From: Terriglobia bacterium
GTDB lineage: Bacteria > Acidobacteriota > Terriglobia > Bryobacterales > UBA6623
Assembly (NCBI GenBank): GCA_009838515.1
Contig: VXRL01000086.1
Span: forward strand, 1 to 64,000
Reading direction: 5' to 3'
Length of the DNA: 64,000 bases
Numbering within the stretch: the first letter of the stretch is position 1; every line of letters starts with the position of its first letter. A program made the translations under genes and the position numbers. Below the pieces are notes generated by a model. That model did not search any database and was not told where the DNA came from. It was given only the letters and a program-made list of their open reading frames with translations. Below, piece after piece: positions 1 through 64,000 of this stretch.

Positions 1-397
1 TCAGAGTGTGCCAGAATTTCCGGAATTTTGTGTGCCAGAGTTTCCGGAACCCGCATCGGAGATGGTCTCGAAAGAGTCCGACGGGTATGCAGGTAGACTT
101 GCCATACCGGTTGTTGGAGCAGCACGGGAATCGTGTTCTCAGGCTGGCTTGGCCGACTGACGCCAATGCACGATTCTGCAGATCTGTCACAAGCAGTGAT
201 AGGGCGTCTCGGTCGAGACGATAGGTTAGCTGAAGATGGAGTGGCCCACTCGGCAACCAACAACGGCGCGGGCGGAGCACATCCCAACGGCCACAGAGCG
301 GAATTCTCCCCGGCAAACAAGATCGGCCGGTCACATTCAGAAGAAGACGCCCGTTCGCCAGTTCCCCGCCTCTGGGTTGGGCGACAATGGACGGGCT
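1..397. other. Upstream region without a convincing gene
   Basis: Several overlapping short open frames occur here but none shows a recognisable domain, and they overlap each other in all frames. The only clear structure is the two-copy repeat at the left edge. The first real coding signal is the Tat signal of the sulfatase beginning at 398. Confidence 0.5.
6..49. repeat. Two-copy 24-bp-period direct repeat, possible transposon end
   Basis: The unit GTGTGCCAGARTTTCCGGAA occurs at 6-25 and 30-49 with one mismatch, at a 24-bp period. The right part of each unit contains the palindrome TTCCGGAA. Multiple spaced copies of a roughly 20-bp sequence beginning with TG are typical of IS21-family ends, where they are thought to bind transposase. 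No transposase gene is visible, and the repeat is cut by the window edge, so the element identity is an inference. Confidence 0.45.
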
Positions 398-1924
398 ATG
401 GAGTCACAAGCTCGTCAAGAGACCCGGCAGACAAAACCATCGCGGCTTTCCCGCCGATCCTTTTTGGAAACGTCCGTGTCCGGCCTAGGCGTCGGCGCGT
501 CGCTCCAGCTGTTCGGGCAATCGAGCTCGGCCGAGAGTCGGCCGAATATCTTGTTCTGCATATCAGACGACCAATCCTGGACCCACGCCGGAGCTGCCGG
601 AGATCCGATCGTGAAGACTCCGGCCTTCGACCGGGTCGGCGCCAGCGGCGTGCTCTGCACGCACGCGTTCTGCGATGCGCCGACATGCGGTCCGTCTCGG
701 AGCGCCATCCTCACTGGGCAATCGATCTGGCGGCTTGAGGAAGCCGGCAACATCCATAGCACGCTTCCAAGCAAGTTCGCGACCTACACCGAGATGCTCG
801 AAGGTGCCGGCTATAGGATCGGACACACCAGCAAGGGCTGGTCGCCGGGCCGGCTGGAGCCAGGCGGGCGCACACGAAATCCGGCAGGCGACACGTTTGA
901 AAGCTTCGAACAATTCATGGGGCAACGTCCTGCGAACAAGCCGTTTTGCTTCTGGCTGGGCAGCCGGGACCCTCACCGGCCCTACGAGCTCGGCTCCGGC
1001 CAGAAGTCAGGAAAGGACCCGGAGGAGGTCGTCGTCCCGCCACACCTGCCTGACAACTCCGTCACGCGCAATGACATCCTCGACTACTACGTCGAAGTCG
1101 AACGCTTCGACAGCAACGTGGAGCGCGCCCTGAACCTGCTCGCCGAGACCGGGCAACTCGATAACACCATCGTGGTGGTCACGAGCGATCACGGCATGCC
1201 CTTCCCCCGCGCCAAGGCCAGTCTCTACGACTACGGCAGCAGGGTCCCGCTGGCAGTTTCTTGGCCGCGCGCGATCCCGGCGGGTCGGACAGTCGACGAC
1301 TTCATCAGCCTCAGTGACATGGCTCCTACGTTCCTGGAGGCTGCCGGCCTTGAACCGCACCGAGACATGACCGCACGCAGCCTGCTGCCGATCCTCCAGT
1401 CAAGCGACAGCGGCCGAGTCGATTCCTCGCGCGACACCGCGTTCTTCGCGATGGAGCGGCACGATGGTTGCCGTCGCGGGGGGAAGGGGTATCCGTGCCG
1501 CGCCATTCGCACCGCCGACTACCTCTACATCCGCAATTTCGAGCCGACACGCTGGCCTTCCGGCTCGCCGAACGCTGCCGATTGCGCGCGCGGGATTCCT
1601 TATGGAGAGATCGATTCCTCGCCGACCAAGACTTTCATGATGGACAACCGGGATGATCCATCGGTGGATCGTCTGGCTGAGCTGGCATTCGGCACACGGG
1701 CCGGCCATGAGTTGTACGATCTGAAGACGGACGCTGGGCAGTTGCGCAACGTTGCCACCGAACCAGCGCTAGCTGACCAAGCCAAGGCATTGGATGCTCG
1801 ACTGATGGCGCACTTGGCCGCCACTGGCGATCCGCGCGCCCTCGGCAAGCCCGCGCCGTGGGACTTCTATCCCTACTACGGACGGAAGGTCAACCAAGAC
1901 TGGACCGTCGACACCCCAGAATAG
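398..1924 (+). CDS. Tat-exported sulfatase (type I, formylglycine)
   Basis: This is a sulfatase of the alkaline-phosphatase superfamily, about 508 aa. The N-terminus carries a twin-arginine signal (SRRSFLE, residues 18-24) followed by a hydrophobic stretch, so it should act in the periplasm or outside the cell. The metal-binding Asp pair lies in CISDDQS (around 54-60), and the formylglycine motif is C97-G-P-S-R101, which marks a Cys-type enzyme needing a maturase. A later TSDHG supplies the second metal site. The ATG at 398 is chosen over 236 because it directly precedes the Tat motif. The substrate cannot be read from sequence; sulfated polysaccharide is the usual guess. No maturase gene is nearby. 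A second unrelated-position sulfatase lies at 30.6-32.1 kb. Confidence 0.9.
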   Translation: MESQARQETRQTKPSRLSRRSFLETSVSGLGVGASLQLFGQSSSAESRPNILFCISDDQSWTHAGAAGDPIVKTPAFDRVGASGVLCTHAFCDAPTCGPSRSAILTGQSIWRLEEAGNIHSTLPSKFATYTEMLEGAGYRIGHTSKGWSPGRLEPGGRTRNPAGDTFESFEQFMGQRPANKPFCFWLGSRDPHRPYELGSGQKSGKDPEEVVVPPHLPDNSVTRNDILDYYVEVERFDSNVERALNLLAETGQLDNTIVVVTSDHGMPFPRAKASLYDYGSRVPLAVSWPRAIPAGRTVDDFISLSDMAPTFLEAAGLEPHRDMTARSLLPILQSSDSGRVDSSRDTAFFAMERHDGCRRGGKGYPCRAIRTADYLYIRNFEPTRWPSGSPNAADCARGIPYGEIDSSPTKTFMMDNRDDPSVDRLAELAFGTRAGHELYDLKTDAGQLRNVATEPALADQAKALDARLMAHLAATGDPRALGKPAPWDFYPYYGRKVNQDWTVDTPE

Positions 1925-2159
1925 GCGGAGCAGTTCCCAACCAAACCCCGCAGACCTCCTTGGAGATACGCGCTTGTTGTCCGGCGTACGGCAGTGCCAA
2001 CCGGGCCGCCTCCTGCCGGAGTCCCGTCCCTCGTCCACGGCCGCCTAACTGGCGATGGCCAGCCAAGCAGATGGGCCGCCGGCGCATACAGTCCGCCGGG
2101 CCAAGCCGGATCCTCTCGTTGCCGGACTGCAGGCCGTAGAATGAATAAGCTCCGCGTGT

Positions 2160-2246
2160 GCCCGGTTGGCGAAATTGGCAGACGCAACGGACTTAAAATC
2201 CGTTGTCCGCAAGGACGTGTGGGTTCGAGTCCCACACCGGGCACCA
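2160..2246 (+). tRNA. tRNA-Leu (anticodon TAA)
   Basis: An 87-nt cloverleaf with a 7-bp acceptor stem (GCCCGGT at 2160-2166 pairing with ACCGGGC at 2236-2242), encoded CCA, a long variable arm (TGTCCGCAAGGACGT region) and the T-loop GGTTCGAGTCC. The anticodon loop CTTAAAA gives TAA. An accessory island begins shortly after its 3' end, which is a common integration position, but I found no repeated 3' fragment at the far side. Confidence 0.97.
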
Positions 2247-2635
2247 CTGATTCTATAATATTGCAAATGAAAAACTTACTTGCGAGCGGCTTCATGGAGC
2301 CAACATATTGAAGCTCCGGGATCCACGCAAGCCCTTGTCGCCGAAACTACCGTTTCGCGACCTCGGTCGGTGACGTGCTCTATGCGGTCGGGAGAGAACA
2401 TCGAAGAGCTGGTCGCCTGCGCGGTCGTGGCTATTGCTAGTCACTAGCGGTCCCTAGGCCTCCATGCGTGGTCCCGTGGAAGATCCATTCCGCGTCCGCC
2501 TGCTTGCCTGATCGAGGCGCCCGACACGAGTGCTAGGCGAGAGAGCCGGATATCCCGGCGCATGTAACCGACTGGGTTCCGGCCACAGGCCAGCCGCCGT
2601 CGCGTCGATGCGCGTATGCTCTCTGCGAATGAACC
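2247..2635. other. Gene-free spacer after tRNA-Leu
   Basis: The first 50 bases after the tRNA are AT-rich compared with the rest. Short frames on both strands have no recognisable motif. It separates the tRNA from the accessory genes that follow and may contain the promoter for the HEPN gene. Confidence 0.4.
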
Positions 2636-3298
2636 ATGACCATTTCATTCGACCCTATCGAGATGCGGACCAGCCAGCGCCTGGCCGGAGTGAGGGCGCT
2701 CGTGTGCCTGCTGAAGGATCTGAATCCGGCGTATGTGGAACGCAAGCAGGCGGAACTCCAGAGGTATGCGATGGACCACGGCCTTGAGGCAGAGCAGTAT
2801 TTCAGCGAGCGGGAAATCTTGGACATCGAACTGGAGTTCCGGCTGCCCCAGATCATCGCATTCGCCATTGCCACCCATCTCCATTCGATCCTTGAGGCCC
2901 ACCTTCGCGAGTGCGCGAAGCGGGCCGAGGAACGGATGAATCTACCCTCCGGACCCGACGAGCTCAAGGATCGTGGGATCAAGAGGTATGCCACTTACTT
3001 GTCGCGATCCGGCGTGTACGACGCAATGAAGCACGAAGCATGGCAAGCGGCCACCGATTTGCGCGCCATAAGGAACCTCATAGTCCACCGGGCGGGGACC
3101 GACATCAAGGAGAAGGACGCGAAGCGGCTCAACAGAGAGTACGAGAAGAGGTTCGCCTATTTGGAAGACGACACCGGGTGGTGGAAGGAGGTTTGGGTGT
3201 CCGCAGACCTGTGCGAGCTGTTCGCGGACAAGGTGGAGGCGCTGACCAAGAATTGCCTTGCGGCCGTCAATTCAGCAACGCGCCGCGTCAAGAGTTGA
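2636..3298 (+). CDS. HEPN-motif protein, putative RNase
   Basis: A 220-aa predicted helical protein. Residues 146-151 read R-N-L-I-V-H, an exact Rx4H motif with the preferred Asn after Arg, the catalytic signature of HEPN ribonucleases found in toxin-antitoxin, abortive infection and CRISPR effectors. It is preceded by an Ala/Leu-rich helix (AFAIATHLHSILEAHLREC, around 76-93) that looks like the first HEPN helix. The start is the ATG at 2636; no strong ribosome site is visible. No partner such as an MNT nucleotidyltransferase antitoxin is adjacent. Neighbours are a PD-(D/E)XK-like protein and a second HEPN-like protein, giving a defence-island flavour. Family assignment rests on the motif and the helical context only. 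Confidence 0.65.
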   Translation: MTISFDPIEMRTSQRLAGVRALVCLLKDLNPAYVERKQAELQRYAMDHGLEAEQYFSEREILDIELEFRLPQIIAFAIATHLHSILEAHLRECAKRAEERMNLPSGPDELKDRGIKRYATYLSRSGVYDAMKHEAWQAATDLRAIRNLIVHRAGTDIKEKDAKRLNREYEKRFAYLEDDTGWWKEVWVSADLCELFADKVEALTKNCLAAVNSATRRVKS

Positions 3299-3744
3299 GA
3301 GAACCGAGCAACTTGGTCGGCTAGCCGCTCTCCGCATTCCGGCCGGCGGGGTTCTCCGGGCTACCGCTTCGCGGTTCCGGGCGTCGGCCAACAAGCCCTC
3401 GGGCCAGCACGTGCCCGAGCTCGCGTTCTCGAAGGAGCCTCAAGAAGGACTCGAAGGACGCTTCAACGGCACTTGAGAATCGCCGGACTCGCCCGCCTCC
3501 GAGGCGGCGAACTGCGCCGGCTTGCTCTTGATCGCTCCCCACGCTGCTGCTGCCTTAGCCCGGGTCACCAAGAATGCATCGGCAAGCCAGAGCGTGAGCC
3601 GGGTCGGCCGCCAGACGGCGGTCACGTTCGATCCTAATGGACAAGCGTGGAGTCATGCCGGAGGCCTGACGAGAGGCACTAGACGATCGCTTCAGAACCA
3701 CGAATTAGGAAGATGACGGCTGCGGCCACCAAGCCCAGGTCTGC
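3299..3744. other. Gene-free stretch between two accessory genes
   Basis: About 450 bases with short conflicting frames on both strands and no domain that I recognise. It could be a decayed gene. A leftward frame around 3440-3625 is protein-like in composition but has no homology I can name. Confidence 0.35.
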
Positions 3745-5049
3745 TTGTCCGGTGAGAGGCAACGCAGGACGAGCCTCGTCCTCGGATCTGGTATGGATGG
3801 TGGAATGAACCGACGACTAGAGGTCACTGTTGATCGATCGACCTGGCCGAAGCCCCCAGGTTTGCCTGCCTTTCCAATTAGGTTCCAAGATGGAACGAGC
3901 CCTCTGGTTCTCAACATTCCGCAGCTGTTGCTGCTGATCGGGTATCTGACCACACCCTCTCATGCGTTTGGTACTTCGCTAAGCGAATTCTGGGCATGGG
4001 TCCGCTACCTGAATGCTGTTTCCGACGACCGCGATCTGCGACTCACTCGAGCATTTTCTGATCTCGATGCCCACCAGAAGACGATCCTCAGTGACGATTT
4101 CGGGATGGGCGTCCCCATCTACTGGTTGCACGAGTGCTTGTCGCTCGAACTGCTCGTTGACGGGCGGTACTTCAGGGACCGACAGTCTGCAACCAGTGGA
4201 ATGAATGTTGGGGATCGGCCGAAACAGGGGCCGAGGAAGGCACCCGATTTCGTGGCGCGAGACACCTCGGGGGCATGGCACGTGATCGAGTGCAAGGGCA
4301 CACAGAGTGGAGACGCGTACCGAAAGCAACAACTCGGCCGTCCGGGACCGCCGCCGACTGGCGCCGTTGCACAGAAGCGTACGATCACGCTTCCGCCGGG
4401 CCTCGCCGGACAGCGCCTTGCATGCGGCCTTGCGCTCGCCGTCGAAGGAGACCCCGGGGCAAGCAGCCTACGGGTCATCGATCCGCCTGCGGAAGATGGC
4501 TTCGGCGTCGACGAGGAAGATCTCGGTGTTGCCGTTGACACGCTCAGAAGGGCGACTGCCAGCAGGGTGCTCCGACTCGCGGGGTTTGGCTCCGCTGCTT
4601 CCGCAGTGTCATGGCTCCCGAGCACCCTCCTGATGCGCAAATCCCCTGTCACCTTCTGGAGACAGATCCGCCAAACGGGCCTTGAGACCACGATCGAGAG
4701 AGCAACAGAGCAGCTGCAGAGACGGAATCAGTACAAGTCGTTCCATGATCGTGACGAGACGTACGTTGGGCAAGAGATCCGGTTCGACCTTGCCGTACCG
4801 GCTGGCATTCCGGGGCCCGGGACCCGGTCAATGCTTCTCCGATACGGAGTGACAGCCGAGTTCCTCGGTGCGATTGCACGGGACCTCGACGGGTACAGGC
4901 ATGACCATGAGACCGCCGGAGACTCCTGGAACTCCGACATCCCGGAGTGGCATGAGATGCTTGGACCAGCGAGACTTGAAGATGACGGCAACCAGGCGAG
5001 CATGCGGATTGGATCGTCGTTCTTCAGCGAGATTCGGCTAGTGATCTAG
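3745..5049 (+). CDS. PD-(D/E)XK nuclease-like accessory protein
   Basis: A 434-aa protein I do not recognise as a named family. In the middle it shows P167-D168, followed 13 residues later by E182-C-K184 in the strand HVIECKG. This is the PD-(D/E)XK catalytic pattern of restriction-endonuclease-fold nucleases (compare Mrr, Vsr or restriction-like DUFs). The rest has no clear motif. A second possible start is the ATG at 3793 or 3805. It sits in the accessory island between a HEPN protein and a double-Rx4H protein, which is consistent with a DNA-targeting defence role, but this is inference. Replacement of the usual hydrophobic residue between E and K by Cys is seen in some members. Confidence 0.6.
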   Translation: MSGERQRRTSLVLGSGMDGGMNRRLEVTVDRSTWPKPPGLPAFPIRFQDGTSPLVLNIPQLLLLIGYLTTPSHAFGTSLSEFWAWVRYLNAVSDDRDLRLTRAFSDLDAHQKTILSDDFGMGVPIYWLHECLSLELLVDGRYFRDRQSATSGMNVGDRPKQGPRKAPDFVARDTSGAWHVIECKGTQSGDAYRKQQLGRPGPPPTGAVAQKRTITLPPGLAGQRLACGLALAVEGDPGASSLRVIDPPAEDGFGVDEEDLGVAVDTLRRATASRVLRLAGFGSAASAVSWLPSTLLMRKSPVTFWRQIRQTGLETTIERATEQLQRRNQYKSFHDRDETYVGQEIRFDLAVPAGIPGPGTRSMLLRYGVTAEFLGAIARDLDGYRHDHETAGDSWNSDIPEWHEMLGPARLEDDGNQASMRIGSSFFSEIRLVI

Positions 5050-5144
5050 GAACTCGCTCATGGGGCCATCCCGAGTCCGGACTGTCGCGAAGGTAAGTCG
5101 TCGCGGTTCGGTCGCGCACGCCAAAATGCCATTTACCGTGGCCG

Positions 5145-6545
5145 ATGCGGACAGAGTTGAATCACCTGAGCACCAAGGACGTGTGCGAGCCCGCCGACCT
5201 GCTCGGCAGGCTCGTTGCGCATCGCGTGCAAACGCTCGAGCCGATTCGACTCGTGGCTATGAGGAACATGCGCGCAGAGCGCCTGGCGTCCATTGCCGTC
5301 GTCGGCAACGCGGGAGAAAAAACATTCCCGTCGCCCGAGGAGGCGTCAGATCGCGTCAAGGCCGCGCTGCTGTCCGTGCAAGGGGTCGAAGATTCTCCGG
5401 AAGCTAGGCACTTGTTGGACGTATCACTCCACACCCCGTTCGAGATATACCTAGCCTTGCTAGCGGAGGAGGTGCGTTTCTTGGTCATGAACCAATTTGA
5501 CCTCGGTGGCGTACCCGGCCTGAACGGCCTGGTTTCCGACCACCATGAGCTGTTGACGCAGATGGGCCACTTCCGGGACGCCATCTTGCACCCCGTCCCA
5601 GGCAAGTATGAAGAGCGTCTGAAGGCGCTGGTAGGCACTGGCACCGTGGATCAGATAGCGGACTACGTCCAGCTTCGCCTAGATTCATGCATTGAGCGAG
5701 TGCGCTCAAATTTGCGCCTTCGAGTCGAAAAACGAATGGCTGACCTCCCTGATGAGCAACGTGTCTACTGCCGCTACCGCTGCGCCGAACGGATTGAGGG
5801 ACACAAACTCGCCCATTCTCTTTCGGTTACGTCTCTAGCGACCAGTCGCGTTGAGTCCGATGCGCTTGTACAAATGTTCGGCGCGATGAAAGAGTACGGC
5901 GGACCGAAGTGGACGCCTAGCCCACACGAAGGCAGAGTCGCGTCGCGCTTGGTAGCGGCTCTGGTGGACACATTCCCGATCGACCTGCGGCTGCTAGATG
6001 AGGATTCATCGCCACCCGTGGCGTTTAGCCAAGACGTTTTCTTGAAGACAGTAGCGCCCTTTGCGAACGCTGCTGAAGGAGTGCGTCCGGCCGAAATGTC
6101 CTGGAAAGGGGCATCTGCGGCACACGTAGCGAGGAACAGGAAGGGCTATGCGGGCTTGCTGGTGAAGTCGTCGGTGCTCGTCAATGAGAGCGTCGCACTG
6201 GTCAAGAAACATGGTCCAGAGCCAGACGCCTGGCCGGACCGAGACAAGCTGCTCATATCTGGCTTGGGGCGTGTAAACACCGCCATTTTGGTACCGATCT
6301 TCCAGTGTTACCTGTCCTGCAGGACCCAAAACGCAGGGCTTCGAATCCAGACGCTCGAAGAGGTCGCCAACGACGAGCGTCGCCGGCTAGCGGTAATCCG
6401 ATTGAGAAACGAGGTGTTTCACACTGATGCACCCAGAGTGCGGCCAGGCGATGTCCTAGCGGATCTGGACGACCCTTCGTCTCTGTTTAGGTTCCAGAGC
6501 GCACTGGCGGAGTTCTTAGGTGAGTTTGGCGCTGGGACGCAGTGA
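5145..6545 (+). CDS. Large protein with two Rx4H (HEPN-like) motifs
   Basis: A 466-aa mostly helical protein with no family name I can give. Two separate motifs fit the HEPN ribonuclease signature: R144-D-A-I-L-H149 and R421-N-E-V-F-H426. Both lie in predicted helices, and each is preceded 20-40 residues earlier by a long hydrophobic helix. If both are genuine the protein would carry two HEPN domains in one chain and could form the active site within a monomer, as in some CRISPR-Cas13 or large HEPN effectors. The middle (200-400) is rich in charged residues. The start at 5145 is the first ATG in frame; no strong ribosome site is visible. It follows the nuclease-like gene with 95 bases between. 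Confidence 0.55.
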   Translation: MRTELNHLSTKDVCEPADLLGRLVAHRVQTLEPIRLVAMRNMRAERLASIAVVGNAGEKTFPSPEEASDRVKAALLSVQGVEDSPEARHLLDVSLHTPFEIYLALLAEEVRFLVMNQFDLGGVPGLNGLVSDHHELLTQMGHFRDAILHPVPGKYEERLKALVGTGTVDQIADYVQLRLDSCIERVRSNLRLRVEKRMADLPDEQRVYCRYRCAERIEGHKLAHSLSVTSLATSRVESDALVQMFGAMKEYGGPKWTPSPHEGRVASRLVAALVDTFPIDLRLLDEDSSPPVAFSQDVFLKTVAPFANAAEGVRPAEMSWKGASAAHVARNRKGYAGLLVKSSVLVNESVALVKKHGPEPDAWPDRDKLLISGLGRVNTAILVPIFQCYLSCRTQNAGLRIQTLEEVANDERRRLAVIRLRNEVFHTDAPRVRPGDVLADLDDPSSLFRFQSALAEFLGEFGAGTQ

Positions 6546-6948
6546 TGCCTCGCGGGGAATCGAAGTGTGTCATTGGCGGGCGAGTGGTTGTGAAGCCTGT
6601 CGGTGCTGAAGGCCGCCCAGTCTCTGAAGCTGGACAAGAAACCGTGAGGCACGGCGGACAGGGGCAGTGGTCCCGCCATCTGACCCTCGGGCAATTGGAT
6701 CATCCTGCTGCCCTAAGATCCTCCGAACGATTCGCCTTCATACCCAGATCGACCATAGCCGAGTCCAGAGTTCCGACCACCCGCACGGCCTTGAGCAACC
6801 GCAGTCTTTCAGAATCGGAATAGAGGGTCGATCCGGCACGCTCTCAGGCCGGTCAGTCTGCAGTTCGTGAGCGAAGCTACCGCTTTGCATGTACTTGCGA
6901 TTCGGATGAACCTCGCTGCATTGGCCCGCAGATCATCGTGCGTGGCGA
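6546..6948. other. Gene-free stretch in accessory island
   Basis: Both strands contain frames of 70-95 codons but none with a motif or a good ribosome site. Composition suggests decayed coding DNA. Nothing here can be named. Confidence 0.35.
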
Positions 6949-7395
6949 GTGACCCTGTCCGCTGACGGCTGCTCTAGCCGCGTGGGTTCTCCTAGCGACC
7001 GAGGATTGGATAGAATCGTAGACAAGGTGCTAACCGACAAACAAATCGATGAGATTGAGGCAAGACGAAAAAAGAGAAAGGTCTTTCACGACCGCATTCC
7101 GACCGGACCGTATTTCTATGACGCCATGGGCTTTGTCCACAACGAGATTGGGCGGAAGCCAGATCGCACGCCAAAGCGACGGGTGCTGAGGGCCGGCCTG
7201 CTGGCTCGAAGCGCGGAGTGGTTCGATGCCATTGACATGGACGCTAAGACTACGTCGTCGGACGACGAGGTCGGGACCAGCCTTGGCCAATACGTTGCGC
7301 TGGTTCTGAGCCACGACCTGGAAAGCGACTTAGAAAGCGACATCGAGAGGCTTCTGGCCGAAGTTCGCCGCCTGCGGACAACAAACGGAGAGTAG
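6949..7395 (+). CDS. Hypothetical protein, accessory island
   Basis: A 148-aa frame with a GTG at 6949; the initiation site is uncertain and could lie further in, near the Asp/Lys-rich helix at residues 22-48. It has a basic cluster (EARRKKRKVF, around 37-46) and an acidic, possibly coiled C-terminus (SDLESDIERLLAEVRRL, about 127-143). I recognise no domain. It lies between the double-Rx4H gene and the broken DUF2806 gene, all in the same direction. Confidence 0.5.
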   Translation: MTLSADGCSSRVGSPSDRGLDRIVDKVLTDKQIDEIEARRKKRKVFHDRIPTGPYFYDAMGFVHNEIGRKPDRTPKRRVLRAGLLARSAEWFDAIDMDAKTTSSDDEVGTSLGQYVALVLSHDLESDLESDIERLLAEVRRLRTTNGE

Positions 7396-7587
7396 CGCGG
7401 AGGGAATTGCGAGGAGAAGAATCGCTAGCGGCGAAGTGGTCGCCCGTTCTGGAATCCGCGCGGATCGTAGTGGGTGCCCGGGAAAGGGCCGCATCCACGA
7501 CTAGTGCGGAGAGGCATTAGGTGGGCCGACTTAGCTCCGAGGGACCATTGGGCGACTCGGCTTGAAGGGCTATAGTCTAGTTTGAGT

Positions 7588-8591
7588 ATGCTTGGTGAGA
7601 CCCTGCTGATCCGCCTATGGGAAACCCTCACCGAAAAAGGGATCGGCGGCTGGCTGAGCCCCTGGCAGACTCGGCGAACAGGGCGGGCAGAGACCGATGT
7701 GTTACGAGAGCGAGCCCTCGCCGTAGCGCAAACCGAGAACGATGTGAAAGACATTCTGTCTGGAAGCAAACAGCTAACGCCGGACTATCGACTCATCGAG
7801 GGTCCAGCATCGAGTGACGGGACGGTCACTCGAGACGAATCACACTCTGGCGTTCTCGCCGCCGAGGCGCACAGGAACCTAATCGCAGAACAGATGAGAG
7901 CCGAAGTGAATGTCGCCAAAGCGGCGCTGATAGCGGAGGCGAATCTCGAGGGCGACCAGCAGGCCCCCCCGACCGAAGAGTTGGTGAAGATTGGCTGTTT
8001 CGCTGGAGGGATTTGGCGGGAAGAACCTCGTCCGAGACACTGCAATCCCTATGGGGCAGCGTGCTCGCGGGTGAGGTCAAATCGCCAGGGTCATTCTCGC
8101 TCCGAACCTTGGACTTCCTGAAGAGCCTGTCGCAGGAAGAGGCGAAGCAGGTCGAGCGCCTGGCGCCCTTTGTCATCCAGAAGGAATTTGTGGCTTACGA
8201 CCCTCCGGCATCAGGTGTGTTGGAATCGCAAGGAACAGATTACGGGTTCTTGAAGAGCCTGGCCGATTTGGGCGTTGTGTCTTCGGCTAGGCGAGGCGCG
8301 AGCAGGAGTATCCCGTCGCAGCAACCGGACAGATTCGAGACTGGCCTCATTGCGTACCGCCGAGTGCTGGTCGTGAGGCATGAAGACGCCAAGAAAACTG
8401 TCAACCTGGGGGCTTATGCTGTAACGCCGATAGGAAGGGAGGTTCTCGGCCTCGGCGCGTTCCAGCCGAACGAAGCCCATCTTCGTGGCGTCGGTGAGGC
8501 GATCAAACGCCAAGGCTTTGAAGTGCTCCTTGCTCGATGGACCCAACTCACCGAGACCAGCGGACAATACTCTGATCCAGAGGAACTTTGA
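7588..8591 (+). pseudogene. DUF2806 protein gene with a frameshift at a C7 tract
   Basis: Two overlapping frames together make one DUF2806-like protein of about 330 aa. The first frame (from the ATG at 7588) carries the N-terminal helical part. The second carries the family core, EDWLFRWRDLAGRT followed by LWGSVLAGEVKSPGSFSLRT, which begins without its own start upstream of 8013. The join falls at a run of seven C residues at 7964-7970: shifting by one base there gives a continuous protein. It may be a true pseudogene, a phase-variable gene, or an assembly error. The function of DUF2806 is unknown; members occur in mobile and defence-rich regions. It ends at the TGA before 8591. Confidence 0.75.
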
Positions 8592-8653
8592 TCATCATGG
8601 GGTGAATCGTTCGTTCCAGACCCGGACTCGATTCGTAGGCGCGTGAGGTCTAC

Positions 8654-8875
8654 ATGTCGTGGTCGGCACGGCTCGAGGAGCCGGGCTCGGCCCGATCCGC
8701 CACGAATCTGGGCCGGCTGGTCGCCCTGGAGAATCGCCAGGCGGATCTATTGGAACGGATTTGCGACGGAACGCTCATCGGTGGCGACGAGCTGCGGGCC
8801 AGGGGCGCTCTCGACTACTCCGCCAAGGTCCGCAGATGCCGCGGGGTCGCGGGACAAGGGCTCCTATTGGAGTGA
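8654..8875 (+). CDS. Short hypothetical ORF
   Basis: A 73-aa frame beginning with ATG (MSWSARLEEPG) and containing an amphipathic helix (GRLVALENRQADLLERICDG, residues 20-39). It follows the broken DUF2806 gene by 60 bases. I recognise no family and cannot exclude that it is a remnant of a longer gene. From 8876 to about 9350 I see no supported gene on either strand. Confidence 0.3.
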   Translation: MSWSARLEEPGSARSATNLGRLVALENRQADLLERICDGTLIGGDELRARGALDYSAKVRRCRGVAGQGLLLE

Positions 8876-9354
8876 TATCCCGCGAGGTCGCGCCGGAATC
8901 CGCTACGGAAAGGTCCTGGCAGGGGAAGGATGTCCACGCCAAGTCCGCTGTTCCGGGCAGATCTTCTGCACTAGGTCGAGCATCGCTTCTCAAGCGAATT
9001 CGCGGGCCATTCGGAGGTTGAACGGATCTCCAGGGCCGCTTCCTGTAAAGCGAGTGACCGGAAACGAGAGACGGAAGCCTGTGCGTTTCCTATGCTCGAA
9101 CCAGCCGCACAATAGGCAGCCATTCTGGAGACGATCACGAGCGAGCGCATTGAGGTGTTGGCGTCAATGGTAATTTGCACATTTTCGCCATCTTCGTCGC
9201 TGAATCGGCGATGAGCCCGATCCAATTCCCGGGGGCAATGCGATGGCAAGTTCGACCATTCGACCCTGCACGGAGCCGGACGCTCTGGGTTTTCTGCTAG
9301 TGCGCTGACTGGTGACGCTTCGATGCTTGCGAGCTTGCATGAGTCTAATACCGA

Positions 9355-9671
9355 CAAGATCTGAACGTTTGCGCCCTGACGATTCAGCTTCGCGGCTCTC
9401 CGCTGCTTGCGGTTCTTCTGATCGCCTCCGAGCCCGCGCTCGTCCTGCAATCCGACCATCAGCATGGTCATCCTGCTGCGTGGCCCAGGGCTGGACGCTG
9501 CACCCGGCCTCCGCGGCAAGATCGGCGACTTGATTCCTCGGCAACTCGAGGTTCCCTGTAAACACAACGGTTTCTCCGAACGGTGGGCCGTTTCGGGCAG
9601 CCTCGGCGGAACTCCAACCCGCGATCAGCCCCTAACACCTTGGCGACCGATCCTTCTTCCGCCTCGCGCAC
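9355..9671 (-). pseudogene. Decayed BRCT-domain gene fragment
   Basis: On the minus strand one frame reads VVFTGNLELPRNQVADLAAE then AGCSVQPWATQQ, and the next frame continues TMLMVGLQDERGLGGDQKNR and RKQRRAAKLNRQGANVQILS. Together this is the BRCT domain seen at the C-terminus of DEDDh exonuclease-like proteins, including the TTLLVVG strand and the KHRKAE-type helix. The reading frame shifts by one base near 9472, and another shift separates the upstream segment (9600-9671). No intact exonuclease domain precedes it. It marks a gene being lost at the island edge. Confidence 0.7.
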
Positions 9672-9712
9672 CTTGACACCGGCCAGCAGACCTCCTCCAA
9701 CAGCCGCCTATT

Positions 9713-9735
9713 GGGACAGAATCGGGGACAGAATC
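9713..9735. repeat. Tandem GGGACAGAATC repeat at island edge
   Basis: GGGACAGAATC occurs at 9713-9723 and 9725-9735, a 12-bp period. It is followed by about 50 bases of AT-rich DNA, unlike the surrounding high-GC sequence. Similar GGGGACAGAAT words flank REP-associated (Y1) transposases in other bacteria as I recall, but no such gene is visible here. Confidence 0.4.
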
Positions 9736-9783
9736 TTATGTAAATCGAATAACCTCAATTAAATCAGACAGTTAAGAAAAGGA

Positions 9784-9945
9784 ATGGTGGACAATATGGT
9801 GATCGAACCCGTGGGGGATGTTCCTAATGAGTTCGATGGAGGAGAGTTTCGTGGCAGTGTTTTTTCTGACGGTTCACTGCTCGGCGAAATCGCGATTCCG
9901 CGCACGGGGCGGCGCGATATTGAGTGGAGAGAGATCGAATTGTGA
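9784..9945 (+). CDS. Small acidic protein (53 aa), hypothetical
   Basis: A short frame starting with ATG directly after a purine-rich AAAAGGA and an AT-rich leader. It reads MVDNMVIEPVGDVPNEFDGG and ends in RRDIEWREIEL. The composition is acidic and protein-like, with no internal stops and a start in the only AT-rich promoter-like DNA of the neighbourhood. A second ATG lies at 9796. No family is recognised. It could be a real small gene or the tail of something lost. Confidence 0.4.
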   Translation: MVDNMVIEPVGDVPNEFDGGEFRGSVFSDGSLLGEIAIPRTGRRDIEWREIEL

Positions 9946-10083
9946 CTAGAGGTCGCCGCGATCTCTTGCGGCCGACCGACCTACGGCACCACGTAGTTCG
10001 CTGAGCATCATTACTCACTGAGACCCCATTACATCCCGAAAACACCTTGATCGATGGACATCCTGGCTGCCAAGCGCCCAAGG

Positions 10084-11034
10084 CTAGTCGGCGGAGCCTC
10101 CCGCTGACAACGCGACCACGCCCTCGTCTGCGTGGTATGAACTGCGCACCAGCGCTCCGGATTCGACATGCCGGAATCCAAGCTGGCGGCCATGCTCGCG
10201 AATCCGCTCAAACTCCTCCGGCCTGTAGTACTTCTGAATCGCCAAGTGATCGGGCGAGGGCCGCAGATACTGGCCGACCGTCAAGATCTCCACGCCGTGC
10301 TCGCGCAGGTCACCTAGGGTGTCGTAGATCTCGTCATCTGTCTCGCCGAGTCCCAGCATGATGCCCGACTTGGTCGGAATCGCCGGTCGCACCGAGCTGG
10401 CGTGCCGCAACATCATCAGGGAGCGGCCATAGTCCGAGCCCACCCGTACCGCGCGGTACAGGCGCGGCACGGTCTCAATGTTGTGGTTAAGGATATTCGG
10501 CCGGGCGTCCAAGACAACGTCCATGGCAGACCGCGAGCCTTGGAAATCCGGCACCAGCACCTCCACGGTGCAGTCCGGCAGGCGCGCCCGGATCGCCCGG
10601 ATCGTCATGGCGAACAGCTCCGCGCCGCCGTCCGACCTGTCGTCGCGGTTGACACTCGTGACCACGGCGTGACGCAGCCCCATCTGCGCGATGGCATCCG
10701 CCACTCGCCTCGGCTCGTCGTAGTCCACTGTCTCGGGAGGTCCCTTCTGCACGGCGCAGAAGCCGCAACGTCGCGTGCATACATTGCCCAGGATCATGAA
10801 CGTCGCACTGAGGCGATTCCAGCAATCCCCGACATTGGGACAAGCCGCGCTTTCGCAGACGGTGTGCAGGCGCAGGTCGCGCACCAAGTCCTTCAGTCGT
10901 TGGTAGTTTTGGCCAGTCGCCGCGGGGGCGACGAGCCAACGGGGGCGCTTGCCGGCCGGGTTCTCAAGCGGCTTGGCATGAGCCGGAACGATCGGCTTGG
11001 AACGCAGACCCGCAACCGGAATAAAGCCGCTCAT
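10084..11034 (-). CDS. lipA: Lipoyl synthase
   Basis: Radical SAM enzyme that inserts two sulfur atoms into octanoyl groups on E2/GcvH proteins, making lipoyl cofactor in the cytoplasm. About 316 aa from the ATG at 11034; an upstream GTG at 11061 is possible. Both iron-sulfur sites are intact: the auxiliary cluster cysteines in CESAACPNVGDC (C60, C65, C71) and the radical SAM triad CTRRCGFC (C86, C90, C93). The core strand MILGNVCTRRCGFCAV and the motifs GETDDEI and TVGQYLRPS are those of LipA. No lipB is adjacent. It is transcribed in the same direction as the aquaporin gene upstream, about 100 bases away. Confidence 0.97.
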   Translation of the reverse strand: MSGFIPVAGLRSKPIVPAHAKPLENPAGKRPRWLVAPAATGQNYQRLKDLVRDLRLHTVCESAACPNVGDCWNRLSATFMILGNVCTRRCGFCAVQKGPPETVDYDEPRRVADAIAQMGLRHAVVTSVNRDDRSDGGAELFAMTIRAIRARLPDCTVEVLVPDFQGSRSAMDVVLDARPNILNHNIETVPRLYRAVRVGSDYGRSLMMLRHASSVRPAIPTKSGIMLGLGETDDEIYDTLGDLREHGVEILTVGQYLRPSPDHLAIQKYYRPEEFERIREHGRQLGFRHVESGALVRSSYHADEGVVALSAGGSAD

Positions 11035-11136
11035 TGGTTCGCCGATCAGCAAGCCTGGCACCCGTCGCGAGTGCCGGCCGACCTCGACCTCATGCTAGCA
11101 ACGGGTAGCCCGAACCTGCCCGGGCAGGACCACTGG

Positions 11137-11784
11137 CTATTCCTCGCTGGCGAAGAACTTATGCACCAGCGCCGCCAGCACTCCGCCCAGCGGGCATGCC
11201 ACGAAGTAGATCCACAGGGAGGAAATGGCAGTCGGGGCATCGCTGAACAATGCCGGCCCCAGCGAGCGTGCCGGGTTCAGCGAAGCTCCCGTCACTGGGC
11301 CGCCCACCAAGATGCAAGCCGTTAGCATGACGCCGATCGCGATGGGCGCGAAATCGCCGGCCTTGCCGCTGACCGCCGCGTGGTAGATCGCGTTGACGAG
11401 CAAGAACGTCAGGAACAGCTCCAGCACAAACGCCTGGCCGATGCCGACGCCCGCAGCCGGAACCGTCGCACCCATGGCGCCCGCAGAATCACCCAAGACG
11501 TAGAACAGCGTCGCAGCCCCGACAATGCCGCCAATTAGCTGCACGAGGATGTATCCGATCGCGTCGCCGAGCTTGATCTGGCCACCCGCGAGCAAGCCGA
11601 TGGTGACCGCCGGGTTAATGTGCGTTCCCGAATAGCTGCCGTAGGCGAACACAAACGCCGTCACCACCAAGCCGAAGGCGAGGGCGGCCGCCACGAGACT
11701 GCCGCTGATCTGGGCAGCGCCGGCGCCGACGAAGATCAGCGTGAACGTTCCGATGAACTCGGAAACGAGTGCTTTGCTTTGCAT
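11137..11784 (-). CDS. aqpZ: Aquaporin (MIP family), AqpZ-like
   Basis: A 215-aa inner-membrane channel with six predicted helices and both pore motifs: N57-P-A59 in THINPAVT and N170-P-A-R173 in SLNPARSLGP. The conserved Arg after the second NPA and the lack of an aquaglyceroporin Asp there favour a water channel. The ATG at 11784 is fixed by a perfect AGGAGGT ribosome site (11794-11800, minus strand) nine bases upstream; a longer frame to 11832 is not needed. It is divergent from the patatin gene, so the 138 bases between carry both promoters. Confidence 0.93.
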   Translation of the reverse strand: MQSKALVSEFIGTFTLIFVGAGAAQISGSLVAAALAFGLVVTAFVFAYGSYSGTHINPAVTIGLLAGGQIKLGDAIGYILVQLIGGIVGAATLFYVLGDSAGAMGATVPAAGVGIGQAFVLELFLTFLLVNAIYHAAVSGKAGDFAPIAIGVMLTACILVGGPVTGASLNPARSLGPALFSDAPTAISSLWIYFVACPLGGVLAALVHKFFASEE

Positions 11785-11793
11785 GAATCGAGT

Positions 11794-11800
11794 ACCTCCT
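11794..11800 (-). promoter_or_regulatory. Strong ribosome binding site of the aquaporin gene
   Basis: AGGAGGT on the minus strand, nine bases before the ATG at 11784. It decides the start codon of the aquaporin gene. Confidence 0.85.
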
Positions 11801-11922
11801 GTACCTTCCGCTTCCGGCGGGCGTAGCGGCACCGCAGCATTGTATCAGCGGCGCTTCGCAGAGGTTCGGAAGCCTTCCTTATACTTGGCTCAGATAGCAG
11901 CGATTCGTCACGGAGCCCGAAA

Positions 11923-13605
11923 ATGAGAACTGTGCAACAGCAACGCAGCGACGTTGAGCAGTATCTCGACTCGGGGTTCTTGGACCTTGACGGGCTGCTG
12001 GACGCACTGGAACTCGTCGTCGAGCCTTCGTCCAGCCTGTTCGGCAAGCCTGGCTTGCGGCTGCGCAAGTGTCACGCCGACAGGCGCAAGGTTGCGATCG
12101 CGATTAGCGGCGGCGGTGCAGCCGGGGCCTACAACGCGGGCTTGCTGGAAGTGCTGCTCGCCCGCATGCGGCAACGTGGGATCGAGCCGGACCTGCTGGT
12201 TGGCACGTCCTCGGGCGCACTCAACGGCTACGGCGTATTCCTAGAGTCGCTGGGCATGGGCAATCCCCAGTTCGACAGCGAGCCCTCGGTGCATCAGCCT
12301 TACGAGAGCTACATCGCTTCGGTTTGGTCATACATGGCCCGCGACGGCAAGGCATCGCGCTGGGTCGTTGGCCGCCGCTCGTGGATCGTCAGGCTCGTGT
12401 CGCGGGGCGCGCGAAGGCATTGGAGCATAGCCGGGCTGATCTTGGCGGCCGTCGGCGCCTTGCTACTGTTCCAGCCAAATCTGCTCTTGCCGCTCGCAAC
12501 GCTAATAGCTGAGCCGGGCCCTGAAGGTCTCGCGGGAGCCCTGCCGTTCTTGTTCGGCTACGCCGTCATCGCCACGATCGTGCTGAGCCTCGTCCTATGG
12601 CTGGTCCTGCGCAGGTTCGGCCAGAGCCTGTTCCTCGACCTGCCGCTGCTGGGATTCCTTGCCAACACCGGGCCCAACGGCGATCTGCGGCGCCGTCCCA
12701 GCGGCCCCAAGGGCCAAGCCGTGGATCAGGCCAAGGTTCTCAGCCGGAATATTGTCCGCCGCTGGTATGACCGCGGCCTGCATGCACCGGAGTTCATCAT
12801 CACCGGCACTGACATTTCGGCCGGACGCGAGTGCCTGTTCACCTTGGTGCGCCCAGAGACCTACAGCTTGCTGCGGCGGGCAGAGTGGATGGCGGTGCAA
12901 TTCGATTCCGACTCCGGCGCGGCAAGCGACTATCGCGGGCAGACCGAGGCACTGTTTACCCGCCCGGAACGCCTACTGCAGGCGCTGGTGGCGTCATCAG
13001 CCGTGCCGGGGGCGTTCCCGACCCAACGGATTGGCATCTACGAGGGCGGCTCAAGCTCGGTGGCCCACCACCACTTCGTCGATGGCGGGGTAATGAACAA
13101 CAGCCCCGTCCACATCGCCATCGACGCGGGCGCGACGCACGTGATCTCGCTCGAGATCCTGCCACACTATTCCAGCGACGAGCTGCGTCCCGACCAGCGC
13201 GGCCGCGGGCACTACCTGTTGTTGGAGGCGGCGCTGGCTACGTTGACGACGGTGCTTGAGCGAGCTATCAAGCAGGACGTGCGCCGGACCGCCTCGTGGA
13301 ACCGTTTCCTAGTCAGCCGTCCCAAGAGTCTCGACAACGGCCGGACCGAGAGCACGGAGATCCAGCGGAGCAGGCGCATCGTGCCCTTGTACCGAATCGC
13401 GCCTACCGAACCGCTGGTCGGCACCGTTGAATTCGACGGGCGGTTCGAGGCGGGCCAGCGAACGGTAACGCTGCGTGATCTGCTGCAGCGCGGAGTGCTC
13501 GATATGCAGGGTCGTAACGTATGGACAGCGACCCTGCGGCACGAACCGGGATGGCGCGACCCAGACTCCGAGGTTGCGGAATCGCTCTACCAAGCCAGCG
13601 CCTAG
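11923..13605 (+). CDS. Patatin-like phospholipase with membrane insertion
   Basis: A 560-aa patatin-like serine lipase. The oxyanion loop is SGGGAAGAYNAG (residues 62-73), the nucleophile elbow is G94-T-S96-S-G98, and the catalytic Asp is D387 in FVDGGVMNNSP. Between elbow and Asp is a long insertion with two strongly hydrophobic segments (about 169-187 and 205-229), so the protein is probably anchored in the inner membrane. The N-terminal 50 residues before the lipase core are not recognised. No signal peptide is seen. The gene is alone and divergent from the aquaporin. The start ATG at 11923 has a CGGAG eight bases upstream. Confidence 0.9.
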   Translation: MRTVQQQRSDVEQYLDSGFLDLDGLLDALELVVEPSSSLFGKPGLRLRKCHADRRKVAIAISGGGAAGAYNAGLLEVLLARMRQRGIEPDLLVGTSSGALNGYGVFLESLGMGNPQFDSEPSVHQPYESYIASVWSYMARDGKASRWVVGRRSWIVRLVSRGARRHWSIAGLILAAVGALLLFQPNLLLPLATLIAEPGPEGLAGALPFLFGYAVIATIVLSLVLWLVLRRFGQSLFLDLPLLGFLANTGPNGDLRRRPSGPKGQAVDQAKVLSRNIVRRWYDRGLHAPEFIITGTDISAGRECLFTLVRPETYSLLRRAEWMAVQFDSDSGAASDYRGQTEALFTRPERLLQALVASSAVPGAFPTQRIGIYEGGSSSVAHHHFVDGGVMNNSPVHIAIDAGATHVISLEILPHYSSDELRPDQRGRGHYLLLEAALATLTTVLERAIKQDVRRTASWNRFLVSRPKSLDNGRTESTEIQRSRRIVPLYRIAPTEPLVGTVEFDGRFEAGQRTVTLRDLLQRGVLDMQGRNVWTATLRHEPGWRDPDSEVAESLYQASA

Positions 13606-13670
13606 AGCGACTGGTATAGGCGACACCTGTAGCGGCTGCCCATACCCGCTGGGGCTAGTCGGGGCAGCAT

Positions 13671-13861
13671 GAGGGGCTGCCGGTGCACAGCCTGAGGACG
13701 CTGTTGGCGGATCTGGCGACGCGGACGCTGAACGAAGTGGCCCTGATCGAGGTGCCGGACCATGCGTTCCGCTACACACCGGACCGATGCTAGTCCGGCA
13801 GAAGGCGTTCGACTTACGGGCGGTCGACCCGACCCGGCACGTTCTGTTGCCAGTAAGCTGA
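13671..13861 (+). pseudogene. Transposase C-terminal scrap (DDE, IS1634-like)
   Basis: Translation gives GLPVHSLRTLLADLATRTLN with EVALIEVPDHAFRYTPD, then a shift of frame to PMLVRQKAFDLRAVDPTRHV and a stop at 13859. The pattern LPVHSxRTLLADLAT...P(T)PLQxxAFxLL is the end of an IS1634/IS4-type transposase. The rest of the gene and the terminal repeats are missing. Family is given from memory of the motif. Confidence 0.5.
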
Positions 13862-13991
13862 CAGGTTGAGCCGCCGCGATTACGGCTATCTGCTTTGAAT
13901 GCTGTGAGATAGTCTGTTCTCGGCAACATGGAGTTATTCCGTCTAGTCTGAGCGTTACATAGAGATACTCTGCGGTCCAGAGGGGGTTTCC

Positions 13992-14807
13992 ATGGAAGAC
14001 AGACAGAAGAACAAGTTCAAGCCGCCGAGCCGAATGCTCATGTGGATTGACGCAGCATTGAAACACGAGAAACTCAAGTACGAGAAAGTTCCGGTGACGA
14101 GAGACTTGATTCCGGAGTACGAGATGGCTCGAGGATGGGGATTCGTGGTTGCTGGCTATTCGCTCTTGGAACAGTCTTTCAAGGCCCTGCTTCACCTGCG
14201 CGGGAAGGAGGTTCCCCTCAAGCACTCGCTGACTGATCTGTTTGAGCAGTTTGACAACGATGACAGTGCTCTTCTTCGCGAATACTATTCGGACTTCAGG
14301 GCAACAGCGCCGGGCATGGGCGGATTTCCATTCGAGACACTCGAAGACTTCATCCGGAACCTTGACGGCGATCCGAACAAGAGCGGAACTGACCACATCG
14401 GATCGTTCGACTGGCGCTACTCTCCCATTGAGGAGGCGAAGAGCGAGACCATGCCCACCGTGAGCATCGACTATTTGCATGAGCTGATCTACGGATGCAA
14501 GCTGATGTTTCAAGCTGCCTACACGGGCAACCCGGACCATATCCAGACGAACAGTTTGCGGCTGTTTCAGAAGCGCAAGCGCAAGGTAGAGCAGTACCTG
14601 AATTGGCACGCGATGAGAACAAATTCCGAGCGATCGACTGAACTCGGTGACCGAGTGGAAATCCTGTGGGGTCCGGACTATCGCGGCTGGTATGACTGGT
14701 GGATCGTTACGGACGAGGGCGCGACGCTGAATTTCTCCAAGTTGCCGGAAGATCCATCGGTGCGGGTAGTGGACAAGCGGAAGGAATTCGGTGAGTTCAA
14801 CGCTTGA
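13992..14807 (+). CDS. Hypothetical protein, possibly HEPN/AbiV-like N-terminal half
   Basis: A 271-aa soluble protein. Residues 50-85 (GFVVAGYSLLEQSFKALLHL then RGKEVPLKHSLTDLF) resemble the helix pair of HEPN or AbiV-type proteins, where a KALL helix is followed by a conserved His before Leu-rich helix. The exact Rx4-6H motif is not met (R70 to H78 is too far), so it may be an inactive relative or unrelated. The C-terminal 60 residues are rich in Trp and Tyr and unrecognised. It follows a transposase remnant and precedes a toxin gene, which suits an accessory gene. Confidence 0.5.
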   Translation: MEDRQKNKFKPPSRMLMWIDAALKHEKLKYEKVPVTRDLIPEYEMARGWGFVVAGYSLLEQSFKALLHLRGKEVPLKHSLTDLFEQFDNDDSALLREYYSDFRATAPGMGGFPFETLEDFIRNLDGDPNKSGTDHIGSFDWRYSPIEEAKSETMPTVSIDYLHELIYGCKLMFQAAYTGNPDHIQTNSLRLFQKRKRKVEQYLNWHAMRTNSERSTELGDRVEILWGPDYRGWYDWWIVTDEGATLNFSKLPEDPSVRVVDKRKEFGEFNA

Positions 14808-14918
14808 GAGGTTTTCGATATTGTCTGAAGTTGACGTTAATTCTCAGTACCATGCTGGCGGTGGTAACGGTCTTATTCCTCGCAGTGTCTCCGGACCGGG
14901 CGTTGGGAGGCGGGAGAA

Positions 14919-15179
14919 GTGGTGGCTGATCCACGCGTCGTCTTCTCCGCTCGGGCACGCCGTGCCCTTCGACGGATGGACGCACCAACACGAACGCGAA
15001 TCGTTACTGGCATCGAACAGTACGCCGGAACGCGCTTAGGCGACGTCAAGCGAGTGCAGATACGATCAGAGCTTCGTCTTCGGATCGGCACCTGGCGGGT
15101 CTTCTTCAGGTGGGCAGACGATGGCACGATGGAGATTGACGCCATCGTGCAACGGCGCGAAGCGTATAGACGACCGTGA
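14919..15179 (+). CDS. RelE/ParE-superfamily toxin
   Basis: An 86-aa protein with the RelE/ParE fold pattern: N-terminal helical pair (ARRALRRMDAPTRTRIVTGI), then DVKRVQIRSELRLRIGTWRV with FFRWADDGTMEIDAIVQRRE and a final AYR. This superfamily acts on translating ribosomes (RelE) or on gyrase (ParE). The start is GTG at 14919 or 14922, after GGGAGAA. Unusually, the candidate antitoxin lies on the opposite strand and converges on it rather than sharing an operon. No antitoxin precedes it. Confidence 0.8.
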   Translation: MVADPRVVFSARARRALRRMDAPTRTRIVTGIEQYAGTRLGDVKRVQIRSELRLRIGTWRVFFRWADDGTMEIDAIVQRREAYRRP

Positions 15180-15223
15180 CTGCCGCGGCGCGTCCGGCGG
15201 GGATCTATGCGCCGCCAAGGGGC

Positions 15224-15421
15224 TCAAGAATCGATCCCGAACTCGCGCTTGATCTCGGCCAGTGTGAAATTACGACCAGCCCTGTGGTCCTCACGTCCCT
15301 CTTCGATTGCGCGGATTTCCTCTTCAGTCAACTCTTCCTCGGTCCGGCTAGCGCGCCGATGGGCAGGCGGAACCTCGCGCGGGCGAGTCCGTGCCGACGG
15401 TCTCCCTTCAGGCTTCGGCAT
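15224..15421 (-). CDS. Antitoxin-like protein, convergent with the toxin
   Basis: A 65-aa charged protein: basic, Pro/Arg-rich N-terminus and a helical C-terminus ELTEEEIRAIEEGREDHRAG with RNFTLAEIKREFGIDS. The pattern EExAIxEGxxDxxAG...LxEIKxEFG is that of the neutralising region of Phd/YefM-type antitoxins. A GAGGAG lies upstream of the ATG at 15421. It ends 44 bases from the toxin stop, in convergent orientation. The DNA-binding N-terminal domain of a normal Phd is missing, so it may be a short antitoxin or a fragment. Confidence 0.6.
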   Translation of the reverse strand: MPKPEGRPSARTRPREVPPAHRRASRTEEELTEEEIRAIEEGREDHRAGRNFTLAEIKREFGIDS

Positions 15422-15729
15422 CTTGCGCTCTCCTCAGCTATCCCTACTTCACGATGATAACAGCCTGCCCCGTTCGTCGCTCTCCGCGTCGAACATCGGC
15501 AGGCTGCGGCAGATACTTCTACCGAAGCCTGTAGCGGCAACATCTCGGGCCGCATATGTCTACGGATCGCTGTGAGCGGTCGACTTGCTGGAGCAAACAG
15601 AACACCGCCAACTCTGACTGAGTCACTTTCTCGCGTGGTAGTCTGGCTGTGCCGAGTTGCCGACAGACACGCTTCCTTCGGTGTTACTACCACCGGGGCA
15701 CGTCTCTCGGGACTTGTTTGGGTATCGCT
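15422..15729. other. Intergenic region upstream of lipoprotein gene
   Basis: About 300 bases with no supported gene. It should contain the promoter of the leftward antitoxin gene and that of the rightward lipoprotein gene. I see no clear operator. Confidence 0.4.
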
Positions 15730-17601
15730 ATGACCAACTCAAGACGCCTCGCCGCGGCCATCCTCGTGATGTTGTCGGCCGGCTGTAGCCAGCTTCCCGT
15801 CGTGGAGGTGGACTCGCCGATGGAGGCACCTCGCTGGGCCCTGCTGGAACGCGAGTTGCTGGACGCCAATTCGAAAGCGGTCGAAGAGTTTGCGGACCGC
15901 TATCTAGACGATCGGGGATACCTCTTGCATACGCCCCGCTGGGGCACGCTGGACGGTCCCGATGATGCGATCGAGACCTTCTACAACTGGACCCTGCTAC
16001 ATACCTTGGGCGGCTCCGACTCGGTCTTGGATCTCTACAAGAAGGGTCTTGAAGGGCATCTTCAGCAATACGGCGAATTGCGCACCGAACTGACCACGCT
16101 GGCCAGCAACGGCGCATATCACCGCGAGTTCATCACGCAGTCGGACTGGTTTCACACCGGAGAGGGGATGCGTGCATTCCTGCTCATGGGGCACTCGGCC
16201 CCGGATGACGACCTGTTGGTGGAAAGGATGGAGCGCTTCGCCCAGATGTACACAGGCGAAGATCCCTCGGTGGCCAACTACGATTCAGAGCACAAGATTA
16301 TCCGCAGCCTCTGGAACGGCAGCCTCGGCCCGATGCTACGAAGGGCCACCGTCTATGACTGGGTCGGCGATCCGGTGCCTGGCAAGTTCCACTTGCTGCA
16401 CAATCCGGCGCGGAATACGCAACTGCTGGACCTCGAGCAGTGGTACCCGCGCATGCTCGCCCACTGCGACGAGTACCTTGACTCGGTCGGCGACACCTTC
16501 CTGAATCTCGCAGCGACCCTCCTCAGCACCAATGCCTACGCGCTCACGGGGAAGGAAAAATACAAGGACTGGACTCTGGAGTACTTGGACGCCTGGAAGG
16601 AGCGCGCGGCCGCGACCGGCGGCATGATTCCTTCCAATATTGGACTCGACGGCACGCTCGGGGGAGCTCACAACGGCCAGTGGTGGAAAGGCACCTACGG
16701 CTGGAACTTCACCATCTTCGACGGCGAGCTGCAAGAGATCGCGCACCGCAACTACTTCACCGCCTCGTCGTTTCAAGGCTTCGCAAACGGCCTGCTTCTG
16801 ACCGGAGACCAAAGCTATATCGACGTGCTGCGGACGCAAATGCACCGCGTGCTGGAGGCCGCCAAGACCGAGGACGGCGAGCGGCTCCTGCCCACCATGT
16901 ACGGCGATCCCCGCGGCTATGCCTTCGATGGCGAACCGGAGTTCTACCGCTACCAGCCGGTGACCTACTCCGACCGGCTGGCAGAGATCTATCTGTGGTC
17001 GATGCAGCCGGACGACCTCCAGCGCATACCGCAGCAGCAGGAACCATGGATCGCATTCTTGCAAGGCAACGATCCCGGCTATCCCGAACGCGCCATGGAG
17101 GGCGATCTCGAGCACATCCGCGAACGCCTAGCGCTACAGCGCAACGACGAGACGACCGCCGAAACGAGACTCGCCGACTACCTGCTCGGCATCGTGCCGG
17201 CAACGACCGACACGCTGTCCGAACTGACCACCGGCGGGTATTTCGCCAACGGCCGGATCTGGGTTCTGCACAGCCGACTGCGCTACTTCGATCCCGAGAG
17301 GCGCCGAGCGGGATTGCCGCAGGACGTGGCCGCCCTAGTACATTCTCTGGAGGAGGACTCGGTAAGCGTAACGCTCGTCAATCTCAGTGATAGCGAGGCC
17401 CGCGAAGTCGTCGTGCAGGCGGGCGGGTATGCCGAGCACCAGTTCACCGCGCTGGAGCGAGAATCGGGTGCGGTTGATCTTGACACGAACGCCGTCAGCG
17501 TGCGGCTCGCACCTAGCAGCGGCGAGCGGCTGACGCTCCGCATGACGCGCTACGCCAACCAGCCCGACCTAGGGTTTCCCTGGTCTTGGTCGCGGCGCTG
17601 A
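15730..17601 (+). CDS. Lipoprotein of unknown function, likely carbohydrate-active fold
   Basis: A 623-aa secreted protein. The start at the ATG 15730 gives a lipoprotein signal MTNSRRLAAAILVMLSAGC, with the lipobox LSAGC and Cys19. After it comes a long helical part with repeated aromatic and Trp-containing helices (HTPRWGTLDGPDDAIETFYN; SFQGFANGLLLTGDQSYIDV), which suggests an (alpha/alpha)6 toroid as in polysaccharide lyases and hydrolases. The C-terminal 110 residues look like beta strands. I cannot name a family. Its convergent neighbour 17609-18298 is an anchored membrane protein. Confidence 0.8.
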   Translation: MTNSRRLAAAILVMLSAGCSQLPVVEVDSPMEAPRWALLERELLDANSKAVEEFADRYLDDRGYLLHTPRWGTLDGPDDAIETFYNWTLLHTLGGSDSVLDLYKKGLEGHLQQYGELRTELTTLASNGAYHREFITQSDWFHTGEGMRAFLLMGHSAPDDDLLVERMERFAQMYTGEDPSVANYDSEHKIIRSLWNGSLGPMLRRATVYDWVGDPVPGKFHLLHNPARNTQLLDLEQWYPRMLAHCDEYLDSVGDTFLNLAATLLSTNAYALTGKEKYKDWTLEYLDAWKERAAATGGMIPSNIGLDGTLGGAHNGQWWKGTYGWNFTIFDGELQEIAHRNYFTASSFQGFANGLLLTGDQSYIDVLRTQMHRVLEAAKTEDGERLLPTMYGDPRGYAFDGEPEFYRYQPVTYSDRLAEIYLWSMQPDDLQRIPQQQEPWIAFLQGNDPGYPERAMEGDLEHIRERLALQRNDETTAETRLADYLLGIVPATTDTLSELTTGGYFANGRIWVLHSRLRYFDPERRRAGLPQDVAALVHSLEEDSVSVTLVNLSDSEAREVVVQAGGYAEHQFTALERESGAVDLDTNAVSVRLAPSSGERLTLRMTRYANQPDLGFPWSWSRR

Positions 17602-17608
17602 GCGGCAG

Positions 17609-18298
17609 TCAACCGCCCAAGGGCTCTATGGACGCGGCCACGTGGTCGCGGTAGGTCACCCGTACAGGCTCGAGCCCGGCTGCCGCGCCCCGCTTGTAGT
17701 CGACGATCCGCGTCATCCCACCCGGCGATTGGCGCACGACTTCTCCGACGCCCAGCGCGAAGCCGATGCGCACCTCGCTCATGCCAACCTCGACAACGCC
17801 CTTGGCCGCCTCATCCCACATCTCGTCAGTCCAGTGGTCGTAGATCTCCCTTGGATCCTTGACGAAGAAGATGTCATCGACGAACACCCGCTGCCCCGTG
17901 CCGATAACAAAGGAACACCGCTCGCCCTCCTTCTCGAACAGCAGGACAACCTCGCGCCCGCGCGCCTCGAAGGCTAGCGGGACAACGCGCTCGAGCGGCT
18001 CGAACAGCCTCTCGCCGGGCTGGTACATCCAGCGGTAGCCCTCGCGGACCCACAGCGGCTTGCCTGTGAGCCGCTCCCTCGCCGAGGCCAAGTCGGTCGC
18101 GTACGACTTCGGCACGAACACGAACGCATCGGATGGCAGGTTGCGCTTCCTCGGCTGCTCGCCGATGGTCATGTTCGCTATCCGGTGCTTCTCATAGAAG
18201 TGGTAGGCCAAGTAGACGGCACCGACGACTAGCGTCACCTTGATCGCCAGTCGGAACCAGAACCACCACACCTCGCCCGAGAACTTCTCTCGCATCAA
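17609..18298 (-). CDS. Membrane-anchored hypothetical protein
   Basis: A 229-aa protein with one N-terminal transmembrane helix (FRLAIKVTLVVGAVYLAYHF, about residues 15-34) and a large probably periplasmic domain of mixed charge with no motif I recognise. The stop lies eight bases from the convergent lipoprotein gene. It is divergent from the YIP1 gene, and the 308 bases between their starts (18299-18606) hold no gene. Confidence 0.75.
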   Translation of the reverse strand: MMREKFSGEVWWFWFRLAIKVTLVVGAVYLAYHFYEKHRIANMTIGEQPRKRNLPSDAFVFVPKSYATDLASARERLTGKPLWVREGYRWMYQPGERLFEPLERVVPLAFEARGREVVLLFEKEGERCSFVIGTGQRVFVDDIFFVKDPREIYDHWTDEMWDEAAKGVVEVGMSEVRIGFALGVGEVVRQSPGGMTRIVDYKRGAAAGLEPVRVTYRDHVAASIEPLGG

Positions 18299-18606
18299 GA
18301 ACTTCCCTCAGGGTAGGCTGCCCAACCCTTGCGGCCACGCACGGTTCAAGTCTAGACGACACTCGGCTCGCCATTCTGCGCGTCATCGAGCCGTTGGTCG
18401 AAGCTTCGGCCAGAACTGCGAAGGCGTTGTTCGCAGAGCGGCCGCGCTGAGGCTGGGACCGCCGCGCCAATCCCACTTCGGGCAGGCCGTCGCCTCGCAT
18501 AGATCCCTTGCCGAGATGTGCTACGATTCCGTGCGCTTCGGGTCGGCATCCGTCTCCGGTGGTGGCGAATCGTGACGTTTCCGACTCGATTCGCACCGGA
18601 GGAATC

Positions 18607-19203
18607 ATGAACGAAGGGATGGAGCAACCGCCTGCAAGGTCGGCCTGGAATCGCGTCATAGCGGTACTTCGGTTCGAGCCCGGCATCTTCAGGGAGATCG
18701 CGCAGGACAGCAGAGCTACTGGGCAAGCTTGCGTCGTCTTCGGCGTAGCCGTGCTCCTCAGTTGCTTGTGGACGTTGCCTATCGTTCCGATCGCATGGCT
18801 CTTCGGGTTCCTCGGCCTAGCGATGATGACAGGCCTTTTCATGTTGTTGGCTCGCATGTTCGTGGGCGGTCCGCCCTCTGACGGGGCGGCCGACTCGCAC
18901 GAACTTCGCGAGGATCGCCGAGATGACATGCCGCCCTACTCGGGCTGGCTTCGAGCGATCTTGTTCGCCTCGGCGCCTGCGGCTTTCGGCGTAGTCCCGC
19001 TCGTCGGAACGTTTATCGGCGCGATCTATAACCTGATCCTACAGATCGTCGCTATCCGAGAGCTGTCAGGAATCTCAACTGGCGCAGCAGTGATGGCATG
19101 GATCATCGCGGTGCTGGTCCCTGGAATCCTTCTCGTCGTAAGCATCATGATTTTCGGATTCTCGATCCTTGCAATCTTCGGCCTCAACGAATTCCTACAT
19201 TGA
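18607..19203 (+). CDS. YIP1-family membrane protein
   Basis: About 198 aa with five hydrophobic segments and the pattern of the YIP1 domain: SGWLRAILFASAPAAFGVVP and YNLILQIVAIRELSGIST before the last helices. A GGAGGA lies eight bases before the ATG at 18607, so the longer frame from 18508 is rejected. The function of bacterial YIP1 proteins is not known. The gene is a single unit between membrane protein and ubiE genes. Confidence 0.8.
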   Translation: MNEGMEQPPARSAWNRVIAVLRFEPGIFREIAQDSRATGQACVVFGVAVLLSCLWTLPIVPIAWLFGFLGLAMMTGLFMLLARMFVGGPPSDGAADSHELREDRRDDMPPYSGWLRAILFASAPAAFGVVPLVGTFIGAIYNLILQIVAIRELSGISTGAAVMAWIIAVLVPGILLVVSIMIFGFSILAIFGLNEFLH

Positions 19204-19308
19204 CGCCTAACGGCGCCACAGGCTCCGCGATCGGCGATCGAGTCGGGTCTGGCGGCCGACGAGAGCGAGCTTTCGTCTGGCTATCTCAGGTGCCTTGGAT
19301 TCACCGCA

Positions 19309-20088
19309 CTAGACGTACGCAAGATACAGCACGCTCACTCCGCCCGATAGCATCTGCACTTTGACCCGCTGGAACCCTACCCCAAGCAGCAACTCTCGAA
19401 CTTCCTCGGGCGGCGGAAAGCGCTGCACGGAATCCTGCAGATACGAGTAGGCCCCGCCGCTGCCAGAGATGGCGTTGCCAAGTCGCGGCAGCACGTGCTT
19501 GAAGTAGAAATTGAACAGCGCGCCCCAAAGCTTGGAGGTCGGCTGGGAGAACTCCAGTACCGCCAAGCACCCGCCCGGAGCCAATAATCGGCGAAACTCT
19601 TCGGCGCCATCGCGATAGTTAGCGAGGTTTCGAAACCCGAAGGCAATAGTCACCAGATCTACGCTGGAATCAGACAGCGGCATGCGGGTGGCATCGGCCT
19701 CGGCCAAGACGGGAGGCAGGCCGGCACGCCCGAACTTATCGGCGGCACGGACCAACATCGGGCGACAGAAGTCCGAGGCCAGGCAAACAGGGGCCTTGTC
19801 CGGGCGCAAGCGTGCCCGCTCGCGGGCCAAGGCCAGCGCCAGATCTCCCGTGCCACAGCAGCAATCGACGATATTCACGGTATCGCGCTGCAAGTAGGGC
19901 CGCACGGAGTGCACCAGCCTGCGGCGCCAGAAGCGGTCGATCTGACCCGATAGCAGGTGATTGAGCAGGTCATAGCGAGGCGCCACACGCGCGAACATTT
20001 CGCGCACGGCGCGGGCGGCCTCGGCTTCATTTCCGACTTCGATGCCAGCCGGCAGAGCGCCGCGCTGTGACTCCTCCACTGGCACCAC
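19309..20088 (-). CDS. ubiE: Demethylmenaquinone/ubiquinone methyltransferase
   Basis: SAM-dependent C-methyltransferase of menaquinone and/or ubiquinone synthesis. About 259 aa from a GTG at 20088; an ATG at 20142 would overlap the upstream gene by 44 bases. Motifs: FARVAPRYDLLNHLLSGQ, the SAM loop IVDCCCGTGDLALAL, the signature FGFRNLANY, LAVLEFSQPTSKLWGALFNF and SYLQDSVQRFPPPEEVR. All are diagnostic of UbiE/MenG. It lies 11 bases downstream of aroB and is probably co-transcribed, linking the shikimate route with quinone synthesis. Confidence 0.95.
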   Translation of the reverse strand: MVPVEESQRGALPAGIEVGNEAEAARAVREMFARVAPRYDLLNHLLSGQIDRFWRRRLVHSVRPYLQRDTVNIVDCCCGTGDLALALARERARLRPDKAPVCLASDFCRPMLVRAADKFGRAGLPPVLAEADATRMPLSDSSVDLVTIAFGFRNLANYRDGAEEFRRLLAPGGCLAVLEFSQPTSKLWGALFNFYFKHVLPRLGNAISGSGGAYSYLQDSVQRFPPPEEVRELLLGVGFQRVKVQMLSGGVSVLYLAYV

Positions 20089-20098
20089 GTAAGCGGCT

Positions 20099-21208
20099 CT
20101 ACACCGCCGCTGATTCCACGGCGGCACAGGCCGCGAGCGCATGCTCGGTTGCAGCGACCACCTGTTCGGCGGGCGGGTCCAGCTCCTCGCTCACGCCCCC
20201 GATCGAATCGGCCAGCACAAATCGCGCCCTGCCGCCGACCGCTTTCTTGTCACCCGCGATCCGTGCGGCGATGTTTCGAGCTTCCAAACCTTCCAGGCCC
20301 GCAAACGACCCGTACGAGAGCACGACGGCTTCGATCCGCTCGCGATCGCGGGAGCCCAACCGGCCGCGCAGCTCCGACAGGCGCGCCGCGGCGATCATCC
20401 CGAAGCCCACTGCTTCGCCGTGCAGCAGGGTGTTGTAGCCGGTCTCGGCCTCCAAAGCGTGGCCCAGGGTGTGGCCGAAGTTCAGGATGCGCCTCAGCCC
20501 GCTCTCGCGCTCGTCGGCGCGCACGACTGCGGCCTTGATGCGGACCGACTCCGAAATCATCTTCTCGACCGCTTCGCCCGCGCGCTCTCGGACCATGGAC
20601 GCACGGGTTTCCATGTAAGCGAACAATTCCGGACTGCGAATAATGCCGTGTTTGACGACCTCTTGCACGCCGGCGAAGTACTCGCGGTCCGGCAGCGAGG
20701 CGAGCGTGTCCGGATCGACCAGCACGAGGCGCGGTTGGTGGAACGCTCCGACTAGGTTCTTGCCAGAGGCGAGGTTGACCCCTGTCTTGCCGCCCACTGA
20801 GGCGTCGACCTGGGCGAGCAGGGTGGTTGGGACTTGAACAAAGTCGATGCCGCGCATGTACGAAGCGGCCACAAACCCAGCCACGTCACCAGCGACTCCC
20901 CCCCCGAACGCCACCACGGCGCTGCTGCGATCCGCGCCCGCAGCGTGCATGTCGGCACAAAGCCTTTCGACCGTCGACATGCGCTTGCGTGGCTCGTCGA
21001 GAGGACTCGGGAGCGCCGTCCAATCGCAGCCTTCGAGTCCTTCCGCCAAGCGGGATTCGTAGTGTCTCCAGACCGTCTCGTCGGCGATCACGAACAGCCG
21101 GCGGTCCCCGAGCGTCTCGCGAATCAGCGACCCAGCGCGCCCGATCAGGCCGGCTTCGATGCGGACATCGTAACGGGAGCCAAGCGTCTCGACGGACACG
21201 AGAGCCAT
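20099..21208 (-). CDS. aroB: 3-dehydroquinate synthase
   Basis: Second enzyme of the shikimate pathway, NAD- and metal-dependent, cytoplasmic. About 369 aa from the ATG at 21208 (an in-frame ATG at 21226 is also possible). Motifs: GGVAGDVAGFVAASYMRGID, FVQVPTTLLAQVDASVGGKT, then GAFHQPRLVLVDPDTLASLP and the metal-site NFGHTLGHALEAETGYNTLL followed by HGEAVGFGM. It is divergent from nadB with 85 bases between starts and precedes ubiE. The open frame runs further upstream, antisense to nadB, and that part is not coding. Confidence 0.97.
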   Translation of the reverse strand: MALVSVETLGSRYDVRIEAGLIGRAGSLIRETLGDRRLFVIADETVWRHYESRLAEGLEGCDWTALPSPLDEPRKRMSTVERLCADMHAAGADRSSAVVAFGGGVAGDVAGFVAASYMRGIDFVQVPTTLLAQVDASVGGKTGVNLASGKNLVGAFHQPRLVLVDPDTLASLPDREYFAGVQEVVKHGIIRSPELFAYMETRASMVRERAGEAVEKMISESVRIKAAVVRADERESGLRRILNFGHTLGHALEAETGYNTLLHGEAVGFGMIAAARLSELRGRLGSRDRERIEAVVLSYGSFAGLEGLEARNIAARIAGDKKAVGGRARFVLADSIGGVSEELDPPAEQVVAATEHALAACAAVESAAV

Positions 21209-21293
21209 TAGTCCTTTTTGTACCATGTGGACTTGCTGCAAGCGGTGCCGTCCGGGTGAGTCCCGTACGCGTAACCACATCGCTGCGACTGCC

Positions 21294-22856
21294 ATGGAAA
21301 CCGACTTTTTGGTGATCGGCGGCGGCGTGGCGGGCCTCAGCGCGGCCATCGAGGCGGCCCCGGCAGGCCGCGTGCTGGTACTGACCAAGGACCGCTTGCA
21401 AGAATCGGCCACGGAGTACTCGCAAGGCGGCGTAGCCGTCGCCCTCAGTGACGAGGACCAAGTAGGGCTGCACGAGCAGGACACGCTCCAAGCCGGTGCA
21501 GGACTGTGCGACCCGCTGGCGGTGCGAGCACTCACCGAGGCAGGCCCGCGCCGGATCCAGAGGCTGATCGAATGGGGAGCTGAGTTCGATTCCGACGGAG
21601 GCAAGCTGTCGTTCTCAATCGAGGGGGCGCACAGTGTGAACCGCGTGCTCCACGCCGGCGGGGACTCCACCGGAAAAGAGATTGGCCGCACGTTGCTGCA
21701 CAAGGCAAAATCGCTTGACGCCATCTCGTTTCAGAGCTTTTCGTCGGTGGTCGACCTGCTCGTAGAAGACGGAACGGTTTGCGGGGCGATCGCTTGGAAC
21801 GAAAAGCAGCGCGAACTAGTGCCGGTCTACGCACGCGCCGTGCTGCTCGCCACTGGTGGGATAGGGCAGCTCTACCGGGAGACCACCAACCCCGACGTCG
21901 CCACCGGAGACGGCGTGGCCATGGCCTACCGCGCCGGGGCAGTCATCGCCAACATGGAAATGGTCCAATTCCATCCGACCGCGCTGTTCCTTCAAGGAGC
22001 GCCGCGCTTCTTGTTGTCGGAAGCCCTGCGCGGAGAAGGCGCAGTCCTGCGCAATGCGAACATGCAGCGCTTCATGTCGCGCTATCACGCGAGCGAGGAA
22101 CTCGCGCCCCGCGACGTGGTGTCACGGGCCATCGTGAGCGAACTGGCGCGGCTCCGCCGCGGGCCGGTCTACCTTGACCTGACTCATCTCGGCGATGGCT
22201 TCGTGTCGAAGCGTTTTCCGCGCATCTACCGCACCTGCCAGCTATACGGTGTGGACCTTGAAGTGGAACCGGTGCCCGTGCATCCCGCAGCGCACTACGC
22301 CATGGGCGGAATCTTGACTGACCACGACGGGGCAACGACGCTACCCGGGCTGTACGCCGCAGGAGAGGCAGCCTGCAACGGCGTGCATGGCGCCAATCGG
22401 CTGGCCAGCAATTCGCTGCTAGAAGGGCTCGTATTCGGGGCGCGATCCGGCGAGGTCATGCGCAAGCATGCGAGTGATACGCTTCGGAAACCAAGTCTGC
22501 CGAGGCGCAAGAGCGCTAGCGCACTGCCTGGCAACGCCATAGCCAACTTGCGTCACCTCGCTTGGCGGCATGCGGGCATCGCACGGTCGGAAGAGGGCCT
22601 TCGCGGCGGCTTAGAACAGCTAGACCTGCTCTCGACGATGTTTGAGAAAGGGCTTGCGCGCAACAGCCGCCATGGCTTTGAGACAGACAACATGTACCAA
22701 GTAATCCGCTTGGTGGCGCGCTGTGCGCTGGCGCGCGAGGAGAGCCGGGGCGGACACTACCGCGTAGACTTTCCAGAGTCACGCGAGGAGTTCCGCAAGC
22801 ACTCGCGCATCCGGCGGGGATCCAAGGTGAGCTTCGTAGAAGTAGGCGCTGGATAG
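21294..22856 (+). CDS. nadB: L-aspartate oxidase
   Basis: FAD enzyme making iminoaspartate for NAD synthesis, cytoplasmic. 520 aa from the ATG at 21294, just before FLVIGGGVAGLSAAIEA, the FAD-binding loop. Further signatures: EYSQGGVAVAL, HSVNRVLHAGGDSTGKEIGR, HPTALFLQG, HYAMGGILTD and GVHGANRLASNSLLEGLVFG. The last distinguishes the family from fumarate reductase flavoproteins. No nadA or nadC is adjacent. Divergent from aroB. Confidence 0.97.
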   Translation: METDFLVIGGGVAGLSAAIEAAPAGRVLVLTKDRLQESATEYSQGGVAVALSDEDQVGLHEQDTLQAGAGLCDPLAVRALTEAGPRRIQRLIEWGAEFDSDGGKLSFSIEGAHSVNRVLHAGGDSTGKEIGRTLLHKAKSLDAISFQSFSSVVDLLVEDGTVCGAIAWNEKQRELVPVYARAVLLATGGIGQLYRETTNPDVATGDGVAMAYRAGAVIANMEMVQFHPTALFLQGAPRFLLSEALRGEGAVLRNANMQRFMSRYHASEELAPRDVVSRAIVSELARLRRGPVYLDLTHLGDGFVSKRFPRIYRTCQLYGVDLEVEPVPVHPAAHYAMGGILTDHDGATTLPGLYAAGEAACNGVHGANRLASNSLLEGLVFGARSGEVMRKHASDTLRKPSLPRRKSASALPGNAIANLRHLAWRHAGIARSEEGLRGGLEQLDLLSTMFEKGLARNSRHGFETDNMYQVIRLVARCALAREESRGGHYRVDFPESREEFRKHSRIRRGSKVSFVEVGAG

Positions 22857-22940
22857 GGCACGCGGTTCAATGCGGTGCACATTCGGCGGGACCCCGAACA
22901 GGCCGAGAATCCGAAGAGCGGGCTCTGGGAGCGGAATGGC

Positions 22941-22978
22941 TTGACTTTTATTTCGATAATCTTGGAATAATAGAAATA
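22941..22978 (+). promoter_or_regulatory. Promoter and probable ArsR operator
   Basis: TTGACT at 22941 and AATAAT at 22966 form a sigma-70-like pair with a wide 19-base spacer in an AT-rich patch. Within it TATTTC (22949-22954) and GAAATA (22973-22978) form an inverted repeat overlapping the start codon. ArsR/SmtB regulators bind AT-rich inverted repeats in this place. The operator is an inference. Confidence 0.5.
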
Positions 22979-23283
22979 TGGATGCGGAGAAGGCCATCGC
23001 GGCTTTGGCCGCGCTGGCTCAAGAAACTCGGCTCGATGTCTTCCGACTTCTCGTTCGAGCCGGTCCGGGGGGTCTCGCTGCAGGAACCATCAGCCAGCGG
23101 CTGAGCGTCCCAAGCGCCACCATGTCCTTTCACCTGAAAGAGCTCAGGAACGCGCGAGTTGTGCGCTGTCGGCGGGAGACCCGGTCACTGATCTACAGCC
23201 CCGACTTCGCCGTGATGAACGCCCTTGTCGAATTCCTGACGGAGCATTGCTGCGAGAAGACATCCTGCCGGACGTGCCCCTGA
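22978..23283 (+). CDS. arsR: ArsR-family metalloregulator
   Basis: A 101-aa winged-helix repressor. The recognition region is GLAAGTISQRLSVPSATMSF followed by HLKELRNARVVRCRRE. The wing is RETRSLIYSPDF. The C-terminus has cysteines CCEKTSCRTC (residues about 90-99), which could bind arsenite or another thiophilic metal. It is the first gene of a two-gene unit with the CadI/ArsI-like protein 35 bases downstream. It probably represses its own promoter and releases on metal binding, as is known for the family. Confidence 0.88.
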   Translation: MDAEKAIAALAALAQETRLDVFRLLVRAGPGGLAAGTISQRLSVPSATMSFHLKELRNARVVRCRRETRSLIYSPDFAVMNALVEFLTEHCCEKTSCRTCP

Positions 23284-23318
23284 TCCAATCAATCCTGTCC
23301 GACCGCAAGGAGAAACAA

Positions 23319-23777
23319 ATGCGCCTGCAACTGGCTCTCAACGTTAGAGATCTGGATTCCGCTGTCGACTTCTATTCGAAGCTGTTCGGGGTTGAGCCCA
23401 GAAAGCGGAAGCCCGGGTATGCCAATTTCGCGATCGCGGAGCCGCCTCTCAAGCTCGTACTATTCGAGGCCCCGTCGGCCGGGGAGCGGCTCAATCACCT
23501 GGGCGTGGAGGTGTTCGACGATGCCGATCTGAGCCGCGCCGAGCAGCGTGTCAAGACCAGCGGCCTCCAGCACCTGACCGAAAACGACACGATCTGCTGT
23601 CACGCGCGACAGAACAAGGTTTGGGCGCTGGAGCCCGAGGGCTTGAGATGGGAGTGGTACCGGGTAATCGAGGACGTGAAGTCGGAGAAGCCGTCGTCCG
23701 GCGTGGAAGCTGCCGCCGAAGACTGTTGCGATGTTGATTCTCGGATCTCGTGCTCTCAGTCAACGCCGAACCTATGA
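23319..23777 (+). CDS. ArsI/CadI-family VOC metalloenzyme
   Basis: A 152-aa vicinal oxygen chelate protein. It matches the ArsI/CadI family closely: LQLALNVRDLDSAVDFYSKL, PGYANFAIAEPPLKLVLFEA, NHLGVEV, NDTICCHARQNKVWALEPEG. The vicinal C93-C94 pair binds trivalent organoarsenicals in ArsI. H60 and E112 fit two metal ligands, while the third position is Gln4 as in CadI-type members. ArsI cleaves the C-As bond of methylarsenite; CadI is a cadmium-induced relative, so the exact substrate is open. The C-terminus adds another Cys pair. AAGGAG precedes the ATG at 23319, and the gene is co-transcribed with arsR. Confidence 0.85.
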   Translation: MRLQLALNVRDLDSAVDFYSKLFGVEPRKRKPGYANFAIAEPPLKLVLFEAPSAGERLNHLGVEVFDDADLSRAEQRVKTSGLQHLTENDTICCHARQNKVWALEPEGLRWEWYRVIEDVKSEKPSSGVEAAAEDCCDVDSRISCSQSTPNL

Positions 23778-23821
23778 ATCCGCTAGGGTTCAATACCTCT
23801 GGCTAACAATCACTAGTGCCC

Positions 23822-24652
23822 TCAAAATCGCTCAAACGGATCCCATGAACTGCGTTCACGGCGCAGTTCGTAGTCTTGCTCTTCCTCCTCGAAATCCAAC
23901 AGCTGTTGCTCGTCTTCCCACCAAATCAACGCTACGACTGAGTCGCTGGTGGTACGAAACCAGCTCTCTCGCACCTCGTATCTCCGAGAGTGTTCATGAT
24001 CGAACCACCGATCCGCGCAAATATCCTCACTCCCTTGATCGCTGTCGGCACTAGCGGCACCGGTCGATCGGTCTAACGATTCCAATGGAGCGAACTTTGG
24101 CGGCACGGAATCCCCTCGAATGTACCAAGCCCTACGGCCAGACTTGTATGAGGCCAAGACTGCCGGATACGATCCGCGGCGAACCAGTTTGATCGACGTT
24201 GCGGTAAGGCTCGTCCGAAACCTCTCTGCCATATCTCTCAAAGTTTCGAGATCTAAGGATCGCCCCTGAGCGATCGGGTCAAACAGATAAGCGGGTAGCA
24301 AGAGGTCACTGGCAAACTCGTTCGCATTTCGCTCGCGGGCTCTACCGATCGCGCTGATGTCGAGATCGGACTCCTTGCAACTGAATGCCACGCTCCCCCT
24401 ATCGCGTATCCAATGGCCCAACTCGTGGCCTACCGAGAACCTCTTCCGCACTCGGGAACTCTGCTCCCGCACGGTGATGATTGCCTTGTCACCCATGCCG
24501 ACGAGCGTCGCCTCGGACCCCGTCAGGTCTGCATACCTGGTCGTCGCTCCGCATGTGTACGCGATCACTTCGACATCAATCTCTTCAGGTCGGGTAATCC
24601 CCAGCTCTTCAAGCAGCTGCCTCGGTGTCTTGCGCGACTCACTCGTCTCCAT
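23822..24652 (-). CDS. ImmA/IrrE-family metallopeptidase
   Basis: About 276 aa with the zinc-peptidase motif H76-E-L-G-H80 and third-ligand region ERNANEFASDLLLP (E112), the ImmA/IrrE signature. Such peptidases cleave repressors, for example of mobile elements or in DNA-damage responses. The C-terminal 100 residues, acidic and Trp-rich, are unrecognised. The ATG at 24652 lies inside the previous gene's end (14-base overlap), so translation is likely coupled. It is the last gene of a three-gene operon divergent from the ubiquitin-like conjugation genes. The target could be the regulator that binds the shared promoter, but this is speculation. Confidence 0.88.
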   Translation of the reverse strand: METSESRKTPRQLLEELGITRPEEIDVEVIAYTCGATTRYADLTGSEATLVGMGDKAIITVREQSSRVRKRFSVGHELGHWIRDRGSVAFSCKESDLDISAIGRARERNANEFASDLLLPAYLFDPIAQGRSLDLETLRDMAERFRTSLTATSIKLVRRGSYPAVLASYKSGRRAWYIRGDSVPPKFAPLESLDRSTGAASADSDQGSEDICADRWFDHEHSRRYEVRESWFRTTSDSVVALIWWEDEQQLLDFEEEEQDYELRRERSSWDPFERF

Positions 24653-25058
24653 CTGGTAAATCCAAGTCGTCCAAGCTACCCAACTCCGCAAGACTTCTCA
24701 GTTGGACTAAGACATCTTCGTCAGTGAGCTCGGAAAACTCCCGGTTCTGAAGCGTTAGGCTCTCACGCTCCATCGCGCGTTGCAGCAAGCGTCGACGTCC
24801 CTCGGGAGATGGTGGGAGTTGGTACGCGAGTTGGCGCACTTCTTGTGCTTGCTCTTGGTATGCCTTTCTGGCTTCTGCCAGCTTCGCTTTCCGGTGCGAC
24901 TCGAGAGCCCGCTGCAGGGTGTTGTGAACCTGTTCGGCGCACTGATGCGGATCGGAACCTTCAAGCAGGGCATTCTCAAGAATATCCTCGGCCGGAGCCT
25001 CCTCGATGTAGTGGGCAACACCGTCGAGGATCCTTCCCAATCGATCATCGAACGGCAT
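24639..25058 (-). CDS. Hypothetical helical/coiled-coil protein in ImmA operon
   Basis: About 139 aa from the ATG at 25058, which follows a GGAGGGG ribosome site and overlaps the previous gene by about 14 bases. Mostly alpha-helical, with a charged coiled-coil section (TLQRALESHRKAKLAEARKA, then YQEQAQEVRQLAYQ) and an acidic C-terminus. No domain is recognised. Position between a sigma-like regulator and a metallopeptidase, all overlapping, suggests an obligate functional set. A role as anti-sigma or adaptor is possible but not shown. Confidence 0.65.
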   Translation of the reverse strand: MPFDDRLGRILDGVAHYIEEAPAEDILENALLEGSDPHQCAEQVHNTLQRALESHRKAKLAEARKAYQEQAQEVRQLAYQLPPSPEGRRRLLQRAMERESLTLQNREFSELTDEDVLVQLRSLAELGSLDDLDLPDGDE

Positions 25059-25683
25059 GTTGGTCACCCCTCCCTTCCAAGACTCTCTCGGTCCTTCTCT
25101 TGATCCGGCGCATCGCGGCTCGAATCGTTTTGTCTTCCCAGCCAAACTCATCCCGGATCTCTACGAGCGACATGCCGTCTTCCAACCCTGCGATCACGGC
25201 GAGAGCATCCTCGTCACCTGCACATGCCTCTCCGATCTGATCTGCGATCTCACTGCGCTCTCTCGCCTCCTCCATTCGGATCAATTCATCCTCTGGGCTC
25301 GGAGACTGAGATGCTAGCTTGTCGAACGCTTGCCGCCCGTTCCCATCTGAGGCGCTAGTTTCGGTGCCGCTTTCAGACAGCGCGTACTCAGGCGACTGGT
25401 GGTTCCTGCTATGGTGCGCTGCCCACGACGAAGCTGTGCTCCACATAGCCCCCATGAGAAGCCCCTTCAGGTCTACTTTCTCGGGATTCCATGTCCGGCT
25501 TCCTTCGAGGACCTTCAGGATCGCTATTTGAAGGAGCTCCTCCGCTGTCCTTCCGTTGGCGGCCCATGGCCCGATCCTCGCGATTCGGTTTTTTGCGAAT
25601 TCGCGCAATCGGACAAACTCGCCCGGCTCTCGTGCTAGTGCCTCGATTGCACTCGCAACTTCTGCATGGGTTGCCCTACCCAC
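25045..25683 (-). CDS. Sigma-factor-like regulator
   Basis: A 212-aa protein with a sigma-70 region-2-like N-terminal half (GRTAEELLQIAILKVLEGSR with TWNPEKVDLKGLLMGAMWST) and a helix-turn-helix region 4 (GMSLVEIRDEFGWEDKTIRA AMRRIKR, near 168-200). The linker is long and acidic. It resembles ECF-type sigma factors or sigma-like phage and plasmid regulators. First gene of the leftward operon. The 214-base divergent intergenic region with TGTCCA half-sites is the natural place for it or an accompanying repressor to act. Confidence 0.75.
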   Translation of the reverse strand: MGRATHAEVASAIEALAREPGEFVRLREFAKNRIARIGPWAANGRTAEELLQIAILKVLEGSRTWNPEKVDLKGLLMGAMWSTASSWAAHHSRNHQSPEYALSESGTETSASDGNGRQAFDKLASQSPSPEDELIRMEEARERSEIADQIGEACAGDEDALAVIAGLEDGMSLVEIRDEFGWEDKTIRAAMRRIKRRTERVLEGRGDQHAVR

Positions 25684-25762
25684 TGATTCTTGCGTCCCGG
25701 TCCTACGCGCCTGCCCAAGGTCAGGATAACGGACTGCTCCTCAACCTTCAATGCTCAAGAAC

Positions 25763-25810
25763 TGTCCACATTGGACACGTGACGAAGAGTTTTCGCGCCA
25801 AGTGTCCAAT
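25763..25810. promoter_or_regulatory. Candidate operator with three TGTCCA half-sites
   Basis: In the divergent promoter region TGTCCA-CAT-TGGACA (25763-25777) is a perfect palindrome. A third half-site lies at 25803-25808, and ATTGGACAC (25770-25778) with GTGTCCAAT (25802-25810) forms a 9-base perfect inverted repeat. The position between the regulator operon and the conjugation operon suggests binding by one transcription regulator controlling both. Only the symmetry is seen; the binder is not known. Confidence 0.6.
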
Positions 25811-25897
25811 CTAGCTCCACGCCGAGCATAAGGCTATAGAGGCACATCGAGCCTCGTTTCGAACTCGGCGGCAACCCCGCCATAGGAGGTCACTGCA

Positions 25898-26617
25898 GTG
25901 ACAGACGATTCCAACGACAAAGAGGTTGACCTAGTCGATCTCGAGGCAGAACAAACCGAGGGTCCAAAGCCTCTAGCACGGCGCTATCGGATCCGGATCG
26001 ACCGAAAGCACTACATCGTCGAGCAGCCGGAAATCACGGGGCGCGAATTGCTCGACCTAGCCCGCAAGGACGCCATCGAGCACTTCGACGTGTATCGCCG
26101 ATACAGAGATGGCAGAGTCCTGAAGGTCGAGGTGGACGAAACCATCGACCTTCGAGAACGCGGAGTCGAGCGGTTCGTGACGATGAAGAAGCAGGTGACG
26201 GATGGAGAGCCGCCGGTCAGTGACCGGCGGCTCGACTTCCAGATGCCTGAAGATGATCGTGCCTTCCTCGACTCGCTAGGGCTAGCGTGGGAGGCCGTAC
26301 GAGAACAACAGCACCGCTGGATTCTGATTCACGGCCACAAGCTTCCGATGGGCTTCGACCACGAAACAGTCACATTGGCGTTCCTGATTGGTGACAGCTA
26401 TCCGCCAGATCGCCTCGACATGGTGTACGTCCACCCGCAGCTCCGGCTACAGAGTGGCGCTGCCATTCCAAGCACGTCAGACCAATGCATCGATGGCAAG
26501 AACTTCCAAGCCTGGTCCCGGCACTATGACGACTGGCGGGAAGGCGTCGACGACCTCGGCACGCACTACGTGCGCATGATCCGGGCAGTTGAGGCCGATG
26601 CATGCCAGAGGCAATGA
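25898..26617 (+). CDS. Ubiquitin-like domain fused to prokaryotic E2 (family E)
   Basis: A 239-aa fusion. Residues 28-95 match the Multiubiquitin domain: RRYRIRIDRKHYIVEQPEIT then GRELLDLARK and VDETIDLRERGVERF. Residues about 112-235 match Prok-E2_E: EDDRAFLDSLGLAWEAVREQ, WILIHGHKLPMGFDHETVTL, SYPPDRLDMVYVHP, DGKNFQAWSRHYDDWREGVD. The family is the bacterial counterpart of ubiquitin-conjugating enzymes. There are only two cysteines, C197 and C236, so C197 is the best active-site candidate. A single Ubl is present and it has no free C-terminal glycine. The GTG start at 25898 is fixed by AGGAGGT (25884-25890). The stop overlaps the E1 gene. Confidence 0.88.
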   Translation: MTDDSNDKEVDLVDLEAEQTEGPKPLARRYRIRIDRKHYIVEQPEITGRELLDLARKDAIEHFDVYRRYRDGRVLKVEVDETIDLRERGVERFVTMKKQVTDGEPPVSDRRLDFQMPEDDRAFLDSLGLAWEAVREQQHRWILIHGHKLPMGFDHETVTLAFLIGDSYPPDRLDMVYVHPQLRLQSGAAIPSTSDQCIDGKNFQAWSRHYDDWREGVDDLGTHYVRMIRAVEADACQRQ

Positions 26618-28008
26618 TGAACTACGGCCTCCGCCTGACAAGGGAGCAGCACAGGCAACTCGAAGACCACGTCCTACGATCCGATGGCTTAGAGGCCGGA
26701 GCGCTACTACGCTGTGGGCGCCGAGTTGGACGTAAGCGACACATCCTAACGACGATTGAAGTCAGGCCGATCCCATTAGCGGCCTGCCAGCGCACCGCCG
26801 TCAACTTGACCTGGCCGACAGATTTCGCCCTCGATTTCATTGAGGCCGCAGCGAAGCGTGGTCAGGCCGTCGTGAAGGTACATAGCCATCCCGGAGGTTT
26901 TGAGCACTTCTCGCACTTGGATGACGCGGCGGACTACAGCTTCCTTGGGGCGGTTCATGACTTTTGTGGTGACGGCCAACCCCACGGCAGTGCCGTTATG
27001 CTGCCGGGCGGGCGGATGTTCGCGCGCGCTCTGACTGCCGATGGTTCGTTTGCGCACTTCGATCGAGTCTGTTCGGTGGGGGAGCAAATCTCGCTTTGGC
27101 TGTCCGAGTGCGACTACCGTCCGCCGGAGTTTGTGTCACGGCACGCCCAGGCATTCGGAGCGGGAACCCTTGAACAACTACAACGAATGTCAGCGGCCGT
27201 AATTGGGGTCTCCGGCACCGGTAGTCCGTTGGTGGCCGAGCTTGCTAGGTCCGGCATCGGCCGGTTGGTCCTTGTCGATCCCAAGCTCGTAAAGGAGGCC
27301 AACTTGAACCGAATTGCTTTCTCCCGGCACGCTGACATTGGACGCCCAAAGGTTGAGGTCGTTGGCGACGCAGTGAGGGCAATGGGCTTTGGCACTGAAG
27401 TCGTCCAAGTGCACGGTGACGTTGCTGATCCCGACACGGTTCAGACCGTGGCCGAGTGCGACATCTTGTTCGGTTGCATGGACTCGCTTTCGGGAAGGGA
27501 CATTCTCAATCGGATAGCCGCCTTCTATACCTTGCCGTACATCGATGTCGGTGTGTCATTGGATGCCCGCCCCAACGGAGGGGTCGACGCGGTGTGGGCA
27601 AGCGTCCATTACCTGCAACCGTCGCGGTCAAGCTTGCGTTCGCGGGGCGTCTTCAATGGTGAGGAAGTGCGAGCGGAAGCAATGAGGCGGAATGATCCTG
27701 ATGAGTACGCAAAACAAGCGGAGCAACGGTACATTCGCGGTGTAGAGGAGGGGCGTCCTGCTGTGATGCCTCTGAACGCCTTTGCGTCGTCGGTGGCCGT
27801 CCTAGAATTCTTTGCTCGACTTCATCCTTTTCGCTACGACAACCGCTTCGCCCTGCAGCGATTCGCTCTCCATGACGGCTTGACTACCCGAGAAGCCGAA
27901 TCTGAATTCGCCCCCTGCCCCCTACTGGGCAAGTACGTAGGGCAAGGAGATGTCGATCCAATCCTTAACAGGCCCGCGCTGAGCGGCTTCGGCGCGAGAG
28001 ACAGCTGA
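26602..28008 (+). CDS. JAB deubiquitinase-like domain fused to ThiF/E1 domain
   Basis: A 468-aa fusion (ATG 26602; an ATGA overlap start at 26614 is equally plausible). The N-terminal JAB/JAMM metalloprotease has a complete motif: E31, H94-S-H96-P97, S104 and D107 (HxHPx6SxxD). From about 195 a ThiF/E1 adenylation domain follows: AAVIGVSGTGSPLVAELARS, LVLVDPKLVKEANLNRIAFS, ADIGRPKVEVV, and FGCMDS. Adenylation would activate a Ubl C-terminus; the JAB domain could trim or remove Ubl. Cysteines after the nucleotide site are C286, C292 and C439, so the transthiolation residue is unclear. It works with the overlapping Ubl-E2 gene. Related fusions occur in CBASS (Cap2/Cap3) and Bil systems. Confidence 0.9.
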   Translation: MPEAMMNYGLRLTREQHRQLEDHVLRSDGLEAGALLRCGRRVGRKRHILTTIEVRPIPLAACQRTAVNLTWPTDFALDFIEAAAKRGQAVVKVHSHPGGFEHFSHLDDAADYSFLGAVHDFCGDGQPHGSAVMLPGGRMFARALTADGSFAHFDRVCSVGEQISLWLSECDYRPPEFVSRHAQAFGAGTLEQLQRMSAAVIGVSGTGSPLVAELARSGIGRLVLVDPKLVKEANLNRIAFSRHADIGRPKVEVVGDAVRAMGFGTEVVQVHGDVADPDTVQTVAECDILFGCMDSLSGRDILNRIAAFYTLPYIDVGVSLDARPNGGVDAVWASVHYLQPSRSSLRSRGVFNGEEVRAEAMRRNDPDEYAKQAEQRYIRGVEEGRPAVMPLNAFASSVAVLEFFARLHPFRYDNRFALQRFALHDGLTTREAESEFAPCPLLGKYVGQGDVDPILNRPALSGFGARDS

Positions 28009-28099
28009 GATCTGACCCACTCACTGGCGACGCACAACGCTCCACCGGTAGCCACGAACATCAAGGGCATCGATCCATTGCGAGTCGGATGAATTGCGA

Positions 28100-28400
28100 A
28101 GCAGCCGCTTCACTTCAAGCGTTCGAACTTCAGTTGGACAGATCGCGGCTGTTCGTGCGGCGAAGACCGTGGTGCCATTGTCTGCGGCAAGGCCCTTCGG
28201 TTGCGCCGCTATAGCTGCAAGAGGACATTCAACGCTCTGACCAGCATGCCGCTTTCCAGCTCTTGGGCGACAGAGATCTGGTTCCGCTCCGGCGAGTCGC
28301 TTTCCAGGCTGGAGTCTGTGCGGCGCCAAGACCGGCGTCGTGGAATGGCCTATGCAGGTCGACTGCTTCTATCCGCCCACTGCGGGGCCTGCCTCGGAGT
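28100..28400 (+). pseudogene. Decayed zinc-ribbon transposase (IS1595/IS1-like)
   Basis: One frame reads LRLRRYSCKRTFNALTSMPL, matching the N-terminal zinc-ribbon and linker RRYRCK(ACG)RTFNALTGTPL of IS1595-type transposases; one CxxC half is lost. Upstream and downstream the frame breaks repeatedly. No intact catalytic domain or ends are visible. The 535 bases between the E1 gene and the DUF1080 gene hold nothing else that I can support. Confidence 0.5.
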
Positions 28401-28543
28401 TGCCCTTGTGAAAACTCGTTGCGTCAGGTAGTTCGACGAACTCGCTCGTCAGTTTCCCGCTGGTTCCGATTGGCGCCTTGCATGCGATCTACGGCCTCAG
28501 GCGCGATGCGCCTCGTGAAGGGCGCAGTGGCGTAGATACGGCG

Positions 28544-29218
28544 TCAGTATTCGAGAATCCAAATATTGCGGAACATCACGAAGCTGTGGATATCGTGCAG
28601 CTGCAGTCCGATAGGGCCCTTGAGCGGACGCTCAGGATCCCCCGCGTGCTCGGCTGCCAGCGTTCCGTTGATATAGACCCGGATCGCGTCGGCCCGGGAT
28701 TCGATGTTGAGGCGGTTCCACTCGCCAACCTTATCCAGTCCTTCGGGAGCCCGCGCCAGCCCATAGATCGAACCGGTAGACCACTTGCCGGAATACTCAC
28801 TATCGATCTGGATTTCATAGCCTTGCTTCGATGGAGTGCAGTTGAAGTCCGGCCGCTCAGCGATACCGCAGGCAGCTTGGGAGGGGTCGCGAATCGATAT
28901 TCCGCTGTTTCCGGGAGTGTTAACCCAATATTCCAAGTGCAGGTCGAACTCTTCGAATTCGCGCTCGGTGTACAGCCAGGACTGCCGAGTGCTCCACGCG
29001 ATGAAGGCCTCGCGGCCGATGTCCGCAGTGCCTTGAACCTCGCGCTGGCGATCTATCCCGAAGTTCGCGGTAACCACACCGTCGGAGCGAATCCGCCAAT
29101 GGCCGTCCCCGAGCACTACCCAGTCGTCAAGTCCGTTGCGGAGAAGGTCCGTCCAATCGGCGGCCACGCCCATCGGAACGATGGCTGCGAACGCCACGGC
29201 CAGAATCGCTCTCTTCAC
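28544..29218 (-). CDS. DUF1080 (3-keto-disaccharide hydrolase-like) secreted protein
   Basis: About 224 aa from a GTG at 29218, which follows GGGGGAG by five bases. A signal peptide (VKRAILAVAFAAIVPMGVAA) leads to a beta-rich concanavalin-like domain: DWTDLLRNGLDDWVVLGDGH, EFEEFDLHLEYWVNTPGNSG, GYEIQIDSEY, WNRLNIESRADAIRVYINGT, IGLQLHDIHSFVMFRNIWI. This is the PF06439 family; some members hydrolyse 3-keto-glycosides in the periplasm. It lies alone beside murB. The family is abundant in Planctomycetes, Verrucomicrobia and Acidobacteria. Confidence 0.85.
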   Translation of the reverse strand: MKRAILAVAFAAIVPMGVAADWTDLLRNGLDDWVVLGDGHWRIRSDGVVTANFGIDRQREVQGTADIGREAFIAWSTRQSWLYTEREFEEFDLHLEYWVNTPGNSGISIRDPSQAACGIAERPDFNCTPSKQGYEIQIDSEYSGKWSTGSIYGLARAPEGLDKVGEWNRLNIESRADAIRVYINGTLAAEHAGDPERPLKGPIGLQLHDIHSFVMFRNIWILEY

Positions 29219-29325
29219 CAGATCTCCCCCGACAGGTATCATCCTACGCGAACGCCTCCTGTGCACACCCGGATGATCGGGCCAGCGACTAAAGCGGCAA
29301 GCGGTTCGCCTACTTCCGGTGGGCT

Positions 29326-30300
29326 CTAAGCGACGTATTGGACTTCTTCCTCGACCTCGAAGCCGAAGCGGTCCCGCACGCGCCGTTTCAGTTCTTGGAC
29401 CAGCTCGTGGATCTGAGCCGCCGTGCCGCCGCCTAGGTTGTAGATCAGGTTCGCGTGATACGGCGCGATCTCAATCCCGCCATTGCGCATTCCCTTTGCG
29501 CCCACCTGCTCGAGAAAGAAGGCCGAAGCCACCTTGCCGCTACGCACGGCCCGCTCGGGTACGATCTCCGCCGCCGCCGCTGGCAGCGAGTCGAGGAACA
29601 AGTTCTTGAAAATGCTGCCCGCACAACGCATGGCGGGGGGAAACTTCTCGTCGCGTATCGTACGGATTTCCCGGGCGCGGGCGCGCAGAGCCGCGGTATC
29701 GCCCGACGGCAAGACCAAGCGCACGCCCAAGATCAGCCAGTCCTTGCGGCGCTTGAATATCGATTCGCGGTAATCGAACTCGCACTCGGCGGGCCCGAAC
29801 GAACGCACGTCGTGGCCATCGAGGAAATCCACGCTCTCGACGAATTCGTCGATCTGGTGTCCGTACGCGCCGGCATTGCCGTACACAGCCCCTCCGACCG
29901 ACCCCGGGATGCGCTCCAAGGTGTGCAGCCCCTCCAAGCCGTGGTCCACGGTCAAGTCGACCAACGCTTGCAGGCTGCCGCCGGCGGCGGCTTCGACGAC
30001 TCCGTCAACATAGTCCAGATCGGCTGCGGTGTAACGCAGCACCAAACCCCGAAAGCCCTCATCGGCAGCAACGACATTGCTGCCATCCCCGAGCACGTAG
30101 CAGGGCACCTCCGCGGCGCGGGCCGCCCGAAAAGCCTCGGCCAGAGCGCGCGGACTGCTGGCCAATCCGAACAAGTCGGCAGGACCGCCGATCGCGAACC
30201 GAGTGTGCGCGCTGAGCCGCACTCGGCGGTCCAGGTGCAGCCCCTCGATGGCTCCCAGACACCGCGCCAGCTCGGAGTGGGTTTCGCTCACGGGCTGCAA
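29326..30300 (-). CDS. murB: UDP-N-acetylenolpyruvoylglucosamine reductase
   Basis: FAD enzyme making UDP-MurNAc for peptidoglycan, cytoplasmic. 324 aa. Motifs: TRFAIGGPADLFG for the FAD site, YVLGDGSNVVAADEGFRGLV, GLEGLHTLERIPGSVGGAVY, GNAGAYGHQ, YRESIFK, MRCAGSIFKNL and the C-terminal FFLEQVGAKGMRNGGIEIAP. The start ATG at 30300 matches the usual N-terminus. No mur neighbours are present. From 30301 to 30563 I see only GC-rich inverted repeats and no gene. Confidence 0.96.
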   Translation of the reverse strand: MQPVSETHSELARCLGAIEGLHLDRRVRLSAHTRFAIGGPADLFGLASSPRALAEAFRAARAAEVPCYVLGDGSNVVAADEGFRGLVLRYTAADLDYVDGVVEAAAGGSLQALVDLTVDHGLEGLHTLERIPGSVGGAVYGNAGAYGHQIDEFVESVDFLDGHDVRSFGPAECEFDYRESIFKRRKDWLILGVRLVLPSGDTAALRARAREIRTIRDEKFPPAMRCAGSIFKNLFLDSLPAAAAEIVPERAVRSGKVASAFFLEQVGAKGMRNGGIEIAPYHANLIYNLGGGTAAQIHELVQELKRRVRDRFGFEVEEEVQYVA

Positions 30301-30563
30301 GGTCCAATTGTATGGCGCGGCCCGAGTCCGCAGTCCTTTCCAATCCGAACAGGAGGATAGGAAGTGGGAAGAGGGCGATTATAACTGGTTGGAGGCGGGG
30401 GTCGCAGGTAGAGGGAACCTCTCTCCCCCCGGGCTAGCGGCAGCGAGCTGGACGGGGGCAAGGGTGGGCTGGTCCACCAGCGAATTACTGGTAAGTGCAG
30501 CCCGACGCCGTGGGCTAGGGGGTCTACCGTTGCACCGGTCGGGCGGCGAATCGAGGCGGCTCT

Positions 30564-32096
30564 CTAGATCAGCCACTCCCGGGCGATCTGATCGTTCTCG
30601 TCTGCAGTAATCAGCCAGTCCAGCAGCCTCCCCTTCAGATCCCGGACGATGCCCTGATATGCCGGGTCGTCGTACAGATTCGTCCATTCGCCTGGATCCT
30701 CCTCCAAGTCGTACAGCTCCCCGCCATGGCCCACGTAGTAGTTCATCTTCCAGCGGTGGGTTCGGATCATCTTGGCGTCGGGGTGGCGTACTCCGCCGAC
30801 GCCCTTGCCTGGAGTGAAGAAGTAACCCTCGTCGCCGTTAGTAATGACTTCGGGCATGATGTTCTCGGAAAACTGGGCCGTGCGGGGCTGGTAAAGGCTC
30901 CTGTCGCCGGCTATCAGGGGACCGAAGCTGCGCCCTTGGACGTGATCCGGGACCGGCAATCCACACATTTCGAGCACGCTCGGAACAACGTCGACTGACT
31001 CGACCAGTTCCGAGTACACCCCCGGCCTGATGCGTTCCGGCCAGCTCACCAGCAGAGGGATCCTGACAGAGTCCTCGAAGAAGACGTTCTTCCCGAACAG
31101 CCCGTGCTCGAGCATCTGGTCGCCGTGGTCTGTCGTGACGATGATGATGGTATTCTCCGCCTGACCCGAACGTTCCAGTTCCCTGAGCGTTGCGCCCACC
31201 TCTTCATCGAGCCACGTCATATCCCCGAAATAGCTCCGGTACATCCACAGGAGACGTTGCCGGTCCATGTTGTACCGAGGCGTCCCGCGCAGGATCATCT
31301 TCTGCACCGGGAGCGGAAGACGCTGGATGTAATCCAGCCCCACGGATTTCGGCAACGGTATTTCCGTCTCGTCGTAAAGCGCGTCATAGGGCTCCGGGAT
31401 GGTGTGGGGTGAATGCGGCTTGAAGTACGAGGAGAACAAGAAGAACGGCCGCTCGTCAGAGGCCAACGTTTGCAGGACGCCGCGGGTCTCGCGACCGGTC
31501 CAAGCCGTTGGAGTGAATTCTTTTCCGATGACCGCCCGAAACGGATTTCGTCCGGCAGGAATATCGTCAGCTGTCCTCTGATAGTGAACGGACGCATTCG
31601 GATCCGCACCATTTCTCCACTTGACATAGTCGGAGTATTGGTCAGTGCGTCTGATGCCATCGTCGAGGAGCACCCTCTCGAAACCGGTTGACCGCGCGTG
31701 TTCTGCGGTTGGCGGATTGAAGTGCAGCTTGCCGACGGAGCCGGTGGAATAGCCGGATCCCTTGAGCAGGCTCTGAATCATGGGCTCCCGCTGTCGGTAC
31801 GGCGTGTAGTTCACCCGGTTCTTGTGGGAATGCGGGTAGCGACCCGTGAAGAAGCTGAGGCGCGAGGGGACGCACACGGGAGCCTGGACACATGCTTGGG
31901 TGAAGTTGGCCGAGCGAGAAGCAAGGGAGTCCAGGTTCGGGGTCCGGATGATCCCATTGCCATTGGCGCCGAGGCAGTCGAAGCGCCACTGATCAAGCAT
32001 GATGAACAGCACATTCGGACGAGAGGCAGCCGGAGTCTGGGCGGCAGCGCCTGCGGCGCCAGCCTGAACGAATGCTCGACGTGTGATGGACGACAT
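30564..32096 (-). CDS. Secreted sulfatase (type I, formylglycine)
   Basis: 510 aa. A twin-arginine-like N-terminus SSITRRAFVQAGAAGAAAQ leads to PNVLFIMLDQWRFDCLG with the metal Asp. The formylglycine motif is C75-V-P-S-R79 and FTGRYPHSHKNRV follows. TTDHGDQMLEHGLFGKN supplies the remaining metal and catalytic residues. The family hydrolyses sulfate esters, most often of glycosaminoglycan or algal polysaccharide. It differs in length and detail from the sulfatase at the left end, so they are not a recent duplication. Confidence 0.92.
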   Translation of the reverse strand: MSSITRRAFVQAGAAGAAAQTPAASRPNVLFIMLDQWRFDCLGANGNGIIRTPNLDSLASRSANFTQACVQAPVCVPSRLSFFTGRYPHSHKNRVNYTPYRQREPMIQSLLKGSGYSTGSVGKLHFNPPTAEHARSTGFERVLLDDGIRRTDQYSDYVKWRNGADPNASVHYQRTADDIPAGRNPFRAVIGKEFTPTAWTGRETRGVLQTLASDERPFFLFSSYFKPHSPHTIPEPYDALYDETEIPLPKSVGLDYIQRLPLPVQKMILRGTPRYNMDRQRLLWMYRSYFGDMTWLDEEVGATLRELERSGQAENTIIIVTTDHGDQMLEHGLFGKNVFFEDSVRIPLLVSWPERIRPGVYSELVESVDVVPSVLEMCGLPVPDHVQGRSFGPLIAGDRSLYQPRTAQFSENIMPEVITNGDEGYFFTPGKGVGGVRHPDAKMIRTHRWKMNYYVGHGGELYDLEEDPGEWTNLYDDPAYQGIVRDLKGRLLDWLITADENDQIAREWLI

Positions 32097-32290
32097 AATC
32101 CGAAAGCTCCTCTATGAGGCCGGCATAACCGGTCCTGCGGCAAATTGTCGCAGCCGCGGGCACCCTGAAAGAGCTAGCACTTCCACAATCCACCCGATTG
32201 CTGCACAACCAGTCACCCAGACGGGTGCGCGGAGAGTCCGGCGCACAGTTGCTAGATTTTCGCTGCCAGCCAATCGCGCATCATGGAACT

Positions 32291-32974
32291 ATGGAGTTTA
32301 CGTTCCCCGGCTTCGAGCCCCAAGCCCGCCAGTTCCTGCTCGAGCTGCGAGCGAATAACAACCGCGACTGGTTCAAGGCCCACAAGCCGGACTACGAACA
32401 ATTCGTGCGGGGGCCGCTGCTCGAGCTGGTGCTGGAACTCAGCATGGCCGTCGAAGAGCACTCGCCCGGGCACAGCATCGACCCGCGCAAGTCGGTATAC
32501 CGCATCTACCGCGACATCCGCTTCTCCAAGAACAAGGATCCCTATAAGACACACGCGGCGGCGGTATTCCCGCCCACCGGCATGGAGCGCCACGCCGGCG
32601 CGGGATTCTACTTCCACTTTTCGGCCGAGGAGCTACTGATAGGAGGAGGCGTCTACGCACCGCCGTCAGACACCTTGGGGCGCATCCGCGCGCAGATCGC
32701 GGCAGACCCGGACGAATTGCGCGGCATTCTTGCCGCAGCTGGCTACCGCAAGTTCTACGGTGGCCTGGAGGGGCAGCGGCTCAAGCGGACCCCGCGCGGC
32801 TTCGCCCCGGATCACCCGGCGGCAGGCCTGCTCGTATACAAGCAGTTTCTCTCCGGAACCACGCTTCCGGCCGATGTCATCGAGCGGCCCACCATCGGCG
32901 CGGTGCTGGACCAGCACTTCCGCGCCATCGCGCCCCTGATGGCGTACCTCAACCGAGCGGTCCCGGCGCACTGA
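32291..32974 (+). CDS. DUF2461 family protein
   Basis: A 227-aa cytoplasmic protein of the conserved TIGR02453/DUF2461 family: FLLELRANNNRDWFKAHKPD, RKSVYRIYRDIRFSKNKDPY KTHAAA, GAGFYFHFSAEELLIGGGVY. The function is not known. The ATG at 32291 precedes MEFTFPGF, which is the natural N-terminus. It lies just upstream of ubiD in the same direction. Confidence 0.88.
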   Translation: MEFTFPGFEPQARQFLLELRANNNRDWFKAHKPDYEQFVRGPLLELVLELSMAVEEHSPGHSIDPRKSVYRIYRDIRFSKNKDPYKTHAAAVFPPTGMERHAGAGFYFHFSAEELLIGGGVYAPPSDTLGRIRAQIAADPDELRGILAAAGYRKFYGGLEGQRLKRTPRGFAPDHPAAGLLVYKQFLSGTTLPADVIERPTIGAVLDQHFRAIAPLMAYLNRAVPAH

Positions 32975-33038
32975 GCCCGCCGCGCACCCGTGGGATCATT
33001 GTGGAGACAAGCCGCGCCGGGCGCGGCTCGGCCCCATC

Positions 33039-34490
33039 ATGGCGTATAGCGACTTACGTGAATTCATTTCCGCACTTGAGCAGCGAGGTGAACTCAAGCG
33101 CATAAGCGCAGAGGTTGATCCGAAGCTGGAAATCGCCGAGATCGCCGATCGCGCGGTCAAGCGGGGCGGGCCGGCGCTGCTGTTCGAGCGGCCCAAGGGT
33201 TCCAGCATCCCGGTTCTGATCAATTCCGTGGCCTCGCTGTCGAAGATGCAGCTGGCCTTCGAGGTCAACGACCTCAACGACATCGCCGCCAGGATCTCGG
33301 AATACTTAGACCTCGGCGTGCCCAAGGGAGTGGCCGGCAAGCTCAAAGGGCTGGCCCGGCTCGCCGAGCTGCGCAATTTCCTGCCCAAGACCGTGCGTTC
33401 CGGCCAGTGCCAGCAAGTCGTCAAGAGCGAGGGCTTCTCGCTGATGGACTACCCGGTGCTGACATGCTGGCCCGGCGACGGGGGGCCCTTCATCACGCTG
33501 CCGATGGTGTTCTCGCGCAACCCGATCACCGGCAAGCGCAACTGCGGCATGTACCGCCTCCAGGTCTACGACGAGCGCACCACGGGCATGCACTGGCAAA
33601 CGCACAAGCAGGGCGCGGAGCACTACCGCCGGCTGCAGCAAGAGGGACGCGACACCCGGATGGATGTCGCGGTGGCGATCGGCGCCGATCCCGCGACGAT
33701 GATCGCCGGAAGTCTGCCGCTTCCGCCCGATCTGGACGAGATGCTCTTCGCGGGCTTTATCCGCCGCAAGCCGGTCGAGATGGTGCCGTGCAAGACCGTC
33801 GATCTTGAAGTGCCGGCCAACTCCGAGATCGTGCTCGAGGGGCACGTCAACCTCGGCGAACTGCGCACCGAGGGTCCGTTCGGGGACCACACCGGGTACT
33901 ACTCGCTCGAAGACGAGTACCCCGTGCTGCACGTGGACTGCGTCACGCAGCGCAAGGATCCGATCTATGCCACCACCATCGTCGGCAGGCCGCCGATGGA
34001 GGACTACTTCATCGGCAAGGCGATCGAGCGAATCTTCCTGCCCCTGATCAAGCTGCAGGCACCCGAGATCGTCGACATGGCCATGCCCGCCGAAGGGATC
34101 TTCCACAACCTGATGCTGGTTTCGATCCGCAAGTCCTATCCCGGGCAGGCGCGCAAGGTGATGAACTCCATCTGGGGCCTCGGCCAAGCCTCCTCGACGA
34201 AGTGCATCGTGGTGGTCGACCACGACGTGGACGTGCAGAACTACTCCGAGACGGCCTGGCGGGCGCTGAACAACATCGACCCCGAACGTGACATCCAGTT
34301 CACGCTGGGGCCGATCGACTCGCTGGATCATGCCAGCCGACTGCCGGACTTCGGCTCCAAGATGGGAATCGACGCAACCCGCAAGTGGAAGACGGAGGGT
34401 TTCACACGGCCCTGGCCCGAAGTGATCGAGATGAGCGACGACGTCAAGCGACGAGTCGACCCGATCTGGGAAGCGCTGGGAATCGGCTAG
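33039..34490 (+). CDS. ubiD: UbiD-family prenyl-FMN decarboxylase
   Basis: A 483-aa enzyme of the UbiD family, which uses prenylated FMN for reversible decarboxylation of aromatic or unsaturated acids; in quinone synthesis it acts on 4-hydroxy-3-polyprenylbenzoate. Motifs: YSDLREFISALEQRGELKRI, MDVAVAIGADPATMIAGS, GPFGDHTGYYSLEDEYPVLH, RKDPIYATTIVGRPPMEDYF, and ECM-like terminal region LGPIDSLDHAS. No ubiX is in the window. Substrate is not certain, since the family is wide; ubiquinone or menaquinone (futalosine) use is possible. Confidence 0.9.
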   Translation: MAYSDLREFISALEQRGELKRISAEVDPKLEIAEIADRAVKRGGPALLFERPKGSSIPVLINSVASLSKMQLAFEVNDLNDIAARISEYLDLGVPKGVAGKLKGLARLAELRNFLPKTVRSGQCQQVVKSEGFSLMDYPVLTCWPGDGGPFITLPMVFSRNPITGKRNCGMYRLQVYDERTTGMHWQTHKQGAEHYRRLQQEGRDTRMDVAVAIGADPATMIAGSLPLPPDLDEMLFAGFIRRKPVEMVPCKTVDLEVPANSEIVLEGHVNLGELRTEGPFGDHTGYYSLEDEYPVLHVDCVTQRKDPIYATTIVGRPPMEDYFIGKAIERIFLPLIKLQAPEIVDMAMPAEGIFHNLMLVSIRKSYPGQARKVMNSIWGLGQASSTKCIVVVDHDVDVQNYSETAWRALNNIDPERDIQFTLGPIDSLDHASRLPDFGSKMGIDATRKWKTEGFTRPWPEVIEMSDDVKRRVDPIWEALGIG

Positions 34491-34502
34491 GATCGGGGCT
34501 GC

Positions 34503-35435
34503 ATGGCACTTGGGCCGGCCAGAGCGCCAATCGCCACCCTGGTGGCATTCCTTGGCGCAATGGCCGCGGGCTGCGGGTGGGAGCCGGGGATTTGGAGCGG
34601 CGCGATCGAGCTCGAGCCGCCAAAGGCTGCCTCAGTCGAGTTGACGGCGGTGGCCGTGGCCACCCTCGACGCTCCGGTCAAGGCGAGGCGGGGCGGTCGC
34701 GTGCTGGAACTGCGAGTCCGGACCGGGGACGTAGTCGCTGAGGGCGACGCCTTGATCGAATTCGAAGACTTGGCACTGGAAGAATCCAAGGCCGCGGTGC
34801 GACGCGAAATTGAGGAGCTGAGGGCTGCGCATGCGGCCGCCGGGGCCACGCCAGCCGAGACCGAGAGGAGCGCTAGCCGAGACCTTCGGATGGCAGCACT
34901 CAGCCAGCTGGAGGAGACCCACCGCCGCGCCAGCGAAGAGTTCGAGCGCTGGACGGAGCTATTCGAAGAGGGCTTGGCGGCCCGCCTCGACTTCGAGAAG
35001 AGGCGGCAGGAGTTCGAAGCCCTCAGCGCGCGTCTGCGCGACGCTCGGGCCGCCGCAACGCAGGAAACCGAGGCCGAGGCACCGTCCGAGCCTGCCGAAC
35101 TGCGGCGCTCGCAGAGACTGTTGGAGCGCCTGCAGGATCTACCCAAGACCTACTTGGTCAAGAGCCCTTCGGAAGGGACTGTCAAGGAGCTGCTGGTCGC
35201 GGTCGGGGACATACCGGAGCGCGGGGCGGCGGTCGCTACGGTTGCGCGGGCCGCCTTGCCGATGTTGGTGGCGGAGATTGCTCCCGGCACCACAGTCGTT
35301 GCGATCGAGGAGGCCTGCGGCGTACCGGGGCCGCTAGCGTTCAGCAGGCGCGACGCAACACTCAAGCTGGCGGCGCCAACACCTCAGCTTCGACCGGGGG
35401 ACGAATGCCTGCTGGCAGTGTCGACCAGAGAGTAA
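34503..35435 (+). CDS. Periplasmic adaptor (HlyD/MacA-like) lipoprotein-like protein
   Basis: 310 aa. A signal with a possible lipobox (AMAAGCG, Cys near residue 22) is followed by a biotinyl-lipoyl-like segment (AVATLDAPVKARRGGRVLEL with RVRTGDVVAEGDALIEFED), a long coiled-coil hairpin (about 85-200) and a second lipoyl half (LVKSPSEGTVKELLVAVGD). This is the order in membrane-fusion proteins of tripartite pumps. It starts 12 bases after ubiD and precedes an ABC ATPase gene, so adaptor and ATPase form one unit. No outer-membrane factor is nearby. Confidence 0.82.
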   Translation: MALGPARAPIATLVAFLGAMAAGCGWEPGIWSGAIELEPPKAASVELTAVAVATLDAPVKARRGGRVLELRVRTGDVVAEGDALIEFEDLALEESKAAVRREIEELRAAHAAAGATPAETERSASRDLRMAALSQLEETHRRASEEFERWTELFEEGLAARLDFEKRRQEFEALSARLRDARAAATQETEAEAPSEPAELRRSQRLLERLQDLPKTYLVKSPSEGTVKELLVAVGDIPERGAAVATVARAALPMLVAEIAPGTTVVAIEEACGVPGPLAFSRRDATLKLAAPTPQLRPGDECLLAVSTRE

Positions 35436-35472
35436 CTAGTGCGCGAAGCTTCGCGCCTTGAATAGCTTAGGA

Positions 35473-36288
35473 ATGATGGCTACAGGGCAAACGGTGGGAC
35501 AGCAAGATTCGGCGATGCTGGGCAAGCAGTTGCTTGACCAGAAGATTGTCATCCGCACCTACGGAATCCGCAAGACCTACATCATGGGCGATCAGGAGAT
35601 CCATGCCGTCAACGGCGTCGATCTGGAGATCCGCTACGGCGAGTATGTGGCGTTGATGGGGCCGTCCGGTTCGGGCAAGTCCACTTTCATGAACCTGATC
35701 GGTGCGCTGGACACGCCCACGGCCGGAGACTACTACATCGCCGGCCAGCTCATCAGCACGATGTCGGACGACGAGCTGGCGTATATCCGCAACCGCGAGA
35801 TCGGATTCGTCTTTCAGACATTCAACCTCCTGCCCCGGCTCACGGCTCTGCAGAACGTGGAATTGCCGCTGGTGTATTCGGGCGCGCAACCGGCCGAGCG
35901 GACCGAGCGGGCCAAGCGCGCCTTAGCGCAAGTCGACCTCACCGAGCGCATGTACCACACACCCAGCGAGCTTTCTGGCGGGCAGCGCCAGCGCGTGGCT
36001 ATCGCCCGCGCCTTGGTGGGAGACCCGGCAATCATCCTGGCTGACGAGCCGACCGGGAACCTCGACACGGCCACTTCGACCGAGATCATGGGAGTGTTCG
36101 ACGTGCTGCACAAGCAGGGCAACACGATCATCTTGGTCACCCACGAGCCTGACATCGCGATGTACGCAAAACGGATCGTCCAGCTGCGCGACGGCAAGGT
36201 CGAGAAGGACGAAGAAGCACGCTGGGCCTTGGCCGCGGCGTTCGGGTCCGCTGATCACAGCGGCGTCCAGCCGGACAAGCAGGCCTGA
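35473..36288 (+). CDS. ABC transporter ATPase, MacB/LolD type
   Basis: About 271 aa. Walker [11 protein letters not shown]-loop [12 protein letters not shown], signature [19 protein letters not shown], Walker [13 protein letters not shown] and H-loop VTHEP are all intact. The spacing and the sequence [20 protein letters not shown] are of the MacB/LolD/FtsE group that drives lipid or peptide mechanotransmission. The ATG at 35473 has AGGA upstream. Oddly, no permease follows; the next gene is a glycosyltransferase starting seven bases later. Confidence 0.92.
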
Positions 36289-36295
36289 CGGCGCG

Positions 36296-37453
36296 TTGCT
36301 GGAAGACGCGATTCCAGCTCTTGTCGCTGGCGTGGTATTCGTAGGCTGCGCCTACTACGTGTTGGTGCTGCTGGCAGCGCGGCAGTTCTTGCTGCGCAGG
36401 AGCGAGCAGAAAACCGACCTCGGAGAAGCGCCCACCGTCAGCGTGCTGAAGCCGCTGGCGGGTGAGGAACCGGAGCTTGCCGAGAACCTAGGCAGCTTCT
36501 TCCGCCTCAGCTATCCGCGATACGAGGTCCTTTGTGCAGCGCGAGACCCGGACGACCCGGCCCTGGCGATAGCGCGACAGGTGCGATCCAACTATCCCGA
36601 CTCAGACGCGCAACTGCTGGCTGCCGGAGAATCGGATTCTCCCAATGCCAAGGTGCATTCGCTGGACGCGATGACCGCCGTGGCGGCGGGCGAGCTGCTC
36701 GTCGTCAGCGACAGCGATATCCGCGCCGATGCGGCCTTACTGTGGGAGCTCGCGAAGGACTTCGAGGATCCCGCGGTCGGAGTGGTCACCTGTCCCTACC
36801 GGGCAGTGCCGGGCTCGAGTCTGTGGTCGAAGCTGGAAGCTCTGGGAATGAACACGGAATTCTGGAGCGGCGTTCTGGTCGCCCAGTTCCTGGCTCCCAT
36901 GAACTTCGCGGTCGGACCGACCATGGCAGTGCGCAGGTCGTGTCTGGACGCGCTCGGGGGGTGGGAAGCGTTCGGTGATTTCCTGGCCGAGGATTTCGAA
37001 GTCGGCCGCCAAGCTCGCCTAGCCGGCTACGAGGTCCGGCTGTCCACTCACGTAGTCGAGCACAGGATCGGCAGCCAAGCCTTGCGCGAAAATCTCGTGC
37101 ACCGGCTTCGCTGGCGGCGCTCGACGCGCCGGTCGCGCCCGGTCGGCTACTGGGGGGAGCTCCTCGCCAATCCGCTGCCGTGGGCGCTGCTGCTGCCGCT
37201 TGCGGCATCGGGAGCGGCTTGGTCGTGGGCGGCCTTGGGCGCGTGCGTCGCCTTGCGGGCGTCGGCGGCGCTGGTGGTCGGCGGAAGGGTGCTCGGCGAT
37301 ACCCTGCGGTGGTCGCGCTTCTCGCTGCTGCCGCTGCAAGACGGGCTGAGCCTGCTGGTCTGGTTCGCCGGACTGTTCGGCAGGCGCATCGTGTGGCGCG
37401 GACGCGCGTACGAGCTTTCCCGAGACGGGCGGCTACGCCCGTGGAAGGTCTGA
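36296..37453 (+). CDS. hpnI: GT21-type glycosyltransferase (HpnI/ceramide-glucosyltransferase-like)
   Basis: 385 aa from a TTG at 36296. One N-terminal membrane helix (ALVAGVVFVGCAYYVLVLLA), a GT2-fold catalytic region with VSVLKPLAGEEPELAENLGS, the DxD-like SDSDIRAD, AVGPTMAVRRSCLDALGGWE, EDFEVGRQARLAGYEV and RLRWRRSTRRSRP, and three C-terminal hydrophobic segments. This is the family of ceramide glucosyltransferase and HpnI, which adds N-acetylglucosamine to hopanoid bacteriohopanetetrol. No other hpn gene is in the window, so a lipid acceptor is likely but its identity is not known. Confidence 0.8.
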   Translation: MLEDAIPALVAGVVFVGCAYYVLVLLAARQFLLRRSEQKTDLGEAPTVSVLKPLAGEEPELAENLGSFFRLSYPRYEVLCAARDPDDPALAIARQVRSNYPDSDAQLLAAGESDSPNAKVHSLDAMTAVAAGELLVVSDSDIRADAALLWELAKDFEDPAVGVVTCPYRAVPGSSLWSKLEALGMNTEFWSGVLVAQFLAPMNFAVGPTMAVRRSCLDALGGWEAFGDFLAEDFEVGRQARLAGYEVRLSTHVVEHRIGSQALRENLVHRLRWRRSTRRSRPVGYWGELLANPLPWALLLPLAASGAAWSWAALGACVALRASAALVVGGRVLGDTLRWSRFSLLPLQDGLSLLVWFAGLFGRRIVWRGRAYELSRDGRLRPWKV

Positions 37454-37461
37454 ACTTGCGC

Positions 37462-37488
37462 TTGGCGGCTCTCTGAAAGAGCTGCCAA
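37462..37488. terminator. Hairpin between convergent genes
   Basis: TTGGCGGCTCT (37462-37472) and AGAGCTGCCAA (37478-37488) pair over 11 positions with one G-U, with a 5-base loop. It lies between the convergent stops of the glycosyltransferase and mutase genes. No U-tract follows, so it may slow transcription from both sides rather than be a classical terminator. Confidence 0.6.
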
Positions 37489-37512
37489 CTGAGTGCCTGC
37501 AGCGACGCACCA

Positions 37513-39081
37513 TCACAACGCGGGCTGCTCGCTGTATACACCGAACTCGGCCCGCAATACGTCGCAAATCTCTCCCAGCGTGGCGTACGCCCGCACCGCC
37601 TCCAAGATCGCCGGCATCAGATTGGTGCCGCCAGCAGCCGCTCGTCCCACGTTGGCAAGTGCCGTCTGGACCGCACCGGAATCCCGCTTGGAGCGCAGGT
37701 CTTTCAGACGAGCCTCCTGACGGCGGCTCACGCGCTCGTCGATCACCAAGGTCTCGATTGGTTCACTAGCCTCGTCTGCGTGCGCGTTGACTCCGACGAT
37801 CTTCACTTCCCCGCTCTCGACGCGGCGCTGGTGATCGTAGCTGGACTTCGCAATCTCGGCCTGCGGGTAGCCTCGCTCTACGGCAGCCACCATTCCGCCC
37901 ATAGAGTCGATCTTGCCGATCTCCTCCCAGCAGGCAGCTTCCAACTCGTCCGTCAGCCCCTCTACGAAGTAGCTGCCTCCGAACGGATCGACCGTCTGGG
38001 TCACGCCAGTCTCTCCGGCAATCACCTGCTGTGTGCGCAGCGCTAGCAGAGCGGCTTCCGAAGTCGGCAAGGCATACGCCTCGTCGAGGGCGTTGGTGTG
38101 CAGCGACTGCGTGCCGCCGAGCACCGCCGCAAGCGCCTGCAGGGCCGTCCTGACGACATTGACCTGCGGCTGCTGCACTGTCAGCGAGACACCCGCCGTC
38201 TGCGCATGGAAGCGCAGTTTCAGGGAGCGGGGATCCTTCGCGCCGAAGCGTTCTTGCATCACCTTGCACCACACCCGCCGAGCAGCTCGGAACTTGGCGA
38301 CCTCTTCGAAGAAGTCAGTGTGGGCATCGAAGAAGAAGCTGAGCCGTGGTGCGAACTCATCGACGGCAAGCCCACGTTCCAGCGTCGATTCGACATACGC
38401 GATGCCCGCGCCCAATGTGTAGGCCAGCTCTTGCGCGGCCGTCGCCCCCGCTTCCCGGATGTGGTAGCCGCTGATGGAGACGGGATTGAAGCGCGGAGTC
38501 TGCCGCGCCGAGAACTCAATCGAGTCCGCCACCAAGCGCATAGACTCGCGAGGCGGGTAGATGTACTCCTTCTGCGCCATGAACTCCTTGAGGATGTCGT
38601 TCTGGACGGTTCCGGAGAGGCCGGTCCACTGTGCGCCTTGCCGCTCGGCCACCACCAAGTACATCGCCCACAGGATGGCTGCCGAGGAGGTGATCGTCAT
38701 CGAAGTGGTGATCTGTCCCAGCGGAATCTCCGCGAACAGTTCCTCCATGTCAGCCAGGGAAGAGATCGCAACGCCGCATTTGCCAACCTCGCCCTCGGCC
38801 ATCGAGTGGTCGCTGTCGTAGCCCATCAGTGTCGGCAGGTCAAAGGCCACCGACAGCCCGGTCTGGCCTTGCTCGAGCAGGAATCGGAAACGCCGGTTGG
38901 TCTCCTCGGGAGAGCCATACCCGGCGAACTGGCGCATCGTCCAGAGCCGCTCGAGATACATGCGCGGATGGATGCCGCGCGTATAAGGGGGCTCGCCCGG
39001 GCGCGAGCCATCGCCGGCCGACCCGTTGGCTGAGCTGTGCAGCCTCTCCTCTAAGAGGCTGGAGACTGTACGCGGGTCCAC
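37513..39081 (-). CDS. Methylmalonyl-CoA mutase-type large-subunit catalytic domain
   Basis: 522 aa, the TIM-barrel substrate domain of acyl-CoA mutases: [115 protein letters not shown]. The cobalamin-binding domain is absent, as in two-subunit mutases where a separate small subunit binds B12. No such subunit is in the window. The exact substrate (methylmalonyl, isobutyryl or ethylmalonyl-CoA) is not decided by what I can see. The next gene downstream on the minus strand begins after its own start; the 107-aa protein gene lies four bases upstream. Confidence 0.9.
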
Positions 39082-39084
39082 GGC

Positions 39085-39408
39085 CTAGAAGGCGAGAGTG
39101 CCGGTGCGCGGAACCTCGGATTCATTCGGCCGGAAGAGTATCTGGCAGCGCTCGCAGCGGTAGATCTCCGGATCCCGTCCGAACATGGCGACAATCTCGT
39201 CTCCGTATCCGTACCACCGCTTGAGATGTCCGGCACAGATCTTTTTGCCTTTGGGTTCGTCACAGGCCCGCTGGCGCTCGAGACGCCGCTTGATAAACGT
39301 GCCGTCGGACAGCTTGGCCACCAGATTCTTCGGCTCCGGTACGGCCGCCTCGTCAGTTTCGGGCGTAGCGGCGGTGGCCTCGGCGGTTGCAGAATTCGTG
39401 TCTGGCAT
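39085..39408 (-). CDS. Zinc-binding-like protein upstream of the mutase
   Basis: 107 aa. The N-terminus is an unstructured Ala/Glu/Thr-rich stretch. The rest has CDEPKGKKICAGHLKRWYGY and YRCERCQILFRPNE, where four Cys and one His could hold a zinc ion. It ends three bases before the mutase gene and is likely co-transcribed with it. No function is known to me. Confidence 0.7.
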   Translation of the reverse strand: MPDTNSATAEATAATPETDEAAVPEPKNLVAKLSDGTFIKRRLERQRACDEPKGKKICAGHLKRWYGYGDEIVAMFGRDPEIYRCERCQILFRPNESEVPRTGTLAF

Positions 39409-39428
39409 GGCCTTCTGTGGGCATTCTA

Positions 39429-40118
39429 TCAGACCCTACATGCCTCACTTGGGTGGTGGGTGAGGCGGCGCTCGCTGGCCCACAGAACCTTATCGACCTT
39501 GCGAGGAGTCCATCCGCTGGTGTTGAACAATTCATTGAGCGAAACGGCCTTGCGACGCATGATTCCTATTAGCACAACGCCATCGCAGATGGTGAGCCTC
39601 TGGGGTTTCATGCACCGGAGCTTGTCTCGCTCGGACAGGCAGCGCACCTTGCAAAGTGCGCCAACGGCAAACTGATCAACGGTTCCGAACTTAGCCGGGA
39701 ATAGCAGGGCCAACAGGCCGGACGCGCCCGCCGGACCAATTCCGTTGAACTCTGTCGCGGCAGTAAGTGCATCTCTAATGCTGGCATTCTCGCAACCTAG
39801 AACTCGATCTCGGATCGTAAGCAAGTGGTGTCGGCCAAGATCAGTAGCTTGGCGCTCAAGGTCCCGGGTGTTCTTGACGTACCGGTTACGTGCCGTGTAC
39901 TTCCAGCAGAAGTACTTCTTCAGAAGCCAGTCGTACCACTGGTCGGCATCGAGATACCGCACATCATCAGGCCGGAGGGTTTCCATCTCACATTCAAGTT
40001 CGAAATGCGTTGGATTGATGTAGTTCCAGTAGCGATCGAGCGCACGTTGCCACTTCGATGCATCCGAGGAATGCCATAGCTGCTCGATCTCCGACGTGTG
40101 GTCGTTGGCCGATGTCAT
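39429..40118 (-). CDS. Hypothetical protein with HhH-like motif
   Basis: About 229 aa from the ATG at 40118, which follows GGAGAGGTG. The middle contains EFNGIGPAGASGLLALLFPA followed by KFGTVDQFAVGAL, a helix-hairpin-helix pattern that in DNA glycosylases contacts the DNA backbone; the Asp of VDQF corresponds to the catalytic Asp of that fold, though no Lys is evident. N-terminal helices are charged and Trp-rich. The base composition is lower in GC than the neighbours, suggesting transfer. No partner gene is adjacent. Confidence 0.6.
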   Translation of the reverse strand: MTSANDHTSEIEQLWHSSDASKWQRALDRYWNYINPTHFELECEMETLRPDDVRYLDADQWYDWLLKKYFCWKYTARNRYVKNTRDLERQATDLGRHHLLTIRDRVLGCENASIRDALTAATEFNGIGPAGASGLLALLFPAKFGTVDQFAVGALCKVRCLSERDKLRCMKPQRLTICDGVVLIGIMRRKAVSLNELFNTSGWTPRKVDKVLWASERRLTHHPSEACRV

Positions 40119-40417
40119 GTCACCTCTCCGCTCTCTGCCTATACCCACCTTACCGGCGATCACCTCCTCGAGCTTCCGGGACTTGGGCCGCCGAATGAAT
40201 TAGTTCTTGCGTTCTTCGCCTTAACTGGCTGTCAAAAAGATTACGCGCCGGAAAAAATGATTAGAAAACGCAGCCTGCGTGAGTTCTTGATTACAAATAT
40301 GCCTGCACCGGCACACCCTAGCTGGTCGACACGATCCCTCTAGGCGAGATCCGGGTCCGTGCCGTGCGACTCAACGAGCCTGTCCGAAGCCGATGGATGG
40401 TCGCCTAGGCCCGCCGT

Positions 40418-40954
40418 TTAGCCCCAGCCCTCGCGCTCGATCAGCCGCTCGATATGCGCGAGATGGTGCTGGCCGTGCCAAGCATAGGTGCCGATCGTGA
40501 CGGCCAGCGTCGAGGGACCCGACTCCGGGTGAACGAACTCGCGCTGCAATTCCGGCCAGCGCAGGCTGCGCAGCAGGCGAACCCAGCGACCGTGGAGTGC
40601 TTCGAGCATGTCGAGCGAATCATCGATCGGTCCCCGCGAGTCAGCAAGCGCGGCCCAGCCCTTCTCGTCGTAGGCCTTGATCAGCGGCCGTCTCTCGGTC
40701 AATGCCCACTTGAACCGAATGAAGCTGTTCATATGGCTGTCGGGCAGGTGGTGCACAACCTGCCGGACCGTCCAGCCGCCCGGGCGATAGGGGGTGTCAA
40801 GCTGACTCTTCGACAACCGGTAGACGACGCGCCGAAGATCGGCCGGCAGCGCCGCAATGTCGTCGATCCAGCCGTTGACCTCGTCTGGCATGACTGGTTC
40901 GGCGGGCAAGAATCGCCCTATCGGATATCGGAGGTCGGGAGTTTCTGGGCTCAT
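40418..40954 (-). CDS. DinB/YfiT-like (bacillithiol transferase-type) protein
   Basis: About 178 aa from the ATG at 40954 (AAAGGA upstream). Motifs: RYPIGRFLPAEPVMPDEVNG, TPYRPGGWTVRQVVHHLPDS HMN and TYAWHGQHHLAHIERLIERE. The three His positions (VVHH, HGQHH) form the metal site of the DinB fold. The family includes YfiT/BstA thiol transferases that detoxify by conjugation; some are acting without known substrate. It is a single gene. Confidence 0.85.
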   Translation of the reverse strand: MSPETPDLRYPIGRFLPAEPVMPDEVNGWIDDIAALPADLRRVVYRLSKSQLDTPYRPGGWTVRQVVHHLPDSHMNSFIRFKWALTERRPLIKAYDEKGWAALADSRGPIDDSLDMLEALHGRWVRLLRSLRWPELQREFVHPESGPSTLAVTIGTYAWHGQHHLAHIERLIEREGWG

Positions 40955-41579
40955 AGATTCCTTTCGAGAAAACACGTCGGGAAAGCCGCTAGGACGTGCG
41001 CGGGGAGGTTTCGGGCTTGGGCGCGCCACTCAAAGGTCGTGAAAGGGTTATTGAGGAGAGCACTACCATTACAGCACGCGGGTAAGACTGGCAGCCCGGA
41101 CCCGTATCAGCTCTGCTCTTTGCAACAGCCCCTCAACCCCTCGGTTCCGCTCGTCCGGCGTTGGACAAGGCCAGAAAACCATTCGCGGAGAATTTGTGCG
41201 AGAATGACAGGTACGCGCTTCCCTTCGCGTCGCCAAGCACTCGCAAGCCAGCGACCCACATGGTCGCCAAGCGGGCGAAGGATGCGCCCCGTCTAATCAC
41301 CGTCCCCACCGTCAGGCTAGCCCGAGCAGCCTTCCTTCAGCTCTTCCACCGCGGAAGAACGCTAATGGGGGTCGGGAGAGCGTGCAGGGGATGTACCCTC
41401 CAAGTCGTTGCCGATGGCCACCCCTCGTCTCACACTTACCGTGCGCTGCGGTGTCGTTCCGTCCTCTGGACCCCGGCCTAGACCCCTCGGTTTAGCGGCA
41501 GCACTCGCTCCAAGACTCTGCTCTGGCCTCTCTGGCCGGCCTCTCCGGCCGGCCTGCTGAGCCCTCAATAGGAATTCCC
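40955..41579. other. Long gene-free leader upstream of the DEAD-box helicase
   Basis: 625 bases with no supported gene on either strand. It contains GC-rich inverted repeats near its right end, close to the helicase start. It could hold a structured 5' leader, as cold-shock helicase genes often have, but no known element is recognised. Confidence 0.4.
41534..41550 (+). promoter_or_regulatory. GC-rich hairpin in the helicase leader
   Basis: GGCCGG (41534-41539) and CCGGCC (41545-41550) form a 6-bp stem with loop CCTCT. It is nearby the TTG start at 41580 and within a GGCC-repeat run. It may affect helicase translation. Structure only, function inferred. Confidence 0.35.
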
Positions 41580-42797
41580 TTGTCATTCTCTACGATCGAA
41601 TTGCATCCGACGCTCTTGAAGGGAGTCGCCGATCTGGGGTTCACCACTCCGACGCCCATTCAATCGGGCGCGATCCCTCCGGCCCTCCAGGGGCGAGATC
41701 TTCTCGCCTGCGCCGTCACGGGAAGCGGCAAGACCGCCGCCTTCTTGCTCCCCATTCTGCACCGGCTCGTGAATCTGCCTCGGGGCACCACGCGGGCCCT
41801 GGTCCTAGCACCGACCCGAGAGTTGGCTCTGCAGCTCTTGGAAGATCTGCAGGCGTTGGCGCGCCATACGGGGATCAAGGCCGCGGCCGTCTACGGCGGC
41901 GTCGGCATGGGTCCGCAAGTGAAGGCGCTTCGGCGAGGCGTCGACGTGATTATTGCCACGCCAGGGCGCCTGCTCGATCACTTCCAGCAAGGGCACGCAT
42001 CCCTGTCGGGACTGCAGTACCTAGTTCTGGACGAGGCGGACCGCATGCTGGACATGGGCTTCCTGCCTGACATCCGGCGCGTGCTCCGGCACGTGCCGAA
42101 ACCAAAGCAGACGCTCTTCTTCAGCGCCACCATGCCTCCGCCGATCGAGGTTCTGACCCGTGAGATCCTCCGGAATCCGGTGAAAATCTCCCTTCAGCGC
42201 AGAGCCGCTCCGGCCGCCGGCATCTCTCAGGCCCTCTATCCGGTGCCCCGCACGCTCAAAGGGACGCTTCTGGTGGAGTTCCTGAAGGGCGGCCGCATCT
42301 ACGACGCGCTGGTCTTCACCCGGACCAAGCACCGGGCAGATCGGTTGTGCAAGCTCCTGGTCCGAAACGGCATCGCCGCCGAGCGCATCCATGGAAACCG
42401 GTCGCAGGCGCAGCGCACTAGGGCGCTCGCGGGATTCAAGGCGGGGAAGTACCGGGTGCTGGTGGCCACGGACATCGCCGCGCGGGGGATCGACGTGGAA
42501 GCTTTAGGACATGTGGTGAACTTCGACGTCCCCTCCGTAGCGGAGGACTACATCCACAGGGTGGGGCGCACCGGCCGTGCCGAGTCGACCGGAAGCGCCA
42601 TCACACTCGTGGCGCCGGACGAGGAGTCCGACATCGGCCAGATCGAGCGCGCTGTCGGATCCAAGATTCCAAGGGAGCGCCTGACTGGCTTCTCATATGA
42701 GACTGGCGAAGGAGAGGCGCCGCTGGCGGTACCTCCTGCCAAGCGCATTGCCACGATTCGATCCAGGAGGGCCGAGCGGCGGAAACGCGCAGCCTAG
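41580..42797 (+). CDS. rhlE: DEAD-box RNA helicase, RhlE-type
   Basis: 405 aa from a TTG at 41580, preceded by AGGA. Motifs in order: Q-motif TTPTPIQSGAIPPALQGRDL, Walker A AVTGSGKT, PTRELALQ, DEADRMLDMGFLPDIRRV, SATMP, then ALVFTRTKHRAD, ATDIAARGID and HRVGRTGRAE. It should unwind RNA duplexes, for example in ribosome assembly or decay. The C-terminal tail is short and basic (RSRRAERRKRAA). Co-expressed partner is not seen. Confidence 0.93.
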   Translation: MSFSTIELHPTLLKGVADLGFTTPTPIQSGAIPPALQGRDLLACAVTGSGKTAAFLLPILHRLVNLPRGTTRALVLAPTRELALQLLEDLQALARHTGIKAAAVYGGVGMGPQVKALRRGVDVIIATPGRLLDHFQQGHASLSGLQYLVLDEADRMLDMGFLPDIRRVLRHVPKPKQTLFFSATMPPPIEVLTREILRNPVKISLQRRAAPAAGISQALYPVPRTLKGTLLVEFLKGGRIYDALVFTRTKHRADRLCKLLVRNGIAAERIHGNRSQAQRTRALAGFKAGKYRVLVATDIAARGIDVEALGHVVNFDVPSVAEDYIHRVGRTGRAESTGSAITLVAPDEESDIGQIERAVGSKIPRERLTGFSYETGEGEAPLAVPPAKRIATIRSRRAERRKRAA

Positions 42798-42829
42798 CGA
42801 AGACTAGACCGGCTCAGACCGCCATTCCA

Positions 42830-43174
42830 TTACCCGCTCGAGTCGCTACCCAGCACGCTGTCGATCCAACCTAGATAGGCCGCGTTGCCTCGCTCGACGG
42901 GCAACGCAATCAACTCGAACACCTCGTAGGGATGCACGGCCGCGACCGCCGCTTCCAAGTCACGGAAGCGGTCAGCTCGGGTCTTGATGACCAGCAGGGA
43001 CTCGGAATCCCGCTCGATCTCGCCCTTCCACTCGTAGACAGAGGTCAAGCCCGGAACGACGTTCACGCACGCGCAGGCCCGACGACGGACGAGTTCGCTT
43101 GCAATCTCCTCGGCCTTTTCGGGCGGGCACGTGCAAAGCGCGACGCAGTAGCTTTGATCGGGGGCTGGAGGCAT
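42830..43174 (-). CDS. cutA: CutA-family protein
   Basis: About 114 aa, trimeric ferredoxin-like protein associated with divalent-metal tolerance: VALCTCPPEKAEEIASELVR, RACACVNVVPGLTSVYEWKG, DSESLLVIKTRADRFRDLEA and VHPYEVFELIALPVERGNAA YLGWI. These are the CutA signatures. The ATG at 43174 precedes MPPAPDQSYCV; the longer frame to 43198 is not needed. The next leftward gene upstream is the helicase, convergent with it. Confidence 0.95.
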   Translation of the reverse strand: MPPAPDQSYCVALCTCPPEKAEEIASELVRRRACACVNVVPGLTSVYEWKGEIERDSESLLVIKTRADRFRDLEAAVAAVHPYEVFELIALPVERGNAAYLGWIDSVLGSDSSG

Positions 43175-43244
43175 AGGAGCGCGCCGGCGGCGCGGCATCT
43201 ATGCTGGCAACTCCGCGCTACGAGGCGCAACCCCCCAGACCGCC

Positions 43245-45614
43245 TCAGGCCAGCGGCAGCGGATAGGCCGGCCGCGTCAGCAGCTTGGTCGTGTGAATGG
43301 CCTTGTACTGGGCCAGCAGGCGCGAGACCGATGCCGCGCGGTCCCAATTCCGCTCCGCCGAAGCACGTGCGGTAGAGGCCAAGGCATGGCCCTGTGCGGG
43401 GCTGGACAACAGCGCGACGATGGCCTCGGCGAAGGCCTCGTCGTCGTCTTCGATCCACGCTTCGGCCGCACCGGGCTTGCACAGCCCTTCGGCAGCCAAG
43501 CTCGTGGCGACCACGGGAATGCCGCTCGCGAACGCCTCCAGCAGCTTGACGCGCACCCCAGAGCCGCTCAGTATCGGCGCAGCGAAAACCGCATAGCGTC
43601 CCAGCACGTCGCGAATGTCGCCAACCGGGCCGAGGAACTCTATGCCGTCGCCCTCCAGCACCGAAGCGAGCCAATCCGGCGCATCGGAACCAGCAATCAC
43701 GAAGCGAGTGCCCTCCACCCTGCCTCGCACCAAAGGAATGATGCGCTTGCGAAAGTGTGTGAGCGCTTCCAAGTTCGGCGGGTGCCGGAAATTGCCCACG
43801 AACAGCACGGTGCCCGCGTCTCGCCCCTCGAGGCGAAGCGGGTACGCCGAGACGTCAATCGCCGTGCGCAGGTTGTCCTTGACGGGCGGCTCGTCCCCGA
43901 GCAGGGCGTGCAACGCATGGCGTTGCGCGGAGCTGCAAACCTGGACCACGTCGAAGCGGCGCAGCCGAGTCAGCTCGAAGCGGAGGGCTCGCAGGTATTC
44001 GTACGCCCTGCGGGGCAAGCCCGGCAGGCCGCCGGCGAACATCCCCCGCTGGATGGACTGGAAGTGCAGGTCATGTTCGAACAGGCACGAAACCAGTTGG
44101 CGGAACTGGACACCGTAGGATGCGAGCTGGGCGTATTCGAGCTGAACGATATCAATGCGGCGGAGCAAGATAGTGCGCTGGATCTTCCAAACAAGGTCGG
44201 GGTCCCAGAAAGACTGGGCCGAGTGCGGCCACAGCAGCGGCGCACCGCGGCGGCGACGCGGGTCGTGCAGCACGAACTCCGCGCTGGCGCACTTGCTGGC
44301 CACTTCACGGTGGGTCGCGAAGTCGGCTTCGCGTTCCAGCAGGCAAAGCAGGTGCAGGCGGCAACCCGCGGCTAGTCCTTCGACCGCCTGCTTCATGAAG
44401 ACCGCGCCGCCGTGCAGCGGCGGATCGATCGGATACGGGGACACGAAGAGCACGTCTAGATCTTTGGCCGGCTTGCTCTCCAGCCGCTGGAAGCGGTCGC
44501 GGAAGAACCCGCCCAGGGGCCGCAGCAACGCTTCGGAGTCGGAGATCTCGGCCAGTCTGCGCGCAGTCGCCCGGTGACCCGCCGCACGCAGTCCTTGCCG
44601 CAAGGCCACCAAAAACGCGCGGGCGCTGGCTCGGCTCTCGCTCTTGCCAACCAGCAGCGACAGCCACATATCTGCGTAGAGCCAGCCGAAATGGCCCACG
44701 AGGCGGGTCCACTCGTGCATGTTCTTCCACACGAACAACAGGCGGTTCTTCTGCAGCACATGCTGGATGTGCTCTGCCGAGAAGTGCCTCCCGATCGTGC
44801 CCCGGTGTTCATGGTGCAGCACGCTAGCCGGCGCGTAGAAGTTGATCCAGCCCCGCTTCCACGCCATGTAGGCCAGGTCCACGTCCTCCACGTAGAACGG
44901 GGCCAGCAACTCGTCGAAGCCGCCGAGTTCCAGAAGCTTCTGCCGGTCGTACGCAGTCGAGCCGCCCCCCGTGTAGAAGGTCGGGAATAGCTCGTCCACC
45001 TGCGGATCCGCCATGTGCTGCAGATGGACGCGGCCCCGATGCCAGCGTCCCATCGTCAATCCGGTTTCTTCGCGGGACTTGGCGGCCGATTCGAAGTAGA
45101 TCTGGCTCGTGACGGAAAACACGCGCGGATCGCGGAAGCCGTCCAGCAGCGGCTGCACGAATCCGGGCTCTACGCGCATGTCGTTGTTGAGCATGAGGAC
45201 GATGTCGAAGCGGGCGAGGCTGCAGCCGATGTTGCAAGCCCGACCGAAGCCAAGATTCGAGCCCATCTCGACCACCCGCACGCTAGGGAAGTGCTTCGCG
45301 AGATACTCTGTGGTCCCGTCTTCGGAGGCGTTCTCCATGATCAGGACTTCGCATTCGGCAACGCTCTCCAAGGCATTGAGCAGGTGCGGCAGGTTGCGTG
45401 CCAAGTGTTCGCGACCGTTCCAAGTCGGGATGACGACGCTGACGCCGCGCTTGGAGATTCCCGTGCCGTGATCCGCCGCTCGCTTCCCCGAGATGAGCGC
45501 TACTACGTCGGCACCAAGCAGCACCAAGGCCAACAGCACCAATAGCGCCGGGGCGAGCGCCACGAGGAACACAACCGTGGCAACGGTTGCGATGCCGACC
45601 CAGACTCGAGTCAT
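43245..45614 (-). CDS. Bifunctional glycosyltransferase (GT2 + GT4)
   Basis: 789 aa in one chain. Residues 5-37 are hydrophobic (membrane). A GT2 domain follows: VSVVIPTWNGREHLARNLPH, DIVLMLNNDMRVEPGFVQ, AYDRQKLLELGGFDELLAPF. After a linker comes a GT4-like domain: LFVSPYPIDPPLHGGAVFMK, TVLFVGNFRHPPNLEALTHF, GSGVRVKLLEAFASGIPVVA. It is the last gene of the operon Wzm-Wzt-GT, so it most likely builds the exported polysaccharide. No polymerase or other sugar-modifying gene is in the window. Confidence 0.88.
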   Translation of the reverse strand: MTRVWVGIATVATVVFLVALAPALLVLLALVLLGADVVALISGKRAADHGTGISKRGVSVVIPTWNGREHLARNLPHLLNALESVAECEVLIMENASEDGTTEYLAKHFPSVRVVEMGSNLGFGRACNIGCSLARFDIVLMLNNDMRVEPGFVQPLLDGFRDPRVFSVTSQIYFESAAKSREETGLTMGRWHRGRVHLQHMADPQVDELFPTFYTGGGSTAYDRQKLLELGGFDELLAPFYVEDVDLAYMAWKRGWINFYAPASVLHHEHRGTIGRHFSAEHIQHVLQKNRLLFVWKNMHEWTRLVGHFGWLYADMWLSLLVGKSESRASARAFLVALRQGLRAAGHRATARRLAEISDSEALLRPLGGFFRDRFQRLESKPAKDLDVLFVSPYPIDPPLHGGAVFMKQAVEGLAAGCRLHLLCLLEREADFATHREVASKCASAEFVLHDPRRRRGAPLLWPHSAQSFWDPDLVWKIQRTILLRRIDIVQLEYAQLASYGVQFRQLVSCLFEHDLHFQSIQRGMFAGGLPGLPRRAYEYLRALRFELTRLRRFDVVQVCSSAQRHALHALLGDEPPVKDNLRTAIDVSAYPLRLEGRDAGTVLFVGNFRHPPNLEALTHFRKRIIPLVRGRVEGTRFVIAGSDAPDWLASVLEGDGIEFLGPVGDIRDVLGRYAVFAAPILSGSGVRVKLLEAFASGIPVVATSLAAEGLCKPGAAEAWIEDDDEAFAEAIVALLSSPAQGHALASTARASAERNWDRAASVSRLLAQYKAIHTTKLLTRPAYPLPLA

Positions 45615-45625
45615 CCGCCGCCCCT

Positions 45626-46909
45626 CTATGCGCCGCCCCGCACCTCGACCCGGCAGGGCAGGTGGATGTAGCCGTAAATCTCGCCGACGCCACGGGCCAT
45701 CGGTACCGTCAAGGCGTTGTCAATCCAGTCGCAGATCTCGTAGTCGGCGAGATCCCCGTCCGCGATCGCTGGAGCGAACGCGAACGAGCCGGGGTAGAGC
45801 TCGGGCAGGTCTATGTGAAAGTCGACCGCGAGCGTGCGGCCGGGCTCCAGCGGATCCAGCATGACGCCCTCGCGGGCGGTGTTCGTGCCCGCGAAGTCAA
45901 TTCCCAAGTGGTTGCGCATCATGAAGCCCACGTTCGGCGCGGCGATCCGCTCACGGGCGCGCACGGCGACGCGCACGGTGGTCCGCCCGCGGGGAATCAG
46001 CTCCCGCAATCGCCGGCCTTGGCTGTCAAGGACGGCGATCGACGTCACTTCCGCGCGGCCGGTTCCGAAGCGGCCGTCAACGTTCGGAATGGCATCCGCA
46101 GCACGAGGCCCGGGGACGGCCGGTTCGGCCGCTTCCGGGTCGTCCCCCCGGACAGGCGGCTGGCCGCGGGCCTGCCGATCTCGCGCGGTCATGTCGGCCA
46201 AGTATTTCCGGACCACGGCGCTAGGCTCGCCTTGCTCCGCTACCCGGCCTTGGTCGAGCCAGAGTACCCGCGTGCCCAACGATTGCACGTCCGCCATGGC
46301 GTGGGAGACAAACAGGATTGTCACCTGCTTGCTCCGCAGCTCGTGGACCTTGCGCATGCAGCGCTGGCGGAAGTAGTAATCTCCGACAGCCAGCGCCTCG
46401 TCCACCAGCAGCACTTCGGGCTCGACATGGATCGCTACCGCGAACGCGAGCCGCACCAGCATCCCGCTGGAATAGGTCTTGACCGGCTTGTCGATGAAGT
46501 CGCCGATTTCAGCGAACTCCTCAATCTGCGGGCACCTCTGGCGGAATTCCCGCCCGGACAGGCCGAACAGGGCCGCGCTCAGGCTGGCGTTCTCGCGTCC
46601 GGTGAATTCGGGATGGAATCCGGCGCCGAGCTCCAGCAATGCGGCCACGCGCCCTTCGACTTCGACCGAGCCGGTCGTGGGCCGCAAAATGCCCGCGGCC
46701 AGCTGAAGCGAGGTGCTCTTGCCGGAGCCGTTCGCGCCGATCAAGCAGAGCGTCTCGCCTGTCGAGGCCTCGAACGAGACATCCCGCAGCGCCCAGAACT
46801 CGCCGCCGAACCTAGAGCGCCCGGGCAGAACCAGCTCCCGCAGGCGATCGACCGGGCGGGCATAGGCTGCATAGCTCTTCGAGACAGAACTGAATACGAC
46901 CTTCGCCAA
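45626..46909 (-). CDS. wzt: O-antigen/polysaccharide ABC exporter ATPase with C-terminal carbohydrate-binding domain
   Basis: 427 aa. Walker A GANGSGKST (about 58-66), signature TYSSGMLVRLAFAVAI, Walker B VLLVDEALAVGD and H-loop FVSHAMADV are intact. From about 290 a beta-rich domain follows (VTSIAVLDSQGRRLRELIPR, VGFMMRNHLGIDFAGTN), the Wzt C-terminal carbohydrate-binding domain that reads the end cap of the glycan. It pairs with the permease upstream. The ATG at 46909 is the natural start. Confidence 0.93.
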   Translation of the reverse strand: MAKVVFSSVSKSYAAYARPVDRLRELVLPGRSRFGGEFWALRDVSFEASTGETLCLIGANGSGKSTSLQLAAGILRPTTGSVEVEGRVAALLELGAGFHPEFTGRENASLSAALFGLSGREFRQRCPQIEEFAEIGDFIDKPVKTYSSGMLVRLAFAVAIHVEPEVLLVDEALAVGDYYFRQRCMRKVHELRSKQVTILFVSHAMADVQSLGTRVLWLDQGRVAEQGEPSAVVRKYLADMTARDRQARGQPPVRGDDPEAAEPAVPGPRAADAIPNVDGRFGTGRAEVTSIAVLDSQGRRLRELIPRGRTTVRVAVRARERIAAPNVGFMMRNHLGIDFAGTNTAREGVMLDPLEPGRTLAVDFHIDLPELYPGSFAFAPAIADGDLADYEICDWIDNALTVPMARGVGEIYGYIHLPCRVEVRGGA

Positions 46910-47099
46910 GGATGGAATGCCCCGCGCGGGGCGAATCCTATCTTAATCCCGCCGCCAACTCGTTCTGATGGTCGCCTTGACCCACTGCGTTCCGGGCCTC
47001 CGGAGATGGTCTTGCGGTCTAAGCACGCCATTTGCGCGGCCGGAAATCCGGCGTATGAACGGCGGTCTTGCATCAGCGCTGGATTTCACGGCACCAGCG

Positions 47100-47882
47100 C
47101 TAGATCACGTCTGGAAACCCCTTCTTGGCGCGCCGGAAGAACAGGGCTCCGAGAGCGAAGACAGCACACGCCGAGCCGGCGAGAAAGGCGGTCTCGCCGA
47201 GGCTCGGGCCGCTTCCTCCGAGGATCGCGCTGCGGTATCCGAGCACGGCGTAGCGCAACGGATTCCACTCCAGCACAAAGTCCACGCGCCCCCGATAAAA
47301 TGCCTCGGGCAGGAACACCGGGGTGGCCCAGAACCAAGCCATCAGCGCCACCGCGAGTACCTGCGAGGTGTCCTTGACATAGACCTGTAGAGCGGCCGCG
47401 CACCAAGCCAAGCCCAGGCTGAACAGCGCCAGCGGCAGCAGCCATAACACCAGCAGCGCCAAGGATGCGCTCGGGGGGTGCCCCCAGAACGCGGCCGCGA
47501 CCAGCAGCGCCAGCACGGACAGCAAATGCGTTGCGCCGGTCGATGCGAGGATGCTCACCGGCACGGCTTCTGACGGGAAAACGCTCCGCTTCACCAATGC
47601 CGAGTGTTCGACGAGCGCCGGAGCCGAGCGCGCCAAGGTCTCCGAGAAGAATAGCCACGGCAGCATCCCCGCCATCAAGAACAGGGGATAGTTGTCGGTC
47701 GCCTCTTCCGCGGGCAAACGCGCGCCGAAGGCGTGCCGGAACAAGAACCAGTAGATGGCCAGCAGGACCAGCGGGTGGATCACGCCCCAGAGCCAGCCGA
47801 GCACCGACCCGACGTAGCGCTGCCGGAAATCTCGCCGCGTCAGCTGGTACAGCAGGCTGGCGGTAACGCCGAAGGATCGCAT
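47100..47882 (-). CDS. wzm: Polysaccharide ABC exporter permease (ABC2 type)
   Basis: 260 aa with six hydrophobic segments: PLVLLAIYWFLFRHAFGAR, LFLMAGMLPWLFFSETLARS, LLSVLALLVAAAFWGHPPSA, LLVLWLLPLALFSLGLAWCA and VLAVALMAWFWATPVFLPEA. It is the transmembrane half of the Wzm-Wzt exporter. The N-terminal SLLYQLTRRDFRQRYVGSVL GWLWG is typical of the family. It precedes the Wzt gene by 190 bases and is the first gene of the operon. Confidence 0.93.
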   Translation of the reverse strand: MRSFGVTASLLYQLTRRDFRQRYVGSVLGWLWGVIHPLVLLAIYWFLFRHAFGARLPAEEATDNYPLFLMAGMLPWLFFSETLARSAPALVEHSALVKRSVFPSEAVPVSILASTGATHLLSVLALLVAAAFWGHPPSASLALLVLWLLPLALFSLGLAWCAAALQVYVKDTSQVLAVALMAWFWATPVFLPEAFYRGRVDFVLEWNPLRYAVLGYRSAILGGSGPSLGETAFLAGSACAVFALGALFFRRAKKGFPDVI

Positions 47883-47914
47883 CGCGCCGCCGGTCCGGAC
47901 CGCTCGCAGCCGGG

Positions 47915-49801
47915 TTACGGTCGCGGGGCCAAGGTCACCTTGGCCGTGACCTCCTGCTCGCCGCGCAGCACTCGCACCGTGACGACATCGCCGACGTTGG
48001 AGTCGCGCAACGCGTACGTGAAGTCATACAGATTCGTAACGGCAGCATCGTTCCAGTGCGTGAGGATGTCGCCGCCCTGCAGCCCGGCCTTGGCAGCCGG
48101 GGAACCCTCTCGAACGTCCGCGAACTTCACGCCATTGGGGACCTCGCCGAAGTCCGGGATCGAGCCGAACCAAGGGCCGTAGCCGCGCTGCTCCCCGTCC
48201 CCCGCGCCCGGGCCGTGACTGGAGTCCGGTGCCGCCTTCACGAACGCGAGCCGCTCGGCGCGCCCCGCGACGCCGTCGATAATCTGGCGCGCCATGGCCA
48301 GCATCTCGACGGCCATAGGACCGTCGATCTTGTCGGCGGTGTCACTCGGCTTGTGGTAGTCCGAATGCAGCCCCGAGAAAAAGAACAGGACCGGGATCTT
48401 CTTGGCCGCGAACGAGGTGTGGTCGCTGGAGCTGGACCCGCTCCTGGACTTGTCCACCCGCAGTTCGTGCTCGGTCGCAGCCGCCTGCACCAAGGCCTCG
48501 AACGGCTCGGCCGTGCCGACGCCGCCCACATAGAGCTTGCGGTTCTCGATCCGGCCGACCATGTCGAAGTTGAACATTGCCACCGCGTTCTCCAAGGGCA
48601 GGGTGGGGTTCTCAACCCAATGGCCGGAGCCCAGCAGGCCGATCTCCTCGCCCGCAAACGCGAGGAACAGGATTCCGCGCTCCCGCTCGTCGGCCTGGGC
48701 GTAGCTGCGGGCCAGCTCCAAGATCGCGGCGACGCCCGACGCATTGTCATCGGCCCCGAGATGGGGCGCGCGCCGATTCGGCGCCAAAGAGCCCTCGCCG
48801 CCGAGCCCCAAGTGGTCATAGTGCGCCCCGACGACCAAGTACTCCTCCGACTTGCCGGGCAGGAAGCCCGCCACGTTGCTGACCGTCGCGCGTTCGTGCT
48901 CGACGTCCACCGACAAGCTCACGCGCAAGGAGGCGGCAAGCTGGAATGACTGGGGCTGCTTAGACTCTTCGATGTCCCGCTCCAGCAGGCGCAACGAGCG
49001 ACCGGACCCACGCAGCCACTGCTCCGCGATTGTCCTGCGGATCTGCACCATGGGAATCCCCGCATCTGTGGGCCCGGACACGCTACCGAATCGGATCAAA
49101 CTATCGCGGCGACTGCCCCGGCCGCGGGAGTTGACCAGCAGCACCGCCTTGGCCCCGCGCTTGCGAGCTTGAATCGCCTTGGCGATCAGGTGAGAATGCC
49201 GCGTCATGCGGCGACTGCTCCCCGACCTGCCTTCGTCCCGCTCGGACGAGGCATCCTCGCTGAAGAAGCGAGGCTCGTATCGCATCACCAGGACGATCTT
49301 GTCCTTGACGGGTAGATGGAAGTAGTCGTCGTAGTCAAACTCGTCGGCCGTGGCACCGTACCCGGCGAACACGACCTCGCCCTCGACGGTGCCGCTGCCC
49401 GAGAAGTTGATAGGGATGAAGTCCTGTTTCGGTTCGAGTTCGCTGGCCCCGCGCTTGCGCTCCACTCGCAGGCTGTTGTCGTCGCCCATGCTGGCACCGG
49501 TAGTGACTTCGAACGGCTGTAGGTACGTGCCGTCCTCGCCAGCAGGTGCAACCCCTTGCGCCTTCAGAGCCCGAGCGATGTAGTCTGCGGCCTCATCCAA
49601 CTCGGGCATGCCCGCTCCGCGACCCCGCATCTGAGGGGAGGCCAAGAATTCGACATGGCCCATGTATCGCTCGACGGCCTGCTCGTCCGCGGCGCCTTGG
49701 GCCGGCCAGCCGACCAAAAGGAGAGAGGTGAGGGCCAGCCAGCCTGCTCGCGAGCGCAAGCGGTGCACTCGGTTAGACGGGAAAATGCGTGGTCGCTGCA
49801 T
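47915..49801 (-). CDS. Secreted M28-family peptidase with PDZ domain
   Basis: About 628 aa from the ATG at 49801. N-terminal signal peptide LALTSLLLVGWPAQGAADEQ, a PA domain inserted in the first third, and the M28 metal site: GAHYDHLGLGG, LGADDNASGVAAILELARSY, FLAFAGEEIGLLGSGHW, FNFDMVGRIENRKLY, SSDHTSFAAKKIPVLFFFSG LHSDYHKPSDT. The C-terminus is a PDZ domain (REGSPAAKAGLQGGDILTHW). M28 enzymes are aminopeptidase-like di-zinc exopeptidases; here a periplasmic or secreted peptidase is most likely. Single gene. Confidence 0.92.
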   Translation of the reverse strand: MQRPRIFPSNRVHRLRSRAGWLALTSLLLVGWPAQGAADEQAVERYMGHVEFLASPQMRGRGAGMPELDEAADYIARALKAQGVAPAGEDGTYLQPFEVTTGASMGDDNSLRVERKRGASELEPKQDFIPINFSGSGTVEGEVVFAGYGATADEFDYDDYFHLPVKDKIVLVMRYEPRFFSEDASSERDEGRSGSSRRMTRHSHLIAKAIQARKRGAKAVLLVNSRGRGSRRDSLIRFGSVSGPTDAGIPMVQIRRTIAEQWLRGSGRSLRLLERDIEESKQPQSFQLAASLRVSLSVDVEHERATVSNVAGFLPGKSEEYLVVGAHYDHLGLGGEGSLAPNRRAPHLGADDNASGVAAILELARSYAQADERERGILFLAFAGEEIGLLGSGHWVENPTLPLENAVAMFNFDMVGRIENRKLYVGGVGTAEPFEALVQAAATEHELRVDKSRSGSSSSDHTSFAAKKIPVLFFFSGLHSDYHKPSDTADKIDGPMAVEMLAMARQIIDGVAGRAERLAFVKAAPDSSHGPGAGDGEQRGYGPWFGSIPDFGEVPNGVKFADVREGSPAAKAGLQGGDILTHWNDAAVTNLYDFTYALRDSNVGDVVTVRVLRGEQEVTAKVTLAPRP

Positions 49802-50061
49802 GGCGGCTTGGGGCACCTCTGCCGGCTGGGCTGGTTGGAGCAAACTCACCCGCGAGCCAACTGCGGCTGGGCTGGAATGCGGCGCCCGCGGGCGGGCGGG
49901 TTCTGGTTCCCCATTGTATAGGCATAGGCACACCCCCCGGTTCATGCCGACCGGGGTCGCGCTCGCCGCTCCCCGCCAACTTCTTTCGGCGATTCGATAA
50001 CCGCACGGCTAGGAAAATCGCCATAGACTAAGTACGGTTGTAGAATCGCGAGGCCGCAACC

Positions 50062-51516
50062 ATGGCGACATCAGTTTTCACCCCACCTTGGATTTCGAGG
50101 CCGATCTTCGCAGCGGGATCAGCGCCGGACGAGTTGCCGGTCTCGGAGCGAGCGCCAGGCCCGGAGCCAGTGCCCGATCCACAGAGCAAGCCGCCTCGCG
50201 TGCCGGCATGGGGCATCGCCTTGTTGGTCATCGGCGGCATCTTGGTCGGCCTGGGCATCTATCAGGCCGTGAGCGGACAGGCCCCGCAGCCAACCGCGAC
50301 GCAGCCGACCTTGACGAGCACCGTGGCGGTCGAAAAGAGCAGCTTCGAGAAGTCGATTCGGATCGGCGGAACGGTCGGTGCCACGAATTTTGCCATGATC
50401 CGCGCGCCGCGGATGCGCGGGGGCAGAGACCGCGGAGGCGGCTCGTCGCTAACGATTCAGTCGCTCGCCGAAGCCGGCACCGTGGTCCAAGCCGGAGACG
50501 TGGTGGCGGAGTTCGAGTCCAAGAGTACCCAAGACCAGATGGACACCTACGCCTCGATGCTGGCCCAGACCAGGGCCCAGACCGCCACGCGCAAGGCCGA
50601 AATGCTGATCGCCACCGAGACCCTGAGGCAGAATTTCCGCACGACCAAGGCCGAGGCCGAAAAGGCGGCTTTTGACCTCCAGACGGCCGAGGTGCGATCA
50701 GCTATCCAAGCGGAGATCTTCCGGCTACTCGCCGAGGAGGGCACAGCCTCGTCAGAGCAGTTGGAACAGGAAGTGCGCCTACAGGAGATGGCGGATGAGG
50801 CGGAGCGGCGCAGCCTCGACATCACCGTCGAGCAGGACGAGAAGCGCCTAGAGCGGACCGAGTTTGACTTCGACAAGATGAGGCTGCGGACTCCGGTCGG
50901 CGGCTTGGTCGTGATCGAGACCATGTTCTCGCGCGGCAGCTTCCAGCAGGCCTCGCCCGGCGATCAGGTCTATGGAGGGGCGTACTTCATGCGGATCGTC
51001 GACCTGTCCAGCATGGCGGTTTACGCGGAGCTGAACCAAGCCGACAGCCAGATCATTGAATTGGGTGCGCCCGTAATCGTCCGGCTGGACGCTTACCCGG
51101 ACGCCGAGTTCGAAGGCCGCATCAAGAACGTTGGCGCCATGGCCACTTCGAGCGGGGGGAGCGGCGGCCGCCGCGGACCTCCCGGCTCAAGCGGGTCGCG
51201 AGGGGACTGGATCAAGAAGGTGTCAGTCCTGGTCGAGATCGTAGATTCCGACCAGCGCATCCAGCCGGATCTGTCGGCAAGCGTCGACGTCATCGTCGAG
51301 AAGCAGGAAGACGTTCTGGTCGTTCCGCGGGCCTCCATCGCCGAAATCGATGGCGCGTCAGTGGTATGGGTCGGAGACGATCGCGCATTCGAGATGCGCC
51401 AAGTCCAGCTCGGCTCGGTCAGCGATACGCAAGCAGTGGTGGTTTCGGGGCTGAGCGAGGGCGAAATGATCGCCTCCCAGCCCATCGCGGCGCCGACGCA
51501 GCTGGCGCAGCGATAG
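50062..51516 (+). CDS. Efflux periplasmic adaptor subunit (HlyD family)
   Basis: 484 aa. A single membrane helix (GIALLVIGGILVGLGIYQAV, about 53-72) anchors it in the inner membrane, with a short cytoplasmic Pro-rich tail. Then come a lipoyl half (GTVVQAGDVVAEFESKSTQD), a long coiled-coil, the returning half (MRLRTPVGGLVVIETMFSRG), and beta-barrel domains (IVRLDAYPDAEFEGRIKNV). Gly/Ser/Arg-rich insertion near 370-380. It is solitary: no ATPase or permease adjoins it, though an adaptor-ATPase pair lies at 34.5-36.3 kb. Upstream is the M28 gene, divergent. Confidence 0.85.
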   Translation: MATSVFTPPWISRPIFAAGSAPDELPVSERAPGPEPVPDPQSKPPRVPAWGIALLVIGGILVGLGIYQAVSGQAPQPTATQPTLTSTVAVEKSSFEKSIRIGGTVGATNFAMIRAPRMRGGRDRGGGSSLTIQSLAEAGTVVQAGDVVAEFESKSTQDQMDTYASMLAQTRAQTATRKAEMLIATETLRQNFRTTKAEAEKAAFDLQTAEVRSAIQAEIFRLLAEEGTASSEQLEQEVRLQEMADEAERRSLDITVEQDEKRLERTEFDFDKMRLRTPVGGLVVIETMFSRGSFQQASPGDQVYGGAYFMRIVDLSSMAVYAELNQADSQIIELGAPVIVRLDAYPDAEFEGRIKNVGAMATSSGGSGGRRGPPGSSGSRGDWIKKVSVLVEIVDSDQRIQPDLSASVDVIVEKQEDVLVVPRASIAEIDGASVVWVGDDRAFEMRQVQLGSVSDTQAVVVSGLSEGEMIASQPIAAPTQLAQR

Positions 51517-51633
51517 CTCGACCGCAGCGGGCCTTCCGGGCGTAGGCTCGGACCCGCTGGGGCCGGCGCCATTGAAGAGAATTCCTGCGTGCTAGGATCA
51601 AATCAGGAGCGGCCCCGGCGCTCCCGCTACCGC

Positions 51634-51711
51634 GTCCCCATCGTCTAGCCCGGCCTAGGACACCGCCCTTTCACGGCGGCAACGCGGGTTCGAATCCCGC
51701 TGGGGACGCCA
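51634..51711 (+). tRNA. tRNA-Glu (anticodon TTC)
   Basis: A 78-nt cloverleaf with 7-bp acceptor stem (GTCCCCA at 51634-51640 with TGGGGAC at 51701-51707), G discriminator, encoded CCA, T-arm GCGGGTTCGAATCCCGC and anticodon loop CTTTCAC (TTC). A second tRNA with a disturbed, gene-poor 3' flank. Confidence 0.96.
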
Positions 51712-51876
51712 ATTTCTCGAGAGCTAAACGCCTGTATTTCAGCAGGTTAAAGAAATAGGCGGGTAATCTGCGCCACATGGCGTCCCACCATAACGCTCGG
51801 TTGCCAGTTCTCCCAGGACTCCGCCGTCCTAGGTAACGATTCCAGCGCACGCCTGTTTCGGGGGAAGAGATTCTCA

Positions 51877-52080
51877 CTTCTGGGCTTGTTTCTGGGTAGC
51901 TTGGTGGCCCTCGGCACCCTCATGGTGGTGGTCATGATGCCATTCGTGTTCGGTAGCTCCGAGCCTCGCGATGGCTTGCTGGGACTGGCGGCAGTCGAAT
52001 AGAGCAATATGTGGAATTACCTCGGCTTCGCCATGGGCGGAGTGACGGCCTACTGGTCGAGCTTCCGTTCGCACATTTGA
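51877..52080 (+). pseudogene. Remnant of a small membrane protein frame with internal TAG
   Basis: In one frame, LLGLFLGSLVALGTLMVVVM with MPFVFGSSEPRDGLLGLAAVE is followed by a TAG and then SNMWNYLGFAMGGVTAYWSS FRSHI and TGA. Two hydrophobic stretches in one frame with a single stop look like a small membrane protein that was interrupted. No start codon with a ribosome site is visible. Otherwise 51712-52180 holds no gene I can support. Confidence 0.3.
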
Positions 52081-52180
52081 ACGACTCTGTCACACGCGTG
52101 CTGCGTGGCGTCACTCACTTCGATGACGTGGCGTATCCCGAGTGGCAATCATCGGCGGGCTGTCGCGGAGGGCCCCGCCC

Positions 52181-53275
52181 TCAGCGAGAGGGCCATTTCG
52201 TGCCCTCGCGAGCGAGCAGGACTCGCTTGCGCTCCACGCCCCAGCGATAGCCGCCGCACGTACCGTCAGTCCGAATCACGCGATGGCAGGGGATCGCGAC
52301 AGCAAGCGGGTTGCAAGCACAAGCTTGCGCGACCGCCCGCGCCGCCTTCGGAGAGCCGACGCGATCTGCGATCTCGCTATACGTCGCCGTCGTGCCGGCT
52401 GGGATCTCCCGTAGCGCCTGCCACACCCGCCACTGGAACGCCGTCCCGCGGATGTCGAGCGGCAAGGCGGCGCCGACTGCGGGCGCCTCGACCAAGCCGA
52501 CGACCCGGGCCACCAAGGAATCGAACTGCGGGTCTCCCGCGACGAGCTCCGCCCGCGGGAAACGGTCCTCGAGGTCGTGTACCAAGCCGTCCGGATCGTT
52601 TCCGAGCAAGATCGCGCACGCCCCTTCGACGGTCGCTGCAACTAGGATCGAGCCGAGCGAGCACTCGCCAACGGCAAACCGTATCGTCTCACCCGGAGCC
52701 CCTCGCCGGAACGTCGCGGGAGCCATCCCGAGGATTTCCCCGGAGGCGTCGTAGAACCGGCCGTTCGAGTGGAAGCCAGCCTCGTAAACGGCCTCGGTGA
52801 CTGTTCGCGACGTGCGTAGCGCCTCGCGCATCCGGGCGGCGCGATGGGCGGCGATATACGCATGCGGCGTGCAGCCTGTGGCTGCCTTGAATACGCGGTG
52901 AAAGTGGAACCGGCTCATGCCGGCGGCGTTCGCGAGGGCATCGAGGCCCGGCAACTCCTCTGCTGTCTGGACGAGTCGGCACGCGGCCGCGACCGCTTCC
53001 ACATGGCGTTCCGCCAGCGACGGCTCGTCTGGGCGGCACCGCCGGCACGGTCGGAACCCGGCGCACTCGGCGTCCTCACAAGAGGCGTGGAAGCGCACGT
53101 GCTCGCGCCGTGGCCGCCGCGCTGGGCAGCCGGGGCGGCAATAGACACCGGTCGTTGCCACCGAGTAGACGAAGTCGTCCCACGCGTCGCGGTCGCGTTT
53201 CACGATCGCCGCCCAGCATTCGTCATTGCTCGGGACTGGGCTCGGCGCTGAATTCGGAATCTCGGTTTCGGGCAT
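52181..53275 (-). CDS. ada: Ada: methylphosphotriester/O6-methylguanine methyltransferase and regulator
   Basis: 364 aa with three units. Residues 1-85 are the Ada zinc domain: C46 and C50 in GVYCRPGCPARRPR, C77 and C80 in FRPCRRC; C46 accepts the methyl group from phosphotriesters. Residues 95-190 are an AraC helix-turn-helix (AAGMSRFHFHRVFKAATGCT; TVTEAVYEAGFHSNGRFYDA). The C-terminal part is O6-alkylguanine methyltransferase with PCHRV (C330). The ATG at 53275 has GAGGAG upstream. Methylated Ada activates its own promoter in known systems. No alkA or alkB is adjacent. Between 53276 and 53568 I see no gene. Confidence 0.96.
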   Translation of the reverse strand: MPETEIPNSAPSPVPSNDECWAAIVKRDRDAWDDFVYSVATTGVYCRPGCPARRPRREHVRFHASCEDAECAGFRPCRRCRPDEPSLAERHVEAVAAACRLVQTAEELPGLDALANAAGMSRFHFHRVFKAATGCTPHAYIAAHRAARMREALRTSRTVTEAVYEAGFHSNGRFYDASGEILGMAPATFRRGAPGETIRFAVGECSLGSILVAATVEGACAILLGNDPDGLVHDLEDRFPRAELVAGDPQFDSLVARVVGLVEAPAVGAALPLDIRGTAFQWRVWQALREIPAGTTATYSEIADRVGSPKAARAVAQACACNPLAVAIPCHRVIRTDGTCGGYRWGVERKRVLLAREGTKWPSR

Positions 53276-53568
53276 CTTGACCGCTCCTCGGATCGCTGCT
53301 GTTCGGCCGCGGATCGTGCCGCGGTCCATAGGGTCATGCTAGGCATTCGGAAACGGTCGCGCATCTCGCTTCTTGCTCTCGAATTCGCGGCTGGAACGTA
53401 GACACGCGACCACCGAAAGCGGCCCGGGATTCGCTGGACCGCAGGGTCGGCCAACAAGCGTCCGTTCGAGATTGACGGTGGGCAGTTGTGCGGCTATCGT
53501 TAAGCGAATCGAATGTAGCGCCCTATGCCGTCTCCGCCCACTAATTCCATCGATCTGCTGAAGCCGCC

Positions 53569-54660
53569 ATGTCCGGCCTGACTCCTTGGCAGGCGGTCGC
53601 CGCATTCCTGACGCCGACTGCCCTCTTTGCCATCCTCCTCGCCCTGCACATCGTCCTCCCGGCCCGTCGCGTCGAAGGCTATGCCCGCGTTACACGGAGC
53701 CGGTACCGACTCAACGGTCTCGCCGTCTTCATCTGCGCCCTCGCTATCTGGTGGTTTGAGCTGACCTCCGCCCCGCTCGGCTGGCTGTGGCTGGCCAAAT
53801 GGCACGCGATCGCCGGAGCGGTCGCCCTGAGCGTCGTGCTCACCGTGTGGATGGTCCTCCGCGCACCCACCGACGACCGCAGCCCGTTGGTGCAGTGGAT
53901 TGAAGGCCGTTCCCGCAACGTCCACTTTCGCGGCGACATCGATGCCAAGATGTTCATGTACGTCTACGGCGGCACCTACCTCGCGCTGAACGCGGTCTCA
54001 AGCGCCGCCTACCACTACGGCGAATACGGCCAGGCGGCGAACGCCGGCTTGTTCCTGCACTCGGCGATGTGGGTGTGGTTCGTGACGGACTATTTCTGCT
54101 TCGAGCGCGTTCAGCTCTTCACTTTCGACATCATCGAGGAACGCGTCGGCTTCAAGCTCATCGTCGGCTGCATCGCCGTCTATCCCTGCCTGTATCCGAT
54201 CGCGCTGTGGGGAACGGCCGGTCTGGCGAGACCCGACATCGATCCGTCGCGGGACGCTCTCTGGCTCGGAGGTTCGGCGGCGGTGTTTCTGCTCGGCTGG
54301 GTGATCACGCGCGGCGCCAACCTCCAGAAGTATGTGTTCAAGAGGTTCCCCGAGCGTCCGTTTCTCGGGTTAATCAGGCCGGTCACGGTCACGGACGGGG
54401 AACGCAAGATCCTCTGTAGCGGGTACTGGGGAACCGCCCGGCATGTGAACTACACGGGTGAAATCCTAGAGGCGCTCGGAATGGCGCTGGCACTCGGACA
54501 CTTCACGAACGTCTGGGCGTGGATCTATTTCGTCTACCTCGCGATCTTCTTCGTCATCCGCGACCGTATCGACGACGGCCGGTGCGCCCGCAAGTACGGA
54601 GAACTGTGGACGCGATACCGGGGCAGGGTTCGCCATCGTCTGATTCCCGGGATTTACTGA
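53569..54660 (+). CDS. ERG4/ERG24-family sterol reductase
   Basis: 363 aa integral membrane protein with about nine hydrophobic segments. It follows the sterol C14/C7/C24-reductase family: WVWFVTDYFCFERVQLFTFD, IIEERVGFKLIVGCIAVYPC LYPIALWG, KILCSGYWGTARHVNYTGEI, and the ending RDRIDDGRCARKYGELWTRY RGRVRHRLIPGIY. These C-terminal motifs bind NADPH in the family. Which double bond is reduced (C14, C7 or C24) is not decided. First gene of a run of lipid-modifying genes continuing to 62.9 kb. The start ATG at 53569 fits the family N-terminus. Confidence 0.85.
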   Translation: MSGLTPWQAVAAFLTPTALFAILLALHIVLPARRVEGYARVTRSRYRLNGLAVFICALAIWWFELTSAPLGWLWLAKWHAIAGAVALSVVLTVWMVLRAPTDDRSPLVQWIEGRSRNVHFRGDIDAKMFMYVYGGTYLALNAVSSAAYHYGEYGQAANAGLFLHSAMWVWFVTDYFCFERVQLFTFDIIEERVGFKLIVGCIAVYPCLYPIALWGTAGLARPDIDPSRDALWLGGSAAVFLLGWVITRGANLQKYVFKRFPERPFLGLIRPVTVTDGERKILCSGYWGTARHVNYTGEILEALGMALALGHFTNVWAWIYFVYLAIFFVIRDRIDDGRCARKYGELWTRYRGRVRHRLIPGIY

Positions 54661-54720
54661 GCGCGATTCGACCCTGAGGCGCGAATCCGACAGCGCAAGC
54701 TTCGGGGCTGTCGGTCAGCG

Positions 54721-55770
54721 TCACGAAGACTCGGAGACCGCCAGCTCCGGATAGAACTGCCGGCAGTACCGGCGATACGCGCCGATCGGGCCGTCGGCCC
54801 GGCAAAGCCGGGGCTGGCGACGGTACCGCATGCGTTCCCAAATAACTACGTCCTGCTGGACATCTCGCCTCTGTTGCGACAGCAGAATCTGGTTCATCAC
54901 TCTGTGGCGCAGGCTGACCGGAAGGAAGCGCAGGCCCATGATGGGCTTCCGGGGCTTGTGCATCCGCCGCACCTGATTGACCAGCACCAACTGTACGTGC
55001 TCGCTATCGACGGGCGTTGACAGCACCCAATACCTCACGCGCATGTCGATGGACGTCTCGTGGATTTCGACGAAGGAGTAGCCCAGCCCATAGACGTGAG
55101 TGTCAGCCGAGACTTCGTGCACCACGTCGATGCCAGCGACCCTTCGAACGCGCTTGAATTCGAAGCTGCTCCGCAAATAGGCACCCTCGACCGACAACGA
55201 ACCCACCGGAGCCACGTTGCTGTAGCCGTGTACGTATGCCAGGTGTCCGAAATCCACGGAGTTCTCCGCCAATTGCTGGACATGCCCCGGAAATCGGAGG
55301 GTTCGGTATCCCAGCTTGCACCATTCGGCTCCGGGGAGCGGTCCGTCCGGCAGCTGCCACTGTGGTGGCCGACCGCCGCTGCTCCACCAGCCGAAGACCA
55401 TCCCCAGGATCTCCTTTGTCTCGTAGAGTTGCAGCTTCGCGGCTCTCGGGGCAGGGGCATTCGGAGTGGCGACGCACTGCCCGGTTGCATCGAATTCGAA
55501 TCCGTGAAAGGGACAGACTAAGCAACCGTCACGGACCTTGCCGCCAACCGAGGGCCCTAGGTGCGAGCCCAAGTGCGGACACTTCGCGTCGGCCACGCAG
55601 ATACGGCCCCCAGGGTCACACCAGACGATGATTTCCTCGCCCGCCCAAGTCTTCTCGATCAGCTTCTCTCGTAGGATTGACTCGCGACTTGCGATGAAGT
55701 ACCAGCCCTCTGGAAAAGGGGGCAGTCCATCAATGGGATCCGGCGATCTCCCGTTGGTTTTCGTGATCAT
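54721..55770 (-). CDS. Rieske-type non-heme iron oxygenase
   Basis: About 349 aa from the ATG at 55770 (ATG at 55839 also possible). The Rieske cluster motif is complete: C64-P-H66 and C83/C86-P-F-H89 in DGCLVCPFHGF, and the mononuclear iron site is ENSVDFGHLAYVHG (N..D..H....H). The layout is that of DAF-36/neverland cholesterol 7-desaturase-like and of 3-ketosteroid-9-alpha-hydroxylase-like or SdmA-like oxygenases. C-terminal half contains many aromatic residues. It converges with the sterol reductase gene (60 bases between stops) and is divergent from the DUF1295 gene, so both promoters lie in 55771-55995. Confidence 0.9.
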   Translation of the reverse strand: MITKTNGRSPDPIDGLPPFPEGWYFIASRESILREKLIEKTWAGEEIIVWCDPGGRICVADAKCPHLGSHLGPSVGGKVRDGCLVCPFHGFEFDATGQCVATPNAPAPRAAKLQLYETKEILGMVFGWWSSGGRPPQWQLPDGPLPGAEWCKLGYRTLRFPGHVQQLAENSVDFGHLAYVHGYSNVAPVGSLSVEGAYLRSSFEFKRVRRVAGIDVVHEVSADTHVYGLGYSFVEIHETSIDMRVRYWVLSTPVDSEHVQLVLVNQVRRMHKPRKPIMGLRFLPVSLRHRVMNQILLSQQRRDVQQDVVIWERMRYRRQPRLCRADGPIGAYRRYCRQFYPELAVSESS

Positions 55771-55995
55771 GTGTCCAGAGTCTGTTTCAGGCTGCAGGCC
55801 AGCGGCGACCGGCAACTGATTGGCGCGGCGATCTCTCAAGCGGCAGCCCGGCTGCCAAGATCAAGCGCAGCCACAATATAGCCGTATTTCGCCTCAACCG
55901 AGCCCCGGCCCGCTCACGCGCGCAGCGCGGCGGCCAGAGCCGACTGGTCTTGACGAGACACACGGGCGTACCGTAGCGTTACAAACGCAATCCCG

Positions 55996-56838
55996 ATGCC
56001 CGGACTCGACCTGTTCAGCCATCCACTCTCCGGCCAGCCGTACGGTAGCGCGCTTGAACTATGCCTGGTTCTCGTGGTGCTGGCTTGGATCGTGACGCTC
56101 GTCACCGGCGACTGTTGTGAGTGGATGGACCGCCTGTGGGCCCTGTCCCCGCCCGTGTACTGCCTGATGGTCGCCGTCTTGGGCGGATTCGACGTGGCGC
56201 GCGTCAACCTCATGACGGCGCTGGTGATCCTATGGGGCGCGAGGCTCACCTACAACTTCGCCCGCAAAGGCGGTTTCCGGAAGGGCGGCGCGGATTACCG
56301 CTGGGGCGTCCTGAAGGAGAGAATCGGCCCGACGAAGTTCCTGTGGCTGAACATCGCCTTCGTCGCGCCGGGCCAGTTGCTGCTCATGTGGCTGTTCACC
56401 TCGCCGGTGCATCAGGCGTGGGTTTGGCGGGACCAGCCTCTCGGCTGGCTCGATGGTGTTTCCGCGGTGCTCTTCCTGCTGTGTTTCGCCGGTGAGTTGA
56501 TCGGCGACGAACAGATGTGGAAGTTCCAGCAGGACAAGAAGCGCAGGATCGCAGCCGGCCAAGAAATCGTGCAGCCCTTCATCGTCACGGGCCTGTTTCG
56601 TTACACCCGCCATCCGTCGTATCTGTGCGAAATCGGGATGTGGCTCGCCTTCTGGCTCTTTGCCGTGTCGGCGTCGGGCGACTGGTTCCACTGGACCGGG
56701 CTCGGCCTGGTGCTGCTTGCTACGCAGTTCATCGGCGTGATCCGCATGACGGAGAAGATATCCGCGGGGAAGTACCCGACCTACGCCGAGTACCGCGCGC
56801 GGACGCCGATCGTGCCTCTGCCGGGGCTGCGCAGGTAG
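55996..56838 (+). CDS. DUF1295 (steroid 5-alpha-reductase-like) membrane protein
   Basis: 280 aa with about six membrane helices. Family motifs: RLTYNFARKGGFRKGGADYRW, AGELIGDEQMWKFQQDKKRR and the C-terminal FRYTRHPSYLCEIGMWLAFW, GKYPTYAEYRARTPIVPLPG. DUF1295 belongs to the steroid 5-alpha-reductase superfamily, whose members reduce C=C bonds or methylate lipids. The neighbourhood with sterol reductase and Rieske genes supports a sterol-related role. The start ATG at 55996 is likely; the gene has no close partner overlap. Confidence 0.85.
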   Translation: MPGLDLFSHPLSGQPYGSALELCLVLVVLAWIVTLVTGDCCEWMDRLWALSPPVYCLMVAVLGGFDVARVNLMTALVILWGARLTYNFARKGGFRKGGADYRWGVLKERIGPTKFLWLNIAFVAPGQLLLMWLFTSPVHQAWVWRDQPLGWLDGVSAVLFLLCFAGELIGDEQMWKFQQDKKRRIAAGQEIVQPFIVTGLFRYTRHPSYLCEIGMWLAFWLFAVSASGDWFHWTGLGLVLLATQFIGVIRMTEKISAGKYPTYAEYRARTPIVPLPGLRR

Positions 56839-57038
56839 GGCTCGCCGGCCCGGAGCCGGCGTGCCGAGCGGATCGCTAGCTGCCCAACATCGTTCCGAAA
56901 CTCGAACGGCGGGGTTCGTCTTGGCCAGAGCTTGGTCCAGCGCCCGCCGGGAGGCGTTGGGGATAGCTCGCGGACACAGCGCGACCAGAAGGGTGCGATG
57001 CGGAGAGTCCGCGCTAGGCTATCGGCGAGGAGCAAGAT

Positions 57039-57773
57039 ATGCCCAAAAATCGCCTTGATCGAGCGTCCTTCGAACCAAACGCGGACCAGCCGGGCCTGAC
57101 GATCCCGGCGGGACTGTTCGCGGCGCTGGTTGTCGCGACCCTGGCCCTTCTCGGCATCGGGACGCGCTACTACGCTCGGGGGGACCTAGACGCGATCCAT
57201 TGCCTTCTCTGCCTGTTCTTCTCTACCAACCTGCTGATCTGCTATTGGGAGGTGTGTCTGTTTCTCCGACCGGACCATGTCGAGATGCGAGCTAGGTATT
57301 GGCGCGAGAGAAGCAGCATGGCGGGCCGGACGCCGGCTAGAGAGTTCCTCCTCACAAGGGTCCCGTTGACCCGGATGCTGTCGCCGACCGTATGGGCTGA
57401 TGTCTGGGCGGCCTACTCCTACTACGACGGATCCTATGCGGATCGCCGGACATTTGGATACAACGCGGATATCGCCAATGGGATGGTAACGCCAGCTCCT
57501 ACACTCATCCTGTACGCGGCCTACACTTTCGATCTCCTGCCTGCCGTCGGAGCAGGAATTCTCGGGGTCATGCTGTTCTGGCAATGGACGTACGTGACGT
57601 CGGTCTACGGGGCCAGCTTCTTCGTGGCTAATCGGCATACCCAAATCAGCCGACGCGAGGTCTATACCTACATCTGCGCGATCAATTCTCCCTGGGTGCT
57701 GTGCGCACTGCTTGGGTTGTACGTCTCCGTGCGCCTGATTCTGGAGGGCAACTACAGCGTTCTGGGCTATTGA
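57039..57773 (+). CDS. Membrane protein with EBP/EXPERA-like features
   Basis: 244 aa with about five hydrophobic segments and a GAGGAG before the ATG at 57039. It is not a family I can name with certainty. Some features line up with emopamil-binding-protein sterol delta8-isomerases: N-terminal IPAGLFAALVVATLALLGIG, W123-A-A-Y126-S-Y-Y-D130-G-S-Y133 (compare W-K-E-Y-x-x-x-D-S-R-Y), VYGASFF (190-196) and N216-S-P-W219. The match is weak and relies on topology and scattered residues. Its place between sterol reductase-like and DUF1214 genes makes an isomerase plausible. If wrong, it is simply an unknown membrane protein. Confidence 0.5.
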   Translation: MPKNRLDRASFEPNADQPGLTIPAGLFAALVVATLALLGIGTRYYARGDLDAIHCLLCLFFSTNLLICYWEVCLFLRPDHVEMRARYWRERSSMAGRTPAREFLLTRVPLTRMLSPTVWADVWAAYSYYDGSYADRRTFGYNADIANGMVTPAPTLILYAAYTFDLLPAVGAGILGVMLFWQWTYVTSVYGASFFVANRHTQISRREVYTYICAINSPWVLCALLGLYVSVRLILEGNYSVLGY

Positions 57774-57921
57774 CGGACACGCCAAGCTCCGCCAGCGACT
57801 TGAAGAGATCGTAGGTGGCTAGGTCCGCTGACCCGAACGGAGTAGCGCGCGGGCAGTTGCCGCGACCCTGTTACCGTACGGTATCCCCTCACGGTGAGCG
57901 TAGCTCCGAAAGAGGTGAGCC

Positions 57922-59106
57922 ATGCGAAAGATTGCCATCGGCCTTCTCGCCCTGTTTCGAAGGACATCCCTGTTCGTTCGGAGGCTGCGGGGCAAGACAC
58001 AAGACGATTTGGCAGCCCAACGGGTCGTCAGCGGCCAGTCTTGGAACGACTTCTGCGACGCGTTGAAGGCGGCCGGAGCCGCGATGAGTTTCCCGGGAGC
58101 TCCGCAGGACCCGTTCAACCAAGCGGAAGGATATCGCTATCTGAGCCGCCTCGCCCGTGCCGGCCTGACGGCCTTTATCGAGCATGCCGACACCAACGCG
58201 CCCGTCCTTCACCGGGTCGTCAACGAAACCACCAAGCTGGGCGCGGACAATCCCGACAATTTCTACCAAACGGCTGCGTTGGACGGAAATCACGAGTACA
58301 AGATCATCGGGCGGCGCAACACGATCGCCTACCTGAGCTTTGGCACCCAATCCGGCAACTACGGGCAGGGACGAGGGCTGCCTCCCACCGGACACATCGA
58401 ATCCAATCGAATCGAAACCGACGAGGATGGATGTTTCGAGCTGATAGTCAGTCGCAAGCCGCAGACCGGAAACTGGCTCCCCATGTCGTTGGAAACCGGG
58501 ACTCTGGTGGTCCGCCAGACGTTCCTGGATCGGGAAGCGGAGACGCCGGCAGATCTCAGGATTGAGCGCATCAACTGTCCCGAGGACGAGTGTCGCCCCT
58601 CCGCCTGGACAGCGAGAAAACTGGACGAGGGGCTCAAGAACGCGGGGGCGCTGGTCGCCGGCGCGCCGTTGCTCTTCGCAAAATGGGCACGCGACTTCAA
58701 GAAGCACAGCAACCGGTTGCCGATGTTTGATCCCCAAACGTCACTGGCCGCTGGCGGCGATCCGAACATCACCTACTACCACAGCCATTGGGAGATTGCC
58801 CAAGACGAGGCCCTAGTGATAGAAGTCATGCCTCCGGAATGCGAGCACTGGAACTTCCAGCTGAACAACTACTGGATGGAGTCCCTCGACTATCGCTATC
58901 ACCAGATCCACACCAACAAGCATCTAGCCCTCCTTGAGGACGACGATTCCGTGCGCCTGATCGTGGCGCACGAGAATCCCGGCCTGCCCAACTGGCTCGA
59001 GACCGCCGGCCACACCTCCGGCACCATGTGTTTCCGATGGGTGCGGGCGAAGGAACACCCGCAGCCCCGGACCCGACTGGTCAAGTTGAGCAGCCTGAGG
59101 AACTAG
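57922..59106 (+). CDS. DUF1214-domain protein
   Basis: 394 aa. The C-terminal 120 residues match DUF1214: SHWEIAQDEALVIEVMPPEC, EHWNFQLNNYWMESLDYRYH, LIVAHENPGLPNWLETAGHT, GTMCFRWV. The middle resembles the companion DUF1254 region only weakly. No clear signal peptide. The family occurs in actinobacteria and proteobacteria beside lipid and steroid genes, and its chemistry is not known. AGAGGTG precedes the ATG at 57922. It ends 20 bases before the sulfotransferase gene. Confidence 0.8.
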   Translation: MRKIAIGLLALFRRTSLFVRRLRGKTQDDLAAQRVVSGQSWNDFCDALKAAGAAMSFPGAPQDPFNQAEGYRYLSRLARAGLTAFIEHADTNAPVLHRVVNETTKLGADNPDNFYQTAALDGNHEYKIIGRRNTIAYLSFGTQSGNYGQGRGLPPTGHIESNRIETDEDGCFELIVSRKPQTGNWLPMSLETGTLVVRQTFLDREAETPADLRIERINCPEDECRPSAWTARKLDEGLKNAGALVAGAPLLFAKWARDFKKHSNRLPMFDPQTSLAAGGDPNITYYHSHWEIAQDEALVIEVMPPECEHWNFQLNNYWMESLDYRYHQIHTNKHLALLEDDDSVRLIVAHENPGLPNWLETAGHTSGTMCFRWVRAKEHPQPRTRLVKLSSLRN

Positions 59107-59126
59107 CCGGGAGGAAGATTGCTGCC

Positions 59127-60386
59127 ATGGCTACACGGGGCCGTGTTACTCCCACGGACTATGAGAATCCCTATCGGCCCGTCCCGGTCAGGATTCTCAA
59201 CAGGATCGGCAATGTCGGCAGAAACCTCGGCCTGGCGGGCCCTCTGAGGGTCGACGCACTCGTCAACCAGGCGAAGCGCAAGACCGGGCTTGCAGACTTC
59301 GGTGACGACGGACATCTCCGAGCTCTGCAAGCGCTCGTTGAGTCGATCAACGACGAAGCCCGGCTGACCGCAACCGGCAGGTTCATTCAGAAATCGCGGC
59401 TCGCCGACGCGCTGGTCCATCGGTTGCGGATCGAGGATCTGCTCGCGACGCATCCGGAGATTCATGACCTGGCGCTTGGCAAGATCGTGCTGGTCACTGG
59501 ATTGCAGCGCAGCGGCACTACCTTGCTGCAACGCCTGCTCGGTTCGCATCCCGAGATTGAGGGCGTTTCGGCGGCGGAGGCGCTCGACCCGGTACGGGCA
59601 CCCCGCGCGAAGGCGAGCCAGACGGACGCTCGCACGCGGCGCGCAAGACTCGCCCAAGGAGTGATTTCCTATCTTTCTCCCCAATTCATGGCGGTTCATC
59701 CAATGGATCACAGTGAGCCGGACGAGGATGTCCTGCTCCTTGATCTGAACTTCATGAGCCAGTCGGCCGAGGCCACCATGCATGTACCGAGCTATTCCCG
59801 CTGGCTGGAGGGCCAAGATCATGCGCGGACGTACCGGTACTTCCTCAAGGTCCTGAAGGTCCTCTGCTGGCAGCGCCCCCGCGCCCTCTGGGTACTCAAG
59901 ACCCCGCATCACATGGAGTACCTAGATGTGTTTCTCAAGGTCTTTCCTGACGCGACAATCGTGCAGACCCACCGCGACCCGAGAGTTGCACTGCCGTCCT
60001 TCTGCAGCATGGTTGCCCACGGCCGTGGCATCTTCAGCGACTGCGTCGAACCCCGGGAGGTGGGCAGGCACTGGTGCAGGAAAACCCGCAGGATGGTTGA
60101 ATTGACGATGCAGGCTCGAGACGCGGCAGAGGGCTCGCGCTTCCTAGATGTCTCGTACTACGACCTGCTGAGGGATCCAATTGCCGAGCTCAGGCGGATT
60201 TGCCGTTACGCAGGGATCGGATTCGATGACAATGCCGAACGGGCAGCCGCGAGGTACATGCGCGCGAATCCGCAGCACCGTTTCGGCAAGCACATCTACC
60301 GACTGGGCGATTTCGGGTTGACCGAGGAAATCGTGGAGGAAGCCTTCTCGGCCTATCGGCAGAAACACGCGATCCCCTTCGAATGA
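59127..60386 (+). CDS. Sulfotransferase family protein (PAPS-dependent)
   Basis: 419 aa. The PAPS 5'-phosphosulfate loop is GLQRSGTTLLQRLL (G125 to L138), and the 3'-phosphate region is in LKTPHHMEYLDVFLKVFPDA and TIVQTHRDPRVALPS. This layout matches the Sulfotransf_3 group that sulfates lipids and small molecules. The ATG at 59127 follows a GGGAGGAAG ribosome site by nine bases; a longer frame from 59028 is antisense-free but overlaps the previous gene. In this cluster a hydroxylated sterol or steroid is a natural acceptor, but any hydroxyl lipid is possible. No PAPS synthesis gene is nearby. Confidence 0.85.
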   Translation: MATRGRVTPTDYENPYRPVPVRILNRIGNVGRNLGLAGPLRVDALVNQAKRKTGLADFGDDGHLRALQALVESINDEARLTATGRFIQKSRLADALVHRLRIEDLLATHPEIHDLALGKIVLVTGLQRSGTTLLQRLLGSHPEIEGVSAAEALDPVRAPRAKASQTDARTRRARLAQGVISYLSPQFMAVHPMDHSEPDEDVLLLDLNFMSQSAEATMHVPSYSRWLEGQDHARTYRYFLKVLKVLCWQRPRALWVLKTPHHMEYLDVFLKVFPDATIVQTHRDPRVALPSFCSMVAHGRGIFSDCVEPREVGRHWCRKTRRMVELTMQARDAAEGSRFLDVSYYDLLRDPIAELRRICRYAGIGFDDNAERAAARYMRANPQHRFGKHIYRLGDFGLTEEIVEEAFSAYRQKHAIPFE

Positions 60387-60444
60387 ATCGGCATCCCTCG
60401 GGAAGACACGGCATAGGACCTGGCCCGCCACTGCCCAGATTTCC

Positions 60445-61452
60445 ATGACACGAAAAACGAAGGGAGCCGGCGATGGCACATTCGTCAACGCCATCCGCGC
60501 CGGAATTCGGGATCTGAGGAATCCGAAGGCAGCGGATGTCAGTCCCGTTCCGGCTGACGTGCGGATCGATGGCAAGACCTGCCTAGTCACCGGCGCAAAC
60601 AGCGGATTGGGCAGGGCGGCGGCCGTCGAACTCGCCAAGCGCGGGGGAAACATGATCCTGGCATGTCGGCCAGGTCATGCCGAGACCTGTTCCGAGATCA
60701 AGCGACTGTCTGGCTCCAAGACCGTGGAAGTGATGGAGGTGGACCTTGCGGATCTCGATTCCGTGCATCGCTTCTGCGACCGCCTGCGCGAGCGCAGCAT
60801 CCGTATCGATATAGCGCTCATCAACGCCGGCCTGATGCCCCGCCGGTCGAGGAAGACGCCGCAAGGATACGAGATGATGTTTGCCGTTCATTTCCTGTCG
60901 AATCGGGTGATGATCGACCGCTGGCTGCGAGAGGGAGTGATTCGCCCCGCGAACCGGGGCGCAAGACCCCCGCGCATCGTGTTCATCGCATCCGAGTCGC
61001 ACCGCTCCTCGCACGGCATCGATTTCGACCGCTTCGGCGCCTACGCCGAATACGGGATGAGGGAGAGCCTCAAATTTTACGGCGTCAGCAAGCTGGTCAT
61101 GTGCACGTTCGCAACCGAGCTCTCCCGCCGCCTGAACCCTGCTAGTCGGGTTGACGTCGCGGTGCATGCGATGTGCCCGGGAGGTGTTGACACCAACATT
61201 TCCAGAGACACGCCGATTCTGCTGAGACCGATCGTCAAGCCGCTACTTAGGCACTTTTTCCAGAGTCCGGAGGAGGCGGTCGGACCGGTCGTCTACCTCT
61301 GCTGCGCGGAAGAGGCGGGGCACGCCACGGGAATGTATCTGCACATGATGCGGCGAAAGCCGGTTTCGCAAACTGCGTCGGATCCAGTCAGCGGGGCGAG
61401 ATTGTGGGAAGAGAGCGAGGTCTTGCTAAAGAAATCGCGGGAATCGCGCTGA
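60445..61452 (+). CDS. Short-chain dehydrogenase/reductase (retinol dehydrogenase-like)
   Basis: 335 aa. Cofactor loop T49-G-A-N-S-G-L-G56, NAG motif (N127), catalytic Y212-G-V-S-K216 and Ser in IASESHRSS. The Tyr-x3-Lys and the loop define a classical SDR; the Arg near residue 75 favours NADP. The C-terminal HAMCPGGVDTNISRDTPI is like that of retinol or steroid dehydrogenases. First of two similar SDR genes in tandem, with the second 12 bases downstream; probably oxidation or reduction of a hydroxyl on the shared substrate. Confidence 0.85.
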   Translation: MTRKTKGAGDGTFVNAIRAGIRDLRNPKAADVSPVPADVRIDGKTCLVTGANSGLGRAAAVELAKRGGNMILACRPGHAETCSEIKRLSGSKTVEVMEVDLADLDSVHRFCDRLRERSIRIDIALINAGLMPRRSRKTPQGYEMMFAVHFLSNRVMIDRWLREGVIRPANRGARPPRIVFIASESHRSSHGIDFDRFGAYAEYGMRESLKFYGVSKLVMCTFATELSRRLNPASRVDVAVHAMCPGGVDTNISRDTPILLRPIVKPLLRHFFQSPEEAVGPVVYLCCAEEAGHATGMYLHMMRRKPVSQTASDPVSGARLWEESEVLLKKSRESR

Positions 61453-61464
61453 TCAGGCCCCAAC

Positions 61465-62463
61465 ATGCCGAGTTCGTTTTCGAAGTCCGCCAACCACCTG
61501 TGGCGGTTGTTTGGCCGCAATCCGATGGCGGAAAGGGCCGACATGTCGGGTCGCTACGTCATCGTCACAGGTGCTTCTCCGAAATCACTGGGATATGAAA
61601 CCGCCAGGATCCTTGCAAGTTGGGGCGCCTCTGTCGTTGTCACCAGTACGCGCAACGTCGCACGCATGGCCGATTGCCTGAAGGCAGACCTACGCAGGAT
61701 CGGTGCTGATGAGAAGCGGGTTGCGGCCCATTCGCTCGACCTGTGCGACGTCGAGAGCGTTAACGGTTTTGCGGCGTGGTACCGGAAGAACCAGGGCGAC
61801 CGACTGCACGTGCTGATCAACAACGCAGGCATTCACAAGAACATACTCAACCCGCGGAAGAAGCCGCCCCTGAGCAAGGATGGCTTCGAGATTCACTGGC
61901 GCACCAACTATCTCGGTGCATTCCACCTGACAAGTCGATTACTGCCGCTCCTGAAACGCAGCGGGCTCGAGTGCGGAGACGCGCGGGTGATCAACGTGTC
62001 TTCCCATCTGCACGACAGAGCGAAGAACGACGGCCTGTTCGACGCCTCCGAACGCTATCACTCGTGGGACGCGTACGGGCTGTCGAAGCTGGCACTGATC
62101 CATTTCTCGTTCGAGATCCAGAGACGGTTCGCCGACCGCTACAACCTCCGGTCGGCGGCCCTGCACCCGGGGTCTGTTGACACCAACCTTACACGGATGG
62201 CGATCCCTGGAGGCGTCTTCCATCGAGTCGGACGCGTCCTCGAATCGTTCGTGCTGCTGCCCCTCGAGCACGGCGCCCAGACCACCGTGATGTGTGCCAG
62301 CAAGCAGCGACTGCGCGGCGGGGACTACTACGATCGCTGCGGCATTGGGAAACCATCTTGCGAGAGCACGGACGAAGCCACGTCGAAACTGCTCTGGGAA
62401 AGATCGGACGCGTGGGTCAAGACTCTCGCGGGATCCGACGGTAACGACGATGAACAGATTTGA
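61465..62463 (+). CDS. Short-chain dehydrogenase/reductase, second copy
   Basis: 332 aa. Cofactor loop TGASPKSLG (about 35-43), which has a longer insertion than usual, NNAG (around 119-122), catalytic S180 and Y204-G-L-S-K208. HPGSVDTNLTRMAIPGGV resembles the end region of the first SDR, suggesting an old duplication. It overlaps the start of the SRPBCC gene by 14 bases, so translation is probably coupled. Confidence 0.85.
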   Translation: MPSSFSKSANHLWRLFGRNPMAERADMSGRYVIVTGASPKSLGYETARILASWGASVVVTSTRNVARMADCLKADLRRIGADEKRVAAHSLDLCDVESVNGFAAWYRKNQGDRLHVLINNAGIHKNILNPRKKPPLSKDGFEIHWRTNYLGAFHLTSRLLPLLKRSGLECGDARVINVSSHLHDRAKNDGLFDASERYHSWDAYGLSKLALIHFSFEIQRRFADRYNLRSAALHPGSVDTNLTRMAIPGGVFHRVGRVLESFVLLPLEHGAQTTVMCASKQRLRGGDYYDRCGIGKPSCESTDEATSKLLWERSDAWVKTLAGSDGNDDEQI

Positions 62464-62932
62464 AGTAGAGACTCGACGCATACGGATCGAAGCCCCGGTC
62501 GGCTTCGTCTGGAGGGTCCTCACAGACGTTGAGAAATACGGCGAATGGAATCCGTTCACGCCACGGGCCCGGACGGATTTCACGATCGGTTCGCCCGCTC
62601 ATCTTCTGGTCAGGATGGGGAAGGCAACGATGGAGATTACCGAAACCGTCTGTGCTTTCGAATACCCCCGCCTGATCGCTTGGCGAAAGACTTTCGGGGC
62701 ACGCTGGCTCTTGCGCGCGGTGCGAGAGCAACACTTGGAGACTGTGAGCGAGACGACGTGTGAGTACCACAACACGGACCGATTGACGGGTATGCTCGCG
62801 CCGCTAGTGTTTCTATGCTTCGGCGGCTATATGCGTCGCGGTTTCACCGATGTGGGCGACGGATTGAGGCGTTACTCGGAAGCGACATACGCAACAACGA
62901 TATCGAGCGGTGGCCAAGGCGGGCTGCCATAG
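62450..62932 (+). CDS. SRPBCC/polyketide-cyclase-like lipid-binding protein
   Basis: 160 aa. The START-like fold is shown by RIEAPVGFVWRVLTDVEKYG EWNPFT and FGARWLLRAVREQHLETVSE. SRPBCC proteins bind hydrophobic ligands in a deep pocket; in this setting it may carry the lipid substrate between enzymes. The ATG at 62450 overlaps the SDR stop (62463), typical of coupled genes. No catalytic residues can be named. Confidence 0.82.
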   Translation: MNRFEVETRRIRIEAPVGFVWRVLTDVEKYGEWNPFTPRARTDFTIGSPAHLLVRMGKATMEITETVCAFEYPRLIAWRKTFGARWLLRAVREQHLETVSETTCEYHNTDRLTGMLAPLVFLCFGGYMRRGFTDVGDGLRRYSEATYATTISSGGQGGLP

Positions 62933-63037
62933 CGACTGACGTAGGTGGAAGCGACTTTCTGATATGGTCTTACAGGTTCGCCCGAATCGCGGACGCTTCG
63001 CTAAGCTCTCCCGGCCTTCATCAGCCAGTACTCGGCC

Positions 63038-64000
63038 GTGCTGCCCATCCTAGTTGCCTATTGCCTCGCGCTCCTGCTGGTGGGAGCGTTTGCGTCCCGT
63101 TCTGTCCGGCAGGCGGAGGATTTCTTCGTGGCCGGGCGAAGCCTGCCGCCGACTCTGATCTTCTCCACATTCCTCGCAGCTAACCTCGGGGCCGGAAGCA
63201 CCGTCGGCGCAGCCGAGTTCGGTTACACGTCCGGCCTGCCCGCGTGGTGGTGGGTGGGCTCGGCCGGAATCGGCTCCGTGGCGCTGGCCTTCCTAGTCGG
63301 CCCGCGCCTGCACCGGGTCGCCAAGGCCCGGGGCTTGTACACCGTCGGCGACTACCTGGAGCTTCGCTACGGCCGGGCCACCCGCCTCGCGGTCGCCGCG
63401 ATCCTGCTGGTAGGAGCGCCCGCGATCCTGGCCGGGCAGATCATCGCGGCGGGCTTGGTGCTGCAAGCCGCCGTAGGCTTGCCCAAGAGTTTCGGGACGG
63501 CGATCGCCGGCACTCTCGCGACCGCGTACTTTGCCATGGGCGGCCTGCGTTCGGCATCGTGGGTGAACTCGCTGCAGGTAGCGGTCAAGGCCGTCGGATT
63601 CTTGGTCGCGGTGCCGTGGATGATCGCTGCCAGCGGGGGCTGGCCGGACGTGGCGGCCGCCGCTGCTGACGACAGCGCGCTATCGCTTGGCGGGGCAGGC
63701 TTTGGGGGTACGGCCCAGCTCGTGCTGCTGCTGGCCCCGGCCTTCGTGGTCTCGCCGGGACTGGTGCAAAAGCTCTTCGGGGCTAGGGACGAACGTGCGG
63801 TGCGCATCGGTGTGGGGCTGCAGGCGGCGGCCCTGCTCGCCTATGCCGTCCTGCCCGTCCTGCTCGGCATGGCGGCTCGCGTGCATTTCCCAGAGCTGGC
63901 CGACCCGGGAAGCGCCTTGGTCAGGCTCTTCACGGAGGTCGCGCCCATGTGGCTGGGAGCCCTGATGCTGGCAGCGATCCTGTCGGCCGAGGTCAGTTCG
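63038..64000 (+). CDS. Sodium:solute symporter (SSS family), truncated by window end
   Basis: At least 320 aa in one frame, beginning with a GTG at 63038 (an upstream TAA at 63002 closes the frame; no strong ribosome site). N-terminal pattern LPILVAYCLALLLVGAFASR, DFFVAGRSLPPTLIFSTFLA and GAGSTVGAAEFGYTSGLPAW is typical of SSS transporters, which import sugars, amino acids, or vitamins with sodium. The frame is open at 64000. It is about 105 bases after the SRPBCC gene and may not belong to the lipid cluster. Confidence 0.88.
   Translation, partial: MLPILVAYCLALLLVGAFASRSVRQAEDFFVAGRSLPPTLIFSTFLAANLGAGSTVGAAEFGYTSGLPAWWWVGSAGIGSVALAFLVGPRLHRVAKARGLYTVGDYLELRYGRATRLAVAAILLVGAPAILAGQIIAAGLVLQAAVGLPKSFGTAIAGTLATAYFAMGGLRSASWVNSLQVAVKAVGFLVAVPWMIAASGGWPDVAAAAADDSALSLGGAGFGGTAQLVLLLAPAFVVSPGLVQKLFGARDERAVRIGVGLQAAALLAYAVLPVLLGMAARVHFPELADPGSALVRLFTEVAPMWLGALMLAAILSAEVSS

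What the first reader, a model, noticed from the sequence alone, without database searches (positions are those of the whole stretch)
23822..28008. Divergent ubiquitin-like conjugation module coupled to a sigma-factor/ImmA-IrrE operon
Two overlapping genes encode Ubl-E2 and JAB-E1 fusions, a compact bacterial ubiquitin-like set. Facing them is an operon of a sigma-like regulator, a coiled-coil protein and an ImmA/IrrE metallopeptidase. Established knowledge: Ubl/E1/E2/JAB sets operate in bacterial antiviral systems (CBASS Cap2/Cap3, Bil); ImmA/IrrE peptidases cleave repressors. Inference: the protease arm regulates or executes a defence response using the Ubl arm.
Basis: partly seen in the sequence, partly recalled or inferred. 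Interest (0 to 1): 0.85.

Follow-up and report, generated by a model that had tools for sequence, protein, structure and literature searches.

The report
Sigma-factor switch controlling bacterial ubiquitin-like operon
A bacterial ubiquitin-like protein-tagging operon (a known type called Bub) sits opposite a three-gene switch, a dedicated sigma factor, a small helical protein and a CapP-type protease, and the same switch with the same paired promoters recurs in front of other anti-phage systems, so it looks like a portable, previously undescribed on-switch for bacterial immunity.

Summary
The + strand genes are a Bub (bacterial ubiquitination-like) core: a BubA-BubB (Ubl-E2) fusion and BubCD (JAB-E1), matching solved Citrobacter Bub proteins. 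That part is known. The facing operon is an ECF-type sigma factor, a small helical protein and a CapP-family M78 protease. It is not the published CapH+CapP pair, because there is no XRE repressor.

The new result lies in the intergenic DNA. Two copies of one bipartite promoter (-35 TGTCCAAT, -10 GAGCAT[A/T]) point outward, one at each operon, and have no other copy with at most one mismatch in the 5.84 Mb genome. The same three genes recur at about 30 loci in three phyla, facing Bub, CBASS, 6A-MBL or small unknown operons. 36 of 40 detected half-sites have 18-19 bp spacing (0.9 expected), while the distance between the two promoters ranges from 6 to 178 bp. That fits sigma-dependent promoters, not a repressor operator.

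Best model: sigma drives both operons, the helical protein restrains it, and the protease, probably sensing DNA damage, destroys the restraint. The promoter part is well supported; the anti-sigma and cleavage steps are inferred.

The parts
25045..25683 (-). ECF-type sigma factor, 212 aa (regions 2 and 4)
   Evidence: TIGR02937 E 2.4e-8, sub-threshold; profile A1 vs PDB SigH 5zx2 E 5.5e-6; Foldseek top hits almost all ECF sigma factors; VIA Z 9.5 on region 4
24639..25058 (-). small helical protein (139 aa), putative anti-sigma factor and protease substrate
   Evidence: conserved third partner in nearly all trio loci; no Pfam, PADLOC, NCBIfam or PDB match; AF2 all-helical, low confidence
23822..24652 (-). 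CapP-family ImmA/IrrE (M78) metallopeptidase with HELGH zinc motif and C-terminal domain
   Evidence: Pfam M78; PADLOC capP E 1e-53 over full length; profile vs PDB CapP 7t5t E 7.7e-24 including the C-terminal region; H, E, H and third-ligand E invariant
25750..25777 (-). predicted sigma-dependent promoter of the trio operon: -35 TGTCCAAT, -10 GAGCATT
25803..25830 (+). predicted sigma-dependent promoter of the Bub operon: -35 TGTCCAAT, -10 GAGCATA
25898..26617 (+). BubA-BubB fusion: ubiquitin-like domain (res. 30-97), C-terminal Gly103, then E2 (res. 116-232)
   Evidence: Pfam Multi_ubiq + Prok-E2_E; profile boundary 110/111 equals the C-terminus of solved Citrobacter BubA and start of BubB; Methylocystis BubA ends ..QTEG* as a separate gene
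26602..28008 (+). BubCD: JAB isopeptidase fused to E1 (ThiF)
   Evidence: Pfam; Citrobacter BubCD 9ea4 E 1.1e-66 over residues 9-460; JAB E31, H94, H96, D107 and E1 motif residues invariant

Best explanation
This is a Bub operon under a dedicated, autoregulated sigma-factor switch. The ECF-type sigma factor recognises two near-identical outward-facing promoters, one for its own operon and one for Bub (shown: the two sites, their uniqueness in the genome and their conservation; inferred: that this sigma reads them). In unstressed cells the small helical protein, co-translated with sigma, binds and silences it (inferred). The CapP-family protease, activated by a cue that in CapP and PprI is single-stranded DNA, cleaves that protein (inferred), releasing sigma and producing a self-amplifying burst of transcription of both operons. 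Bub products then act: the JAB domain of BubCD cleaves the Ubl-E2 fusion after Gly103 and the E1/E2 pair attaches the Ubl to targets (inferred from the domain boundary and from solved Bub proteins). The cassette is portable and drives CBASS, 6A-MBL and other operons elsewhere.
For: Sigma family membership. Trio of fixed order sigma, helical protein, M78 in about 30 loci. Nested outward repeats with score >=13 of 14 in 20 of 31 intergenic regions against 0.23 expected. 36 of 40 half-sites have spacing 18 or 19 against 0.9 expected, and 21 perfect GCATA against 0.4. At 16 of 16 loci where both halves were scored cleanly, the two share the same spacing. Promoters 152 and 178 bp apart in Paracoccus and Celeribacter still keep the element intact, which excludes a palindromic operator as the explanation there. 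In the own genome the only matches with at most one mismatch are these two sites. Motif absent from three CapH+CapP-like Bub loci and one CapW-like Bub locus. Protease is CapP family. A planctomycete Bub locus fuses the helical protein's N-terminal module to a CapH-like XRE domain and still keeps the sigma gene, linking the helical protein to the known CapP substrate position. Gene overlap typical of stoichiometric pairs. Precedent for a protease freeing a sigma factor in immunity: Calp (PMC12751052).
Against: No experiment exists. The helical protein has no detectable similarity to any anti-sigma factor and its model is poor. TIGR02937 is below its curated cut-off. A few trio loci (e.g. L018, L028, L061, L058) show no clear promoter pair. 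The signal is borrowed from CapP and PprI. The window's Bub lacks the accessory DUF6527 gene, absent from the whole genome, so full activity of this copy is not assured.
Confidence: 0.62

Rival explanations
1. The sigma-like protein is a repressor (a CapH equivalent) that binds the paired elements as an operator; the protease cleaves it, directly or with the helical protein's help, and de-represses Bub.
For: This is how CapH+CapP works (PMC13373217); the elements form a nested inverted repeat at most loci; XRE repressors occupy the same place in related Bub loci.
Against: The protein has sigma regions 2 and 4. The two half-elements lie 6 to 178 bp apart while each keeps 18-19 bp internal spacing, which is promoter-like rather than operator-like. 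Elements point outward, one per operon.
Confidence: 0.15
2. Sigma is the positive regulator, but the helical protein is a co-activator or assembly partner and the protease degrades sigma itself, ending the response (negative feedback).
For: Nothing in the sequences says which partner is cleaved; all three are co-expressed (gene overlaps).
Against: Known relatives (CapP, PprI) act to switch expression on by destroying an inhibitor; the planctomycete fusion puts the helical module on a CapH-like protein, the known kind of substrate.
Confidence: 0.15
3. The two operons are independent neighbours in a defence island, and the promoter similarity comes from duplication of a common promoter.
For: Trio and Bub each occur without the other.
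Against: Same divergent arrangement in at least ten other Bub loci and the same promoter pair facing other immune operons; only two copies in the genome.
Confidence: 0.05

Closest known systems
Bub (bacterial ubiquitination-like) operons; group 6e polyUbl operons of Iyer et al. 2006
   Same: BubA Ubl, BubB Prok-E2_E, BubCD JAB-E1; solved Citrobacter BubB and BubCD are direct homologues; Ubl-E2 fusion and JAB-E1 already listed in PMC1779556
   Different: No DUF6527 accessory gene here; regulated by a sigma trio instead of the CapW, CapH+CapP or CapK+CapS controllers named in PMC13373217
CapH+CapP, DNA-damage controller of CBASS and Bub
   Same: Protease of the CapP family (7t5t, E 7.7e-24), encoded divergently from the immune operon
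   Different: No XRE repressor; its place is taken by an ECF sigma factor plus a helical protein; paired promoters replace an operator
CalpL/CalpT/CalpS of type III CRISPR
   Same: Same logic: protease destroys an anti-sigma factor and frees a sigma factor in the cytoplasm (PMC12751052)
   Different: Calp protease is Lon-SAVED activated by cA4; here an M78 protease without SAVED, facing Bub, CBASS or 6A-MBL
ECF sigma / anti-sigma pairs such as SigH or RpoE
   Same: Two-region sigma factor, co-transcribed partner, autoregulated promoter with fixed -35/-10 spacing
   Different: Partner resembles no known anti-sigma factor; a co-encoded M78 protease; a regulon of only two promoters

Membership tests
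Bub operon | Multiubiquitin-type Ubl (BubA) | tested here: met
   Multi_ubiq E 1.5e-14; profile A4 matches Citrobacter BubA 9ea8
Bub operon | Prok-E2_E family E2 (BubB), without a conserved cysteine | tested here: met
   E 3.3e-32; BubB 9eav E 4.6e-23; no Cys conserved in the alignment; cysteines of the window protein are only C197 and C236
Bub operon | JAB-E1 fusion (BubCD) with intact motifs | tested here: met
   BubCD 9ea4 E 1.1e-66; JAB and E1 residues invariant
Bub operon | Ubl conjugation activity | not testable with these tools
   needs biochemistry
CapH+CapP | CapP-family M78 peptidase | tested here: met
CapH+CapP | Adjacent XRE-type HTH repressor CapH | tested here: not met
   the operon holds only sigma, helical protein and M78; no HTH_3 or XRE match
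CapH+CapP | ssDNA-activated cleavage of the regulator | not testable with these tools
   needs biochemistry
ECF sigma factor | Regions 2 and 4 only, about 200 aa | tested here: met
   note TIGR02937 is sub-threshold
ECF sigma factor | Autoregulated promoter with constant -35/-10 spacing | tested here: met
   (sequence evidence only)
ECF sigma factor | Adjacent anti-sigma factor | tested here: inconclusive
   helical partner conserved but resembles no known anti-sigma factor
Calp system | Lon-SAVED protease CalpL | tested here: not met
   protease is M78
CBASS | CD-NTase cyclase in the locus | tested here: not met
   no cyclase match among the five window proteins; relatives of the trio do face cyclases
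CapK+CapS | GHKL kinase plus STAS-wHTH repressor | tested here: not met
   no such domains

The most novel reading that the evidence does not exclude
A fourth family of immune-operon controller: an ECF sigma factor held by a new type of anti-sigma protein and freed by a CapP-type protease on DNA damage, with a private two-promoter regulon, moved as a cassette between Bub, CBASS, 6A-MBL and still unknown defence operons.
Probability: 0.5. Interest if true: 0.75.

Novelty: new variant of a known kind. Interest (0 to 1): 0.62.

Why it matters
All three published controllers of this kind (CapW, CapH+CapP, CapK+CapS; PMC13373217) work by lifting repression. This one would work by releasing a dedicated sigma factor, which would give positive feedback and probably very low basal expression. 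Its promoter signature (TGTCCGA, 18-19 bp between cores, GCATA) can be used to find immune operons that no homology search knows, such as the small DUF2188/DUF3892 operons seen here. It also gives a testable reason why CapP-type proteases sit beside immune operons that lack a CapH repressor.

Tried and rejected
Rejected: CBASS Cap2/Cap3 or Bil as the identity of the Ubl set (the best match is Bub); simple CapH+CapP (no XRE repressor); a palindromic operator (separation of the halves varies 6-178 bp); a global sigma regulon (only two sites with at most one mismatch in 5.84 Mb). The primary papers on Bub (Gong 2025, Ye 2026) and Bil (Chambers 2024) are not held, and the CapP paper (Lau 2022) was not read; I could not check whether they already noted the sigma trio or counted it as CapH+CapP.
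Full report
Observation. The genome is an acidobacterial Bryobacterales MAG; a 99% identical copy of the BubAB gene lies in JAPPMG010000077. 25898-26617(+) carries a Multi_ubiq domain and a Prok-E2_E domain, and 26602-28008(+) carries a Prok-JAB and a ThiF domain. Facing them, 25045-25683(-) is sigma-70/ECF-like (TIGR02937 E 2.4e-8, below its curated cut-off), 24639-25058(-) matches nothing, and 23822-24652(-) is an M78 (ImmA/IrrE) peptidase.

The + strand operon is Bub. The E1-JAB protein matches solved Citrobacter BubCD at E 1.1e-66 over nearly its whole length and the E2 matches Citrobacter BubB. Iyer et al. 2006 (PMC1779556, group 6e) already listed such operons, including Ubl-E2 fusions and the JAB-E1 fusion. 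Chambers et al. 2026 (PMC13373217) call them Bub, report 544 of them, and state that protection against phage has not been shown. JAB residues E31, H94, H96 and D107 and the E1 motif residues are invariant among nine relatives. No cysteine is conserved in the E2 alignment. In the window the Ubl is fused to the E2. The profile boundary that separates BubA from BubB in the solved proteins falls at Gly103, and the separate Methylocystis BubA ends in ..QTEG. The fusion therefore probably has to be cut there to give a usable Ubl C-terminus, most simply by the JAB domain (inference). The usual DUF6527 accessory gene is absent from the whole genome; Mesorhizobium and Roseomonas Bub loci have no annotated copy either.

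The - strand operon is a recurrent trio. The sigma, helical protein and M78 genes occur in this fixed order, usually with overlapping ends, in Paracoccus, Celeribacter, Pseudosulfitobacter, Sinorhizobium, Aestuarium, Pontibacter and other acidobacterial or viral contigs facing Bub genes. They face CBASS in Cereibacter, Roseivivax, Bradyrhizobium septentrionale, Pseudoalteromonas and one acidobacterium. They face the anti-phage 6A-MBL system in Bradyrhizobium sp. 26S5, where both proteins exceed the NCBIfam equivalog cut-offs. They face other multiubiquitin or E1/E2 genes in Spirosoma and acidobacteria, and small operons of a 92 aa protein with DUF2188, or DUF3892. Conversely other Bub operons carry a two-gene HTH+M78 pair or a WYL regulator. 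In a sample of 396 Acidobacteriota genomes, Prok-E2_E occurs in 14 and the helical protein in 7, adjacent in two. In a tree of the sigma factors, Bub, CBASS and other cargo interleave, so the cassette has probably been swapped between cargos.

Identity of the parts. A profile of 11 sigma homologues hits M. tuberculosis SigH (5zx2) at E 5.5e-6 across regions 2 and 4, with E. coli sigma-E also listed (E 0.034). RefSeq itself names several of them sigma-70 family factors. The AF2 model is modest (pLDDT 66), but the top Foldseek hits are almost all ECF sigma factors and region 4 aligns with Z about 9. The protease profile hits solved CapP (7t5t) at E 7.7e-24 through the C-terminal region. PADLOC's capP model fits these proteins (E 1e-50 to 1e-67) far better than the peptidases of the two-gene loci (E 1e-9 to 1e-16). 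The helical protein has no relatives in any library. In a planctomycete Bub locus, however, its N-terminal module (residues 12-59 of the profile, 15.8 bits) is fused to an XRE domain beside a CapP-like gene, and the sigma gene is still present.

The promoters. Intergenic regions of trio loci carry two copies of one bipartite element facing outward. A nested-repeat score of 13 or more out of 14 occurs in 20 of 31 loci against 0.23 expected from dinucleotide shuffles. Scoring -35 and -10 cores directly, with spacings of 12 to 25 allowed, gives 40 half-sites; 36 have spacing 18 or 19 (shuffles 0.9), and 21 have a perfect GCATA (shuffles 0.4). Both halves of a locus share the same spacing at 16 of 16 loci, while the distance between halves runs from 6 to 30 bp, and is 152 and 178 bp in two related plasmids. 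That is the geometry of two promoters for one sigma factor, not of an operator. In the window the sites are 25803-25830(+) and 25750-25777(-), and they are the only matches with at most one mismatch in the 5.84 Mb genome. Three two-gene and one WYL-regulated Bub loci lack the element. The core sequences used for scoring were read off these same loci, so the spacing and the unsupervised nested-repeat test are the more independent measures.

Mechanism. Shown: the gene set, its recurrence, the promoter pair and its uniqueness. Inferred: the sigma reads the promoters; the helical protein is its anti-sigma factor; the protease cleaves the helical protein. The trigger is likely ssDNA, because CapP and the related PprI are activated by ssDNA (PMC13373217; PMC10904395, title and abstract). 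The logic parallels Calp, in which a protease destroys an anti-sigma factor to free a sigma factor (PMC12751052). Autoregulation would give a switch-like, self-amplifying response.

Standing. The Bub core is already known and this copy is a new member of it. The controller is a new variant of the immune-controller class. It fails the defining feature of CapH+CapP (the XRE repressor) while sharing its protease. I found no paper describing the sigma trio, but the key Bub papers are not in the library.

Noticed in passing
L020:3652-5880: Planctomycetes bacterium Pla133 plasmid: sigma factor, then a protein fusing the helical module's N-terminus to an XRE domain, then a CapP-like peptidase and Bub, all on one strand; a possible intermediate between the sigma trio and CapH+CapP.
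   Followed up: partly
L026:3553-3831, L027:3361-3881, L030:3402-3917, L148:3324-3840, L024:3608-3892: Small operons of a 92 aa protein with DUF2188, or of DUF3892, driven by the same promoter pair as CBASS and Bub; candidate unknown defence or stress operons.
   Followed up: no
L025:3573-3851: Cereibacter CBASS operon begins with an unmatched 92 aa gene, similar in size and position to the first gene of the small operons.
   Followed up: no
L139:1412-2683: IS256 element inserted between BubB and BubCD in Celeribacter indicus.
   Followed up: no
L145:4136-5714: Trio without a divergent partner gene; the upstream genes are on the same strand, yet an outward promoter for the trio remains.
   Followed up: no
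PADLOC model PDLC04141 (capP); window:23822-24652: The model fits the trio's peptidase much better than the peptidases of two-gene HTH+M78 loci, so PADLOC 'capP' hits may often mark the sigma trio.
   Followed up: partly
22978-23777: ArsR-type regulator and glyoxalase-family gene just upstream of the locus, possibly an arsenic operon.
   Followed up: no
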